Origin: Deltaproteobacteria bacterium
Lineage (GTDB): Bacteria > Desulfobacterota > Binatia > Binatales > Binataceae
Assembly: GCA_003135855.1 (NCBI GenBank)
Contig: PNBD01000153.1
Coordinates: 56,315-106,322 of the forward strand
DNA length: 50,008 bases
Direction: 5' to 3'
Shown: positions 1-50,008 of the stretch, one piece after another
How the letters are laid out: the number at the start of each line of letters is the position of its first letter
How positions within the stretch are numbered: the first letter of the stretch is position 1
Notes under the pieces: generated by a model
Told to the model about the DNA's origin: nothing
Seen by the model: the letters and a program-made list of their open reading frames with translations, nothing else
Database searches by the model: none
Position numbers and translations under genes: made by a program

Positions 1-39
1 GCTCTTCTTCCGCTCCGCGCGTCCCCGCCGCGCCGTTCC

Positions 40-2151
40 TCATGCGTGAGCGTGCGCCTTCGCGCCGGCCGCTTCGCGCGCCGCGTGGGTCTCCTTGATT
101 ATCTTCTCCGCCACTGGTGCCGGCGCTTCTTCATAGTGCGAGAAGTGCTGCTCGAATGAGCCGCGGCCCGACGTGATCGATCGCAGGTCCTGCGCATACT
201 TGAGCACTTCGGACATCGGAACTTGCGCCTTGATTACCTGCCCGTGGCCCTTCGAATCCATTCCGAGAACCTTGCCGCGCCGCGAATTCAGGTCACCGAT
301 CACATCGCCCATGCATTCGTCGGGACACGCCACATCAAGAGCGACGATCGGTTCGAGAATGATCGGCTTGGCTTTTTCGAGCGCCGCCTTGAAGCCCATC
401 GAAGCCGCAATCTGGAACGCCATGTCCGACGAATCGACATCGTGGTAGCTGCCGTCGAAGACCGTGACTTTTACATCGACCAGCGGATAGCCGGCGAGAA
501 ATCCATCGACCAGCGTGTTGCGCACGCCCTTCTCGACCGACGGGATAAAGTTGCGCGGGATGACCCCACCGACGATCTGGTCGACAAACTCAAACCCCTT
601 GCCGCGCGGGTTGGGCTCGACCTTGAGCCAGCAATCGCCGTATTGACCGCGTCCGCCGCTTTGCCGTTTGTATTTACCCTGCGATTCGGCGCGCCCCTTG
701 ATCGTTTCCTTGTACGGGACCTTGGGCGCCTGCAGTTCAACATCGACGTTGAATTTTCGCCGCAGCTTCTCGACCGTCAACTCGATATGCATCTGGCCGG
801 TGCCCGACAGTATGATGTCGTGCGTTTGCGGGTCGCGATGCATCTCCAAGGCGAGATCTTCCTCGAGCAGCTTCTGCAGCGCTGGCGACGATTTTTCCTC
901 GTCGTTCTTGCTCTTGGGACGGACCGCAAACGAGATGACCCCGGTCGGACGCGACAGCGGCGGCATCACCAGCACAGGCGCTTTTTCGTCGCATAGCGTG
1001 TCGCCAGTAGTGGTATCTTTGAGTTTGGCGACCGCGACGATCTCTCCGGCGATCGCGCTCGCGAGCGGCGCCTGCTTCTTGCCTTCGAGACGGAGCAATT
1101 GTCCGAAGCGCTCCTTCGATTCGCGCGACGAGTTGTACACCGTAGTGTCGCTCTGTGCGCGTCCCGAGATCACCCGAAAAATCGAGAGCTTGCCCGCGAA
1201 CGGATCGATAACCGTCTTGAACACCAACGCGCCGAGCGGTGCGGCGGGATCGGCGGGACGATTCTGCGCCTCGCCGGTGGTTGGATTCTGGCATTCGACC
1301 GGCGGGCGTTCGTTAGGCGCGGGCAGCATCGTCGTGATCGCGTCGAGCAGGGGTCCGATGCCGATATTTTTAGCGCCTGAGCCAACGAACACTGGCGTTA
1401 TCTTTCCCGCGAGGACGGCCGCATGCAGAGCGCTTCGAACTTCCGCCTCTTCGAGTGTCCCGGCCTCGAGATATTTTTCGAGCAATGCGTCATCGGTCTC
1501 GGCGACTGCTTCGAGCAGTGCGTTGCGCGCGGCTTCGGCCCGCGTTTTGAGCTCGCCGGTCAGTTCCTCTTCCTTGGCTCTGCCGCTGGTGTCGTTGTAG
1601 GTGAGCGCCTTCATCGCAAGCACGTCGATCACGCCTTTGAAATTCAGCTCTTCGCCAATCGGGATCGTCAACGCGACCGCGTGCGCGCCGAGCGCCTTCT
1701 CAAGATCCTTCATCGCCGAATCGAAGCTTGTCCGTTCGCGATCGAGCCGCGACACAAACGCGATGCGCGGCAGATTCAGGTCCTTGGTCGCGTCCCAGAT
1801 TTTTTCCGATTCAACTTTGGTGTCGGCGCCGGGACTGATCAGCATCACCACGCCGTCGACGGCGCGCAGCGTCGTGATCGTCTCCGGCAGAAATGCGCTG
1901 TAGCCGGGCGTATCGGCGAAAATTACTTCGGTCTTTTTCCAGTTGAAATGATGAAAGGCAGCGTTGATCGAAATGTGATGGTTGATTTCTTCGGGCTCGA
2001 AATCCGTCGCCGCACTGCCATCGTCGGGACGGCCGAGCCGGGTTGTCGCGCCTGCCGTGAAGAGCATCGCATCGGCCAGCTGGGTCTTGCCGGTTCCACC
2101 CTGGCCGACAATCGCGATGGTCCTTAGACGTCCGATTTCCTCCACAGCCAT
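40..2151 (-). CDS. Elongation factor G-like translational GTPase
   Basis: 703-aa ORF; P-loop GQGGTGKT, DTPGYSAF, SRLDRE; EF-G domain IV/V features (YKRQSGGRGQYGDCW, CPDECMGDVIGDLNSRRGKVLGM). Confidence 0.93.
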   Translation of the reverse strand: MAVEEIGRLRTIAIVGQGGTGKTQLADAMLFTAGATTRLGRPDDGSAATDFEPEEINHHISINAAFHHFNWKKTEVIFADTPGYSAFLPETITTLRAVDGVVMLISPGADTKVESEKIWDATKDLNLPRIAFVSRLDRERTSFDSAMKDLEKALGAHAVALTIPIGEELNFKGVIDVLAMKALTYNDTSGRAKEEELTGELKTRAEAARNALLEAVAETDDALLEKYLEAGTLEEAEVRSALHAAVLAGKITPVFVGSGAKNIGIGPLLDAITTMLPAPNERPPVECQNPTTGEAQNRPADPAAPLGALVFKTVIDPFAGKLSIFRVISGRAQSDTTVYNSSRESKERFGQLLRLEGKKQAPLASAIAGEIVAVAKLKDTTTGDTLCDEKAPVLVMPPLSRPTGVISFAVRPKSKNDEEKSSPALQKLLEEDLALEMHRDPQTHDIILSGTGQMHIELTVEKLRRKFNVDVELQAPKVPYKETIKGRAESQGKYKRQSGGRGQYGDCWLKVEPNPRGKGFEFVDQIVGGVIPRNFIPSVEKGVRNTLVDGFLAGYPLVDVKVTVFDGSYHDVDSSDMAFQIAASMGFKAALEKAKPIILEPIVALDVACPDECMGDVIGDLNSRRGKVLGMDSKGHGQVIKAQVPMSEVLKYAQDLRSITSGRGSFEQHFSHYEEAPAPVAEKIIKETHAAREAAGAKAHAHA

Positions 2152-2236
2152 AAGGAGTACCTCTCTTCATGCCCGCGGGGACCGACGCCGATCAAAAGGC
2201 GTCCAGCCCCGATCGAAGCAGTTTATTTAGGACTCG

Positions 2237-3040
2237 TTACATATTGTCGTACGCGCCTTCGACGCTCACCTCTCCCGCAACTATACGCTCCAAGCTGTTG
2301 CCGATGTCCAGCAGCAGAGCGCCGTCACCGTCGATTCCTTTCACCACTCCCGTCTTGCGCACCCCTCCGTCGACGATCGACACGCGCTTGCCGGTGAGCG
2401 CCGAGTAACGTTCCCACGCGGCGCGGATCGAATCGAACCCGCCGTTCAGGGTTTCCATATAGCGGGAGTCGAGCAGAGAAAAAAGCGAATCGGCGATCGC
2501 AATTCGATCGCAAGCGTGGCCGGTCGCGACGCGGAGCGACGTCGCCTTGTCGCGGAGTTCGGGCGGGATCTCATCTGCGGTTAGATTGATATTGATGCCG
2601 ATACCGAGCAGCACGCTTGATAGCTGCTGATGCGAATCGGAAACGGCCTCGGCAATGATGCCGCCGGTTTTGCGGCCGCGCAGCCAAACGTCGTTGGGCC
2701 ATTTGAGCGCCACGATTCCGGGAGCCTCCCGCTCGAGCGCTTCGGCCGCGGCGACGCCAGCGACCAGGCTCAATCTGGATACTTCGGCCAGCGAAATTTT
2801 CGGACGCAGGATGATCGTGGTGTAGAGATTCACGCCCGCGGGCGAATGCCACGTGCGGCCCATCCTGCCGCGGCCGGCGCTCTGCCGCTCGGCGATCACC
2901 ACGGTGCCTTCGGCGGCGCCATTCGCAGCCAGCTCGCGCGCGAACTCCTGGGTGGAATCGATTTCGTCGAAATAATGTATCCGCCAGCCGATCCTGCCCG
3001 GCGCGCCGCGTTCAATTCCAAGATAGGGATTTTGCGGCAT
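2237..3040 (-). CDS. birA: Biotin--[acetyl-CoA-carboxylase] ligase
   Basis: 267-aa ORF; ERQSAGRGRMGRTWHSP, LKWPNDVWLRGRKTGGIIAE, LGIGININ motifs. Confidence 0.95.
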   Translation of the reverse strand: MPQNPYLGIERGAPGRIGWRIHYFDEIDSTQEFARELAANGAAEGTVVIAERQSAGRGRMGRTWHSPAGVNLYTTIILRPKISLAEVSRLSLVAGVAAAEALEREAPGIVALKWPNDVWLRGRKTGGIIAEAVSDSHQQLSSVLLGIGININLTADEIPPELRDKATSLRVATGHACDRIAIADSLFSLLDSRYMETLNGGFDSIRAAWERYSALTGKRVSIVDGGVRKTGVVKGIDGDGALLLDIGNSLERIVAGEVSVEGAYDNM

Positions 3041-3064
3041 TCAGAAGACTCGGATTCTCAAGTT

Positions 3065-3913
3065 CTACAGCAGTTCGATCCGCATACTGATATCGAGAAA
3101 GCGCGCCGAATGAGTGAGCGCCCCGACCGAAATAAGATCGACGCCGGCGTCGGCGATCGCGCGCACGGTGTCGAGGGATACGCCGCCAGATACTTCAAGT
3201 AAAACATTAGATTTGGCCAGCGAGCGCGCCAGGTGGATGTCAACCAGCGGCATGTTGTCGAGCAGGAGCGCGTCGGCTCCCGCGGCGATCGCCTCCTCGA
3301 CCTGCGCCAGCGTCTCGCATTCGATTTCGATTTTCAGCGTGTGCGGCGCGAGCTTGCGCGCGCTCACGATCGCTTTCGTCACCGAGCCGGCCGCGACGAT
3401 ATGGTTCTCCTTGATCAGCACGCCGCTATCCAGCCCGACGCGATGATTGTGTCCGCCGCCGACTCGCACCGCGTATTTCTCGACGGCGCGAAGACCGGGA
3501 TGAGTCTTGCGAGTGTCGATGATTTTTGCGCGCGTACCCGCGACCGCATCGACGTACGTCCGCGTGATGGTCGCGATTCCGGAGAGCAACTGCACGAAAT
3601 TCAGCGCCGTGCGTTCGCCAATCAGCAGACCCGCGAGATTGCCTTCGACAACGGCGAGCGTGTCGCCAGCCTTCAACTGCGCCCCTTCGGGCGCCAGCGA
3701 AATGATTCGCGGATTCGCGCCGGTCAAGCGCATCACCTGCTCGATGAAAACTCCGCCGGCAAGAACCATGCGCGGTTCTTTGACCCGAATCGTCGCGCGG
3801 CCCTTCGCACCGGGCGTAACCGTCGAAGCGGTCGTGATATCGCCCTGCCCTACGTCTTCGGCAAGCGCGCGCTTGATGAGATCGGTCAGATCGATTTGCC
3901 GCAGCAGTTCCAT
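3065..3913 (-). CDS. nadC: Nicotinate-nucleotide pyrophosphorylase (carboxylating)
   Basis: 282-aa ORF; EDVGQGDITT, ERTALNFVQLLSGIAT, DTRKTHPGLRAVEKYAVRVGGGHNHR. Confidence 0.97.
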   Translation of the reverse strand: MELLRQIDLTDLIKRALAEDVGQGDITTASTVTPGAKGRATIRVKEPRMVLAGGVFIEQVMRLTGANPRIISLAPEGAQLKAGDTLAVVEGNLAGLLIGERTALNFVQLLSGIATITRTYVDAVAGTRAKIIDTRKTHPGLRAVEKYAVRVGGGHNHRVGLDSGVLIKENHIVAAGSVTKAIVSARKLAPHTLKIEIECETLAQVEEAIAAGADALLLDNMPLVDIHLARSLAKSNVLLEVSGGVSLDTVRAIADAGVDLISVGALTHSARFLDISMRIELL

Positions 3914-3922
3914 TGAAGGTCG

Positions 3923-6616
<2,694 letters not shown>

Positions 6617-6681
6617 TGCCGATTTCCTGATGCGACCGGCCGTTCCAGCCGAAGTCGTCTAGCGCAAAATATTCCTCAGTC

Positions 6682-6706
6682 GAAAAAAGGGCGCGACACG
6701 CCCTTC
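6682..6706 (-). terminator. Rho-independent terminator-like hairpin (minus orientation)
   Basis: AAGGGCG-cgaca-CGCCCTT stem (6687-6705) with an A-run on + (T-run on minus) at 6683-6688. Confidence 0.5.
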
Positions 6707-6867
6707 GCTCGAATCATATTGACCGGCCGCGCACCTCTCAAGCGCGAAAGCACCCAGGCCGAGCATACGATTACGGCTTGTAAAACCGAGCCGCTTAATA
6801 ATATCTTGCGCACTGCCCCGGCTTGGGGGTTAACCCGGTAATTTCACGCGTACTCAGGGAGAGTTCC

Positions 6868-7122
6868 ATGTTTGATAAAATTCGCAAATTCGAGATGGCA
6901 GCGGCGATTGCAACGATGCTGCTGGCCGGCGGCCTCGCGGGATGCAGCTCGATGTCGAGCAACCATGTCGACTGCAACGTAGTCAAGTTGCAGCAGCAGT
7001 CGGGACGCTCTGACTCAGAGATCGCGCAAGCGGTCGGCGCACCCATTGCAGACGTCGAAGCGTGCAAGGGAGCCGAGAAGTCGGGCAACAAGGCCTCGGG
7101 CGGAGTGCCGGATTCGTACTGA
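6868..7122 (+). CDS. Small predicted lipoprotein
   Basis: ORF 6823..7122 with a better ATG at 6868 (MFDKIRKFEM...); lipobox-like LAGGLAGC; ~84 aa. Confidence 0.65.
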   Translation: MFDKIRKFEMAAAIATMLLAGGLAGCSSMSSNHVDCNVVKLQQQSGRSDSEIAQAVGAPIADVEACKGAEKSGNKASGGVPDSY

Positions 7123-7140
7123 GGTTCAATCAGCCCAATT

Positions 7141-7226
7141 TGGTGCGAGAGGGGGGACTTGAACCCCCACGAGCTTGCGCTCACAAGGTCCTGAGCCTTG
7201 CGCGTCTGCCGTTCCGCCACTCTCGC
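7141..7226 (-). tRNA. tRNA-Leu (anticodon CAG)
   Basis: Reverse complement GCGAGAGTGGCGGAACGGCAGACGC...CAAGG-CTCAGGA-CCTTG...GGGGGTTCAAGTCCCCCCTCTCGCACCA: 7-bp acceptor stem, long variable arm, encoded CCA. Confidence 0.97.
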
Positions 7227-7340
7227 TGATCGGCGAACTAAGAGGTTTAACCGGCTGAAGTTTCCAATTCAAGACGGCGTCCGATGATTGCGCGACAGTC
7301 TTGAGCATCGCGCGCTGGTGAAACACAATTTGCGGTTACG

Positions 7341-8087
7341 ATGAGTGAGCGAGTTCGCGGCGCGATCGCACTGGCATCTCCGCCGGGACCGTCGTCGCTC
7401 GCACTCGACCTGAGCGCCGGCGACGGACTCTCGAGCCGGATGCTCGCCGAGCGTGGATGGCGCGTAATTTCGACCGAGTATCGCACCCGCAAACCGGGCT
7501 GGGTCGCGGCGAATCTTGATCGCGATCTGCCGTTTCGTTCCGAGCGCTTCGACCTGGTAATGATGCTTGAAGTGATCGAGCATCTCGCGGACATCCCGCA
7601 CATGCTCCGCGAAATCGCGCGCGTGATGCGTCCCGGCGCCATCGCAATCATCACCACGCCCAATCGCCTGAACGTCTCCTCGCGCATCCACTACCTGCTG
7701 AGCGGTTACTACAAGGGACGGCGCGCGCCCCTGCCCTATCGCTATCGCGTCGAGGACGGGCGCAATTGGCACGTGATGGGGCTGAACGACATGCATTGGA
7801 TGTGCTGGGGCGTGGGCCTCCGGCTGAATGCGCTCGGCCGGGCCAAACGCAAGCTGCGCGCGCGCATCTTCGCACCGATCCTGTATCCCTTCATCGCCGG
7901 CTTTTCATGGATGCTCTACTGCGCTCGCGTCAAAGATCCCGAGCAGCGCAAAATCAATCGCGAGTTGTTCGGCTTCATGACCAGTTCAAGCTTGCTGATG
8001 GATGAAAACATCATCATGCGTTTTCGAAAAATCGGCGGCGCCGATTCGAAGACCGCCGATTCCACCGATCGCGCGGGCGCGAGTTGA
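7341..8087 (+). CDS. Class I SAM-dependent methyltransferase (Methyltransf_11-like)
   Basis: LALDLSAGDGLSSRML..., FDLVMMLEVIEHLADIPHMLREIARVMRPGA. Confidence 0.85.
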   Translation: MSERVRGAIALASPPGPSSLALDLSAGDGLSSRMLAERGWRVISTEYRTRKPGWVAANLDRDLPFRSERFDLVMMLEVIEHLADIPHMLREIARVMRPGAIAIITTPNRLNVSSRIHYLLSGYYKGRRAPLPYRYRVEDGRNWHVMGLNDMHWMCWGVGLRLNALGRAKRKLRARIFAPILYPFIAGFSWMLYCARVKDPEQRKINRELFGFMTSSSLLMDENIIMRFRKIGGADSKTADSTDRAGAS

Positions 8088-8938
8088 GCACCTCGATCAT
8101 AGTCGCGACGCACGCGCGGCCCGATTCACTGCGCCGGCTGCTCGACAGTCTCGCTCCACAAATAATCGCAGACCAGCGGGAACTCCTGATTGCCGAGAAT
8201 GGCACCGACGCGCCGACGCAGCTTGCGGCGGGAATCGTCGGGCTGAAGCATTTGCACGAATCGCGGCCGGGCAAATGTCGAATCCAGAATAGCGCGATTC
8301 GCGAAGCAACCGGCGACATTATGGTTTTCCTCGACGACGATCTGATCGTCGCACCGAATTACCTCGACGCGGTTGAGTCGTTCTTCGATACGCATCCGGA
8401 GTTCGCGGCGATGAAGGGGCGCGTCCTGCCGGTGGAAGATCCGGAGCAGAAAATCGGTCCAATGTCGGTGTACCTCGATTTGCCGATCGTCGATCACGGC
8501 GATCGAGTCTGCGAGGTGCGCGGCGTGCTCGGCGCGAACATGGCATTTCGCGCGACGGCATTGGCAAAGGTCGGATTATTCAACGAGCGTTTAGGTCCCG
8601 GCGCTTGCGGTCACGAGGAAGAGACCGAGATGTCGGCGCGCCTCCGAACTGCGGGTTATCGAATCGGCTACGCGCCCGGCGCGCTGGTCTATCATGAGGT
8701 CGATTCCGCGCGCGCTGATCGCGAACGATACATCAGAGTCTCGCGCGAACGCGGACGATGCCGCATGTTGCATGAGCATCATTCAGCGTTGGATGTAATC
8801 ACCAAGAATGCGGTTGCGATGGCGCGGCTTCGATTCGCGCAACTGGTTGGCGCAAGCACGGCGCGGATCGCACGCGAGGAACGCCGGTTTGCCATCGCGC
8901 GCGGAATGTTCGACGGCCTCGGCGGCAAGGTCAGCTAA
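8084..8938 (+). CDS. Family 2 glycosyltransferase
   Basis: 284-aa ORF; STSIIVATHARPDSLRRLLDSL, MVFLDDDLIVAPNYL; overlaps the upstream methyltransferase by 4 nt. Confidence 0.88.
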   Translation: MSTSIIVATHARPDSLRRLLDSLAPQIIADQRELLIAENGTDAPTQLAAGIVGLKHLHESRPGKCRIQNSAIREATGDIMVFLDDDLIVAPNYLDAVESFFDTHPEFAAMKGRVLPVEDPEQKIGPMSVYLDLPIVDHGDRVCEVRGVLGANMAFRATALAKVGLFNERLGPGACGHEEETEMSARLRTAGYRIGYAPGALVYHEVDSARADRERYIRVSRERGRCRMLHEHHSALDVITKNAVAMARLRFAQLVGASTARIAREERRFAIARGMFDGLGGKVS

Positions 8939-10067
8939 GCGATTTCGCGAGCGATTCGATCAGCGCATTCAATTCGATACCGTAGCGCGCCCACGTAAAC
9001 TGCTCGGCGATCGCGCGCGCCTCTTGCGCAAGCGCTGGGGGCGCGTTCAGTAAAGCGTCCAGCCGAAGTGCGATCTCGCCGGGGTCATCCGGGTTCCGAA
9101 CGATGAAACCGCGCATCGAAGGTGGCAGCAATTCCGCGACGCCGCAGTATGCGCTGGTCAATACGGGCAAGCCGCAGGCCATCGCTTCAAGCACGACATT
9201 TCCAAACGGCTCGAACAACGACGGCATCGCGAAGGCGTCCGCTGCCTGGAACAGTTCCTCGACCTTCGGCTGCGCACCGGCGAACACGATGCGCTCGCCG
9301 ACGTTCAATTCGTCGGCGCGGCGCACATATGCGTTGCTCGCTCGGTCGCTGCCAACCACCAGCAGAAACGCGCCGCCTCCGATCATAGGCCAAGCTTCGA
9401 TAAGAAAGCCCAGACCCTTTCGCGCGAAGCCGTTACCGACGAAGATCACGAGACGGGCGCTCGCAGGAATTCCAAATCGCCGCCGGATTTCATCGCGGCT
9501 GGATTGATCGCGCGCCGGACGAAATCGCTCGAGGTCAACGCCATTGTAGATGGTGATCGTTTTCGCAGGTGACAGATCGAACGAGTCGATTAGGTCGTTG
9601 CGCACGTATTCGGATACCGCGAGCGCGCGCTTGAGCGACGGATCGCGAAAGCCCCGGCGTTCGATGAGCATCTGGACCTGATGATAAGGTCGAAGCCGCA
9701 TCCCGATCGTGCTCGCCGTGCCGCGCCATTTTCGTGCTTCGCGAAGATAGCTCGAATGAGCGCCGCCACCCGAGCGCATCACGTCCGCGCCGACCACGCG
9801 CGCAAAGCTCAGCGCCATATCGGTGCCAGCGCGTCGCGCGGCGGGAACCGCGGCGTACGCAAACCTCAGCAAGGAGAGCGCGCGACCGAGCCGCGGTCCC
9901 CGACCGACGCGATGAACTTGGAAGTCCGCGTTTGCGCCGCGGATCTCGTCGGCGAGAATCGTCAGCTCATGACCGGCGGCGCGGAGAATTTCGGCAGTGA
10001 CGATCAGATCGCGTTCGGTACCGCCTCCGGCAGCATCGAAGCGCCGCGTGATGAGGGCTATGCGCAT
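8931..10067 (-). CDS. Family 4 glycosyltransferase (GT-B)
   Basis: 378-aa ORF; RLVIFVGNGFARKGLGFLIEAW, AMPSLFEPFGNVVLEAMACGLPVL. Confidence 0.92.
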   Translation of the reverse strand: MRIALITRRFDAAGGGTERDLIVTAEILRAAGHELTILADEIRGANADFQVHRVGRGPRLGRALSLLRFAYAAVPAARRAGTDMALSFARVVGADVMRSGGGAHSSYLREARKWRGTASTIGMRLRPYHQVQMLIERRGFRDPSLKRALAVSEYVRNDLIDSFDLSPAKTITIYNGVDLERFRPARDQSSRDEIRRRFGIPASARLVIFVGNGFARKGLGFLIEAWPMIGGGAFLLVVGSDRASNAYVRRADELNVGERIVFAGAQPKVEELFQAADAFAMPSLFEPFGNVVLEAMACGLPVLTSAYCGVAELLPPSMRGFIVRNPDDPGEIALRLDALLNAPPALAQEARAIAEQFTWARYGIELNALIESLAKSLS

Positions 10068-10177
10068 CGCCGAGCGCGTTCCGGCTTCACTGGCGTTATG
10101 CGGCGCGGTCGCGGAAGCTCTCGCTGCGCGCTTGCGCAGGCTATGCTAGTTTGCGACGAGGGTGGTGAGGCGCGGCG

Positions 10178-11488
10178 ATGACGGAAATTCAGTGCACCAG
10201 TTGCCATACGCGTTACCGGATTGACGAGCGCGTCCTGCCCGACGATACGCCGACCTTCAAGTGCTCGCGATGCGGACACGTCTTCAACGCCGATCCGATT
10301 CCCGCGGCGCGGAAATCCGGTTCGAGCGCGCCGGACTCCGAGCGCGCACCTCGCGCGCCGCGCTCCGCGCGTAACCGCCTGAGCCCGAGCGCATCGCCAG
10401 AGAAGCCGGCGGGCACGCCAACCATTAGTGAGGAAGCGCTGCGCGCGTCGGAGGACTTGCGAGAAGCGGCGCGCAAGCGCAAATCGGATCCCGACGAGTT
10501 TGCCGATCTTCCGCGGGTCGATTTCGGCGACGTTCCCAAGGCTGAAATTGATCATCATCCGCTCGATCGAACTTTCGGTGATCGCGAAAAAGCCGATACC
10601 GGCGAAAATCTGAAGTTCGACTTCAGCCGGGAAGACTTCAGTCGCGACGATCGAGGAGTCGAACCGCCGCCCAGCGAGACTGCAGACGCCCCTGAAAACG
10701 AACGCGACCGATGGCAGATCGGCGAGATGGTACCCGAGTTCGATGCTGCGCGAGATGATCGCGCGAAAGAAATCGGCGCCAGATCCGATCGATCCGCAAA
10801 GCTCGCATCGCCGCCGCAATTCGTCAGCTCGAAATTTCGCGATCGGAGCGCGATTCCCAAAACCGTCGAGTACTCCTCTGGCGACCTTCCTGAGGATGTT
10901 GCTGAGATCGTCGGCAGAGTTCATTCGTCGGGATTTTTCCTCGCGCTGTACCTGGTAGTCGCGATCGTTTTTCTGATCGCGAGCTACGTGATCAGCGGCG
11001 ACCCGCTCGCCAGCGCGCGTCTGCTCAGCCAGACGCCGAAAATTGGCGACTACTTCGCGAGTCCCGTGCTGCCCGCGATGCTGGTGTCGCTGCATGATGT
11101 TCACAGCGAATATCGCGCGCTCAAGGGGGGAAACCGCGCGCTCGTGGTCAGCGGCACCGCGCAGAACGCCGGCAATCATCCATTGCATCTCGTGCAGATC
11201 GATGCCGATCTATTCGATGGCGATGCCGAACGCACGCTCGCGCATCAGAATGTATACTGCGGCAACGTTCTCTCGGCCGAGATGCTCGCGCAGATGACGC
11301 CGCGTGAGATCGAGTTCTCTCAGAGTCTGAGCCCGCAGAAGGCGTTTGCGATGGCGCCGTCGGTTGGAGTTCCGTTTCTGATGGTGTTCATCAATCCTCC
11401 GCAGCCGGTGAACGCGCTCAGGCTCTCAGTGACCAAGGCGATCGCGTCTGAGCCATCGCCGCCGGTCGCGATGTCCTCGCCGCGTTGA
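10178..11488 (+). CDS. MJ0042-type zinc-ribbon membrane protein (DUF3426-like C-terminus)
   Basis: N-terminal MTEIQCTSCHTRYRIDERVLPDDTPTFKCSRCGHVF; disordered middle; single TM; extracytoplasmic C-terminal domain. Confidence 0.8.
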   Translation: MTEIQCTSCHTRYRIDERVLPDDTPTFKCSRCGHVFNADPIPAARKSGSSAPDSERAPRAPRSARNRLSPSASPEKPAGTPTISEEALRASEDLREAARKRKSDPDEFADLPRVDFGDVPKAEIDHHPLDRTFGDREKADTGENLKFDFSREDFSRDDRGVEPPPSETADAPENERDRWQIGEMVPEFDAARDDRAKEIGARSDRSAKLASPPQFVSSKFRDRSAIPKTVEYSSGDLPEDVAEIVGRVHSSGFFLALYLVVAIVFLIASYVISGDPLASARLLSQTPKIGDYFASPVLPAMLVSLHDVHSEYRALKGGNRALVVSGTAQNAGNHPLHLVQIDADLFDGDAERTLAHQNVYCGNVLSAEMLAQMTPREIEFSQSLSPQKAFAMAPSVGVPFLMVFINPPQPVNALRLSVTKAIASEPSPPVAMSSPR

Positions 11489-11491
11489 CGA

Positions 11492-11881
11492 TCACTCCTT
11501 CTCGCGCGCGATCAACTCCGCGTATTCCTGTTCATCCATCAGATCATCGAGCTCGGTCATGTCCGCAATCTTCACCTTGATCAGCCATCCGTCGCCATAC
11601 GGATCTTCGTTCACAGTTTCGGGACTCTCGGGCAAGTCCTCATTGATTTCGATCACGGTGCCAGTGACGGGCGCGTAAATATCGGAGACCGCCTTGACCG
11701 ATTCGACCACGCCGAACGGATCGTCCTTGCTAATCTTGTCGCCGACCGCCGGCAGTTCGATAAACACGATCTCGCCAAGCTGGTCCTGCGCGTGATCGGT
11801 AATTCCCACGGTCGCAACGGAATCTTCGGTCGCGACCCATTCGTGTTCTTTCGAATATTTCAGCCCTTGCGGGATTTCCAT
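11492..11881 (-). CDS. gcvH: Glycine cleavage system H protein
   Basis: 129-aa ORF; YSKEHEWV, GITDHAQDQLGEIVFIELP, GVVESVKAVSDIYAPVTGTV lipoyl-lysine site. Confidence 0.97.
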   Translation of the reverse strand: MEIPQGLKYSKEHEWVATEDSVATVGITDHAQDQLGEIVFIELPAVGDKISKDDPFGVVESVKAVSDIYAPVTGTVIEINEDLPESPETVNEDPYGDGWLIKVKIADMTELDDLMDEQEYAELIAREKE

Positions 11882-12174
11882 GACTCCTCCAGAAATCGTG
11901 AGCGTCTCGATTGTGCCAGCAGCTGCTCCGCACCAAGCCGCCCACGATCACATCAACGTTTATGAAGCGCGGTGGAAATCCTATTGTCAAGTTCCATTTG
12001 ACGCCAGTTGTGAAATCGATTTTGTGCGCGACTCTTGACTGTTGGCACTCGATGAAGTCAAGCCGGCGCGCGGTTAATATTGCGATGCCGTTATCGCACG
12101 CCGTATCGTCGTGGACTCGTGCGGCGACGATGCGCTGGTCGCGGTTGCATCCGCGCATTGGAGGAGCAAACAGA

Positions 12175-13281
12175 ATGAATGTCGGAATTCCGACCGAGAT
12201 TAAGGCCGATGAGCGGCGCGTATCGTTAACGCCCGCGGGCGCATCGGCGCTGCGCATGCATGGACATCGCGTGATCGTGCAGGCGGGCGCAGGCCTGGGC
12301 AGCGGATTCGCGGACACCGACTATCGCGCGGGGGGCGCGAGGATTATCAAAGATGCCGCGGAGGTCTGGCGTCGCGCCGACATGATTCTCAAGGTCAAGG
12401 AGCCGCAGATGCCGGAGTACGCACTGATGCGTCCCGGCCTGATTCTGTTTACCTACCTGCATCTCGCCGCGGACCGGCGACTGGCGCGTGAACTTTGCCG
12501 GCGGCGCGTAACGGCGGTTGGCTATGAAACGATTCAGCTCGAGGATTCGAGCCTGCCGCTGCTCGCCCCGATGAGCGAAGTTGCCGGGCGTCTCGCGATC
12601 CAGGCGGGTTCGTGGTGCCTGCAGGCGCGCACCGGCGGACGCGGTGTGCTGCTGAGCGGAGCGTCGGGCGTGCGGCCCGGCAAGGTGGTCGTGCTGGGCG
12701 GCGGGATCGCCGGCCTCAATGCGTGCCGCGTCGCGGCGGGAGTCGGCGCCGAAGTTACGATCCTCGACATCAATCCAACGCGGCTCCGATATCTCGGCGA
12801 TTTGCTCGGCGGCCGCGTCACGACCGTGATGTCGAATCGCGCGACGCTCGACGAAGAAGTAACCAACTGCGATCTGGTGATCGGTGCGGTGCTGGTCGCC
12901 GGTGCGCGCACGCCGCAATTGATCAGCGCGCAGATGGTTGCGCGGATGCGGACCGGCGCCGCGATCGTGGATTTATCGATCGATCAGGGCGGCATCGCGG
13001 AGACGTCGCAACCAACTACCCATGCGCGACCGACTTTCGTGCGCAGCGGCGTGGTGCACTATTGCGTCACCAACATGCCCGCAATGGTGCCGCACACATC
13101 CACCTACGCATTGACCAACGCGACGCTGACCTACGCGATCGAGATCGCCGATTGCGGAATTCTCGAAGCGGGAAATCTAAACGCGGCGATTCGCCACGGA
13201 GTCAATACTTACGACGGTCACGTCACGCACCCGGCGGTCGCGGCGGCGCTCAAGATGAAGCCGCACTCGCCGTGGAACTAA
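12175..13281 (+). CDS. ald: Alanine dehydrogenase
   Basis: ORF 11911..13281; likely start ATG 12175 after GGAGGAG; MNVGIPTEIKADERRVSLTPAG, VVVLGGGIAGLNACRVAAGVGAEVTILD, VTNMPAMVPHTSTYALTNAT. Confidence 0.94.
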   Translation: MNVGIPTEIKADERRVSLTPAGASALRMHGHRVIVQAGAGLGSGFADTDYRAGGARIIKDAAEVWRRADMILKVKEPQMPEYALMRPGLILFTYLHLAADRRLARELCRRRVTAVGYETIQLEDSSLPLLAPMSEVAGRLAIQAGSWCLQARTGGRGVLLSGASGVRPGKVVVLGGGIAGLNACRVAAGVGAEVTILDINPTRLRYLGDLLGGRVTTVMSNRATLDEEVTNCDLVIGAVLVAGARTPQLISAQMVARMRTGAAIVDLSIDQGGIAETSQPTTHARPTFVRSGVVHYCVTNMPAMVPHTSTYALTNATLTYAIEIADCGILEAGNLNAAIRHGVNTYDGHVTHPAVAAALKMKPHSPWN

Positions 13282-13293
13282 ACGGAGCGCCCG

Positions 13294-14079
13294 CTATTGA
13301 ATCCCCTCAGGCCCGGCACTGTAACGTTGCTGTCCCGACTTGAGCTGGCCGTAGGTACTGGTTTCGAAATGTTTGACGTTTTGTTGCAAATTGAGATCGC
13401 CATGCAGATCCGCGACGGCCGCCTTGACGCCTTCGAGCGCGATCTCGTGCGCCCGCACCCATCTGCCGGAACGCTGAACGAAGTTCGCGAGATCGAAAAT
13501 GTTTTCCGAGAGCGCCGCCTGTGACTTGGCGAACTTCGCGGTCCAGACAACCTGCTGCGTTTTCAAGTCGACGAACTTCAGCGAAAACGTCACCGAGGCG
13601 GGACTCGACGCCGAGTAGTCCATCCCGACGCGCTCTTTGTAGCGCTCCACCGTGCCGTAGATTACGCCGTCGGCCGAGACGTCATGGCCTAATTTGAGCG
13701 CGTCCTGATCCTGGTTCCCGACCGTGGTCGGCGGCATCTTCTGCATCGCGTCCTCGACATCCTGCAGCGGAATTGCCTCCCATCCGCCGGCCACTGCGAC
13801 CTGGCTATACAATTCCGCAGTCACTGCTTCAGTTGCTCCTGGAGCCAACGCCTCGCCAGTGCCCGGCGGTTCCTCGAGCAGCGGCATCACGGCGACCCGG
13901 TTCACCGTGATCGTCTTGATCGAGCGGACCGAATGCGCTTTCAGATTCGACGTTCGCGTAATGTCTTTGAACGTATCCTTGGTCGCAATCACCGTATCTG
14001 CCGCTATTACCGAACAGCCGGGGCCGTACAATGCCAACGCGCACAGCACCAAATTTCGCAACAGCGAGCGGGCGCTCAT
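13294..14079 (-). CDS. Predicted lipoprotein, GNA1162/DUF799-like
   Basis: 261-aa ORF; signal peptide with ...GPGC; ADGVIYGTVERYKERVGMDYSASSPASVTFSLKFVDLKTQQVVWTAKFAK. Confidence 0.65.
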   Translation of the reverse strand: MSARSLLRNLVLCALALYGPGCSVIAADTVIATKDTFKDITRTSNLKAHSVRSIKTITVNRVAVMPLLEEPPGTGEALAPGATEAVTAELYSQVAVAGGWEAIPLQDVEDAMQKMPPTTVGNQDQDALKLGHDVSADGVIYGTVERYKERVGMDYSASSPASVTFSLKFVDLKTQQVVWTAKFAKSQAALSENIFDLANFVQRSGRWVRAHEIALEGVKAAVADLHGDLNLQQNVKHFETSTYGQLKSGQQRYSAGPEGIQ

Positions 14080-15872
14080 GACGTCACCTTGATCGACAAT
14101 TCCCGAAGCTGGCGCGGATCGACTTCAGACGGCGCGCCACTCATCGGGTCGACCGCCTTCTGTGTCTTGGGAAACGCGATCACGTCGCGCAGCGATTCGG
14201 TGCCACAGAGCATCATGCAAATGCGATCGACGCCGAACGCGATTCCACCATGCGGCGGCGCGCCGTAACGCAGCGCCTCGAGCAGGAAGCCGAAACGATC
14301 GACCGATTCCTCGCGCGACATGCCGAGCAACTCGAACACCTTCAGTTGCAGTTCGCGGCTGTGAATACGAATCGAACCGCCGCCGAGTTCCTGGCCGTTG
14401 AGCACCATGTCGTAGGCGAGTGCGCGCGCCTTCAACGGCGTCGATTCCAGCAGCTTGAGGTCGTCGGGATTCGGCGCGGTGAAAGGATGGTTTACGGCGA
14501 CCATGCGTTTATCTTCATCGCTGTAATCGAACAGCGGAAAATCCACCACCCACAGAAATTTCAGCTCGTCCGATTTGTCGAGTTCGAATTTCGCACCGAG
14601 TCGAAGACGAACATCGCCGAGCACGGGGCGAATCTTGTCGGGCAGTCCCGCGACCATGATCAGTGTGTCACCCTGCTTGAGGTCCGCAATCGAGGCGGCC
14701 GCGCTCTTTTCCGCGTCGCTGATGTACTTCGCGATCGGACCTTGCCATCCCGCGTCCCCTACTTTGATCCACGCGAGACCCATCGAATAACGCGTGCGCA
14801 CGGATTCGGTGAGTTCGTCGAGCTCGCGGCGAGTCAGTGGGTCAGCGCCCGGAACATTGATTCCGTAAACCGACTCGCCGCGCGAAAGAATTTCGGCGAA
14901 AACCTTGAAGGCCGTGCCGGCGAATCCGGACGTAAGATTCTTGAGTTCGAGCCCGAAGCGCAAATCAGGCTTATCGATACCGAAACGATCGACCGCATCG
15001 GCATACGACATCCGCGGAAACGGCGGCTTCACATCTATTCCGAGCACGCGCTGATAGACCGACGCGATCATGCCTTCCGCGATCGATTGAATGTCCTCAG
15101 GGCGCGGACCGGTCATCTCGATATCGATCTGGCTGAACTCCGGCTGACGATTGGCGCGCAAGTCTTCGTCGCGGAAGCATCGCGCGATTTGGTAATAGCG
15201 ATCGAACCCGCCGATCATCAAAATCTGCTTCAGCAATTGCGGCGATTGCGGCAGCGCGTAGAACTTGCCGGGGTTGACGCGGCTCGGCACCAGGTAATCG
15301 CGCGCGCCTTCAGGCGTCGATTTGAAAAGGATCGGCGTCTCGATATCGACGAAGCCGTTCTGATCGAGATGATCGCGAACCGCCTTGAGCGCCTGATGCC
15401 GCCGGCGCAGATTGCTCTGCATCTCGGGTCGGCGCAGATCGATGAAGCGATACTTGAGTCGGATTTCTTCCGCGGTCGCTTCGCCGTCAACGACCTGAAA
15501 TGGCGGCGGCGCAGACGCGTTCAGAACTTCAAATTCATGAACCAGGATTTCGATCTCGCCGGTCGGAAGCTCGGCGTTGACGGTCCCCTCCGAGCGCCGC
15601 GCCACCTTGCCTTTGACCGCGACGTAGAACTCCGAGCGCGCTTCGCCGGCCGCAGAGTGCGCCGCGGCATTGTGCTCAGGATTCATCACCAGCTGAACGA
15701 TTCCCTCGCGGTCGCGCAGATCGATGAAAATCAGACCGCCGTGATCGCGCCGCGTCTGGACCCATCCCCAAAGCGCAACCTCACGGCCCTCGTCCGAGGC
15801 GCGAATCGCGCCGCAGTAATCGGTCCGCTGCCACGGCGGCAACGGAGAATATCGTTCACTTTTCGACATCAC
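14076..15872 (-). CDS. aspS: Aspartyl-tRNA synthetase (bacterial type)
   Basis: 598-aa ORF; GWVQTRRDHGGLIFIDLRDREGIVQLV, FRDEDLRANRQPEFSQIDIEM, GGIAFGVDRICMMLCGTESLRDVIAFPKTQ. Confidence 0.97.
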   Translation of the reverse strand: MMSKSERYSPLPPWQRTDYCGAIRASDEGREVALWGWVQTRRDHGGLIFIDLRDREGIVQLVMNPEHNAAAHSAAGEARSEFYVAVKGKVARRSEGTVNAELPTGEIEILVHEFEVLNASAPPPFQVVDGEATAEEIRLKYRFIDLRRPEMQSNLRRRHQALKAVRDHLDQNGFVDIETPILFKSTPEGARDYLVPSRVNPGKFYALPQSPQLLKQILMIGGFDRYYQIARCFRDEDLRANRQPEFSQIDIEMTGPRPEDIQSIAEGMIASVYQRVLGIDVKPPFPRMSYADAVDRFGIDKPDLRFGLELKNLTSGFAGTAFKVFAEILSRGESVYGINVPGADPLTRRELDELTESVRTRYSMGLAWIKVGDAGWQGPIAKYISDAEKSAAASIADLKQGDTLIMVAGLPDKIRPVLGDVRLRLGAKFELDKSDELKFLWVVDFPLFDYSDEDKRMVAVNHPFTAPNPDDLKLLESTPLKARALAYDMVLNGQELGGGSIRIHSRELQLKVFELLGMSREESVDRFGFLLEALRYGAPPHGGIAFGVDRICMMLCGTESLRDVIAFPKTQKAVDPMSGAPSEVDPRQLRELSIKVTS

Positions 15873-15956
15873 ACGTCCTAATCGATCAACACCTTGCAGA
15901 CTCGCAACACCATGCAGATCTGAAAGATTACCTGTGCGGTTGCCGCCGCGAAATAG

Positions 15957-17213
15957 TCAGCCGGCGAGGGCCGCCGCGATTGCGCGGGGGGCATCGGCGA
16001 CCGCAACTTCATTTTGCGAACTGTGTTTAAGGTCGCGGAGCTGAACCACGCTCCGTGCGAGTTCGTCGTCGCCAATGATCACGGCGAATCGCGCACCGAT
16101 CTTCGATGCCCTCCCGAGCAGCGCCTTCAGCTTGCGTTCCGGCGAGAGCAGTTCGACCTTCAACTTCGATGCGCGCAGATCGCGCGCGACGACGATCGCT
16201 TGCCGCATCGCGGCTGGGCCCATCGCAATCACCGCCGCGTCGGGTGCATCGGACGGCGCCAAGCCCGCCGCTTGCAGCGCGAGCGCCATCCGATCGACGC
16301 CAATACCGAAGCCAATCCCCGGCACCGATGATCCGCCCATCGCCTCGACCAGTCCGTCGTATCGGCCTCCGCCAACGACGGTGCTCTGCGCACCAAGCCC
16401 GTCCGCCGTCACTTCGAATGCTGTGCGCGAGTAGTAATCAAGGCCTCGCACGAGGTGCGGATTGACGAGGAACTTGACTCCGGCGGCAGAGATGAGTTCC
16501 TGCACCACGCCGAAATGCGCGCGGCACGCTTCACATAGATAGTCGAGACTGCTCGGCGCACTCTCAGCCAGTTTCACGTCGATCTTGCAGTCAAGCAGGC
16601 GCAGCGGATTGCGCTCGATACGATTGTGACAATCATCACATAGTTCGTCCCAGTGCGAGCGGCCCCACGCGATCAGTGCCGCGCGAAACGCAGGTCTGCA
16701 ATCCTTGCATCCGATTGAATTAATCTCGAACCGAACCGGCAGGCGCAGATCCCGGCACAGATCGTCGATCATGATCAGCAGATCGGCATCGCAGGCGGCG
16801 TCGGCGCGGCCGAAAACCTCGACACCGAATTGGTAAAACTGGCGATAGCGCCCCTTCTGCGGGCGCTCGCGCCGAAACACTGGACCCGAGTAGAAGAAGC
16901 GCTGCTCCGGAGCACTGCGATCGAGCCCGGCCTCGATATACGCGCGGACCACGCTGGGCGTGCCCTCGGGTCTGAGCGCAACCGTCGTCTCCGCTTCATC
17001 GCGATCGACAAACGCGTACATCTGCTTTTCGACGATATCGGAAGTCTCGCCGGTCGAGCGCACGAACAGATCGATTCGCTCGAGCAGCGGAATCCGGATT
17101 TCGCTGAAGTTATGCCTCTGCGCAATTTCACGAGCCCGGTCTTCGACGAAGCTCATCACCGCGGCGTCGGGGCCGATTAGATCTCTGAATCCTCGTAGTC
17201 GTGTCAGTTCCAA
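15957..17213 (-). CDS. hisS: Histidyl-tRNA synthetase
   Basis: 418-aa ORF; RGFRDLIGPDA, LRPEGTPSVVRAYIEAGLD, VGGGRYDGLVEAMGG. Confidence 0.97.
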   Translation of the reverse strand: MELTRLRGFRDLIGPDAAVMSFVEDRAREIAQRHNFSEIRIPLLERIDLFVRSTGETSDIVEKQMYAFVDRDEAETTVALRPEGTPSVVRAYIEAGLDRSAPEQRFFYSGPVFRRERPQKGRYRQFYQFGVEVFGRADAACDADLLIMIDDLCRDLRLPVRFEINSIGCKDCRPAFRAALIAWGRSHWDELCDDCHNRIERNPLRLLDCKIDVKLAESAPSSLDYLCEACRAHFGVVQELISAAGVKFLVNPHLVRGLDYYSRTAFEVTADGLGAQSTVVGGGRYDGLVEAMGGSSVPGIGFGIGVDRMALALQAAGLAPSDAPDAAVIAMGPAAMRQAIVVARDLRASKLKVELLSPERKLKALLGRASKIGARFAVIIGDDELARSVVQLRDLKHSSQNEVAVADAPRAIAAALAG

Positions 17214-17259
17214 TTTCTCACACTGATTTCAGCCCGCAAATCTATCGGCCCGATCGGGA

Positions 17260-17291
17260 AAGAAAAAGGGCCGCCTTTTCGGGCGGCCCTT
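17260..17291 (-). terminator. Rho-independent terminator downstream of the thiolase gene
   Basis: AAGGGCCGCC (17266-17275) / GGCGGCCCTT (17282-17291), 10-bp stem, 6-nt loop, followed on the minus strand by TTTCT. Confidence 0.8.
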
Positions 17292-17324
17292 CGTTGAAGT
17301 GCCGATTGAGGCGATGATCCTGAA

Positions 17325-18485
17325 TTATACCGTCAGGATATGAATCGTACAGGCGGAACCCAGCCCAATCACGTGGGCCTGGCCCGCCTTGGCGTTAGGC
17401 ACCAGACGCTCCTTGGCGCGATCGTCCTGAGTCAGATGCCACACGACCTCGCAGATATTCGCCACGCCGGTCGCGCCGAGAGGATGCCCCTTCGAGAGCA
17501 GCCCGCCCGATACGTTGACGGGGGCCTTGCCGCCGAGATCAGGATGCACGCCACCGCCCGAATCGATGAACGCGCCGGCCTCGCCGTCGCCGCAGAGCCC
17601 CAGGTTCTCGTAGTGCACCAGCTCCGCGGTCGCGAAGCAGTCATGCAGTTCGGTCAGCGCGATATCCTTGGGTCCGAGGCCGGCCTTCTCGTAGGCCAGC
17701 TTCGACGCGCGACGCGTCAGCGTGCTGACATCGGGCAGCGTCAAATCGCGATCCGTCCACGGGTCCGACGTAAGCACCGACGCCGCGACCTTGGCCCGCT
17801 TGCGGCCACCCGCGAGCTGTTTGAGCTTGTCTTCGGAAACGAGAATCGCAGCCGCCGCGCCGTCACCGGTCGGGCAACACATATAAAGCGTGTTGGGATA
17901 ACCGACCATGCGGGCGTTCATCACGTCCTCGAGCGTAACTTCGTTGCGATACTGCGAGAACGGATTCTTGGTCGCATGCTTGTGCGATTTCACCGAGATC
18001 TTGGCGAAGTGCTCGAACTTGGTGCCGTACTTGCGCATATGCTCGACGCCCGCCTGTCCGAACACCGCCGGCATCAAGCCGGACCCGACTTTGCCCTCGG
18101 TCGAATAAGCCGGGTCGCCGCCGCCGGTGCCGCCGAGCAATCCCTGCTTGCCCATCTGCTCCACACCGACCGCCATCGCGATGTCGTACATTCCAGCCGC
18201 GATTGACATGTATGCTTCGCGAAACGCCGTCGAACCGGTGGCGCACGCGTTGGAGACGTTGATTACTGGGATGCCGGTCTGGCCGATCTGATGGAGGATC
18301 CGCTGCCCGACCATCGCGTTGGACTGGTAGAGATTTCCGCAGGCGAACATCTCGACGTCCTTGATCGTGATACCGGCGTCCTTCAGTGCGAGCATCGCAG
18401 CCTGGCCGCCGAGTTCCGGAACGGTCTTTTCGGGATAGCGTCCGAATTTCAGCATCCCGGTTCCGAGAACATAAACGTTACGCAT
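17325..18485 (-). CDS. Thiolase-family protein (lipid-transfer/SCP-x-type acetyl-CoA acetyltransferase)
   Basis: 386-aa ORF; INVSNACATGSTAFREAYMSI, ELHDCFATAEL, GGLLSKGHPLGATGVANICE; paired with a DUF35 protein. Confidence 0.9.
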   Translation of the reverse strand: MRNVYVLGTGMLKFGRYPEKTVPELGGQAAMLALKDAGITIKDVEMFACGNLYQSNAMVGQRILHQIGQTGIPVINVSNACATGSTAFREAYMSIAAGMYDIAMAVGVEQMGKQGLLGGTGGGDPAYSTEGKVGSGLMPAVFGQAGVEHMRKYGTKFEHFAKISVKSHKHATKNPFSQYRNEVTLEDVMNARMVGYPNTLYMCCPTGDGAAAAILVSEDKLKQLAGGRKRAKVAASVLTSDPWTDRDLTLPDVSTLTRRASKLAYEKAGLGPKDIALTELHDCFATAELVHYENLGLCGDGEAGAFIDSGGGVHPDLGGKAPVNVSGGLLSKGHPLGATGVANICEVVWHLTQDDRAKERLVPNAKAGQAHVIGLGSACTIHILTV

Positions 18486-18521
18486 ATTGAATCCTCCTGG
18501 CGGCCCGGTCCGTGCCGAGGT

Positions 18522-18572
18522 CCGTCGATAAATTTAGTCCGTCGTTAAGTTTAGATCGTCGATAAATTTTTG
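18522..18572. repeat. 17-bp tandem repeat x3 upstream of the thiolase gene
   Basis: CCGTCGATAAATTTAGT / CCGTCGTTAAGTTTAGA / TCGTCGATAAATTTTTG. Confidence 0.85.
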
Positions 18573-18600
18573 GCGGCTTCGATACCCGCTGTGCCTCGAC

Positions 18601-18632
18601 CCTTACTTTTTGCTTGCCTTAATTTTTGCTTG
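18601..18632. repeat. 16-bp tandem duplication spanning the DUF35 stop codon
   Basis: CCTTACTTTTTGCTTG / CCTTAATTTTTGCTTG, one mismatch. Confidence 0.85.
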
Positions 18633-19059
18633 GACGGTACGAAAAAGCTACCACGTCATGGCCTTCACGATCCTTGGCCGCGACGCTGGTCACCAATTCG
18701 ACCGGCAAATTGAAGACTTTGTTCGGTTCCTTCTGCGCCTGATCGAAATCGACGTCGATCAGGTTCGCGCGGACGCTGATGCCCTCGGGCAGATCGACGA
18801 TCGCGGTCACATAGGGCGTCTTAATTCCGGGGAACGACTGATGCACCACCGAAAAGACGTACACCTTGCCCTTATCGGACAGCGAAATCGGCGAGAACTT
18901 CCCCGCTTCGCCGCACTTCGAGCATGCGACCCGATTGGGATCGAGATAAATCGCACCGCAGGCGCATTTGATTCCTTCAAGATGCGGCTTGGGCGCCAGT
19001 TTCAACCATGGAACAATCGGACGCGGTCCCGTGACAGTAGCTTGAGCCTGCTCAGCCAT
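18619..19059 (-). CDS. Zn-ribbon/OB-fold (DUF35) thiolase partner protein
   Basis: 146-aa ORF; CACGAIYLDPNRVACSKCGEAGKF rubredoxin-like Zn ribbon, OB-fold C-terminus. Confidence 0.88.
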   Translation of the reverse strand: MAEQAQATVTGPRPIVPWLKLAPKPHLEGIKCACGAIYLDPNRVACSKCGEAGKFSPISLSDKGKVYVFSVVHQSFPGIKTPYVTAIVDLPEGISVRANLIDVDFDQAQKEPNKVFNLPVELVTSVAAKDREGHDVVAFSYRPSKN

Positions 19060-19233
19060 ACGATCCTCCGAACCAATGATGGTGCTGATGAACGACTAGC
19101 GCCGCTCTTGCGCGGCGTGGTCTTTCTTCTTTGGCCGAAGTTTCCCACAGGGTCGGCAGATCGTCAACCCTCTCGCCCGCACCGTTTAACATGCTTTGTA
19201 TGCCTCAAAAGGATCTGACGCTCTGGCAGTTTA

Positions 19234-21879
19234 TTAGCGGCGAGCGGACGGATTTGTAGACGGCACGATTCGACGCACGGTCTTGTCCTGCCAGGTGCGA
19301 ATCGTCGCGGCGTCGCGCGTCGCATCGAGCATTACCGCGCCGTCGATATCAGTCCGAAACACTGCGGCGCCGGCTTCAACATAACGATCAAGCACCGCGT
19401 CCGACGGGAAATGAAATCGGTTGAGGTATCCATCCGAAATGATCGCGGCTGTTGGATGGACCGCCTCGACGAAGGCGCGCGTCGAGGAACTGGCACTGCC
19501 ATGATGCGGCACCTTGAGCACCGTCGAATGAAGCCCCGCGGAATCGGCGACCATCGCGCGTTCGGCGCCCGCTTCGATATCGCCAGTGAACAGCACCGAG
19601 GTCGGCCCGAAACTGAATCGCAGCACCATCGAGCCATTGTTGCGCGAGCTACTCTTGCGGCCGCGCTTGTTCGGCGAAGCCTCTTTGATCACGGCGGAAT
19701 TCAGCGAATTGATTGCCACGCCACCAATCGACGAAAACGGCGCGGTCGCGCCCACCTGAACGATTGGTACTTGCGCGCGCGTCAGGTCGGCGAGGAATTC
19801 CACAAAGCTGGCATCGACGCTGCCGGCCGGGGTCGTCCAGAATGCGCGCGGCGCGAAGTTCAACGCGACAAAATCGAGACCGCCGAAATGATCGAGATCG
19901 GGATGACTCAGCGCGATGTAATCGACGCGCATGATTTTTCGCGACCACAAAAACGGCGCGACAATTCGCTCGCCCGAGTCGAAGCCGGCGTACGCTCCGC
20001 CGCCGTCGATTAGCATCACGCGCGAGCCGGGAAACTGAATCACCGCGCCGTCGCCCTGCCCTACCGATAAAAACGTCACGCGCAAATCGGGATTGAAGAA
20101 TCGCTCGCGAATCCACCAGGCGGCGTCGGCGACCAGTACCAGTGCGAGCACGATCGCACATCCGCCGCGCCAACCGAATCGCCTCGCGACGGGACTAGCA
20201 GGCTCGGGCTCGGGGCTGCGATCGTTCCTAATCGGAACTGCCAGCGGCGCGAGCAGCCAAAGCATCAAGAACCCGTACGCGATTCCCAGCTCGAGCGCGG
20301 TCGGCGTGAACGTTCGAAACCAGGCAAGCGGCCAATCGACAAACGACTCGGCGAACCAGTTGCCCAACTCCAGCGCCTTGCCGCCGAGCAACAGTATCGC
20401 GCGTGCAATCGGCTCCGAAAAGAAACTCATCACGGCAGCGATAAGTCCGCTGACGGTCGCGCCGAATGCCATGATCGGCACCACGACCGCGTTGGCGACC
20501 ATGCCGACGATCGCGAACTGGTTGAAGTGAAACGCCGTCAGCGGCGCCGTCCCGAGCATCGCCCAGAACGACACCGCGCAGTAGCCAAGAATCATCTCGG
20601 CGTACGTCCACAAGCGAGCGGTCGGCTCGGCGGGCAATCGTCCGAGACGTTTGCGGCGCGCGATCCACGAGGCAAAGCGGCGCATGCCAATCACGATCGC
20701 AATCACCGAGGCGAACGAGAGCTGAAAGCCGATGTCGGCGGTCGAGCCCGGGATCGCCACACAAATGACGATCGCGGCCAGCGCCAGCGACGCGATCGCC
20801 TCGCGCGGTCGATCGATCAGCAGCGCGAGCATATACGCCAGCACCATCACCAGCGCGCGCACGGTCGAGACATGATGCCCCGCAATCGAGGCGTACGCGC
20901 AGACCACGATCGCGGCGGCAATGGCGGCGAGCTTGTTCGCGTAGCCGCGGCTCGAGAGTCCGCGAAACAGCATCATCGCCAGCCGGATCGCGGCGAACAT
21001 CGCTGCCGCGACGATACTCAGATGAAGTCCCGAGATGACCAGCAGGTGCGCCATGCCGGTGCGGGCAAAGGTCTGGCGCAGCGGTTCCTGTATCTCGCCT
21101 CGATCGCCGATTATCAGGGCGCGCATTTCTGCGTTCTCGGGGTATGACAAGTTGCGATCGATGAACTCGCCGATATGGTTTCGAATCGCCTCGATTTCCG
21201 CAGAGGGAAACCGCCCGCGATGCCCGATCACCTGGAATGCGTCGGTGCCGAGAGCATTCCCTTGGACGGTGATCGTGGCGTCGATACCGTCGCGCGCCAT
21301 CATTCCCGCATAGTCAAACTCGCCGGGATTTCCTTCGTTACGCGGAAATCGAATCCGGCCCGTCAACCGGATTTCGTCGCCCAGGTTGAAATCACCGCTG
21401 CCGAGCACTGCGATTCGAATCGTGCCGTTCGCGGCGTGAAGTTCTTTGCCCTTCTCCCCCGCACGATCGACCGCGGTATAGAGGCGACCGCCGTAGCTCT
21501 CGCGTTCAGGCTCACGGTAAAGATGGCCTTCGATCGTTAGATGAGAACCATCGGCAAAATTACGGATACTTTGCGGCGACGGCGCAGGCTCGAGCAGACG
21601 CGTTACGCTTGCGGCGGCAGCAAAAACGATCGCGACGTAAGCGATCGACAAGCCGAGATTCGGCCGTGAATCGAGGAACAGAATCAGTGCGGCCAGCGCG
21701 AAGGCAATCGCGGGCCATAAGGGCATCGCGACATGCAGATTGCCGAGGGCATCGCCCGCGAGGATCGCGATCGCGACCGCGTAAATCGGCGGATGTCGCT
21801 CGAACGCATACAGGGCGCTGCGAACATAACCGGCGCTGGGCTCGACGCCCGATTCGACTCGCGCCGAACTGTATTCCAC
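19234..21879 (-). CDS. comEC: ComEC/Rec2 DNA internalisation protein
   Basis: 881-aa ORF; HLLVISGLHLSIVAAAMF, multi-TM, C-terminal metallo-beta-lactamase domain (SVGQGDGAVIQFPGSRVMLIDGGG, SHPDLDHFGGL, KVPHHGSASS). Confidence 0.96.
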   Translation of the reverse strand: MEYSSARVESGVEPSAGYVRSALYAFERHPPIYAVAIAILAGDALGNLHVAMPLWPAIAFALAALILFLDSRPNLGLSIAYVAIVFAAAASVTRLLEPAPSPQSIRNFADGSHLTIEGHLYREPERESYGGRLYTAVDRAGEKGKELHAANGTIRIAVLGSGDFNLGDEIRLTGRIRFPRNEGNPGEFDYAGMMARDGIDATITVQGNALGTDAFQVIGHRGRFPSAEIEAIRNHIGEFIDRNLSYPENAEMRALIIGDRGEIQEPLRQTFARTGMAHLLVISGLHLSIVAAAMFAAIRLAMMLFRGLSSRGYANKLAAIAAAIVVCAYASIAGHHVSTVRALVMVLAYMLALLIDRPREAIASLALAAIVICVAIPGSTADIGFQLSFASVIAIVIGMRRFASWIARRKRLGRLPAEPTARLWTYAEMILGYCAVSFWAMLGTAPLTAFHFNQFAIVGMVANAVVVPIMAFGATVSGLIAAVMSFFSEPIARAILLLGGKALELGNWFAESFVDWPLAWFRTFTPTALELGIAYGFLMLWLLAPLAVPIRNDRSPEPEPASPVARRFGWRGGCAIVLALVLVADAAWWIRERFFNPDLRVTFLSVGQGDGAVIQFPGSRVMLIDGGGAYAGFDSGERIVAPFLWSRKIMRVDYIALSHPDLDHFGGLDFVALNFAPRAFWTTPAGSVDASFVEFLADLTRAQVPIVQVGATAPFSSIGGVAINSLNSAVIKEASPNKRGRKSSSRNNGSMVLRFSFGPTSVLFTGDIEAGAERAMVADSAGLHSTVLKVPHHGSASSSTRAFVEAVHPTAAIISDGYLNRFHFPSDAVLDRYVEAGAAVFRTDIDGAVMLDATRDAATIRTWQDKTVRRIVPSTNPSARR

Positions 21880-22001
21880 GCGCAGTGGCGAGGCTGCTGT
21901 CGCGGCGATAGGTACGCACCCCCTTTGCGCGTAGCTAGACCATCAGATGTCAGCCGTTGACTGTGTGATTATGTACTCGCCAGCCCGACCAGCGCCAGCT
22001 T

Positions 22002-24155
22002 CTACGATTGGATATTCTCGTCGCGTGTCGCCGGCGATTCCGATTCGGAAGAGACTTCCTCGATCGACGGTTCGCCGGTTTGTTGCTCAGCTTGCTCGAC
22101 GTCGTCGAGGAGCGCGGCCATCTGATCCAGATGCCGCTTGATTTCGCCTGCCAGTTGCAGATTCACTCCCTTGACCGCCGCGATTTCCTCGACCGTCGCG
22201 GCGCGAATCCGCCGCAGACTGCCGAAATGCCGCAGCATCGCCCGCCGGCGCGTCGGACCGATTCCTTCGATATCGTCGAGCACAGAGCGCAGCCGCGCGC
22301 GACGCCGCAGTTCGCGGTTGTAGGTGATCGCGAAACGATGCGCTTCGTCACGAATCCGCACCAGCAGAAACAGCGCGGTAGAATTTTTCGCCAGGATGAT
22401 CGGATCTTTGCGATTCGGCAGAAAGACGCGCTCCTCGGATTTGGTCACCTCGATTTCGCGCCCGTCGTTCAGGACATGCTGCTTGGCCAGCGAGACGCAA
22501 TCGATATGTTCGCGCAGGTTGAATTCCGTGAGCACCTGGAGCGCGACGTTGAGCTGGCCCTTGCCGCCGTCGATCACCCAAAGGTCGGGGAACAGGTTTT
22601 CCCGCACTGCGCGCGTGAGGCGACGCTTCAGTACTTCGTACATGCTGGCGAAATCGTCCTGGCCCTCGAAACTTCGGATGCGATAGCGGCGATAGAGATT
22701 TTTCTGCGGCTCGCCTTCGTCGAAAGTGACCTGCGAGCCCACCACCATCGAGCCTTGCAGATTCGAGATGTCGTAGCATTCGATTCGCTTTGGCGAGTTG
22801 CGCAGATGCAGCTTGGTGCGCAATTCCTCGAGCATCTGCTCGCGCGTCTTTTCATTATCGCGCCGGCTGGCGAAGCTTTGCCGCGCATTTTCCATCGCCA
22901 TCTCGAGCAGGCGCAACTTTTCACCGCGCTGCGGCACAAGCACTTCGCATTTCTTGCCGCGCCGCTCTGAGAGCAGTTCCGCGCGCACGTCGGCGTCTTC
23001 CAGTTCGACCGGCAGGATCACTTCGTCGGGCACAATCCGCGCGCCCGAGTAGTACTGCACGGTCAGGTCGGACAGTACTTCGTCGATTGAGAACTCAAGG
23101 TCCTGGAAACTCCATCCCTGCGTACTCGTGAGTTTCCCACTGCGCACGATCAGCACGATCGCTTCGATGTACCCGCCTTCGCGATAGATTCCGAAAACGT
23201 CCTGATCGATTCCCCAATGATGCAGCACGGTTTGCCGCTCGACGGTCTTTTCGATCGCGCGCACCTGGTCGCGAATCCGCGCTGCCTCCTCGAACTCGAG
23301 GCGCGACGCGTGATCCTTCATCTGATCGCGCAGCGCGCGCAGCAGTTCGAGATTCTTGCCTTCGAGCAGCAGCTGCGCAGCTTGTAGATGAGTGCCGTAT
23401 TCGTCGCGATCGACCGGCAGGCAGCATGGCCCGAGGCATCGCTTGATTTGATATTCGAGGCACGGCCGCGAGCGATTGCGAAAGACCGTGTCGGTGCAGG
23501 TGCGGAGCGGAAACACTTTGCGGATGACGTCGATCGTCTCGCGAAGACCGTCCGCCGACCCGAACGGTCCGAAATAGCGTCCGCCGTCCTTTACGATCTT
23601 TCGCGTCACGGTGATTCGCGGCCACGCGTGATTGGTAATTTTCGCGCTCAGGTACGATTTGTCGTCTTTGAGTCGGATATTGTACTTCGGCCGGTACTGC
23701 TTGATCAGGTTGTTCTCGAGAATCAGCGCCTCTTTCTCGCTGGCGGTGACGATCGTGTCGAAGTCGCGCACCTTGCGCATCAGGAAGCGCACCTGGAAAC
23801 GGCCGTCGCCGCCGTCGCGAAAATAGGCGCGCACTCGCGATCGAAGAGACTTCGCCTTGCCGACGTAGAGGACCTTGCCCGCGCGATCGCGCAGCAGATA
23901 GACGCCCGCTTCGACTGAGGTGATTTCGAGCTTGCGAGTTATGGAGTCGGTTTGGTCTTTTGCAGCGGGCGTCGCATCGGAATCACTGTCCCGAGCTTCA
24001 GATGGAGCGGTGGCATCGCCCTGCCCCACGGCCTCGACGGTCGACTCCTTCGGATACTCGACCAACGAGCTGTATTGCGGTCCGATCGACTTGGTTGGCG
24101 CGGCGCTGGACGGCGATGCGTTGTCGCGCTTCTGACTATCCGCCTCGTTAGGCAT
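22002..24155 (-). CDS. uvrC: Excinuclease ABC subunit C (with ~75-aa N-terminal extension as called)
   Basis: GVYLLRDRAGKVLYVGKAKSLRSRVRAYF GIY-YIG; CYDISNLQGSMVVGSQVTFDEGEPQKNLYRRYRI; C-terminal HhH. Confidence 0.96.
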   Translation of the reverse strand: MPNEADSQKRDNASPSSAAPTKSIGPQYSSLVEYPKESTVEAVGQGDATAPSEARDSDSDATPAAKDQTDSITRKLEITSVEAGVYLLRDRAGKVLYVGKAKSLRSRVRAYFRDGGDGRFQVRFLMRKVRDFDTIVTASEKEALILENNLIKQYRPKYNIRLKDDKSYLSAKITNHAWPRITVTRKIVKDGGRYFGPFGSADGLRETIDVIRKVFPLRTCTDTVFRNRSRPCLEYQIKRCLGPCCLPVDRDEYGTHLQAAQLLLEGKNLELLRALRDQMKDHASRLEFEEAARIRDQVRAIEKTVERQTVLHHWGIDQDVFGIYREGGYIEAIVLIVRSGKLTSTQGWSFQDLEFSIDEVLSDLTVQYYSGARIVPDEVILPVELEDADVRAELLSERRGKKCEVLVPQRGEKLRLLEMAMENARQSFASRRDNEKTREQMLEELRTKLHLRNSPKRIECYDISNLQGSMVVGSQVTFDEGEPQKNLYRRYRIRSFEGQDDFASMYEVLKRRLTRAVRENLFPDLWVIDGGKGQLNVALQVLTEFNLREHIDCVSLAKQHVLNDGREIEVTKSEERVFLPNRKDPIILAKNSTALFLLVRIRDEAHRFAITYNRELRRRARLRSVLDDIEGIGPTRRRAMLRHFGSLRRIRAATVEEIAAVKGVNLQLAGEIKRHLDQMAALLDDVEQAEQQTGEPSIEEVSSESESPATRDENIQS

Positions 24156-24303
24156 CGTCGCGGATTATAGCATCGTCGAGCGCCGGCCGCCTTCAACTGC
24201 GAGTTCGCGAGGATTACCCCAAAACGCCAAATCGTTGCTATTGAGACAGTCTGCAATCGTATCGAAACGTCCCGCGCAGCGGGCGCGCAGGAGGAATTAC
24301 ATC

Positions 24304-25134
24304 ATGGGCAAACTAGACGGAAAGGTAGCGGTTATCACCGGCGCAGCGAGCGGGATGGGTCGCGCGACCGCGCTCCGATTCGCGAAAGAAGGCGCATCGA
24401 TCGTGCTCGCCGACTTGAATTCGCAGGGCGGCGAAACCGCCGTGGCGGAATGCGCGGCGGCCGGCGCGCGCGCAGTCTTCCAGCGCGTCGACGTGACCAG
24501 TGAGGTGGATATCAAAAGCGCAGTCGATCGCGCGGTGAAGGAATACGGGCGACTCGACATCATGTTCAACAATGCCGGTATCGCCGGTGCCGTCGGTCCC
24601 ATCGAGAAAGTTGAATCAACCGACTGGGACAAAACCATCGCTACACTGCTGCGCGCGGTCTTCCTTGGAATGAAATATTCGATTCCCGAGATGCGCAAAG
24701 CCGGCGGCGGCTCGATCATCTCGACCGCCTCGGTCGCGGCGCTCCAAGGCGTCGGTTATTTGGCGGCGTACGCGGCGGCCAAGGCAGCGGTAGTGAATCT
24801 CACCGCGTCAGTGGCGATCGAACTCGGGCACGATCATATCCGCGTCAATTGCATCTGCCCCGGCGGCGTTAATACTCCGCTGATTCATCGCGGAGCGCCG
24901 GGCGCTTTCGAACACGCCGAGGCGCGCATGGCGAAAGCGCAACCGATTCCGCGCGCCGGTCGCCCCGACGATATCGCCAACATGGCGCTGTTTCTCGCGT
25001 CGGACGAAGCGGAATGGATTACCGGCACCGCGATGGTCGTCGATGGCGGAATGGCTACGGGCAACACCCGCTTCCGGACGCGTGGACTGCCCGACAGCGG
25101 CTTCTCCGGCCCGTCCTTTGAAATGGGCTCATGA
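24304..25134 (+). CDS. Short-chain dehydrogenase/reductase
   Basis: ORF 24235..25134; start ATG 24304 after AGGAGG; GKVAVITGAASGMGRATALRF, NNAGIAG, YAAAK. Confidence 0.93.
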   Translation: MGKLDGKVAVITGAASGMGRATALRFAKEGASIVLADLNSQGGETAVAECAAAGARAVFQRVDVTSEVDIKSAVDRAVKEYGRLDIMFNNAGIAGAVGPIEKVESTDWDKTIATLLRAVFLGMKYSIPEMRKAGGGSIISTASVAALQGVGYLAAYAAAKAAVVNLTASVAIELGHDHIRVNCICPGGVNTPLIHRGAPGAFEHAEARMAKAQPIPRAGRPDDIANMALFLASDEAEWITGTAMVVDGGMATGNTRFRTRGLPDSGFSGPSFEMGS

Positions 25135-25273
25135 AATTGGCAAAAGGCCGACCTTTCGGGAGGCACGAGCGCCGCGAGTCCCGAGTCCGGAGCTTAGCGG
25201 AGGCGAGGGCAACAGGAATTAGTCAATCTCGAACGACCTATTATCAGTGGCAACGTAAAGCGAGGAACTTGAA

Positions 25274-26116
25274 ATGGGCAGACTGAGCGGCAAAGTTGCA
25301 ATCATCACCGGCGCGTCGAGCGGAATGGGACGAGCGACTTCAATCCGGTTCGCCGGCGAAGGCGCGTCAATCGTAGTCGCGGACCTCAATCAGGAAGGCG
25401 GCGAAGCATCCGTTCGTGAGTGCAAGGAGAACGGCGGCAACGCGGTGTTCCAGAAGACCGACGTTTCCGCCGAAGCGGAAATCAAGGCGCTGGTCGCGCG
25501 CGCGGTCAAGGAATTCGGCCGCGTCGATATCATGTACAACAACGCGGGCATCGGCGGCGCGGTCGGACCGCTTGAAGAGATCTCAGTCGAGGATTGGGAC
25601 AAGAGCCAGGCAGTTTTGCTGCGCGGCGTGTTCTTAGGCATCAAGCATTCGGTACCCGAGATGCGCAAAGTGGGCGGCGGATCGATTATTTCGACGGCCT
25701 CGGTTGCGGGCCTGCGAGGCTTCCAGGGCCTGCACGCCTACTGCGCCGCGAAGGCCGGCGTGGTGAATCTGACTCGCTCGGCGTCGCTGGAATTCGCCAA
25801 GGACAAAATCCGCATCAATTGCATCTGTCCGGGCGGAATCAACACGCCGATCCTCCATCGCAATCAGCCCGGCGTGAAGGAAGCGATGGAGGATTTTCTC
25901 GCTAAGGGTCAGCCGTATCCTCGCGCAGGACATCCGGAGGACATTGCCGCGATGGCGTTGTTCCTCGCGAGCGACGATTCAGAATTCGTTACCGGACAAG
26001 CGATGGTCGTGGACGGCGGCCTCACCGTGGGCAGCGGCTTTGCGAATCAGCGGACCGACACTGCGCAGCAGATACTACCGCCGCGCGGCTTCATGGGACC
26101 GTCATTCGAGGGCTGA
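25274..26116 (+). CDS. Short-chain dehydrogenase/reductase (paralogue of the upstream SDR)
   Basis: 280-aa ORF; GKVAIITGASSGMGRATSIRF, NNAGIGG, YCAAK. Confidence 0.93.
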   Translation: MGRLSGKVAIITGASSGMGRATSIRFAGEGASIVVADLNQEGGEASVRECKENGGNAVFQKTDVSAEAEIKALVARAVKEFGRVDIMYNNAGIGGAVGPLEEISVEDWDKSQAVLLRGVFLGIKHSVPEMRKVGGGSIISTASVAGLRGFQGLHAYCAAKAGVVNLTRSASLEFAKDKIRINCICPGGINTPILHRNQPGVKEAMEDFLAKGQPYPRAGHPEDIAAMALFLASDDSEFVTGQAMVVDGGLTVGSGFANQRTDTAQQILPPRGFMGPSFEG

Positions 26117-26123
26117 ACATCAC

Positions 26124-26232
26124 GAACCACGGAGACACCAAGGCACCAAGTTGGAGGGGATATTTCTTAAAGGAATTCCCTTTTAAAAAAAGAGTCCTTC
26201 CGACTTTGTGTCTTCGTGCCTTGGTGGTGATA
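26124..26232. repeat. Palindromic intergenic repeat element, copy 1
   Basis: Imperfect inverted repeat: ACCACGGAGACACCAAGGCACCAAGTTGGAGGGG... / ...CCTTCCGACTTTGTGTCTTCGTGCCTTGGTGGT. Confidence 0.8.
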
Positions 26233-26235
26233 GCC

Positions 26236-27243
26236 TCATGGGCGCGGATAGCCCGGTAATCGCACCTGCATCGCGGTCGGATATTCAGGGGCCGGGGCGC
26301 TCGCCTTATCCAACGCGGCGATCTCAGCCGCTTCGAGCCGAAAGCCGATCGTGCCGAGATTCTGCTCGTTTTGCTCTTCCGTGCGAGCGCCGTAAATTAC
26401 CGAGCTGACGCTGCGCTGCTGATTCACCCACGCCAGCGCGACCTGCGACACGGGACGCCCGCGCTCCTTGGCGATCTGCTCGACCGCCTCGAGCGTCGAG
26501 TAATTGCGCTCGTTGGCGAGCCGTCCCCAAATATCCTGCTTCGCAAGCCGGCTATCCTCTGGTGGCCGCTGACCCGATCGATACTTGCCGGTCAGAAATC
26601 CTCCGCCGAGCGGACTCCACGGGATCACGCCGACGCCTTCCGCAACGCACGACGGCAGGATCTCCCGCTCGACGTCGCGCGAAATCAAACTGTATTGCGG
26701 CTGCAGGCAATCGAAGCGCGCGAAATCGTGTTTGTCGCTGACCCACAAGCTCTTCATCAGTTGCCAAGCCGTGAAATTCGACGCACCGATGTACCGAACT
26801 TTGCCTTAACGCACCAAATCGTCGAGCGCGCGCATCGTCTCCTCGATCGGCGTCTCGAAGTCCCACGAATGCACCTGGTACAGATCGATGTAATCCGTCT
26901 TCAAGCGTCGCAAGCTGTTTTCGACTTCCGACATGATATGGCCGCGCGAAAGCCCAATTTGATTCGGCGGGACCGGCTTGCCGATAAAAGCGTTCGCGTT
27001 GAAGCGAACTTTCGTCGCAACCACCAGCGAATTTCGCCGCTCGCCTAATATATTTCCAAGAATCGCTTCGGACGCGCCCGCCGCATACACATTCGCCGTA
27101 TCGAGAAAATTGCCGCCAACGTCGATGAAACGATCGAGTATTTTTCGAGCAGTGGCTTCATCAGTCTCACGTCCAAACGTCATGCATCCGAGGCACAGTT
27201 CTGAAACTTTCAATCCAGTGGCACCAATTCGACGATATTCCAT
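26236..27243 (-). pseudogene. Aldo/keto reductase interrupted by one in-frame TAA
   Basis: ORFs 26806..27243 ([24 protein letters not shown]...ALDDLVR*) and 26236..26757 are in the same frame; reading past TAA (26806-26808) gives ...DDLVR*GKVRYIGASNFTAWQLMKSLW..., contiguous AKR sequence. Confidence 0.85.
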
Positions 27244-27298
27244 GGCTTTTCTTGAGTTCCTCCGCGATCGAGTTTAGTCCGATCGCGCAGCCGGACAA

Positions 27299-27495
27299 TC
27301 AAAATATTTCGATTGAATAATCTTTTGATCGCATCGTCTCAATAATTGGGTGCAAACGGCTCTGGCACCCTCTGGTTGGATGCTCCTCCCACCAACCAGA
27401 CCTGCCGTCCGAAGCGTACTCGGACGGTTGCTACGAACAGGCGGGCAATGAAGAGTTCCCCCCCTCTCCATGTGCCCGCCATTTTTTTTCCTTTT
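27299..27495 (+). ncRNA. Candidate structured small RNA with 4-5 consecutive hairpins
   Basis: Exact complementary arms: 27348-27353/27365-27370; 27371-27379/27392-27400; 27405-27412/27420-27427; 27440-27447/27473-27480; last hairpin followed by ATTTTTTTTCC. AT-rich inverted repeat 27299-27308/27319-27328 just upstream. Confidence 0.55.
27440..27491 (+). terminator. Intrinsic terminator at the end of the candidate sRNA
   Basis: GGCGGGCA...TGCCCGCC stem followed by ATTTTTTTTCC on + strand. Confidence 0.7.
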
Positions 27496-27499
27496 TCAA

Positions 27500-27593
27500 T
27501 CTCACCACCAAGACACGAAGGCACAACGGAAGAGTATTTCTGTTAAGAAAATACCCTTCCGACTTGGTGCCCTGGTGCCCTTAGTGGCTAGTC
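27500..27593. repeat. Palindromic intergenic repeat element, copy 2
   Basis: CACCACCAAGACACGAAGGCACAACGGAAGAGTATTTCTGTTAAGAAAATACCCTTCCGACTTGGTGCCCTGGTGCCCTTAGTGGC; self-complementary and similar to copy 1. Confidence 0.8.
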
Positions 27594-27644
27594 CTACGCC
27601 GCGATGCCTTGACAGCGCGTATCTGCATCGGCAACGTCATCACG

Positions 27645-29168
27645 ATGTCGTGGTGGCTTCGATGGCTAGTGATCTCGCCGGTTGTTCTGTTAATTGCAGC
27701 AGCGATGATGCTCAGTTGCGGCGGTAGTAGCGGTACCGTCGCAACTCCAACGCCGCCGCCCGGCTTTACGCTTCAATCAATAAACGTTGCTGATGGGCCG
27801 CCGACCTCGCCCACGCCGACTCCGTCGACCACCCCCAAAGGCAAGACGCCCACGATGACGCCGCGACCGGCCGCTACCAGCACCACAGTGCCAAACTCGG
27901 TGCCGACGGGTGGGCTCGTCCAGTTCAACGCCCAGGGAACTTTCCTGAAGCTGACGAACATCACTCGAATTCTCGATATCACCACTGGCCCGAACACGCT
28001 GTGGGGTTCGAGCAATCAGAGCGTCCTGGTTCCGCCTTCAACCGCCAATAACGGCGGCTCTTACACGACGGCGGCGCCAGGATGCGCCTGCATCACTGCG
28101 AGCTCATCGGGAATCATCAGCCAGTCCGTTGGAATCGGTGTCTATGTTGATGTGACCACCTGCCCTGCGTGCAGCGCCGCGGCGATGGTTTCCAGCGCGG
28201 TGCGCGCGCTGGATGCATCCAGCCTCGCGGCGCCGATTCAAAATGCGGGCATCCTGATGTGGACCTTCTACGCGGGCGCGCAACTTCGCGGCGGGATCGC
28301 GACGGCGCCTGACCACTCGATCTATTTCATCACGAGCGATGGAGTCCTGCGTGGTGTCGATTCTAGCGGTCTCGAAATTCTGCATCGGGCGGCGGACGGC
28401 AACGCACCGGTGGTTCTCTCGGATGGAACGATTGTCGCGAAGTCCGGGCCGCTCGAGCTAACTGCGGTCGGCGCCGACGGTCGCCTGAAATGGCATTCCG
28501 AAATTGGTCCCGGCGCCGGGCCAATTGCCGCCAACGACACGGCGATCTATGCGTCGTCGGGTACCGACCTGCTGTCTTTCAGCACTGGCGGCGCGCTCAA
28601 CTGGCGCGTCAACGTCGGGAAGGTCGCGAGCGCGGTCGCGACGACCGACGGCGCCGTGATCGGCACCTCGCTTGGAGCGATCACGTCGCTCGCGAGCGAC
28701 GGCGCGGTTGCATGGACGTTCGCGCCCGCCGGCGGATTCTCGGGCGCGCTCGCCACTGCCGACGACGTGATCTATGCGGGCTCGGCATCTGGCGCGATCT
28801 ACGCGCTCGATTCTCGCACTGGCAAGGAAGCATGGCACGTCAGCACGCGTCATCCTGTGATAGCGGGCCCGGCCGTAAGTCCTTCGGGACTGGTATTCTT
28901 CGGCTCCGACGCCGTTTACGGCGTTTCTCCCGACGGCCAGATCAAATGGACGCAGCCTGCGGTAAAGCCAAGCTCCAGCTCGATGTCGGCAGTCGGCACC
29001 GACGGAGTGTTCGGCGTCGATAGTTCCGAGATCGGCGCGATGCTTGGCGTCGACGGCAATTTCAACTGGTCGTCGGGAAGCTTCGGCAAGATTGCGACGA
29101 TCGCGGCGTCGTCAGACGGGATTCTTTACGTCGGCAACGCCGACGGCCGAATCTTCGCAGTCAAGTAG
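27645..29168 (+). CDS. PQQ-like beta-propeller lipoprotein with Thr/Pro-rich linker
   Basis: ORF 27609..29168; start ATG 27645; TM/lipobox ...AAAMMLSCGG; linker TPTPSTTPKGKTPTMTPRP; repeated W-x-x-blade units (GAINWRVNVG, GAVAWTFAPAG, KEAWHVSTRH). Confidence 0.8.
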   Translation: MSWWLRWLVISPVVLLIAAAMMLSCGGSSGTVATPTPPPGFTLQSINVADGPPTSPTPTPSTTPKGKTPTMTPRPAATSTTVPNSVPTGGLVQFNAQGTFLKLTNITRILDITTGPNTLWGSSNQSVLVPPSTANNGGSYTTAAPGCACITASSSGIISQSVGIGVYVDVTTCPACSAAAMVSSAVRALDASSLAAPIQNAGILMWTFYAGAQLRGGIATAPDHSIYFITSDGVLRGVDSSGLEILHRAADGNAPVVLSDGTIVAKSGPLELTAVGADGRLKWHSEIGPGAGPIAANDTAIYASSGTDLLSFSTGGALNWRVNVGKVASAVATTDGAVIGTSLGAITSLASDGAVAWTFAPAGGFSGALATADDVIYAGSASGAIYALDSRTGKEAWHVSTRHPVIAGPAVSPSGLVFFGSDAVYGVSPDGQIKWTQPAVKPSSSSMSAVGTDGVFGVDSSEIGAMLGVDGNFNWSSGSFGKIATIAASSDGILYVGNADGRIFAVK

Positions 29169-29233
29169 TCTCCGCTTGCGCGACGACTCAGCAGTGAGGT
29201 GCGAACGATCGCATAACATGCGATCATAGAAAC

Positions 29234-29734
29234 ATGAGCGCCATCGACATCATCAAGCGCCGTCTCAAGGAAGATCGCGTTCCCGAGACTCCCGACGAAA
29301 TCAGCCGCAAAAAGAAACGCCCGCGCGAAGTCGCGTTCATGGACGTGAACCTGTGCTTCCCCTGCGGCAAGTGCCCGGAGTTTTGCCCCGTTCAATGCCT
29401 CGAATACATGCGGCCGGGATCGGTTCCCGGGCGTGGCGTTCAGCCGGTGCAGGATCGCTTCCAGGAATGCATCGGATGCTACATCTGCGTCGAGGTATGC
29501 GCCCTGCTCACCGACTACGACGCGATCCGGATGTACGACTCGAACATGGTCGAGGACGTGCTCGGCGTGAAAATCACTGACACTCCGCCGGACCCTCCGA
29601 TCCCCGCAGAGCCGTACGAAGAATATTTTTCCGAGGGTGGCTTGTATCGGCACCTCGGCAAGGGCTCGCGCATTCGCGAGAAGATGACTGCCGAAGAGCG
29701 CGCAATTTTCGCCCGCGAACGCGTCCGCAGCTAG
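29234..29734 (+). CDS. Ferredoxin-like protein with two 4Fe-4S-type Cys clusters
   Basis: 166-aa ORF; CFPCGKCPEFCPVQC and CIGCYICVEVC. Confidence 0.82.
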   Translation: MSAIDIIKRRLKEDRVPETPDEISRKKKRPREVAFMDVNLCFPCGKCPEFCPVQCLEYMRPGSVPGRGVQPVQDRFQECIGCYICVEVCALLTDYDAIRMYDSNMVEDVLGVKITDTPPDPPIPAEPYEEYFSEGGLYRHLGKGSRIREKMTAEERAIFARERVRS

Positions 29735-29895
29735 GCGCACTATTTTCCCGCGCTTCACAGTTCAGCTTGCTTACGCACACATTTATCCACAGTTGAGGCC
29801 GCTCGCGCCACTAAAACCGCCCCATACTCGAGCCCCAGATTTGACAGTCGCGCTCATCCCCTACTACGGTAGAATTTCCGAGGGACCACACCGCG

Positions 29896-30546
29896 ATGGA
29901 ACGTAACGCCCGGCGCGCGCAAGTATTGCGCCACGCCAAACGCATATTCGCTCGCAAGGGCTATCACCGGACCAACGTCGCGGATATCATCGCTCGCGCG
30001 CGAATCGCACGCGGCACTTTTTATCTCTACTTCCAGAACAAGAAGGATCTCTTTGAGGAATTGCTCGAGCAAGTGGTGACCGAACTGACGCGACGAATCG
30101 AGCGGCTCCGCGTCGGACCAGCCGAGCCTGACCCGGTGCAACAATTGCGCGCGAATCTCAATCGAGTGCTGAGCTACGTTCTCGCGGAGCGCGAGCTTAC
30201 CGACATCCTGCTCAATCATTCGACCGGTTTCGATCGCGAGCTCGATGAAAAAATTCAGGATTTCTACGATCGGATCGCGGCGTTGATTAAGCGCTCGCTG
30301 GATCTCGGTATCGAGATGAACCTGGTGCGAAGTTCCGATACGCAGGTGGTCGCTTATTGTATTCTCGGCGGAATCAAGGAGGCGATCGCGGTGCTCTCGC
30401 GCAGCCGCCAGAAAGATATTTCGGCGCTGGTCGAGCAGATTCTCGACTTCGGTCTGCGCGGCGTCGCCCGCCCCGAGTTGCTCGAGGCGGTTCGAGCAAT
30501 GGGCGACACCTCATCGAAATTCGCTTCTTTTTTGGGCCCCAACTAG
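29896..30546 (+). CDS. TetR/AcrR-family transcriptional regulator
   Basis: 216-aa ORF; RRAQVLRHAKRIFARKGYHRTNVADIIARARIARGTFYLYFQNKKDLFEELL. Confidence 0.95.
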   Translation: MERNARRAQVLRHAKRIFARKGYHRTNVADIIARARIARGTFYLYFQNKKDLFEELLEQVVTELTRRIERLRVGPAEPDPVQQLRANLNRVLSYVLAERELTDILLNHSTGFDRELDEKIQDFYDRIAALIKRSLDLGIEMNLVRSSDTQVVAYCILGGIKEAIAVLSRSRQKDISALVEQILDFGLRGVARPELLEAVRAMGDTSSKFASFLGPN

Positions 30547-30552
30547 ACTGAC

Positions 30553-31359
30553 ATGTCAGTTTATCAACGTCAGCAACCGGCCAGGACGCCACGCCATGCC
30601 CGAGCGATTTCACCTCGGCGGCGCGCCGCATTCTACGATCTCGACGGCACCCTGATGGACCTGAACCTGGTGCACGCCGCGCTCTTCACCTTCACCAATA
30701 TCGGCGAATGGGGCCGGCGCGTGTCCTACATGATGGCCTTCGTCTCACGCCTGCCGCGCATGTATATCGCCGAACGCCGAGACCGGCGCCTGCTCAATAT
30801 CGTGCTGTTCGAAGCGTTCAAGGGAGTCTCGCGCGACCGGCTGTTTTCGTTGGGCGAGGAATACTGCGAGCGGGTGCTGATTGCTCATCTTTATCCGCGC
30901 GCAATCGAAATGATCGAAGCGAATCGCGCCGCCGGCATCGAACCCGTGCTAGTGACCGGCTCGCCGGATTTCATCGTCGCCCCGCTTGCGGAGCATCTCG
31001 GTATCGACGCGTTCGCGGCGAATCAGTTTATCTTCAGCCGCGGACGCGCAACCGGCCGTCTCTCGGAGCCGATCATGGCCGGCGAGGAGAAAGCAGTCTG
31101 GTGCGGGAAGTGGGCATCGGAGCGCGGAATGGATCTGGCCGACTGCTGGGGCTATGCCGACTCGCACCATGACATGGCGTTTCTGAACGCTATGGGGCAT
31201 CCGGTCGCGGTGAATCCGGATCGCAGACTCAAGGCGGTCGCGATGAACCGGCAGTGGCCGGTGATTCATTTCAAGAAACAATCATCGAAAAACGACAACG
31301 ACTTTTACAACCATTACGACTTCGACAAGTCGACTAGGGAATCGGATGGCGCGACCTGA
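30553..31359 (+). CDS. HAD-IB family hydrolase (SerB-like)
   Basis: 268-aa ORF; AAFYDLDGTLMDLN, LVTGSPDFIVAPLAEHLG, GYADSHHDMAFLNAMGHPVAVNPD. Confidence 0.92.
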   Translation: MSVYQRQQPARTPRHARAISPRRRAAFYDLDGTLMDLNLVHAALFTFTNIGEWGRRVSYMMAFVSRLPRMYIAERRDRRLLNIVLFEAFKGVSRDRLFSLGEEYCERVLIAHLYPRAIEMIEANRAAGIEPVLVTGSPDFIVAPLAEHLGIDAFAANQFIFSRGRATGRLSEPIMAGEEKAVWCGKWASERGMDLADCWGYADSHHDMAFLNAMGHPVAVNPDRRLKAVAMNRQWPVIHFKKQSSKNDNDFYNHYDFDKSTRESDGAT

Positions 31360-32986
31360 AAGTAAGCTCATGGAACTCAAACCCGCCGAGCTTCGGCACG
31401 AGGTCGGCGCGCGCCGCGACCTGGTCGTGACGCTGAATCGCCGCTCGGAAAAGCGCCTGATTCCCTACGGCGAGGAGTTTCTGTTCGAGAAATTGCCGGT
31501 CGGTACGCGCGTGATTTATCCGCCGCCGCCGCTCGATCCGCTTGCTGATCCCGATCAGGCGATTCGCTACGCCCTGCTCCATCCGGAAAATCAGGATCCG
31601 CTGTTCGCGCAACTCAATCCCAACATGCGCGTCACGATCGCGATCGATGACCTCAGCCTGCCGCTGCCTCAGATGCGCCGTCCCGACATTCGCGAGCGGC
31701 TGCTTAACCAGGTTCTCCAGACGCTGGCCGATTACGGCGTCGACGACGTGCATCTGGTCATCGCCACTTCGCTCCATCGCCGCATGACCGAGGCGGAAAT
31801 CCGCCGCATCGTCGGCGAACGCGCATTCAAGCAGTACTGGCCCGACCGTCTTTACAATTTCGACGCTGAGAATCGCGCGGAACTCGCGATGCTCGGCAAG
31901 ACCGAACATCAGGAGGAAGTCTGGCTGTCGCGACGCGCCGCCGAATCGGATCTCGTCATTTATCTGAACGTCAACCTGGTGCCGATGGACGGCGGGCACA
32001 AGTCGGTGGCCGTCGGCCTCGCGCCGTATCAAAGCCTGCGCCATCACCACAACGCCGCGACGCTCCGCGATTCGCATTCGTACATGGATCCGACACGATC
32101 GGCGCTGCATCGATCATCCGATCGGATGGGCAAGCTGATTCACAAGTCGCTCAACATTTTTCAGATCGAAACCGCCGTCAACACTCAGATGTACGGCGGG
32201 ATGCTCGATTTCCTGCAGAAAAACGAAGACACCTTCAACGACTGGGATCACACGCGGCTCAAGGGATTTCAGTGGACGATGCGCAATATGTCGAACGACC
32301 TGCGGCGGCGCGCTCTCCACAATTACGCGGCGCCCTTCGGCATGATTGGCGTCTGGGCCGGCGATACCGAGGCGGTTCATCAGAAAACTCTCGCCAAGGT
32401 TTTTCAGCAGTACGCCGTGCCGGTGAAAGGACAAGCCGACATCCTGATTGTCGGCGTCCCGTATATCTGCCCTTACAACGTGAACTCGATCATGAACCCG
32501 GTGCTGGTCCAGTGCACCGGCCTCGGCTACCTGTTCAACATGTATCGCAACAAGCCGCTGGTGCGCGAAGGCGGCACGATGATCATCTGTCATCCGCTGC
32601 GTGACGAGTTTCATCCGGAGCATCATCCGAGCTACATCGAATTTTTCCATCGATGCCTCGCCGAGACGACTGACGCGATCGAACTCGAGAAGCAATTCGA
32701 GCGCGAGTTCGCGCACAACCCGACTTATATCCACATGTACCGCTACGGAAACGCGTACCACGGCGTGCATCCGTTCTACATGTGGTACTGGGGTGAGCCC
32801 GCGCGCCAGCACGTCGGCCGCGTAATCGCAGCCGGATGCGAAGAGCCGGAAATTGCGGCGCGCATGGGATGGGACGCCGCGGACACGCTCGATGAAGCGA
32901 TCGCGATGGCGACCTCGGAACTCGGGCGGTCGGCGTCGATCACGTACCTGCATCTGCCGCCGCTGGTGATCGCGGATGTCGAGTAG
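31346..32986 (+). CDS. LarA-like (DUF2088 / nickel-pincer racemase superfamily) protein
   Basis: 546-aa [99 protein letters not shown]; alternative start 31370. Confidence 0.65.
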
Positions 32987-35900
32987 CAACGGCAAGCGCA
33001 ATGGCGCCGCGATGCCGCCGCTCGAGCAAATGCTCAAGGGCCGCCGCATCCTTGTGACCGGCGCGACCGGCTTCCTTGGCAAAGTCTTCGTCGCGCTGCT
33101 CCTTCGATGGCATCCCGAGATTGACAAAATTTACTTGCTCATCCGCGGCGACGCGCGTAGCACCCTCAATCGCTTTCGCCGGGAAATTCTTGACTCGCCG
33201 GTGATGGGTCCGCTGCGCGAGCATCTCGGCGAAGAATTTGACCGTTACGTCGAAGAAAAACTCGCCGTCGTGCCAGGCGACATAACGAACGTTGGTCTGC
33301 TCGCCGAAGGCGAGAAGCCGTTCAAGGCGGGCTCGATCGACGCGGTCGTGCACAGCGCCGGTTTCGTCAACTTCGAAGCGTCGTTGGAAAAGGCGCTCGA
33401 GGTCAACACCATCGGTGTCGCCAACGTGATCGAATTCTGCCGCCAAATCGGCGCCGCCATGATGCTGATATCGACCTGCTACGTCGCGGGCGCCGCCGAT
33501 GGACATCGCTACGAGGACGACCTCCCCGAGAACTGGTGCCCGAATGGGCGCAAATCATTTCGCCTGGATCGCGAAATCCGCGAATCGCTCGCCGTGATCG
33601 AACGGGTCGAGGCCGAATCGCGCGATCAACTTCGTCATACCGAATTTCAGGGAGACGATGACGACGCCGAGAGCACGCGCGAGGCTGCGATCGAGAATCG
33701 CCGCAAGACCTGGGTCGACACCCGTCTGAAGGAAATCGGTAAGAAGCGCGCGCGAAGCTGGGGATGGCCGAATACCTATAGCTTCACCAAGAGCCTCGGC
33801 GAGCAGTTGGTGATCGCAGAGCGCGACGCGCTCAAAGTCACTGTCGTGAGGCCCGCGGTAATCGAAAGCGCGATGCACGATCCGTTTCCCGGCTGGAACG
33901 AAGGCGTCAATACTAGCGCGCCGCTCACCTACCTGTCGGGACGCGGTTATCGCTTCTATCCCGCCAAGGCGGAACTGGTGCTCGACGTGATTCCAGTCGA
34001 TTACGTTGCGCACGCGATGATTCCGATTCTCGCCGTGCTGATTGCGGGCAAGCAAAAATCGATCTATCAACTCTGCACCTCCGATCGAAATCCGCTCCCG
34101 ATGCGCCAACTCGTCGAGCTGACCGGACTCGCCAGCCGCAAACAGCTTCGCAAAGATGGCGGCGTGATGGGCTGGCTGGCGCCCCAGCTCGAGGCCGTCG
34201 TCGTTTCGCAGCGCACTTACGATCTCGCGAGCGACACGATGCCGCGAATCCTCAAGCAGGGCGCGGAATTCGCGCGCAGTGTCCTGGGCGAGGAAAATCA
34301 GCCGGCGAAAAAGCTTCACAGCGGAATCGTGAAAATCAAGGAGACGATGGATCTCGCCCGCGACATGGTCGACATCTATCAACCATACATTCAGAAGCTC
34401 TTTTACACTTTTCACGGCAAGAACACTCGCGACCTTTACGCATCGCTCCGCCCCGCCGACGTCGAGCATCATCCGTATCGCCCCGACTTGATCGATTGGC
34501 ACGACTACTGGCTCAACATTCATATGCCCGGCCTGCGCCGGCACATCTATCCGCAGCTCGATATCCATACGCGCGGCCGTTACAAATCGTTGCCCCGCTA
34601 TCGCAACCTGGTGGATTTGCTTGATCGAGCCGCGGACCGATACGGCGCGCAAGTCGCGATGATCGCGCGGCGGCCGTCGGGTGAGCAGTCGCAGGTCACT
34701 TATCGCGAGCTGCGCGATAAGGCGCGTCGCGCCGCGCTGTTGCTGGCCACGCGCGGCATCAAGCCCGGCGATCGCGTCCTGCTTATCGCTGAGAACTCGC
34801 CCGACTGGGTGCTCGGCTATTTCGCGATTCTGTGCGCGGGCGCGATCGCCGTCCCGCTCGATCACCTGATGTCAGCCGAGGAACTCGCACCAATATGTAA
34901 AATCGCTGAACCGTCGGCGGCGCTTCGCTCGGCAACGGTCCACCAGCGCCTCGGCAGTGCGATCAAGGACGCGGTCCCAAAAATCGTCGAGCTGGATCTC
35001 GCCGAACTAGGCCGCCCCTTCATTCTGCGCGGCGATACGAAATCTCCGCCTGCGCCTCCGGAACGCAAGGCGCTCGCATCGATCGTGTTCACTTCCGGCA
35101 GCACCGGCGCGCCGAAAGGCGTGATGCTGACGCATGGCAACTTCGGCGCCGAGATCGCGATGCTCTCGCGCGTCTTCGTGCTCGGTGGCGACGACGTCGT
35201 CCTGTCGCTGTTGCCGTTGCATCATACGTTTGAATTCACCTGCGGGATGCTGCTGCCGCTCGCCAGTGGCGCCACGATCGCGTATCCGCTCGAAGTCGAT
35301 GCGAAGACGCTATCGCGAACGCTCGCCGATATTCGCCCAACTGCGCTCATCGGCGTGCCCGCCGTGTGGGAAGCGATTCATCGCCGCATCATCGACGAAG
35401 TCGAAGCGCGCGGTCCGTTCTTCCACGCTGCGTTCGATCGATTGCGCGATCTGAATCGGCGACTCGACTCGGACTACGGTCTGAATTTCGGCTCGATCGT
35501 TTTTCGCCAGATGCACTCCGCGCTCGGTGGCCGGCTGAAGCTGGCCGTTAGCGGTGGCTCCGCCCTGCCCCACCGCGTCGCGGATTTTTTTAACGACATC
35601 GGAATTCCGCTGCTCGAAGGTTATGGAATGACCGAAGCGGCGCCCGTGCTCGCAGTTGCCAGGCCTGACGAGCCGCTCAAGGTGGGATCCGTCGGCAAGC
35701 CGCTGAACGGCGTCGAGATCAAGCTCGAGCCTGAAGGCGAGCAGGTCGGCTCGATCGTTGTGCGCGGCTCCAATGTGATGGCGGGTTACTATCGGAACGA
35801 TGTCGCCACCGGCGAAGTTCTCAAAGACGGATGGCTGCACACCGGCGACCTCGGCCGCTTCGACGACGAAGGCCGGCTCTACGTCGTCGGTCGCGCGAAG

Positions 35901-37346
35901 GAAGTCATCGTCGATTCCGGCGGCAACAACATCTATATCGAAGAGGTCGAAGAGGCGTACGGCCGCTCGCACTACGTGAAAGAGATGGCCGTCGTGGGCC
36001 TCAATGTCGGACGCAGCGAGCAGGTTGCCGCGCTGGTCGTGCCGGCGTATGCGCGCGGTGAAAGCCGGCGCGCCGTCGAGGATCGGCTGCGCGGTGATTT
36101 CGAAAAGGTTGGCAAGGAACTCAGTCTGCATAAGCGCATCAGGATCGTTCGCTTCACCGACGTCGAACTGCCGCGCACTCGCACCCGCAAGATCAAACGA
36201 CCCGAAGTGGTGGCGATTTTGCGCCGGATGCTGGAAGCGCGCATCGCGAACGCAACAGTTGTCGACACCGAAGTCGAGCAATGGCTCGCAGATGCGCTTG
36301 CCAACATAACCAGCGAGCCGGTTAGTATCACCCTGGGCACGCAGCTGATCGAGGATTTGGGCCTGGACTCTCTGGCGATGGCCGAAATCGGCGAAATAAT
36401 CGGCGAGCGCGCCGGCCGCGATATCAGCCCGGAAGAAATCTCAGACCTGCGGACGGTCGCCGACTTGCAGCATCTCGCGTCGCAGCCGGGCGTCAACGGA
36501 CGTCCCCGGCTGCCGTCCTATGCGCGATTCGCCGAGCCGTACACGATTCAGTTGCCGGCACCGCTGCGCACGCTTGGCCGCTCGGCGTTGCGTTCGACGC
36601 AGCGCGCGCTGTTCGAAGGATGGCTCAAGCCGCAGATTCTCGGACGCGGAAACATCCCGGCCAACAGCAATTTTATCGTGGTGGCGAACCATTCCAGCCA
36701 TCTCGACTTCGGACTCGTGGGCTATGCGCTCGGCAAGATTGGCGACGACCTGCGGGTGCTCGCGGCCAAGGATTATTTCTTCAACACGCCGGCGCGGCGA
36801 TTTCTCGCGAGCAATTTCACGTCGCTGATGCCGTTCGATCGCGAGCGCGCGCAGCTCGAATCGCTCGAAGATGCGCTCGCGGAGTTGGCCAAGGGCCGCA
36901 GTGTCCTGATGTTCCCCGAGGGCACCCGCTCGCCCGGGAACGAGGTGCAGGAATTCAAGAGCGGCGCGGGATTTCTCGCGCTGCGCAGCCGATGCGACGT
37001 GCTGCCGGTGCTGATTCGCGGCACGCACGAGGTGCTGGGCAAAGGAAGTCTGTTCCCGCGGCGCCATCCAGTCGAGGTGCGCATCGGCGCGCCGATCACG
37101 GCGGCGACGATGCTTGAGGTAGTCGCCAGCACCGACGGTGCGGGCGCGTACCGCAAACTCGCCGACCTGATGCGCGAAACGGTGGTGCGGCTCGCTGGTT
37201 CGGGCCGACAGACGCGCCGCGTGAAGGCGCCGGCTGTCGCCGACGCGCCGGTTGTTTCGAGTCCTGTTGTATCCGATCCTGCAGCGCCCGAGCGGCGGCA
37301 GGGACATCCGGCGCATCGCACGACACACGGGCGCGCCAAAGCCTGA
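32976..37346 (+). CDS. Multidomain fusion: NAD(P)-dependent acyl reductase (NAD_binding_4) - AMP-dependent acyl-CoA/ACP ligase - acyl carrier domain - PlsC acyltransferase
   Basis: 1456 aa; GRRILVTGATGFLGKVFVALLLR and YSFTKSLGEQLV; IVFTSGSTGAPKGVMLTHGN and DGWLHTGDLGRFD; LIEDLGLDSLAMAEIGEIIG; VVANHSSHLDFG and FPEGTRSPG. Confidence 0.93.
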   Translation: MSSSNGKRNGAAMPPLEQMLKGRRILVTGATGFLGKVFVALLLRWHPEIDKIYLLIRGDARSTLNRFRREILDSPVMGPLREHLGEEFDRYVEEKLAVVPGDITNVGLLAEGEKPFKAGSIDAVVHSAGFVNFEASLEKALEVNTIGVANVIEFCRQIGAAMMLISTCYVAGAADGHRYEDDLPENWCPNGRKSFRLDREIRESLAVIERVEAESRDQLRHTEFQGDDDDAESTREAAIENRRKTWVDTRLKEIGKKRARSWGWPNTYSFTKSLGEQLVIAERDALKVTVVRPAVIESAMHDPFPGWNEGVNTSAPLTYLSGRGYRFYPAKAELVLDVIPVDYVAHAMIPILAVLIAGKQKSIYQLCTSDRNPLPMRQLVELTGLASRKQLRKDGGVMGWLAPQLEAVVVSQRTYDLASDTMPRILKQGAEFARSVLGEENQPAKKLHSGIVKIKETMDLARDMVDIYQPYIQKLFYTFHGKNTRDLYASLRPADVEHHPYRPDLIDWHDYWLNIHMPGLRRHIYPQLDIHTRGRYKSLPRYRNLVDLLDRAADRYGAQVAMIARRPSGEQSQVTYRELRDKARRAALLLATRGIKPGDRVLLIAENSPDWVLGYFAILCAGAIAVPLDHLMSAEELAPICKIAEPSAALRSATVHQRLGSAIKDAVPKIVELDLAELGRPFILRGDTKSPPAPPERKALASIVFTSGSTGAPKGVMLTHGNFGAEIAMLSRVFVLGGDDVVLSLLPLHHTFEFTCGMLLPLASGATIAYPLEVDAKTLSRTLADIRPTALIGVPAVWEAIHRRIIDEVEARGPFFHAAFDRLRDLNRRLDSDYGLNFGSIVFRQMHSALGGRLKLAVSGGSALPHRVADFFNDIGIPLLEGYGMTEAAPVLAVARPDEPLKVGSVGKPLNGVEIKLEPEGEQVGSIVVRGSNVMAGYYRNDVATGEVLKDGWLHTGDLGRFDDEGRLYVVGRAKEVIVDSGGNNIYIEEVEEAYGRSHYVKEMAVVGLNVGRSEQVAALVVPAYARGESRRAVEDRLRGDFEKVGKELSLHKRIRIVRFTDVELPRTRTRKIKRPEVVAILRRMLEARIANATVVDTEVEQWLADALANITSEPVSITLGTQLIEDLGLDSLAMAEIGEIIGERAGRDISPEEISDLRTVADLQHLASQPGVNGRPRLPSYARFAEPYTIQLPAPLRTLGRSALRSTQRALFEGWLKPQILGRGNIPANSNFIVVANHSSHLDFGLVGYALGKIGDDLRVLAAKDYFFNTPARRFLASNFTSLMPFDRERAQLESLEDALAELAKGRSVLMFPEGTRSPGNEVQEFKSGAGFLALRSRCDVLPVLIRGTHEVLGKGSLFPRRHPVEVRIGAPITAATMLEVVASTDGAGAYRKLADLMRETVVRLAGSGRQTRRVKAPAVADAPVVSSPVVSDPAAPERRQGHPAHRTTHGRAKA

Positions 37347-37367
37347 CGCGGACGGACAAATCGCAAC

Positions 37368-38216
37368 ATGATGAAGCGCGCAGGAGCGATTGCTTTCGCG
37401 ATTGTCTCGCTCCTGCTGCTCCATCCGGCGCCGACGCGCGCGTGGGACAATCGAACGCATCGCGAAATTGCGCAGCTCGCGATCGAGCGACTCCCGCCGT
37501 CGCCGCTGAAGGATTATTTCCTCGCGAACGATGAGCGCCTGCGCCGTCTGTCGGTCGAGCCCGACTCGATTTTGAAGCATCGCTACGGCAAGGCCGAGCA
37601 GATTCGCCATTACATCAATATCGAGTACTTCGGCGCGGACCCGTTCGCCGCGATTGTGGCGGATCGCCAGGCGATGGAGCGGAAATTTGGCGTATCGACC
37701 ATGCAGCACGCCGGTACGCTGCCGTGGACAATCGAGGAAGTTGCCGAGGGGCTACATCAGGCGTGGGCGCGCGGTGACTGCGAGCAGGTGCTGCAACAGG
37801 CCGGTTATTTGGCGCATTACGTGGGCGACGCGAGCCAGCCGCTTCATTCGACGATTCTATTTGATGGCTATCGGCGCGACCGCGGGATGCACGCGCGGAT
37901 CGAACTGGCGGTAGATGATCACATCGATGAAATCGGCATCGCGGCGAGCCGCGAGACGAAGGCGCCAGCTATCGATTCGGTGTGGCCGCCGGTGATCGCG
38001 CAGATTCGCGAAGCCAATTCACATGTCGAAGAATTGATTCAAGCCGATCGCTCCGCCCGCAATGGCGGTTCGCGCCGGGACTATGAGGAGGCGTTCATCG
38101 GGCGCGAACGGACGCTGGTTGTGAGCGAGGTCGCGAGCGCCGCCTCGCTGCTGGCCTCGATTTGGTTGTTCGAATGGAAGCATTCCGGCAGTCCGGCGAA
38201 ATGCTCCAGTCAGTAA
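37368..38216 (+). CDS. S1/P1-type nuclease family protein (secreted)
   Basis: 282-aa ORF; signal peptide; WDNRTHREIAQLAIERLP, AHYVGDASQPLHSTILFDGYRRDRGMHARIE. Confidence 0.82.
   Translation: MMKRAGAIAFAIVSLLLLHPAPTRAWDNRTHREIAQLAIERLPPSPLKDYFLANDERLRRLSVEPDSILKHRYGKAEQIRHYINIEYFGADPFAAIVADRQAMERKFGVSTMQHAGTLPWTIEEVAEGLHQAWARGDCEQVLQQAGYLAHYVGDASQPLHSTILFDGYRRDRGMHARIELAVDDHIDEIGIAASRETKAPAIDSVWPPVIAQIREANSHVEELIQADRSARNGGSRRDYEEAFIGRERTLVVSEVASAASLLASIWLFEWKHSGSPAKCSSQ
38114..38146 (+). repeat. Dispersed repeat inside 3' end of the S1/P1 gene; second copy at 38659-38691
   Basis: gctggttgtgagcgaggtcgcgagcgccgcctc vs gctggttgttagcgaggtcgccagcgccgcttc: 30/33 identical by eye. Confidence 0.8.
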
Positions 38217-38344
38217 CCGCAGATGGCGCAGATTGAGGAGGCGGGAGCAGGGATAAGATTTTCCGAAACCTCACGCAGGTTTCGGGCTTCCCTTTGTGGT
38301 TAAGATGCGCGCTACGCGCTGGTAGAAGTATGAGCTGCGAAAAA

Positions 38345-38360
38345 TGTTTCACGTGAAACA
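38345..38360. promoter_or_regulatory. parS: parS centromere-like site 1
   Basis: TGTTTCACGTGAAACA, perfect 16-bp palindrome matching the ParB/Spo0J parS consensus. Confidence 0.93.
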
Positions 38361-38373
38361 TTTTGGTGCGCAA

Positions 38374-38389
38374 TGTTTCACGTGAAACA
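38374..38389. promoter_or_regulatory. parS: parS centromere-like site 2
   Basis: TGTTTCACGTGAAACA, perfect 16-bp palindrome. Confidence 0.93.
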
Positions 38390-38445
38390 TATCGGGCTCG
38401 GTGCCGCTAACTATTAGTCATGTTTTTGCAGTCTTTTTTTGGGAA

Positions 38446-38461
38446 TGTTTCACGTGAAACA
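38446..38461. promoter_or_regulatory. parS: parS centromere-like site 3
   Basis: TGTTTCACGTGAAACA, perfect 16-bp palindrome. Confidence 0.93.
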
Positions 38462-38658
38462 TTCAGTTCAGGAGAACGAAACGCGAATAGCGAAGATCGG
38501 GGAAAGGATTTCCGAAAGCTCACGCAGGTGGAGTTTACCCTGAGGTCCGGTCGAAGGGGGCTTCCCCGCGCAGCCGACTTCGGGCCGCAGGGCCGAATCG
38601 CAGTAGGAGAAGATGCGCGCTCCTCGCTGTTAGAAGCGAAGTGTGGCGCGAGAAAATG

Positions 38659-38691
38659 GCTGGTTGTTAGCGAGGTCGCCAGCGCCGCTTC
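38659..38691 (+). repeat. Dispersed repeat, second copy of 38114-38146
   Basis: 30/33 identical by eye to the 3' end of the S1/P1 nuclease gene. Confidence 0.8.
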
Positions 38692-38933
38692 CCCGCCTCG
38701 GGTCAGGCTCCTTGAATGGCAGCGCGCCCACACCCCGCCCATTGTGTCGCCGCAGCCGGCACGTCCTCTCCGTCCCTCAGCCGCGCCCCTGCCCCACCCT
38801 GAGTAACCTCAGGGCGATCGAGTTAGTTAACCACGCCGACTCTTCTTCTCACCGCACAGGCATCCGAGAGCACGCCAATTCTTATGATTGCCGAGGAACT
38901 GTAATCGAGGAGGGGGGCATGATGGTGGACTGA

Positions 38934-38970
38934 GATGGTGTTATCACCACTCTAGAGCAGTGATATCATC
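38934..38970. promoter_or_regulatory. Operator-like imperfect palindrome upstream of the 39012 cassette
   Basis: GATGGTGTTATCACCACTCTAGAGCAGTGATATCATC, centred on TCTAGA, ~42 bp before the ATG at 39012. Confidence 0.5.
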
Positions 38971-39011
38971 TGGCGACTCGGAGTTACCCGCGGCAGAGGA
39001 GAGTCAAAGCG

Positions 39012-39839
39012 ATGGACCACGTGTTACCTAGCGACGTTGTCCAAGTGATCGATGAGGAATTTCCCATTACTCTTGGTCTCACTCCCCCTTCAAGTTCAAG
39101 TCAGGTTGCCACCGAGGGGTACCGTGCGGCGTCAATGCTGCAGGGTATTTTGGAGCTCATTCGACGTGTTCCGGAAGAGTTTGTGACAATCGATTCGAAA
39201 GACCGTGCACGGCTGATTCTGGCGTCCATATCTCTCGAACAAGCTGCCGAATTCGCGCACCAAAACCGGCACCCTGTGGCTTGGCCTCGGCTAAAAGATA
39301 ACACTCCATGCCTAGATGTCGTGCGAGAGGTTCTAAAGAAGTGTTCCGATGAGGCACCGTCTCAATCGACGACCGGACTGGAGTTTATTGAAGACCACGA
39401 ATTTCGAAAAGCACTGCTCATCGACCTAGGCTCGACCGAGAGAGCCGTGAGCGGAAACGAATGGAAGGCCGCAACGGTACTTGCCGGCTCTATTATCGAA
39501 GCCTTGCTGCTTTGGGCGATTCAACAACATAAACTTGTCGACCGATCTGAAGCGATGAAGAGAGCCGTGAAGAGCAAGCGGCTCACGAAGGCCTTGCAGG
39601 TCAACGATTTGACGGCTTGGGAGTGGAGTCTACATCCGTACATCGAAGTCGCGTACGAGCTGGGAGAGATCAAAGAACATACAGCCAATCCCTGCCGAGA
39701 GGCGAAGTACTACCGTAATCTCATACATCCAGCGGCGGCTGAGCGGGAGAAGGAACAGTGTACCCGAGGGAAGGCACACGGTGCTCTAGGCGCGGTGTAC
39801 AGCACGATTGAAGATTTGGAAGAGAGGCACCTGTCATGA
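39012..39839 (+). CDS. Uncharacterised protein with HEPN-like C-terminal region
   Basis: 275-aa ORF; AATVLAGSIIEALLLWAIQQHK ... REAKYYRNLIHPAAAEREKEQCTRGKAHGALGAVYSTIEDL; HEPN assignment from recall of RN-x-H-P-type motifs, tentative. Confidence 0.75.
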   Translation: MDHVLPSDVVQVIDEEFPITLGLTPPSSSSQVATEGYRAASMLQGILELIRRVPEEFVTIDSKDRARLILASISLEQAAEFAHQNRHPVAWPRLKDNTPCLDVVREVLKKCSDEAPSQSTTGLEFIEDHEFRKALLIDLGSTERAVSGNEWKAATVLAGSIIEALLLWAIQQHKLVDRSEAMKRAVKSKRLTKALQVNDLTAWEWSLHPYIEVAYELGEIKEHTANPCREAKYYRNLIHPAAAEREKEQCTRGKAHGALGAVYSTIEDLEERHLS

Positions 39840-40321
39840 ACTGGCTACCGCATGACCTAGCGACCGTTCTGGCAATCCTGGCACTGTTCCTGATGTACCC
39901 AGTTAGCTTGCTTGCGAATCTCAGCACTCCGAAGTTGCGGGATTGGTGGGCGGCTCGGTCTCTAGAGGCTCTCAGGAAACGAAGGAATCACTTACTTGCG
40001 TTTCAAAAGGAAATAAGTCACGCACCGATGGTTGACGGCGCTACCGATGCCATGTTGGGGCAACTGAACAGGCTCAATTTTGCCATCGCGCAGGGTATAC
40101 ATATCATCCTTACTGGCATGTTGCTGATGCTTTCGACCGTTCCTCCCCCAAAGCACTCGACACCTATCCTAGTGGGATTCGGATTGCTATTTGTGACGAA
40201 CCTGGCTTATGGCGTCCGGTGTAGTAGGGACGCGACGAAGTTTCATCAGCGCGTTTCACCATCGTGGAGAGCGCGTATTGCTTGGGAGATCGAAAACCTC
40301 GAAGCGAAGCTAGCGCGTTAG
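39836..40321 (+). CDS. Small membrane protein (~3 predicted TM), coupled to the upstream HEPN-like gene
   Basis: 161-aa ORF overlapping the upstream stop by ATGA; hydrophobic segments LATVLAILALFLMYPVSLLANL, AIAQGIHIILTGMLLML, ILVGFGLLFVTNLAYGV. Confidence 0.75.
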   Translation: MNWLPHDLATVLAILALFLMYPVSLLANLSTPKLRDWWAARSLEALRKRRNHLLAFQKEISHAPMVDGATDAMLGQLNRLNFAIAQGIHIILTGMLLMLSTVPPPKHSTPILVGFGLLFVTNLAYGVRCSRDATKFHQRVSPSWRARIAWEIENLEAKLAR

Positions 40322-40534
40322 AAGGCTGTTCGAGCCGCTGGTTGCAAGTCGATGCATCCAGATGAGTGGAGCCGACTCGCGGCCACAGCGATAAAGGAGC
40401 GCTGCGCGTTTTCGAAACCGGTACCGGCGGCGCTTACGCGCCGCTGTCCGAGATCCTTCGACTCCGGCAGCCTCCGCTCAGGATGACGGAACGGAGCAGC
40501 ATTCTTCAGGATGACGGAGGGGGCGGAGCGGCTC

Positions 40535-40615
40535 ATTCGGAAAGCGGACCCTCTCCTGCCGCCTCACCGCTACGCGTTGTTCGGCGTCGTCCTCTCCCAA
40601 GCGGGGCGAGGGGAA
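40535..40615. repeat. Intergenic repeat copy A (pair with 41348-41428)
   Basis: ATTCGGAAAGCGGACCCTCTCCTG(C/A)CG(C/T)CTCACCGCT(A/G)CGCGTTGTTCGGCGTCGTCCT(C/T)TCCC... shared by both copies. Confidence 0.85.
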
Positions 40616-40646
40616 GAGCGGGCGAGGTATAGGCAGAGTTCCGCGG

Positions 40647-41483
40647 CTAGGGCTTTTGCTCGGATTCCGACCTAATGGCGGTGGCGATGTCGCTGCTCAT
40701 CTGCGCGAGAGCGCGGCTATGAGCGGCGGCGAGCACCTCGAAGCTATCGCCTTGCACCGGCTCGCGCGCGACCGTGCGGCCCGAGCGCGAGTCTCCGCCG
40801 ACCGCGGTCTTGCGTACGGTCCATACCGCCTCGAGCAGCGTTGCCTGGCCGCGAATCGAGTCGAAGCGTTGGACATCGATGGTGACCCGGTAGTCCGGGT
40901 TGAAGTTGGCGAGCTGGGTGGTCGCTACCTCCGGCGTCCCGAGCAAGGTTGCGAGATCGCCGGCGACGGCGCGCGCGATCGCATCGCTAAGCGGCGCGAC
41001 CCATCGGTTGAACTCTTCCACCTCGACGCGATTCGGTGCGACCTGCACCACGAACTCCGGCTGGTCAACCGAAGCGGGGATGGAGACCGGCCCGACCATC
41101 ACGGTGGCGCGCGAGGCCGCGTGGCCGTCCGCGATCGCGGTGGAGTCTAGGTTGTAGAAGCGGGCCGGCGTCGAGGTGCCGCATCCGGCTAGAGCGACGG
41201 CGATAACGACGAGCGAGATGAGATGCGCGATGCGGGCTGCTATCACTTGGCCTCTTATCACTTGGGCTCCTTTTATTGCTGTGGCCGCGCGAGCCAAGGA
41301 CCGCTTCGCGGTTCCGAAACCGGTACCGGCATCTTTATCTTGTAGCGATTCGGAAAGCGGACCCTCTCCTGACGTCTCACCGCTGCGCGTTGTTCGGCGT
41401 CGTCCTTTCCCGGACTGGGAGAGGGGAAGAACGGCTATTACTTGGCCTATCAATTGCCGACCTATGATTTGGCCTACTATCAC
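40647..41483 (-). CDS. pqiC: ABC-type transport auxiliary lipoprotein, PqiC-like (real start probably internal)
   Basis: SLVVIAVALAGCGTSTPARFYNLDS lipobox; ARATVMVGPVSIPASVDQPEFVVQVAPNRVEVEEFNRWVAPL; N-terminal ~70 aa is repeat-derived. Confidence 0.8.
   Translation of the reverse strand: MIVGQIIGRQLIGQVIAVLPLSQSGKGRRRTTRSGETSGEGPLSESLQDKDAGTGFGTAKRSLARAATAIKGAQVIRGQVIAARIAHLISLVVIAVALAGCGTSTPARFYNLDSTAIADGHAASRATVMVGPVSIPASVDQPEFVVQVAPNRVEVEEFNRWVAPLSDAIARAVAGDLATLLGTPEVATTQLANFNPDYRVTIDVQRFDSIRGQATLLEAVWTVRKTAVGGDSRSGRTVAREPVQGDSFEVLAAAHSRALAQMSSDIATAIRSESEQKP
41348..41428. repeat. Intergenic repeat copy B (pair with 40535-40615)
   Basis: Same-orientation near-identical sequence, lying within the called N-terminus of pqiC. 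Confidence 0.85.
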
Positions 41484-43075
41484 TTGGCCTGCCCCTGCTT
41501 GCCGCGGAGCAGCGCCTCGGGATGGCGCTCGAGATAGTCGGCGAGCACGCGCACCGAGCGGGCCGCACGGGTCAACTCCTGCAGCGTAGTGTTCAGTTTT
41601 TCGATCTGCACGGAATTCGGCTGGATGATGCCGTTGGCGCTATCGAGGGTGCCGTGGGCGCTATCGAGCGTACCGCGGGCGCTCGCGAGGGTCAGGTCGA
41701 GGTCGGCGATAGCTTTGCGGAGGTTGTCGCCGATTTCCTTCAAGGGCATCTGGTCGATCTTCTTGATGATGCTCTCGACGCTGGCCTCGACCTCGGTGAA
41801 CTGTCCCTGAATGGTCGGCAACTGCACCGGCTTTTGCGACCAATCGACGGTCACGGGCGGCGCGCCGGGAAAAAAGTCGAGCGAGACGAATGTGGCCCCG
41901 GTCAGCAAGTTACCGGTACGAAGCTGGGCGCGGACTCCGTGGGCTATGAGCGAGTCGATTAACTTGCGACGCATCGTGTCGAGGTTCACGACCGGACCGA
42001 GATCGAAGATTTTGACCCCGAGTTTGCGCGGGTCGAGGCTGATCGTCACCGGCACCGAGAACTGGAAGGTCTTGAGATCGATTTGCGCGTTGATGTCGGT
42101 GACCTCGCCGATCGGAATGCCGCGGAACTCGACCGGCGCTCCCGGCACGAGCCCGCGCGTCGAGTCCTTGAAGATGAGCTGGTAGGTCTGCGGATTGCGC
42201 GGCGGCGGATTGAAGGCCTCGGCGCGGTTGCCGTAGAGGGTGAAGACGGCGTTGTCCTCGGACGGCGGCAAGACCAGGACGCTGGACGGGGCGGTCTCGA
42301 ACGCGATGCCGCCAATCAGGATCGACAATACCGACTGGGTCTGCATACTGAGGCCGTTGGCGGAGAGTGACAGGTCGATTCCGCTCGCGTGCCAGAAGCG
42401 GGTATCGGGGTTGACGTACTGATCGTAGGGCGCCTGCACGAAGACCTTGACGGTCAGAAACTTGCCGTCCTTGTCGAGTTCGTACGACGCGACCTGGCCG
42501 ACCTGGAGGCGTCGGAAATAGATCGGCGTGCCGGTGTCGATCGAGCCTAAGTCGGCGGTCTTCAGGATAAAAAAGCGGCCGGGGAATTCGCCGGTAATCA
42601 CCGGCGGGGTTTCGAGCGCAACGAAGTCGCTCTTGCTCTCTTGCGAAGTGCCGATCTCCACGCCGATGTAGGCGCCTGAGATGAGGGTGCCGAGGCCCGT
42701 TATGTTGGCGCCCGAGATGCGAGGGCGGACGACCCAGAACTTGGTATCGGCGAGCAGGAATGCGTCGGTCTTGGGCGCCATCTGCGCGGTGGCGATCGCG
42801 CGCTGGTGATCCTCCGATAGGCGAATCTTGGTGACGGTGCCGATATCGACGCCGTTGTAGTGAATCTTGGTTTTGCCAGCTTCCAGCCCTTCGGCAGATC
42901 GGAAGACGATCGTTATTTTGGGCCCCTCGCTCATGACCCTGGTCACTGCCACCCATACGCCGACCAGCGCCGCGACGATCGGGATGATCCAAACCAACGA
43001 GAGCCGCGTGCGCTTTTTGGGCACAGCTCTCGACTCGGGGACTGAAGGGAGTGATGGTGGGTCGCGATCAGGCAT
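41480..43075 (-). CDS. pqiB: MCE-domain intermembrane transport protein PqiB
   Basis: 531-aa ORF; N-terminal TM; three MCE-like repeats (GPKITIVFRSAEGLEAGKTKIHYNGVDIGTVTKI; DTGTPIYFRRLQVGQVASYEL; DSTRGLVPGAPVEFRGIPIGEVTDI). Confidence 0.92.
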   Translation of the reverse strand: MPDRDPPSLPSVPESRAVPKKRTRLSLVWIIPIVAALVGVWVAVTRVMSEGPKITIVFRSAEGLEAGKTKIHYNGVDIGTVTKIRLSEDHQRAIATAQMAPKTDAFLLADTKFWVVRPRISGANITGLGTLISGAYIGVEIGTSQESKSDFVALETPPVITGEFPGRFFILKTADLGSIDTGTPIYFRRLQVGQVASYELDKDGKFLTVKVFVQAPYDQYVNPDTRFWHASGIDLSLSANGLSMQTQSVLSILIGGIAFETAPSSVLVLPPSEDNAVFTLYGNRAEAFNPPPRNPQTYQLIFKDSTRGLVPGAPVEFRGIPIGEVTDINAQIDLKTFQFSVPVTISLDPRKLGVKIFDLGPVVNLDTMRRKLIDSLIAHGVRAQLRTGNLLTGATFVSLDFFPGAPPVTVDWSQKPVQLPTIQGQFTEVEASVESIIKKIDQMPLKEIGDNLRKAIADLDLTLASARGTLDSAHGTLDSANGIIQPNSVQIEKLNTTLQELTRAARSVRVLADYLERHPEALLRGKQGQAK

Positions 43076-43766
43076 AGGTAACCTCTTTCGAATCTGCCGC
43101 TTGCGAGCTTGCAGAGTCCCAGATCAGGCGCGGATCGAAGGACTCGACCGCGAGCATCGTCAGCACCACCACCGCCGCAAAGAAGATCAAGCCGGGACCC
43201 GGCTCGACCGACATCAGCGGCTGTAGTTGGATAAGAGCGGCGGTGAAGGTATCGACGAATACATCGACCATCGACCAGCGTCCGATCAACTCGACCATCC
43301 GGTAGAGCCGGACGCGCTGCTCGTTGTTGGCGACCGAGCCGCGCTGGGCGGTGACGAGCAGGTATGCGAGCGCCAGAATTTTTGCGCTGGGGATCATGAT
43401 GCTCGCGACGAGCACGATGATCGACAAGGGCCATCCGGTCGGCGACCATAGGAGCACAACGCCTTGCATGATGGTGTCGGACTCGGCGCCGGCGGCGGTA
43501 GTGGTCGTCAAGACGGGAAGGACGTTGGCCGGGATGTAACAGATCGCGGCGCCGATCAAGTAAGCCCAGGTGCGCTGGAAACTGGCGGACTTGCGGAAAA
43601 CGAGCTCCTCATCGCATCGCGGGCATCGTCCTTCGTCCTCGCCGGGGCGTCCTTCGTCCTCGCCGGGGCGCCCTTCGTCCTCGCCAGGCATAGGACGCGA
43701 GAGCAGGCCGCATCCTTCGCAGCTTTGCAGGCCTTGCTGCATCGCGGTCGCGGCGGCCGGACTCAC
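43068..43766 (-). CDS. pqiA: PqiA-domain membrane protein (second half)
   Basis: ORF 43068..44036 but GTG at 43766 overlaps the upstream TGA (GTGA); zinc-ribbon-like CEGCG...CPRC; four TM; ITxIMQGVVLLWSPTGWPLSIIVLVASI. Confidence 0.87.
   Translation of the reverse strand: MSPAAATAMQQGLQSCEGCGLLSRPMPGEDEGRPGEDEGRPGEDEGRCPRCDEELVFRKSASFQRTWAYLIGAAICYIPANVLPVLTTTTAAGAESDTIMQGVVLLWSPTGWPLSIIVLVASIMIPSAKILALAYLLVTAQRGSVANNEQRVRLYRMVELIGRWSMVDVFVDTFTAALIQLQPLMSVEPGPGLIFFAAVVVLTMLAVESFDPRLIWDSASSQAADSKEVTYA
43621..43690 (-). repeat. 21-bp tandem repeat x3 inside the second pqiA gene
   Basis: (G/C)TCCTTCGTCCTCGCCGGGGC-type units encoding PGEDEGR x3 between the Cys pairs. Confidence 0.9.
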
Positions 43767-44560
43767 GCGGGCTCCTTGGCCATACCATCGCCGGCGGCGG
43801 GTCGCTGCGCTTCGTCCGCCCACTGGATCTTCTCCCACACCTCGCGCGAGTCGAAGGCGGCTTGCATCGCGGCCAGCAGAAAGACCAGCACCCATAGAAC
43901 GAACAGCGCAACGCCCGGGATCACCGTCGCGTAATCCGCAATCTTGACCAGCGCGACGAGCACGCCGACCATCATGACTTCGATCATGCTCCAGATCCGC
44001 GTAGTTGGGTGATGGCGCAGCAGCGCACCGACCCATCGCGGCGGGCGTTCGCGCCGACCGGCGAGCACGATCGCGAGCATCAGGCCGATTTGCAGCGCCG
44101 GTGCAATCACGGCGGTGAAGAGCACCAGTATCGCGACGATCTGCTGGTCGTTATCCCACAGATGCTTGGCGCCTCCGATCACCGTAGTGGACGCATCGCG
44201 CCCGACGATCGTAAGGCCGAGCATCGGCACGGAGTTCGCAACGACGTAGAGCACTGCGGCCGCGAGCGTCAGCGCAAGCGTCCGATTGAGCGAATCCTCG
44301 CGGCGGCGCCAGAGCTCCTTGTTGCAACGCGGGCATCGCGCAGACGCGCCGGGCGCGAGATCGGGAAGGCGCTGCAGCAAATCGCAGTGCAGACACGCGA
44401 TGAGCCCGTGGTCGCCAACTGGCTGATTGTAGGCTTCGCTACTCAATTCGCTGAGCGATCGCCAAATTGCGATATGAGGTGAGTCAAACTTTGTCGGCCC
44501 CTTTCGGTTGCGATTCGGCAGAACCGGGATGAGTTTCCCGCCCGGCGCGGTCGGTTGCAA
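43763..44560 (-). CDS. pqiA: PqiA-domain membrane protein (first half)
   Basis: 265-aa ORF; LIACLHCDLLQRLPDLAPGASARCPRCNKELWRRREDSLNRTLALTLAAAVLYVVANSVPML. Confidence 0.9.
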   Translation of the reverse strand: MQPTAPGGKLIPVLPNRNRKGPTKFDSPHIAIWRSLSELSSEAYNQPVGDHGLIACLHCDLLQRLPDLAPGASARCPRCNKELWRRREDSLNRTLALTLAAAVLYVVANSVPMLGLTIVGRDASTTVIGGAKHLWDNDQQIVAILVLFTAVIAPALQIGLMLAIVLAGRRERPPRWVGALLRHHPTTRIWSMIEVMMVGVLVALVKIADYATVIPGVALFVLWVLVFLLAAMQAAFDSREVWEKIQWADEAQRPAAGDGMAKEPA

Positions 44561-44752
44561 TATCAGCCGTGGGTGGTCAGATCACGAAGCGGCGACATGG
44601 TGCTAAGAAACGGCGCGCGAAGGCGACGTCGATCTACTTCGAGGACCGGATGGATTGAAGTTCGAGGTGGTCCATCAGCCGGCGATTGTGAGGAGACACG
44701 GGGAGCTGATGCGCCTGGCGGAACAGGCGATGAAGCACTGAAGGGGAGGACT

Positions 44753-45022
44753 TCAGGCGCCGGGCTTTTCCGCGTCGTGGGCGTGGCCGATCGCGTGGCG
44801 AAGGCGGCGATCGAGCTTGGCGCAATTCAGGATGACCTTTTCCGATTGCACCGAATCGACGGCGCTCAATGGGACCGTGAAGTCGCCGGCATTCTCGACA
44901 TAGATTACCAACTCGGGCCGGCCGTCCGGCGAGACCACACGAACGGCGCCGAACTCCTCGCTGCCATCGGAAGTAAACGCCTGGAATCCAACTTTAATTT
45001 TTTCTTGCATGATGTGACTCAC
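44753..45022 (-). CDS. Small uncharacterised protein
   Basis: 89-aa ORF; SHIMQEKIKVGFQAFTSDGSEEFGAVRVVSPDGRPELVIYVENAGDFTVPLSAVDSVQSEKVILN; protein-like composition, start may be the internal Met. Confidence 0.6.
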   Translation of the reverse strand: MSHIMQEKIKVGFQAFTSDGSEEFGAVRVVSPDGRPELVIYVENAGDFTVPLSAVDSVQSEKVILNCAKLDRRLRHAIGHAHDAEKPGA

Positions 45023-45118
45023 TCTCCGCTGCGCAAGGGTCAGGACGATGAGATCGTCTCTACCTTCTCGAGCATCCGCTTAAATCAGTTTGGAGTCGAA
45101 TCGGGCGCAGGAGGCGGC

Positions 45119-45370
45119 TCAGATCTTCAGGACTGACCGGAAACGGACCTTGCCCGACATCATGCGGTCGTAGCCGTCGGCCGCGCGCTCCAGCGGGAAG
45201 ACCTCGATCATCGGGCGAACGCCGCTCAGCGCGGCGAATCTGAGCGCGTCTTCCGAGTCCCGGGAAGTTCCTGACGGCCAGCCGATGATCGATTTGCGCG
45301 CCCCGAGTAACTGTAACGACGAAACCGCGAACGGCTCCGGGCTCGCGCCCACGATGACGCGCTGTCGAGG
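45119..45370 (-). pseudogene. C-terminal remnant of a zinc-type (MDR) alcohol dehydrogenase
   Basis: VIVGASPEPFAVSSLQLLGARKSIIGWPSGTSRDSEDALRFAALSGVRPMIEVFPLERAADGYDRMMSGKVRFRSVLKI matches the MDR C-terminus; no N-terminal catalytic or Rossmann part. Confidence 0.75.
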
Positions 45371-45430
45371 TAGCTGTGCGCGCTTCGGTGATGGCGCTGG
45401 AATACTGGCATTGCGCATGGTTACATTTGG

Positions 45431-45967
45431 GTGATGGATTGGTTCAGCAAGCGCCACGACGATACGCCACGGCCGTCGCGCGGCAAACGCCGTCCCTCGG
45501 TCAGCATAATCTCGCCGGAACTGCTGGTCGGCGAATATCCCGGTCACGACGATATCGAGTGGCTGAAAGATACTTACGGTGTCACTGCGGTCCACAATCT
45601 TCAGGACGACGAAGACTTGCGACTCAACGGACTCGACTCAAAGCGGCTTAGCGAGGAGTACGAAGAACACGGAATCGATTTCGTGCGCACGCCAATCCAG
45701 GATGGCAGCGCCGACGCGATGGCCGAACGGCTTGAGGCCGCGCTGCACGATCTGCGCGATCTGGTTGGAACCGGCGCCGTCGTCTACCTGCATTGCAACG
45801 CCGGGATGAACCGCGCGCCGACGTTGGCAATCGCGTTTCTGCGCGCGTATCGCAAAATGTCGCTCAATGAAGCGATGGCGATGGTGAAGAAGCAGCGGGC
45901 GTGCGGTCCCTTCATGACGGTGCTGGAAGAATATTTCGGGCCGCGCGATTTCAAGCCGGACGAATGA
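45431..45967 (+). CDS. Dual-specificity/tyrosine phosphatase-like protein
   Basis: 178-aa ORF; VVYLHCNAGMNRAPTLAIAFL (HCx5R). Confidence 0.88.
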   Translation: MMDWFSKRHDDTPRPSRGKRRPSVSIISPELLVGEYPGHDDIEWLKDTYGVTAVHNLQDDEDLRLNGLDSKRLSEEYEEHGIDFVRTPIQDGSADAMAERLEAALHDLRDLVGTGAVVYLHCNAGMNRAPTLAIAFLRAYRKMSLNEAMAMVKKQRACGPFMTVLEEYFGPRDFKPDE

Positions 45968-45968
45968 C

Positions 45969-46739
45969 TTGAGCTCGCGAGCCGCAGCCGAAGATTTTCC
46001 CGGAGCAATCACCAGAGAGAGGCTGCTCACGATCTGCGCATGGGGAGTGCATCTGTACACCGGACTCGGCGCGGCGCTCGGCCTGCTCGCGATCTATTAC
46101 GCCGCGATTCATGACTACCGTGCGTCGTTCCTCGCGATGGGGGTTGCGACGATCATCGATTCGAGCGATGGCCCACTCGCGCGCCTGCTGCAGGTCAAGA
46201 CGCGAGTGCCCTCCTTCGACGGCGCGTTGCTCGACAATATCGTCGATTACCTGACCTATACGGTGGCGCCGGTGTTCCTGATGCTCGAGGCGAACATCAT
46301 TCCCGGCACGCGAGTCGGTCTGCTGCTCGCATGTTTCGTGATGCTCGCGAGCGTTTACGGGTTTTGCCAGACCAACGCCAAAACCGACGACCATTATTTT
46401 CTTGGGTTCCCGAACTATTGGAACCTGGTCGCGTTCTATCTCTACTGCCTCGATCTGGGGACCGCGTTCAACGTCGCGGTCCTGCTGATACTCGGCGTGA
46501 TGGTGTTCGTCCCGCTCAGGTATATTTATCCGAATCGCACGGTGCCGCTGCGACCGCTGACGCTCACGCTCGGAATCGTATGGGCGGTGGTGACGGTCGC
46601 GATGCTGCTGATGCTGCCCACGATAAATTCTCTGATGCTCGCGCTATCGCTTAGTTTCATCGTGTACTACTTCCTTGCGTCGTTTGCGCTTCATGCTCGC
46701 GCGCTGCATGCCCGCGCCGCGTTGAGGGTCGCGCGCTAG
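45969..46739 (+). CDS. CDP-alcohol phosphatidyltransferase (phosphatidylcholine synthase-like)
   Basis: 256-aa ORF, TTG start; DSSDGPLARLLQVKTRVPSFDGALLDNIVDYLTY = DGxxAR...G...D...D motif; multi-TM. Confidence 0.85.
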   Translation: MSSRAAAEDFPGAITRERLLTICAWGVHLYTGLGAALGLLAIYYAAIHDYRASFLAMGVATIIDSSDGPLARLLQVKTRVPSFDGALLDNIVDYLTYTVAPVFLMLEANIIPGTRVGLLLACFVMLASVYGFCQTNAKTDDHYFLGFPNYWNLVAFYLYCLDLGTAFNVAVLLILGVMVFVPLRYIYPNRTVPLRPLTLTLGIVWAVVTVAMLLMLPTINSLMLALSLSFIVYYFLASFALHARALHARAALRVAR

Positions 46740-46751
46740 CGGCCTGGTCAA

Positions 46752-48551
46752 ATGCAGGAATCGCACTCTCCCAGAGTCAATACGTCGGCCGAAGGGTGGC
46801 TCGAAGTAATCGATGCCGATTCGCCGATACTGCTGATCGCGCCGCATGGCGGACGGGCTGAAGCGAGGACGCGCGCGCTGCTGAATCCCAAGGTCAACGA
46901 CTTGCACACTGCGGACATCACGCGCGGATTGGCGGCGCGGCTCGGTGCGTCGGCGCTGATCAACGTCGCGATGGATCGCAACCGGCTGGACTGCAATCGG
47001 ATTTCGCAGATCGTCGAGCGCGCGCCGTGGCTGCTCGAGATGATCGAGGAGCGCGTGTCGGCGAGTATCGCGCGTCACGGGCGGGCGGTGGTGTTGCTGG
47101 TGCACGGCTGGAACATCATCGAGCCGCGCGTCGATTTCGGACTCGGGCTCCGCACTTTCGGCGGTGAACTGCGCGCGCCGGGCGCCGCGTGCGTGTCGGC
47201 CAGCGACGATTTCATCAACGGCCCGCTGACCGAGCTCGCCGAGCGCTTGCGCGGCCACGGAATCAAGCCGACCTACGGGATGCGCTATCCGGGCGGCGGC
47301 TTACAAAATTTGCTGCAAGCGTTCACCCGGCGGCATTGCGAGAGCACGGTCGCATCGTTGCGCGCGATTTCAGAAACCGCAGTGAGCGGCGCGGTCGAAG
47401 CGGCACAACTCGAACTTTCGGTCGCACTCAGGATGCCCGGCGAGTTGCGCAGCAAATGCGAGGACGCGATCGCGGCGTCGTTCTCAAGCGCACCGAATGG
47501 AACAAGCGCGGTGGCGTCGCGGGCGCCAATCATCGTGAATCGCGCGCCGCGGCCGGCGTCACCCAAGCGCGAGATCGGTGCCGCCGCAACGGTGTCGGTT
47601 CCCGGCCGAGTGGGAATCGAATTTTATGATCCGGTCGCACGCATCGGCGCGATGGCCAGCTTCGACATCGGTAGCGCCGGCATGGGCGCGCGCATCATGG
47701 TGCTGTTCGAGGGACGGCGCGTCGGATTGTTCACCGCGGAAGGGAGGCCGGTACGTTCGGAGAAAGATGTCAGGCACGGACCGCTCTCGCTCACGCGGGA
47801 AGGCAACACGATCGCGCTGTCATTTTGCGGTCCGGCGGTGATCGTTCCCGACGCGACCGCATACTTGAGTATCGAGCGCGCGCTCGCATCGGGGCGTCTC
47901 GACGGTTCGATGGAAGTTGGCGTGCGGTTCGAATTGCCGGAAGGCGAGTTCGAGTTCGATCGAATCCTCGCGCCGAGCGAACCCGGCGCGGTGGCTCCTG
48001 CAGCCAGTGCGGCGTTCGGTCATGCAGTCGGGAGCGTGTGCATCGCGGGGGCGACTCGATCGGTCAGTGGATTTGCGCGAGCCGGGATGTCGTTCACCGG
48101 TCTCGGGCCGCAGAACTTCAGCGCGCGGCGGATGCTATGGGCGTGCTTCGAGGACAATTGCGATGGCGCGCCCACTGCGCTCGAGGTGCGGTCGGTCGCG
48201 AGTGACGACGCACCGCCGGTTGAGAGCGCGAGAGTTTTGATCGACGAGCAATGGAATTCGTGCGAGCTGTGCGAACTGGTGATCGACACCGCCTCGGTCG
48301 AAGAACCTCCCCATGGCGTGTCGGCGTCGATCGCCTACCCCGATGGACGGTTGTTCAGCCTGACGGGGCGCGAGGAATGTTTCATTCCGCTTTCGCGGCC
48401 CGGGCCCGAGCAATCGCGAATCTACACGTCGCTCGGATTCGCGAGTTTTCAGTCGGGGAGCAATCGCGGCGCCGGGATGTTTGAATATTCGCGGCGCGCC
48501 GAATCGGTGTTGACCAGCATCGACGACAGCGACGACTCCGATACAGATTAA
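46752..48551 (+). CDS. N-formylglutamate amidohydrolase-like N-terminus with uncharacterised ~300-aa C-terminal region
   Basis: 599-aa ORF; PILLIAPHGGRAEART..., INVAMDRNRLDCNRISQIVERAPWLLEMIEERV, VVLLVHGWN. Confidence 0.7.
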   Translation: MQESHSPRVNTSAEGWLEVIDADSPILLIAPHGGRAEARTRALLNPKVNDLHTADITRGLAARLGASALINVAMDRNRLDCNRISQIVERAPWLLEMIEERVSASIARHGRAVVLLVHGWNIIEPRVDFGLGLRTFGGELRAPGAACVSASDDFINGPLTELAERLRGHGIKPTYGMRYPGGGLQNLLQAFTRRHCESTVASLRAISETAVSGAVEAAQLELSVALRMPGELRSKCEDAIAASFSSAPNGTSAVASRAPIIVNRAPRPASPKREIGAAATVSVPGRVGIEFYDPVARIGAMASFDIGSAGMGARIMVLFEGRRVGLFTAEGRPVRSEKDVRHGPLSLTREGNTIALSFCGPAVIVPDATAYLSIERALASGRLDGSMEVGVRFELPEGEFEFDRILAPSEPGAVAPAASAAFGHAVGSVCIAGATRSVSGFARAGMSFTGLGPQNFSARRMLWACFEDNCDGAPTALEVRSVASDDAPPVESARVLIDEQWNSCELCELVIDTASVEEPPHGVSASIAYPDGRLFSLTGREECFIPLSRPGPEQSRIYTSLGFASFQSGSNRGAGMFEYSRRAESVLTSIDDSDDSDTD

Positions 48552-48554
48552 AAG

Positions 48555-49472
48555 CTAAGCGGCGGGTGCGGCGGCGCGTGGGCGCGCAGAGAGAATCGTT
48601 TCGAGCCGCGCGGCCAGATCGCTCAGCGCTTTGCCGGTGGGCGTGGTCGCGTAGTCGCGGATGAACAACGCTCCGCGATCACTACTGTCCGCGAGCCGGG
48701 GCTCGAAGCCCAAGCGCGCGAGAATCGGCACTGCGTTTTCGCGCGCGACCGCACTGAGATTGCCTTCGGGGAACAGCGGCCTGACCGAGCGGCATCCGTC
48801 GCAATTGAAGCCCACCATGTTTTCGACGATGCCAAGTACCGGCGATTTGAACTTCGCGACTTCGAGCGTGTGACGCGTCGCGGTGGCGTCCAGCCCCGAC
48901 GGATGGCTCAGTAGCAGCACCCCGTCGAGCGGAACCATCGAGGCGATGGTGTGCAGGCGATCGAGTCCCGACGCGAGATCGATGATCATCAAATCGACGG
49001 TGCCGAAGCGCGACTGCGCGAGAATTCGCTGCAGCGCCTGGTTGTAACTCATCTCGGCGAGCGGCGGCCGTACGGGCTCGACAGAATCGCCGTCGTCGCC
49101 GAGAAAAGTGATCGGGGCGGGCTCGCCGCCGGGAAAGATGTCGCTCGAGATCACGCGCAAGCCGTGCGGACCGGAGGCGGGTTCGATGCCTTCGATCATC
49201 GGGAAGTGGCGCGGCGCTTTCATGCCAAGCATAAAAGGGATGCTCGGCGAATTCAGGTCGGCGTCGAGGATCGCGACTTTGCGGCCCTTGAGCGCAAACG
49301 CCGCGGCCATATTCACCGCGATGATGCTTTTGCCGACGCCGCCGCGTGCGCTCGCGATCGCGAGGATCGTAGCAACGCCCGACAGATTCGCGCGAATGCG
49401 TTCCGTGGTGTAGGCGGCGTCGCCGGCCGACTTAGCGTCGGCGCTCGGGTCGAAGTCGGTAAACACTCTCAT
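48555..49472 (-). CDS. ParA/MinD (Mrp-like) P-loop ATPase
   Basis: 305-aa ORF; ILAIASARGGVGKSIIAVNMAAAFALKGRKVAILDADLNSPSIPFMLG; VENMVGFNCDGC. Confidence 0.9.
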   Translation of the reverse strand: MRVFTDFDPSADAKSAGDAAYTTERIRANLSGVATILAIASARGGVGKSIIAVNMAAAFALKGRKVAILDADLNSPSIPFMLGMKAPRHFPMIEGIEPASGPHGLRVISSDIFPGGEPAPITFLGDDGDSVEPVRPPLAEMSYNQALQRILAQSRFGTVDLMIIDLASGLDRLHTIASMVPLDGVLLLSHPSGLDATATRHTLEVAKFKSPVLGIVENMVGFNCDGCRSVRPLFPEGNLSAVARENAVPILARLGFEPRLADSSDRGALFIRDYATTPTGKALSDLAARLETILSARPRAAAPAA

Positions 49473-49659
49473 CGATCGGTCAATGCGGCGCGCCGGGATA
49501 AATCGCGGCGCGTGCTGCTCTTACGATGCTATCTTTTGCGAGCCCGATTAGACAATGCCCCCGCGAAAGCGGTTCGCGGATGCGGCGGTTCTGCGCTACT
49601 CGCGGAGCATGAAACTCAGGAACGATTAAGGGTTGAGAAACTAATTTGCGGGCATCGCG

Positions 49660-50007
49660 CTAGGCGCTTTCGTCGTCGGCGTCGGTCGAGCCGACCTTGC
49701 GATAGGCGTTGCGCTCGTCATCGAAGCGGCGCTGCGACTTAGCTTCGCGCTCCTGATCCTGCTGACAATCACGGCATAGGCGCGAAAAAGGCATCGCGCT
49801 CAGCCGCTCTTCGGCGATTTCCAGTCCGCAGGATTCGCACACGTCGTAGGTATTATCAGCGAGACGTTCGAGCGCATCTTCGACCTGCTGCAGCTTGGCC
49901 CGCTCGCGGTCCGACAGGATGAAACTGATCTCGCGATCGCGCTCCTCGGAGGCGAGGTCGTACGAATCCCTGCCTTCGTCAACGTTGCCTTCGCGGTCGG
50001 CGCGCAG
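49660..50007 (-). CDS. DksA/TraR-type C4 zinc finger protein, truncated by the window edge
   Basis: Frame stays open to the window end: LRADREGNVDEGRDSYDLASEERDREISFILSDRERAKLQQVEDALERLADNTYDVCESCGLEIAEERLSAMPFSRLCRDC; C4 finger CESCG...CRDC. Confidence 0.87.
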   Translation of the reverse strand: MRADREGNVDEGRDSYDLASEERDREISFILSDRERAKLQQVEDALERLADNTYDVCESCGLEIAEERLSAMPFSRLCRDCQQDQEREAKSQRRFDDERNAYRKVGSTDADDESA

Positions 50008-50008
50008 C

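Follow-up and report, generated by a model that had tools for sequence, protein, structure and literature searches.

A candidate small RNA family of the Binataceae with an ECF-type promoter and a conserved anti-Shine-Dalgarno loop

Genes and features of the locus

The window (the whole 50,008-nt stretch of DNA that was analyzed) carries at 27299-27495 a run of hairpins that an earlier note had proposed as a new plus-strand small RNA. All four consecutive perfect-arm stems of that proposal, as well as both C-rich loops and the T-tract, were found by direct sequence location at the positions given there, arm by arm. Hairpin 1 is formed by GGGTGC at 27348 and its partner GCACCC at 27365, hairpin 2 by TCTGGTTGG (27371) and CCAACCAGA (27392) around the loop ATGCTCCTCCCA that begins at 27380, hairpin 3 by CCGTCCGA (27405) and TCGGACGG (27420), and hairpin 4 by GGCGGGCA (27440) and TGCCCGCC (27473), after which ATTTTTTTTCC follows at 27481. 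A conserved ECF-type promoter, a feature absent from the earlier reading, stands upstream. We place the 5' end of the RNA from this promoter and its 3' end from the T-tract, which gives the following features.

27314..27338, plus strand: ECF-type promoter (-35 and -10 elements), TGAATAAT-N13-CGTC; [TC]GAAT-N16/17-CGTC lies upstream in 35/35 orthologues
27345..27490, plus strand: predicted small RNA of about 145 nt; fold z of -5.8, covariance-model matches in 35/42 family genomes
27348..27370, plus strand: hairpin 1 (GGGTGC / GCACCC); 6/6 pairs changed on both sides among 34 orthologues
27371..27400, plus strand: hairpin 2 (TCTGGTTGG / CCAACCAGA), which carries the anti-Shine-Dalgarno loop; 9/9 pairs changed on both sides
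27383..27390, plus strand: core of the anti-Shine-Dalgarno loop, CTCCTCCC, the proposed seed; YTCCTCC in 34/34 orthologues, CTCCTCCC itself in 27/34
27405..27427, plus strand: hairpin 3 (CCGTCCGA / TCGGACGG); 8/8 pairs changed on both sides
27430..27439, plus strand: single-stranded linker GCTACGAACA; kept in alignments of its own genus and the nearest genera
27440..27490, plus strand: hairpin 4 and T-tract, intrinsic terminator; GGCGGGC stem near-invariant, T-tract also in orthologues
27458..27464, plus strand: C-run in the terminator loop, a possible second seed; at least five consecutive C in 34/34 orthologues

The AT-rich inverted repeat that the earlier note had placed just 5' of the hairpins is present (27299-27308 / 27319-27328), with one mismatch and without conservation among relatives. 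The repeat and the -35 region of the conserved promoter overlap, and the repeat is no conserved part of the small RNA. On the other side of the repeat, an aldo/keto reductase gene on the minus strand (26806-27243 and 26236-26757) is interrupted by an in-frame stop in this genome; in relatives, a gene related to aldo/keto reductase adjoins the small RNA. Directly 3' of the T-tract, at 27500-27590, lies a dispersed intergenic palindromic repeat beginning CACCAAGACACGAAGGCAC, which also occurs at about 26180-26230 and parts of which turn up at about a dozen sites in this genome. A repeat or mobile element was rejected as an identity for the hairpins themselves, since these are single-copy in this genome and the dispersed repeat begins only past the T-tract.

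In most of the genera examined, a beta-propeller lipoprotein gene follows on the same strand, 40-300 nt past the small RNA, with the hairpins standing between it and the promoter. This arrangement would also suit control of the beta-propeller gene in cis, by a 5' leader or attenuator in which hairpins 1-3 sense a signal and hairpin 4 terminates transcription in a regulated way. As to INDEPENDENCE from neighbours, the beta-propeller gene is usually next, yet in most loci a separate, sigma-70-like CTTGACA box lies beyond the terminator, 8-210 nt past the RNA, as that next gene's own. In genus g5, moreover, a TetR regulator follows the small RNA with no beta-propeller gene between them, and no conserved helix that could compete as an antiterminator was noticed, though not by a systematic search. 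We consider a leader unlikely on these grounds.

Fold, covariation and strand

The whole stretch 27299-27495 has a predicted folding energy of -71.4 kcal/mol. Its dinucleotide-shuffled versions gave -47.8 +/- 4.3 (z of -5.5), and 0/200 of them folded as stably; the RNA trimmed to its ends gave a z of -5.8. When 34 orthologues were aligned on the structure, 95.9% of cells were base paired and 28 of the 35 pairs showed changes on both sides, with 149 compensatory cells compared with 44.6 in column shuffles and 6-16 in controls with slid partners. These counts come from an alignment fitted to the structure and somewhat favorable to it, but the margin is nonetheless very large. Compensatory covariation, on which the earlier note had made its proposal depend, is thus evident at most pairs.

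The four hairpins do not evolve alike. The stems of hairpins 1-3 covary, whereas the outer stem of the terminator is nearly unchanged, 5/8 of its pairs being invariant and 100% of its cells paired. This GC-rich hairpin is followed by 8 T (27482-27489), in agreement with the intrinsic terminator claimed earlier. A simple terminator scan listed none in the region of the small RNA; that scan covers uninterrupted stems with loops of 3-8 nt, and the interrupted hairpin 4 falls outside its scope.

G-U wobbles (87) far outnumber A-C mismatches (16) across the orthologues, which is why we take the plus strand as the RNA strand, and the promoter and T-tract on the plus strand bear out the same claim of the earlier note. 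An RNA from the minus strand exposing GGA loops in the manner of CsrB was rejected by this wobble asymmetry and by the sides on which the promoter and T-tract lie.

Could the conservation be that of a small peptide? Mechanically called reading frames of 61-66 aa do cross the element (minus-strand ORFs at 27339-27524 and 27274-27471 and a plus-strand ORF at 27346-27546), the first of which the earlier note had singled out as a coding frame that might explain the conservation. Across orthologues, however, all six frames are broken by stops, lengths vary (108-151 nt) by steps that are not multiples of three, and substitutions track base pairs rather than codons. The note's view that no convincing coding sequence accounts for the element therefore holds, with reading frames kept on neither strand, and we regard an encoded peptide as very improbable.

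The proposal withstood those refuting conditions of the earlier note that sequence data can address, and the existence, conservation, strand, structure, terminator and promoter of a small RNA are supported at the level of sequence. Its expression, its targets and its action in trans are what we infer from them.

Distribution in the Binataceae

The small RNA is single-copy in its own genome by nucleotide search, and the same kind of search across 60 genomes found it in 14 others, every one of the same family. A first covariance model, built from 14 sequences, matched 35/42 family genomes in 14/17 genera, many of the matches (E of about 1e-8 to 1e-17) coming from genera absent from the training set; a second model, for which 34 sequences were used, matched 34/42. 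The first model had no match elsewhere in the class, and matches in a sample of the phylum were merely marginal. With the second model, one locus in another family of the class (G102:C31:49502-49615) gave a weak match (E of 2.8e-5), which could be a distant relative or chance. Within the family, no copy of the small RNA turned up in a few genomes, those of genera g3, g4, g16 and, securely, g17. Pattern matches in the alphaproteobacteria Roseococcus and Nitrospirillum were rejected as the covariance model does not match them, and a phage origin was rejected since viral contigs do not contain the pattern.

Three genomes (G002, G005 and G006; loci L058-L062) hold divergent second copies that share mainly hairpins 3-4 and the C-rich terminator loop and that are without the ECF-type promoter; these are possibly paralogous small RNAs. 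A fourth genome (G001) has a weaker second copy.

The promoter and its link to an ECF sigma factor

In most orthologues the promoter lies 4-10 nt before the modelled start of the RNA. We assign it to the ECF type because published ECF26 promoters, with GGAATA or GGAAT at -35 and CGTC at -10 (PMC6180224, PMC6527743), resemble it; we claim no ECF26 membership for the Binataceae sigma factor. In the 42 family genomes, TGAATAWW-N13/14-CGTC clearly exceeds its reversed control, and it recurs 5' of several gene types that vary by genus, among them genes for a type III polyketide synthase, a DUF1329 protein, an HTH_17 protein and small proteins with signal-like N-termini. It also precedes a family of unknown function whose proteins start MQEKETLDERLPGL, where GAATA-N-CGTC was present in 7/7 genomes examined, this genome included. 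The gene of that family sits after an IscX-type gene (Fe-S_assembly). The family itself (L127-L133; G000:C42:42944-43336 in this genome) has several paralogues per genome and no Pfam or NCBIfam match. A second match to the promoter motif in this genome lies inside an ORF and was set aside as probably due to chance.

A single orthologue of one ECF sigma factor is present in 41/42 family genomes, in the order apparent DNA polymerase I gene, ECF sigma gene, zf-HC2 anti-sigma gene, and TGAATTT-N-CGTC stands at the start of the sigma gene in 28/28 genomes checked. The small RNA and this sigma gene thus have the -35/-10 cores TGAAT-N16/17-CGTC in common, from which we infer that the small RNA is most likely the noncoding arm of this sigma factor's stress regulon. 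The -35 extensions differ, however, with AWT at the small RNA and TTT at the sigma gene, so another ECF factor of the genome could be the activator. The sigma gene (L159-L188) seems to begin only a few bases past its own -10 element, so that its mRNA may have almost no leader and a TTG as start codon.

Loops as seeds and a proposed mode of action

The anti-Shine-Dalgarno-like loop described earlier proved to be the segment of hairpin 2 that is both conserved and predicted to stay unpaired. It reads YUCCUCC in every one of the 34 orthologues, and its mean unpaired probability among the 27 scored is 0.95. The C-run of the terminator loop has a mean unpaired probability of 0.84, and the RNA as a whole 0.38. 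A search of the genus for perfect partners of the 11-mer GGGAGGAGCAT returned, in this genome, only the small RNA's own reverse complement, and any pairing with targets must therefore use shorter seeds. By itself, the anti-Shine-Dalgarno seed confers little specificity.

Several sequence-conserved C-rich loops on stable stems, together with a terminator stem whose sequence is kept beyond what termination needs, might also be expected of an RNA that binds a protein rather than mRNAs, for instance one sequestering an RNA-binding regulator through repeated C-rich loops. Sponges of the CsrA type expose GGA, though, and here GGA would appear in loops only on the minus strand; two C-rich loops are also few for a titrating sponge. 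Binding to a protein in place of mRNAs therefore strikes us as improbable.

The reading that we favor, and think probable, is an ECF-sigma-dependent, terminator-ended, trans-acting small RNA that masks ribosome-binding sites. If this is how the element works, it would be an independent plus-strand gene whose transcription begins a few bases past the promoter TGAATAWT-N13/14-CGTC and is ended by the intrinsic terminator of hairpin 4, yielding a transcript of about 145 nt. The ECF sigma gene forms an operon with that of a membrane anti-sigma factor (zf-HC2), and release of the sigma factor would let the small RNA accumulate. Its exposed loop, CUCCUCCC, could then pair with the purine-rich ribosome-binding sites of selected mRNAs, probably assisted by the C-run of the terminator loop, and this pairing would block their translation. 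A more far-reaching possibility, which we offer tentatively and would not call likely, is that the two constrained seeds (the anti-Shine-Dalgarno loop and the terminator poly-C loop) make up the noncoding arm of a family-wide Binataceae stress regulon, in which the terminator would serve for targeting too and, in some genomes, would also be carried on separate paralogous RNAs.

Comparison with known systems

At the curated cut-off of Rfam 15, the one feature of the window to qualify was a tRNA outside the element; a permissive Rfam search of the element gave chance-level matches only, and a search of five orthologous loci was negative. No Rfam family covers the element, as its earlier description as new had implied, and none of the papers covered by a literature search mentions both Binatota and small RNAs. 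The sequence data thus support a previously uncatalogued small RNA family of the Binataceae, uncultured soil bacteria.

The alpha-r14 / NfeR1 small RNAs of the Rhizobiales act in trans and have the anti-Shine-Dalgarno motif CCUCCUCCC in their hairpin loops on stems that vary; NfeR1 silences its mRNAs by obstructing their translation initiation region (PMC3927594, PMC10746234). A conserved anti-Shine-Dalgarno loop on varying stems is what the Binataceae RNA has in common with it, and a similar mode of action is what we propose here. The two differ in that CCUCCUCCC occurs in all three hairpins of alpha-r14 / NfeR1, the pattern that defines that family and that the Binataceae RNA does not show, as it has CUCCUCCC in hairpin 2 only, of four, and a C-run in its terminator loop. 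Control also differs, with LsrB/NtrC on the one side and an ECF-type promoter, in a different phylum and with no Rfam match, on the other.

MicA, RybB and VrrA, the last of 140 nt, are sigma-E-dependent small RNAs of the envelope stress response (PMC1804206, PMC2628432). They offer a parallel in being small RNAs driven by an ECF sigma factor, with repression of mRNAs expected, which for the Binataceae RNA is a prediction. Their distribution is enterobacterial and in Vibrio, their pairing regions are other ones, and the window has no Rfam match to them.

The 6C RNA of Actinobacteria has loops with at least six consecutive C, and C-run loops are found in both RNAs. The Binataceae RNA differs from 6C in phylum, in its four hairpins and anti-Shine-Dalgarno loop, and in giving no Rfam match even in a permissive search.

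The Binataceae RNA lies outside the alpha-r14/NfeR1, MicA, RybB and VrrA families. With it, the lineage would gain a well-supported regulatory RNA family, tied to a specific sigma/anti-sigma operon by a readable promoter code that defines a regulon for testing. The finding also suggests that small RNAs driven by ECF sigma factors and masking ribosome-binding sites arose beyond the Proteobacteria as well.

Follow-up and report, generated by a model that had tools for sequence, protein, structure and literature searches.

A putative ether-lipid operon of the elb type in a probable Binatota genome, with a LarA-like, likely NPN-binding protein as its ElbC counterpart

Bacterial ether lipids act as development signals in myxobacteria. 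The elb operon of Myxococcus xanthus and its ElbD protein were reportedly described by Lorenzen et al. in 2014. The genes of this operon stand in the order elbA, elbB (HAD), elbC, elbD, and elbE, with elbC given as of 'unknown function' (PMC9131029), and the operon is cited as MIBiG BGC0000871 (PMC9426513). ElbD of M. xanthus combines a reductase, an acyl ligase, a carrier, and a PlsC domain (PMC9131029, PMC9426513). It is required for most of the ether lipid, its ligase and carrier activities have been measured, and an elbD-dependent fatty aldehyde has been reported in Myxococcus (PMC9131029). In the same organism ElbA has been reported as dispensable, and an elbB insertion was partially rescued by elbD alone, with no elbC mutant described (PMC9131029); depending on polarity, ElbC is therefore possibly not strictly needed. 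How ElbD-dependent bacteria get from a fatty acid to an alkyl ether lipid is stated as unknown (PMC9131029). Clusters with elbD have also been reported from sponge symbionts of the Acidobacteriota and Poribacteria, where the elbD homologue is flanked by hydrolases, dehydratases, and oxidoreductases and a LarA component is not named (PMC9426513). Pontiella carries elbD-like genes, yet no ether lipid was detected (PMC11868695). Ether lipids of bacteria, the brGDGTs, are also used as climate proxies (PMC10087280).

The window studied here is a stretch of 50,008 nucleotides from a Deltaproteobacteria bacterium (GCA_003135855.1, PNBD01000153.1:56315-106322). It holds a HAD gene (elbB) and a LarA-like gene (elbC) directly upstream of elbD, in the order of the elb locus (Table 1). 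The ElbB, ElbC, ElbD order, the overlapping or touching genes, and the four-domain ElbD are common to M. xanthus and the window. The window differs from the M. xanthus locus in that elbA and elbE are missing, a TetR gene leads, and ElbD is only 38–39% identical over its whole length to that of Myxococcus; the ElbC counterpart is 53% identical to that of Myxococcus vastator. No match of the NAD-dependent epimerase type to which elbA and elbE belong was found adjoining the core in Binataceae-type loci, the window included, and the claim therefore covers the elbBCD core and does not extend to a full elbA-E operon. The elb locus itself is already known, and the window would represent a TetR-led variant of it, without elbA and elbE, in Binatota. 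An earlier note on this DNA had suggested an unusual lipid pathway; the lipid part holds, but the pathway is not an unclassified one, as the genes correspond to elbB, elbC, and elbD, the core of the ether-lipid locus already known for ElbD.

Table 1. Features of the putative elb-type operon, in positions of the window
Feature	Position	Strand	Basis
Promoter, conserved	29841..29870	+	-35 TTGACA 29841-29846, 18-nt spacer, -10 TACGGT 29865-29870; 55 nt before TetR start
TetR-family regulator	29896..30546	+	PF00440 58 bits
HAD-IB phosphatase, ElbB counterpart	30553..31359	+	TIGR01490 over cut-off; motifs; 5' of LarAH
LarA-like protein, ElbC counterpart	31346..32986	+	NF052592 837 bits
Megaprotein, ElbD counterpart, 1456 aa	32976..37346	+	Pfam architecture
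ElbD domain 1, fatty acyl reductase NAD_binding_4, aa 27-348	33054..34019	+	PF07993 165.8 bits; TGATGFLG, YSFTK
ElbD domain 2, acyl-AMP ligase, aa 549-939	34620..35792	+	PF00501 272.7 bits; TSGSTGAPKG, YGMTE, HTGD
ElbD domain 3, acyl carrier, aa 1102-1164	36279..36467	+	PF00550 29.1 bits, cut-off 20.8; LGLDSL
ElbD domain 4, PlsC-type acyltransferase, aa 1223-1347	36642..37016	+	PF01553 82.4 bits; NHSSHLD, FPEGTRS
Possible fifth gene, S1/P1-nuclease / zinc phospholipase C-like	37368..38216	+	PF02265 31.3 bits

Analysis of the open reading frames of the window placed the TetR, HAD-IB, LarA-like, and megaprotein genes at exactly the positions first noted. The HAD and LarA-like genes overlap by 14 nt and the LarA-like and megaprotein genes by 11 nt, as had been stated before; the TetR stop and the HAD start are 6 bases apart by our count, not 7. 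Both overlaps were seen again at identical length in many of the 21 loci compared, and there is little or no intergenic room for promoters inside the operon. Upstream of TetR, a -35/-10 pair (a TTGAC(A/T) or GTGACA hexamer, a spacer of 17–19 nt, and TAnnnT) was present 45–57 nt before the start in all 20 distinct upstream regions of relatives, while shuffled upstream regions reached this pattern in a mean of 0.2 of 20 and a maximum of 3. The promoter of the window was not listed by a scan with a stricter sigma-70 consensus and was found by the comparison of relatives. The same gene order in family-level relatives, the recurring overlaps, and the promoter in all 20 regions argue that the four-gene arrangement is not due to chance. 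The four genes are probably co-transcribed and form a conserved functional unit in lipid metabolism, in agreement with the earlier note, and the pairing of HAD-IB with PlsC that it had described as recurrent in phospholipid metabolism is meaningful in such a unit.

Among close relatives the LarA-like gene was found over the cut-off in 21 of the 25 genomes of the window's family, the window's own genome counted. Conservation of the neighborhood had been proposed as a check, and wherever flanks were examined the order and strand of the four genes were unchanged. The best-kept product is the LarA-like protein, with 78–98% identity, compared with 53–89% for the N-terminal 500 residues of the megaprotein. 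The relatives include a 'Candidatus Binataceae' metagenome-assembled genome with a LarA-like protein 88% identical to that of the window, which makes Binatota the most likely lineage of this DNA. An S1/P1-nuclease-like gene lies directly 3' of elbD in 11 of the 19 Binataceae-type relatives with downstream sequence; in the window it starts 21 bases after elbD, its product has a signal-like N-terminus, and it may be a fifth gene of the operon. Just upstream of TetR (29234-29734), a small 4Fe-4S dicluster protein of 166 aa is encoded, which is 87% identical and in the same place in three relatives; the gene is absent beside the operon in most others. Elsewhere in the window, an apparent single aldo/keto reductase at 26236-27243 (- strand) is broken into two open frames (26806-27243 and 26236-26757), which would reflect a frameshifted pseudogene or a fault of the assembly, and two similar short-chain dehydrogenases stand in tandem on one strand at 24235-26116. 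Genes of lipid transport (PqiA and MlaD-repeat, PqiB-like) and, after them, a gene for a CDP-alcohol phosphatidyltransferase are located at 41480-46736, 4–9 kb from the operon.

The megaprotein matches the Pfam families NAD_binding_4, AMP-binding, AMP-binding_C, PP-binding, and Acyltransferase, each over its cut-off, and the active-site motifs are intact in all four domains. The HAD-IB protein matches TIGR01490 with 116.5 bits (cut-off 98.3) and carries the motifs DLDGT, TGS, and YADSHHD. For the TetR protein, which is conserved only in Binataceae-type loci, the best curated neighbor is FadR of fatty-acid metabolism (NF053878); the score of 67.8 bits is below the cut-off of 200, and the protein may nevertheless work in a FadR-like way. 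It is likely an autoregulator of the operon and would probably sense an acyl-CoA or an acyl product and control its own operon from the single promoter.

The identity of the third protein of the elb locus could be followed in Myxococcus. M. vastator (L101) has an epimerase, a HAD, a LarAH, ElbD (1474 aa), and a second epimerase in sequence, which is the full elbA-B-C-D-E order, and its third protein matches LarAH14/15/16 with 852 bits. A LarAH gene was found between the HAD and the ElbD reductase in 27 of 27 genomes of this genus. On this gene order, in named relatives and in the 27 genomes, ElbC is in all likelihood a LarAH14/15/16 protein. The literature searched, a limited collection, contained no link between LarA and ether lipids and no reading of ElbC as a single-histidine nickel-pincer-nucleotide (NPN) protein, and the database annotation of M. 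xanthus elbC may already name the domain.

The association also holds across phyla. A scan of GTDB species with an alignment of the LarA-like protein gave 80 loci from Binatota, Myxococcota, Acidobacteriota, Planctomycetota, Actinomycetota, Leptospirales, and others. A HAD gene was located within 2.5 kb upstream of LarAH14/15/16 in 69 of the 71 loci with enough sequence. Where both flanks were long (41 loci), the genes present were HAD (41), reductase (35), acyltransferase (34), ligase (28), and epimerase (23), so that a reductase was missing beside LarAH in six. Sub-cut-off LarA homologues from the same phylum had been tried as relatives of the operon; they were found without adjoining HAD, reductase, ligase, or acyltransferase genes and served as a control. 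None of 34 more distant LarA loci (seven had long flanks, the others about 1.5 kb) had any such partner. In Acidobacteriota ElbD is split, and a reductase, a carrier-ligase-acyltransferase, PlsY, HAD, LarAH, an epimerase, and an FBP aldolase occur together. A locus of Acidobacteria subdivision 13 (L127, 2585-12826) has the split ElbD, PlsY, and a class II FBP aldolase in one gene run, the aldolase pointing to triose-phosphate chemistry. ElbD is also split in Frankia, with a reductase-HAD fusion, an alcohol dehydrogenase, LarAH, and PlsC; the fusion, a fatty acyl reductase with HAD of 787 aa (L155, 5259-7622), is separated from the nearby LarAH by a zinc alcohol dehydrogenase. The exceptions are HAD-LarAH pairs with an AIRS-like gene in Planctomycetota and some Myxococcota pairs without ElbD in reach. 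In one planctomycete (L098, 8094-11675) HAD-LarAH is followed directly by an AIR-synthase-like gene and ElbD is not in reach; the pair may have a different use here. Two further loci (L135 and L140, downstream of 10650) combine HAD-LarAH with a gene for an acyl-CoA carboxyl transferase and lack ElbD within 9 kb. An apparent LarA fusion of 1302 aa in Planctomycetota (L097) was rejected, as its HAD match is in another frame and the fusion is merely a long open frame. A contig titled Comamonas sp. KCTC 72670 (L103, BNCN01000002.1) carries a Myxococcus-like elb operon with an elbE match of 655 bits, and its name is probably wrong.

The LarA-like protein matches NCBIfam LarAH14/15/16 (NF052592), a nickel-pincer-nucleotide family, over its full length (aa 27-546) with 837.5 bits against a cut-off of 740. 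No substrate is assigned to this family, and the second catalytic histidine is missing in the family and in the window's protein alike. With the correspondence to LarA residues taken from a HMMER alignment, the first catalytic histidine (H144), the NPN-linking lysine (K219), and the nickel-ligand histidine (H235) are kept; together with D101 they are invariant in 46 aligned sequences from many phyla. At position 210, where the second catalytic histidine would be, 45 of the 46 have Asn and one has Thr, and the neighboring N208 is invariant. LarAH groups 14 and 15 have been reported to be without the second histidine (PMC12611868), and a group-14 LarAH of Frankia was inactive on all hydroxyacid substrates with which it was assayed (PMC7583248). 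The AlphaFold2 model of the protein (pLDDT 90.9, pTM 0.90) has as its best PDB match 9q3k, an NPN-loaded single-histidine LarA (TM 0.76/0.86), followed by all other LarA structures. The best fold matches (9q3j, 9q2u, 9q3k; PMC12611868) are LarA proteins with a single histidine from Blautia wexlerae and Streptococcus plurextorum, which likewise have Asn in place of the second histidine; they differ in being only about 20% identical and in lying near sugar-metabolism genes, whereas the window's gene is in a lipid locus. LarB, LarC, and LarE are each present over their cut-offs in the genome, where the operon protein is the only LarA homologue. Of the 29 genomes with related loci, 28 encode LarC; in the control set 6 of 14 genomes do. 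A plasmid collection searched for relatives of the LarA-like protein gave only two weak matches. The lar genes, the invariant residues, the fold match, the missing second histidine, and the inactive Frankia enzyme indicate that the protein likely binds NPN and that racemization is unlikely. The 2-hydroxyacid-linked pathway of the earlier note is accordingly not supported by the missing histidine and the Frankia result.

As judged from sequence, the four genes quite probably constitute an elb-type ether-lipid operon (elbB-elbC-elbD, led by TetR, with one promoter) in which an NPN enzyme, ElbC, takes part, probably on a glycerol backbone. ElbD would activate a fatty acid to acyl-AMP, load it on its own carrier domain, and reduce it to aldehyde or alcohol, and would also acylate the glycerol backbone. 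ElbB would remove a phosphate from an intermediate. ElbC, whose place in the ether-lipid pathway we infer, would use its hydride-accepting NPN cofactor on the glycerol moiety. Alkyl-DHAP synthase (AGPS), an FAD enzyme unrelated to LarA, needs a C2 carbonyl for the exchange of acyl and alkoxide; its route, too, links a fatty alcohol with a glycerol backbone bearing such a carbonyl. By analogy, NPN of ElbC could take the C2 hydride of 1-acyl-glycerol-3-phosphate to give a C2 carbonyl, the C1 acyl group could then be swapped for a fatty alkoxide supplied by ElbD, and the hydride could be handed back to the same face of C2. One catalytic histidine suffices for a return to the same face, which fits the residues of ElbC better than racemization does. 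That ElbC is such an NPN ether synthase, acting by transient oxidation of the C2 hydroxyl, acyl/alkoxide exchange, and same-face hydride return, is a tentative proposal to which we give low confidence; alternatively, the backbone could owe its stereochemistry or its oxidation state to ElbC.

Other enzymes of ether-lipid formation were sought in the genome. A partial AGPS-like gene is present elsewhere (C11:1-960, L165), consisting of the C-terminal part at a contig edge with the motif THHHAVGR, and ElbC therefore need not be the only ether-forming enzyme. The idea that ElbC substitutes for a missing AGPS is weakened by this fragment. PlsA/PlsR and Ger give bacterial ether and vinyl-ether lipids by anaerobic ester-to-ether reduction; the corresponding family, PF09989, had no match in the window's genome. 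CarF also had no match there, and as the control genomes were equally silent its absence is not proven; on the lack of a match, alkyl rather than vinyl ethers would be expected.

Several other readings of ElbC and of the operon have been weighed against these data. One, rather unlikely in our estimate, is that ElbC acts on the C2 stereocentre of glycerol phosphates (sn-glycerol-3-P, sn-glycerol-1-P, dihydroxyacetone-P), interconverting or reading it and so giving ElbD and ElbB the right backbone, while the ether bond is made elsewhere. Transfer of a C2 hydride is typical of NPN enzymes, and PlsY with the class II FBP aldolase in the Acidobacteria locus would suit such triose-phosphate chemistry, but a single catalytic histidine is ill-suited to inversion. 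The same residue bears on the more improbable view of ElbC as a racemase or epimerase that acts on a 2-hydroxy acid (e.g., a 2-hydroxy fatty acid or glycerate) and thereby feeds ElbD. The characterized rest of the LarA superfamily does act in this way (PMC11770544) and NCBIfam names the family 'hydroxyacid isomerase', yet inversion needs two histidines and the second is absent in 46 of 46 aligned sequences, no activity on the tested hydroxy acids was detected for the Frankia protein, and the partner genes encode glycerolipid enzymes.

These partner genes also speak to the product of the operon. Reductase and ligase domains alone could yield fatty alcohols, and the operon might then make wax-ester-like or other reduced fatty products (alcohol, aldehyde) in place of ether lipids, with the LarA-like protein as an accessory; the PlsC domain, the HAD phosphatase, the PlsY neighbors, and the genetics of Myxococcus ElbD point instead to glycerolipids (PMC9131029), and we regard this reading as quite doubtful, even more so than a racemase. 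That the operon is a matter of accident or mere position, its genes sharing no function, is extremely improbable given the order kept across phyla, the gene fusions, the conserved promoter, and the empty control loci. An elb-type ether-lipid operon with ElbC as a participant is thus the preferred reading.

Seen as an NPN protein, ElbC joins the question of how the ether bond is formed with that of the LarAH groups that have no second histidine and no assigned reaction, and it offers a testable lead for both. If the proposed mechanism is true, bacteria would possess, in the ElbC ether synthase, a counterpart of alkyl-DHAP synthase that is not homologous to it, and ElbC would be the first NPN enzyme that is neither a racemase nor an epimerase.

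Follow-up and report, generated by a model that had tools for sequence, protein, structure and literature searches.

The single intact open reading frame at positions 32976-37346 of the forward strand of the window (the whole stretch of 50,008 nucleotides analysed here) starts with ATG, codes for 1456 aa and in all likelihood encodes the ElbD of Binataceae, a multidomain bacterial enzyme of ether-lipid synthesis, in an operon with the order TetR–HAD (elbB)–LarA-like (elbC)–elbD. The source is a metagenome-assembled genome (MAG) of Candidatus Binataceae (Binatota), 4.5 Mb in size and 90% complete, in which the window corresponds to contig C72. ElbD-type ether-lipid synthesis is thereby predicted for an uncultured soil lineage, which is relevant where soil ether lipids serve as source markers.

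Domain architecture and identity of the fused protein

The genes of the operon and the domains of the elbD-type product are as follows (window coordinates, with residue numbers for the domains):

29896-30546, + strand: TetR-family regulator heading the operon (PF00440; in 19 of 20 neighbourhoods, the remaining contig ending before it)
30553-31359, + strand: HAD-IB phosphatase in the elbB position (TIGR01490; same position in Binataceae and myxobacteria)
31346-32986, + strand: LarA-like nickel-pincer-nucleotide protein (LarAH14/15/16) in the elbC position (NF052592, fold, co-occurrence)
32976-37346, + strand: elbD-type gene, FAR–AMP ligase–ACP–PlsC-type acyltransferase (ORF, Pfam, full-length relatives)
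33054-34019, + strand: NAD(P)-binding fatty acyl reductase (FAR) core, residues 27-348 (PF07993, PDB 7eoz, invariant TGxTGFLGK, Y268/K272)
34344-34547, + strand: C-terminal "Sterile" domain of FAR, residues 457-524 (PF03015, sub-threshold)
34620-36191, + strand: AMP-forming acyl ligase, N and C parts, residues 549-1072 (PF00501, PF13193)
36279-36467, + strand: acyl carrier domain, residues 1102-1164, with pantetheine site Ser1132 (PF00550, invariant LGLDSL)
36642-37016, + strand: PlsC-type acyltransferase, residues 1223-1347 (PF01553, PDB 5kym)

In the Pfam search of the window protein, NAD_binding_4 (residues 27-348, E 1.4e-48) is followed by AMP-binding (549-939, E 5.7e-81), AMP-binding_C (990-1072), PP-binding (1102-1164, E 1.2e-6), and Acyltransferase (1223-1347, E 3.4e-23). 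The Sterile domain at residues 457-524 (E 2.8e-6) scores 27.9 bits against a curated cut-off of 35.4; it reached 33.4 bits in a second search and is also present in Corallococcus ElbD. Catalytic residues were read from an alignment of 12 Binataceae sequences, in which the dinucleotide motif G29-x-T31-G32-F33-L34-G35-K36 and the Y268/K272 pair of the reductase, the A3 motif T706-S707-G708-x-T710-G711 of the ligase, the phosphopantetheine Ser1132, and the HX4D pair H1239/D1244 with F1313-PEGTR of the acyltransferase are all invariant. A sequence-only reading of this DNA had assigned four activities to this 1456-aa frame, in the order reductase–ligase–ACP–acyltransferase; the activities are borne out by Pfam and the invariant motifs, and the order by Pfam.

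The same reading had taken the protein for a permuted carboxylic acid reductase (CAR) fused to PlsC, and for a new architecture. Like CARs, the window protein does contain a reductase, an adenylation and a carrier domain, and the NCBIfam model carboxyl_red matches it at 166 bits, with the best stretch within the ligase part, but the cut-off of this model is 1300. The N-terminal 538 residues match the fatty acyl-CoA reductase structure 7eoz over residues 17-525 at 181 bits, as against just 26 bits for CAR reductase domains, with the FAR-type Sterile domain lying behind; the A-T-R order of CARs was not found by Pfam in the window protein. Moreover, the identical domain order has already been described as ElbD (PMC9131029, PMC9426513), so that a permuted CAR of novel architecture can practically be dismissed. 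In the C-terminal part, PlsC alone was matched (5kym, 1-acyl-glycerol-3-phosphate acyltransferase). An enzyme of the Aas type (acyl-[ACP]-phospholipid O-acyltransferase, NF006386), which shares the acyltransferase and the AMP ligase with the window protein, was rejected as well, since Aas has no FAR and the window protein reaches 202 bits where the model requires 1221.

The known counterpart is ElbD of Myxococcus xanthus (GenBank ABF88003.1), in which, according to PMC9131029 reporting Lorenzen et al. 2014, an N-terminal FAR1-like domain is followed by an acyl-CoA synthetase, an ACP and an AGPAT-like acyltransferase. From the same source, disruption of elbD strongly lowers the ether lipids of this bacterium; PMC9131029 describes the ligase and ACP activities as demonstrated, and the FAR and acyltransferase activities as not. 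Searches of four myxobacterial genomes with the window protein each gave a single full-length hit (936-966 bits, 39-41% identity over ~1400 residues), with the second-best match at 206 bits or below, and the Pfam order of Corallococcus ElbD is identical to its own. In a tree built by a quick method, with long branches flagged, the Binataceae ElbDs form a single clade separate from the myxobacterial ElbDs (SH-aLRT 100). Thus, the window protein shares with M. xanthus ElbD the FAR–ACS–ACP–AT order, full-length homology (38-41%, measured on other myxobacterial ElbDs), and the HAD and LarA-like genes upstream, while Binataceae differ by the lack of elbA upstream and elbE downstream, by TetR at the head of the operon, and by belonging to a family without CarF. 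The ElbD and elbC assignments are anchored in congeners of M. xanthus that have this operon (loci L100, L110 and L132) rather than in the M. xanthus sequence.

ElbD-type proteins are known more widely. Sponge symbionts (Acidobacteriota, Poribacteria) carry elbD-type NRPS-like clusters with the same four-domain core gene and with hydrolase and oxidoreductase neighbours; they belong to other phyla and are likened here by description (PMC9426513). In the Black Sea, ElbD homologues occur across many phyla (PMC11868695). MXAN_1675, compared by its description in PMC9131029, also combines FAR with an acyltransferase (GNPAT-like) in one protein and adjoins AGPS, but has neither ligase nor ACP.

Occurrence in Binataceae and gene neighbourhood

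The full-length fusion is present in 30 of the 36 Binataceae genomes, in 29 of these without an internal stop; four further genomes have contig-split or partial copies, and two (G004 and G005) have no copy. The 22 genomes sampled from other families of the class gave ligase matches only. An uninterrupted frame is thus kept across many independent assemblies, and separate genes in close homologues, which the earlier reading had named as a sign of an assembly-made fusion, were not seen among the family genomes; the fusion is neither a chance nor an assembly product. It is ordinary for the ElbD family, its architecture has already been published, and Binataceae are an added lineage, for which no published ElbD was found in the literature. 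Two of the loci compared (L075 and L076) encode identical ElbD proteins under the titles Acidobacteria and Deltaproteobacteria, suggesting a misnamed or mis-binned MAG.

Within the operon, the HAD and LarA-like genes overlap by 14 nt, and the LarA-like gene and the start of elbD by 11 nt. The TetR–HAD–LarAH–ElbD arrangement is found in 19 of 20 Binataceae neighbourhoods, the 20th being cut within LarAH by the contig end. The order HAD–LarAH–ElbD–ElbE recurs in Myxococcus, Corallococcus, Archangium, and Anaeromyxobacter, and the Myxococcus locus L110 (epimerase–HAD–LarAH–ElbD–epimerase) reproduces the elbA–E order of M. xanthus, given in PMC9131029 as elbA (NAD epimerase), elbB (HAD), elbC (unknown), elbD, and elbE (NAD epimerase). 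In other myxobacteria, ElbD–ElbE stand apart, and LarAH is then usually near a HAD gene elsewhere.

Disruption of elbE in M. xanthus also results in fewer ether lipids, according to the same source (PMC9131029). No ElbE was found beside ElbD at the Binataceae loci, and the best match to it elsewhere in the source genome is an HpnA-like epimerase (37%) on contig C11, within a putative hopanoid/squalene cluster. A downstream elbE is to be regarded as a trait of the myxobacterial operon and not of the ElbD protein.

Several other genes surround the operon in the window. Roughly every second Binataceae neighbourhood has, behind elbD, a gene (37368-38216 in the window) for a small protein with weak matches to S1/P1 nuclease and Zn-dependent phospholipase C. 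The operon is preceded, within 27609-29734, by an open reading frame resembling a PQQ-type beta-propeller lipoprotein and by a ferredoxin-like protein (29234-29734), both kept in several relatives. On the minus strand at 40647-44560, nearby frames read like a putative PqiABC/MCE-type lipid transport set.

The LarA-like protein in the elbC position

By its position, the "unknown" elbC is a predicted LarA-family protein: the product of 31346-32986 scores 837.5 bits against NF052592 (LarAH14/15/16), above the curated cut-off of 740, and the Myxococcus eversor gene in the elbC position (L110, 8358-9965) scores 844.2. Sequence and fold comparisons both point to 9q3j and 9q2u/9q3k, LarA-like enzymes of the single-histidine type, as the nearest structures. 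An AlphaFold model obtained with 15 sequences (mean pLDDT 60.7) returns LarA structures and is too weak for reading the active site. In an alignment of about 20% identity, the invariant K219, H144, and H234/H235 would correspond to Lys184, His108, and His200 of LarA, and no histidine is seen where LarA His174 would fall. LarAH groups 14 and 15 are reported to lack His174 (PMC12611868); a LarAH14 protein from Frankia was inactive on the substrates tried, and it has been suggested that such LarA-like proteins perform other hydride-mediated reactions (PMC7583248). As for the NPN cofactor pathway, LarC and LarE were found in the source genome.

LarAH14/15/16 accompanies ElbD in 33 of 34 ElbD-bearing Binataceae, the exception having its ElbD at a contig end, and in each of the 16 comparison genomes with ElbD, most of them myxobacterial. 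No protein over the cut-off was found in the 24 relatives that lack ElbD or in the 14 control genomes. These counts are inflated by shared ancestry and come from a sample that left out ElbD-negative myxobacteria. In the literature searched, no relevant paper connected ether lipids or plasmalogens to LarA, lactate racemase or DUF2088; the tie between LarAH14/15/16 and ElbD is the part that may be new.

It is conceivable, and we put it forward tentatively, that ElbC (LarAH14/15/16) is an obligate partner in the ElbD pathway carrying out hydride transfer during ether-lipid formation, perhaps in an AGPS-independent step. If true, this would be the first role for the LarAH14/15/16 subfamily and would mean that aerobic ether-lipid synthesis needs nickel. 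In any case, a predicted family can now be assigned to the "unknown" elbC, together with a strong phylogenetic link to ElbD. This opens two questions to testing in M. xanthus, namely the AGPS-independent ether step and what a LarA subfamily with no known substrate does.

Predicted ether-lipid route and its alternatives

What is observed for Binataceae ElbD are its fold families and catalytic motifs, together with its orthology and synteny; we infer that it reduces and transfers acyl groups and that Binataceae contain ether lipids. In the proposed route, the ligase would adenylate a fatty acid and load the protein's own ACP at Ser1132, the FAR-type domain would reduce the acyl thioester to an aldehyde or alcohol as the source of the ether-linked chain, and the PlsC-type domain would acylate glycerol phosphate or a lyso-ether lipid. 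Ether-lipid synthesis is the likeliest function of Binataceae ElbD as predicted from orthology and synteny, and the suggestion of ether/alkyl lipids in the sequence-only reading has held up to this extent. The presence of homologues does not prove the product, since Pontiella has elbD homologues and ether lipids were not detected in it (PMC11868695).

The chemistry of a FAR with an acyltransferase could in principle also yield free fatty alcohols, wax esters or acyl lipids instead of ether lipids, but the acyltransferase domain matches a 1-acyl-glycerol-3-phosphate acyltransferase (5kym) rather than a wax synthase, and orthology and synteny connect the gene with the ether-lipid gene elbD, so that products of this kind are improbable. 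More weight, though still the lesser share, should be given to a division of labour like that of the animal peroxisomal route, where ElbD would only supply the fatty alcohol (and acyl-DHAP/LPA) and a separate AGPS-like FAD enzyme would make the ether bond. The reductase is indeed of the FAR and not the CAR type, and the source genome encodes an AGPS-like protein (the gene being truncated at the start of contig C11) which, among PDB entries, matches alkyl-DHAP synthases best and which keeps a THHH motif. However, the AGPS-like gene is not specific to ElbD because it is class-wide and occurs in G004, in G005 and in the majority of the other families without ElbD; AGPS was rejected as an ElbD-specific partner on these grounds. 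Besides, in M. xanthus, according to PMC9131029, AGPS disruption lowers ether lipids only slightly and elbD matters most. We thus consider the AGPS-dependent route doubtful, and retain ether-lipid synthesis centred on ElbD as the preferred reading.

The type of ether lipid can also be anticipated. The CarF family is absent from all 24 Binataceae genomes searched, which removes the CarF/plasmalogen route from consideration in this family, and because no CarF homologue was found, saturated alkyl ethers rather than vinyl ethers (plasmalogens) would be expected in Binataceae. CarF/PEDS1-family (PF10520) homologues do occur in two other, ElbD-less families of the class (G040:C14, locus L145, and G041:C273, locus L144). 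In the source genome, the AGPS-like gene lies, within locus L149 (C11:1-14000), about 8.5 kb from the putative hopanoid/squalene cluster holding HpnA.

What the first reader, a model, noticed from the sequence alone, without database searches (positions are those of the whole stretch)
38345..38461. Three perfect parS palindromes in 117 bp without adjacent parAB
TGTTTCACGTGAAACA occurs at 38345, 38374 and 38446, with start-to-start spacing of 29 and 72 bp. This is the canonical ParB/Spo0J parS consensus and cannot plausibly recur three times by chance. Chromosomal parS clusters usually sit near oriC and often beside gidAB-parAB; here the neighbours are an S1/P1 nuclease gene and a HEPN-like cassette. 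It probably marks the centromere and origin-proximal domain of this lineage.
Basis: partly seen in the sequence, partly recalled or inferred. Interest (0 to 1): 0.8.

Follow-up and report, generated by a model that had tools for sequence, protein, structure and literature searches.

The report
parS sites scattered by intergenic repeats
The three sites are genuine copies of the bacterial chromosome-partition signal parS, but here they ride inside a short repeat copied around the genome rather than marking the replication origin, so in some relatives these 'centromere' signals span at least half the chromosome, which experiments in other bacteria suggest should be harmful.

Summary
Observation confirmed: three perfect TGTTTCACGTGAAACA at 38345, 38374 and 38446 (0.04 expected even with 3 mismatches). 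The genome (a Binataceae MAG, 4.5 Mb, 157 contigs) holds 27 perfect copies in 15 clusters on 14 contigs. The usual gidB-parS-gidA cluster, with three parS of its own, is on contig C134, parB on C139, dnaA on C35; the window is on C72. The window's copies lie inside dispersed intergenic repeat modules: a parS pair with 29-33 bp spacing, and parS followed by AGTTCAGGAGAACGAAACGCGAA. The parS core is kept intact more often than its flanks predict (P about 3e-5 here, 1e-25 in G027). In the same family some species have only 3-4 parS at gidAB-parAB; others (G027, G014, G028, G060) add many intergenic copies in lineage-specific repeats. In G014 the sites cannot fit in less than 50% of the chromosome, in G027 39%. 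Each relative tested has one ParB, with parS-type contact residues. So: genuine parS, spread by short repeats, not an origin marker. Whether this cluster happens to lie near the origin is neither shown nor excluded. ParB occupancy is untested. New variant of a known kind.

The parts
38345..38360 (.). parS copy 1, perfect 16-bp palindrome (24-bp palindrome AAAATGTTTCACGTGAAACATTTT including flanks)
38374..38389 (.). parS copy 2, perfect; with copy 1 forms the paired module, 29 bp start to start
38446..38461 (.). parS copy 3, perfect; start of the second repeat module
38344..38390 (+). Paired-parS module, found also at C49, C42, C65, C114 and C152
38403..38444 (+). Linker GCTAACTATTAGTCATGTTTTTGCAGTC..., present also next to a parS on C130
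38465..38487 (+). Conserved flank AGTTCAGGAGAACGAAACGCGAA of the single-parS module; 12 places in the genome with up to 3 mismatches
38263..38285 (.). REP-like inverted repeat CCGAAACCTCACGCAGGTTTCGG, dispersed in the genome also without parS
38304..38330 (+). Dispersed module GATGCGCGCTACGCGCTGGTAGAAGTA, flanks several parS copies (C94, C86, C114, C65)

Best explanation
The three palindromes are parS sites carried by short (about 50-110 bp) dispersed intergenic repeats. In several Binataceae lineages such repeats multiplied, carrying parS to many intergenic places besides the gidA-gidB-parA-parB region. ParB, the single chromosomal ParB of the cell, should load at each site and slide outwards with CTP, recruit SMC, and so create many small partition/condensin-loading domains instead of one origin-proximal centromere. 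Shown: the sites, their repeat context, intergenic placement, core conservation, dispersal in relatives, one ParB per relative tested. Inferred: that the repeats move, ParB loading, SMC recruitment, effect on chromosome folding.
For: 27 perfect copies in 15 clusters. Shared flanks and an invariant ATGTTTCACGTGAAACAT in 11 aligned copies. Core intact in 11 of 14 copies of the single-parS module against 4.7 expected from flank divergence, P 3e-5; in G027 15 of 15 against 1.6 expected, P 1e-25. Canonical gidB-parS x3-gidA on C134 and parB on C139. Sister species G013, G036 and G061 have only 3-4 parS within about 3 kb, shown at gidA-gidB-parA-parB for G013, while G027 has four there plus 15 elsewhere in a repeat. 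Minimal span of all sites 50% of the chromosome in G014 and 39% in G027. 47 of 54 clusters are intergenic where 81% of sequence is coding. One ParB over cut-off in each of 8 relatives; the ParBs of G000 and seven relatives keep the parS-contacting R173 and G201 (PMC7383237). The 14-mer parS core is absent from the 27 related loci held around the neighbouring conserved gene.
Against: No ParB binding data. The site in the window cannot be placed relative to oriC; in this genome the minimal span is only 17% of the chromosome. Mobility is inferred from the copy pattern; no empty site or mobilising enzyme was shown (one search gave no clean empty site). The conservation test treats copies as independent and part of the copies were found through the core itself; a few copies have decayed cores (C3, C155, C72:56112) and C65:6727 has the flank without parS.
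Confidence: 0.7

Rival explanations
1. An ordinary origin-proximal parS cluster: all copies lie in a broad origin domain, as in Streptomyces or Bacillus.
For: The minimal span in this genome is only 775 kb (17%); other bacteria hold 20-23 parS near oriC (PMC7333895), and B. subtilis spreads eight over 0.75 Mb (PMC8357415).
Against: G014 needs at least 50% and G027 at least 39% of the chromosome; dnaA and gidAB-parAB lie on other contigs; the copies sit in dispersed repeats.
Confidence: 0.15
2. Selfish or inert palindromic repeats in which the parS core is kept because the hairpin is needed for spreading, not because ParB reads it.
For: The elements are palindromic or have inverted ends and fold well as single strands (the pair -19.8 kcal/mol, z -7.2); copy number differs strongly between sister species.
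Against: Flanking sequences differ between genera yet the 16 bp stay exactly parS, identical to the copies at gidA/gidB; a palindrome needed only for a hairpin could accept compensated changes. Selfish carriage and ParB binding are not exclusive.
Confidence: 0.2
3. Bidirectional transcription terminators or an operator of another regulator.
For: Intergenic placement, hairpin potential.
Against: No bias to convergent genes: G000 8 tandem, 3 divergent, 2 convergent; G014 6 divergent, 1 convergent. The core is exactly the ParB consensus.
Confidence: 0.05
4. A Noc-like ParB paralogue uses these scattered sites for nucleoid occlusion.
For: Dispersed sites resemble the way Noc sites are spread.
Against: Only one ParB over cut-off per relative, with R173 and G201 of ParB, not Q173/R201 of Noc (PMC7383237); the second weak hit on C103 is a ParB-domain DNA methyltransferase by its sequence.
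Confidence: 0.03

Closest known systems
Chromosomal ParABS parS clusters near oriC (Caulobacter, Pseudomonas, Myxococcus, Streptomyces)
   Same: Same 16-bp site, same ParB contact residues, gidAB-parAB locus present with its own parS
   Different: Most copies are away from gidAB-parAB, inside dispersed repeats, over at least 39-50% of the chromosome in two relatives; in Caulobacter and Pseudomonas an added parS is tolerated only within roughly 500-600 kb (PMC5815017, PMC7333895)
Scattered parS of Bacillus subtilis
   Same: Several parS well apart
   Different: Eight sites over about 0.75 Mb (PMC8357415), not described there as repeat-borne; here 13-15 clusters across more of the genome
Genome-wide half-parS sites of P. 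aeruginosa ParB (PMC10419367)
   Same: ParB sites spread over the genome
   Different: Those are 7-bp half sites; these are full perfect palindromes expected to load and spread ParB
REP/MITE-type intergenic palindromic repeats
   Same: Short, non-coding, dispersed, intergenic, inverted ends in G060 copies
   Different: Carry an exact, conserved parS; no mobilising enzyme identified

Membership tests
parS site of chromosomal ParABS | Matches the consensus TGTTTCACGTGAAACA | tested here: met
   16/16 in all three copies
parS site of chromosomal ParABS | Cognate ParB in the genome with parS-type contact residues | tested here: met
   parB on C139, HTH GKSRPYVTNTIRLLE...SAGQAR = R173, T179, E184, G201 (PMC7383237); its reading frame is interrupted by a 2-N assembly join
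parS site of chromosomal ParABS | Location beside gidAB-parAB or near oriC | tested here: inconclusive
   Not beside gidAB-parAB or dnaA; distance to oriC unknown for C72
parS site of chromosomal ParABS | ParB binding in vivo | not testable with these tools
   No binding data exist for this lineage
REP/MITE-like dispersed repeat | Many intergenic copies with shared flanks | tested here: met
REP/MITE-like dispersed repeat | Terminal inverted repeats or palindromic structure | tested here: inconclusive
   Inverted ends GGATGAAnnnTTTCACC / GGTGAAATnCTTCATCC read in the G060 copies (alignment); in the window only the parS palindromes and mosaic modules are clear
REP/MITE-like dispersed repeat | Empty sites, target duplication or a mobilising enzyme | tested here: inconclusive
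   One search found no clean orthologous empty site; no search for an enzyme was left in the budget
Noc/NBS system | Second ParB-like protein with Q173/K179/K184/R201 | tested here: not met

The most novel reading that the evidence does not exclude
Some Binataceae have a many-centred chromosome: a short mobile repeat has seeded full-strength parS sites around the whole chromosome, ParB and SMC load at all of them, and cell division tolerates or uses this. In G014 most such sites are in addition coupled to DnaA-box-like sequences.
Probability: 0.4. Interest if true: 0.82.

Novelty: new variant of a known kind. Interest (0 to 1): 0.62.

Why it matters
In the studied species parS is kept near the origin, and an added site elsewhere harms cells or causes SMC collisions (PMC5815017, PMC8357415). 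A review names as open why parS clusters and what drives this over evolution (PMC7333895). A bacterial family in which closely related species differ from 3-4 clustered sites to 13-15 scattered clusters, with a visible route of spread (intergenic repeats), is a natural experiment on exactly that question. It also warns that 'perfect parS, therefore origin' is unsafe for annotating MAG contigs.

Tried and rejected
Origin-marker reading (dnaA, gidAB, parB on other contigs; no clear skew turn on C72). Terminators (no convergent bias). Noc-type paralogue (one ParB each). An empty-site search with a 3-kb G027 stretch in six sister genomes gave only short matches to other loci. Wide spacing of clusters in G014 (gaps of about 75-190 kb within contigs) was noticed, not tested formally. 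One search's figure for G000 used a wrongly loaded row and is replaced; its G027 figure stands. Literature searches found no report of parS carried by dispersed repeats; Livny 2007 itself is not held.

Full report
OBSERVATION. The window contains exactly three TGTTTCACGTGAAACA at the stated places and no other copy with up to three mismatches; shuffles give 0.04. They lie between an S1/P1-nuclease gene and a 275-aa ORF without Pfam or NCBIfam matches.

WHOLE GENOME. The window is C72:56315-106322 of a 4.5-Mb, 157-contig assembly; close relatives of a neighbouring gene come from Candidatus Binataceae. The genome has 27 perfect parS in 15 clusters on 14 contigs, and about a dozen places with 1-2 mismatches. 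ParB is on C139. gidA (MnmG, 875 bits) with gidB beside it and three parS of its own is at the start of C134: the usual chromosomal partition locus, cut by the assembly. dnaA is on C35, which has no perfect parS. C72 itself shows small GC-skew swings and near-equal gene strands, no clear origin or terminus.

REPEAT CONTEXT. Flanks of the copies are alike. Two modules recur: a parS pair 29-33 bp apart (window, C49, C42, C65, C114, C152) and parS followed by AGTTCAGGAGAACGAAACGCGAA (window, C49, C42, C152, C140, C94, C86, C63, C130, C114, C20). The window cluster is the two joined by a linker that also occurs on C130, with further dispersed modules around it. Eighteen bases ATGTTTCACGTGAAACAT are invariant in the 11 aligned copies. 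Of 14 copies of the second module found by similarity, 11 keep parS intact, against 4.7 expected from the divergence of their own flanks (P 3e-5). Copies with decayed or lost parS exist (C3, C155, C72:56112 with a 1-bp insertion, C65:6727).

RELATIVES. In the same family the count of perfect sites runs from 0 to 27. In genus g8, G013 has its four only around gidA-gidB-parA-parB, and G036 and G061 have three clustered within about 3 kb; G060 has three clustered plus five elsewhere, and G027 four plus 15 elsewhere. In G027 the dispersed copies share a roughly 70-bp element, GGAGAGGCGAAGA-parS-TCTTCGCCGTCTGTTTGCCGTGAAAT; no dispersed copy with an imperfect core was found, and 15 of 15 intact cores against 1.6 expected gives P 1e-25 (copies are not independent, so the figure is only a guide). 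Fourteen of 15 have their best second parS-like match exactly 27 bp away, most with 4-7 mismatches, echoing the 29-33 bp pairs of this genome. G060 copies show inverted ends around the central parS. In genus g9, G014 has 24 GTTTCACGTGAAAC in 13 clusters (nine sites at parAB) and G028 many clusters including the variant GTTTCGCGTGAAAC.

DISPERSAL. Taking contigs as correct pieces of one circle, the shortest arc that could hold all sites is 1.69 Mb in G014 (50%), 1.51 Mb in G027 (39%), 0.86 Mb in G028 (24%) and 0.77 Mb here (17%, a lower bound in a fragmented assembly). So at least in two relatives the sites are not confined to an origin domain. Of 54 clusters in four genomes 47 are intergenic in sequence that is 81% coding by a simple ORF caller, in all orientations. 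The parS core is absent from 27 related loci around the conserved neighbouring gene, of which about a dozen hold the S1/P1 gene and its downstream side, so the window cluster is probably a local gain.

READER PROTEIN. Each of eight relatives has one ParB over the family cut-off. The ParBs read here (G000, G003, G013, G014, G027, G028, G036, G060) all keep R173 and G201, the residues that decide for parS against the Noc site (PMC7383237). ParB is thus the natural reader of all copies.

MECHANISM. Best reading: parS became part of short intergenic repeats that multiplied in several Binataceae lineages; ParB should load at each copy and recruit SMC. Shown are the sites, repeats, conservation, dispersal and the single ParB; inferred are mobility, loading and folding effects. 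In Caulobacter a second parS cluster is tolerated only in about 500 kb (PMC5815017); in B. subtilis scattered loading is discussed as counterproductive for SMC collision avoidance, and scattered parS is said to be limited to few lineages (PMC8357415); a review calls the cause of clustering an open question (PMC7333895). Literature searches found no report of parS carried by dispersed repeats, in a library that lacks most subscription journals.

VERDICT. Genuine parS, ordinary as a motif, unusual in context and distribution: a new variant of a known kind. The weakest links are the draft assemblies and the lack of any binding data.

Noticed in passing
G014 loci L188-L191, L237-L243: Dispersed parS sites of G014 often have one or two DnaA-box-like sequences (CTATCCACAGG, spaced about 22 bp) some 26-30 bp away: TTATCCACA with up to 1 mismatch 2.16 per kb near parS against 0.03 elsewhere; not seen in G000, G027 or G028.
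   Followed up: partly
G028 loci L246-L253: Clusters of 2-4 sites spaced about 70-120 bp with the variant TGTTTCGCGTGAAACA, scattered over many contigs.
   Followed up: partly
C72:56110-56273, just before the window start: A perfect parS 57 bp before the window and, about 100 bp further, a repeat copy whose parS is interrupted by one inserted base.
   Followed up: yes
L109 8235-9728 (C103): The second, weak ParB hit is a ParB-domain protein fused to a DNA methyltransferase, not a partition protein, judged from its sequence.
   Followed up: partly
L094 9831, L099 10014, L103 5586, L104 9982: Two-N joins of the assembly fall inside or beside parS repeats, so some joins of this assembly may be wrong at repeats; the window itself has no N.
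   Followed up: no
   Followed up: partly
window 38263-38285 and many places on C1 (L110): REP-like palindrome CCGAAACCTCACGCAGGTTTCGG and other modules form mosaics in intergenic regions across the genome, independent of parS.
   Followed up: no
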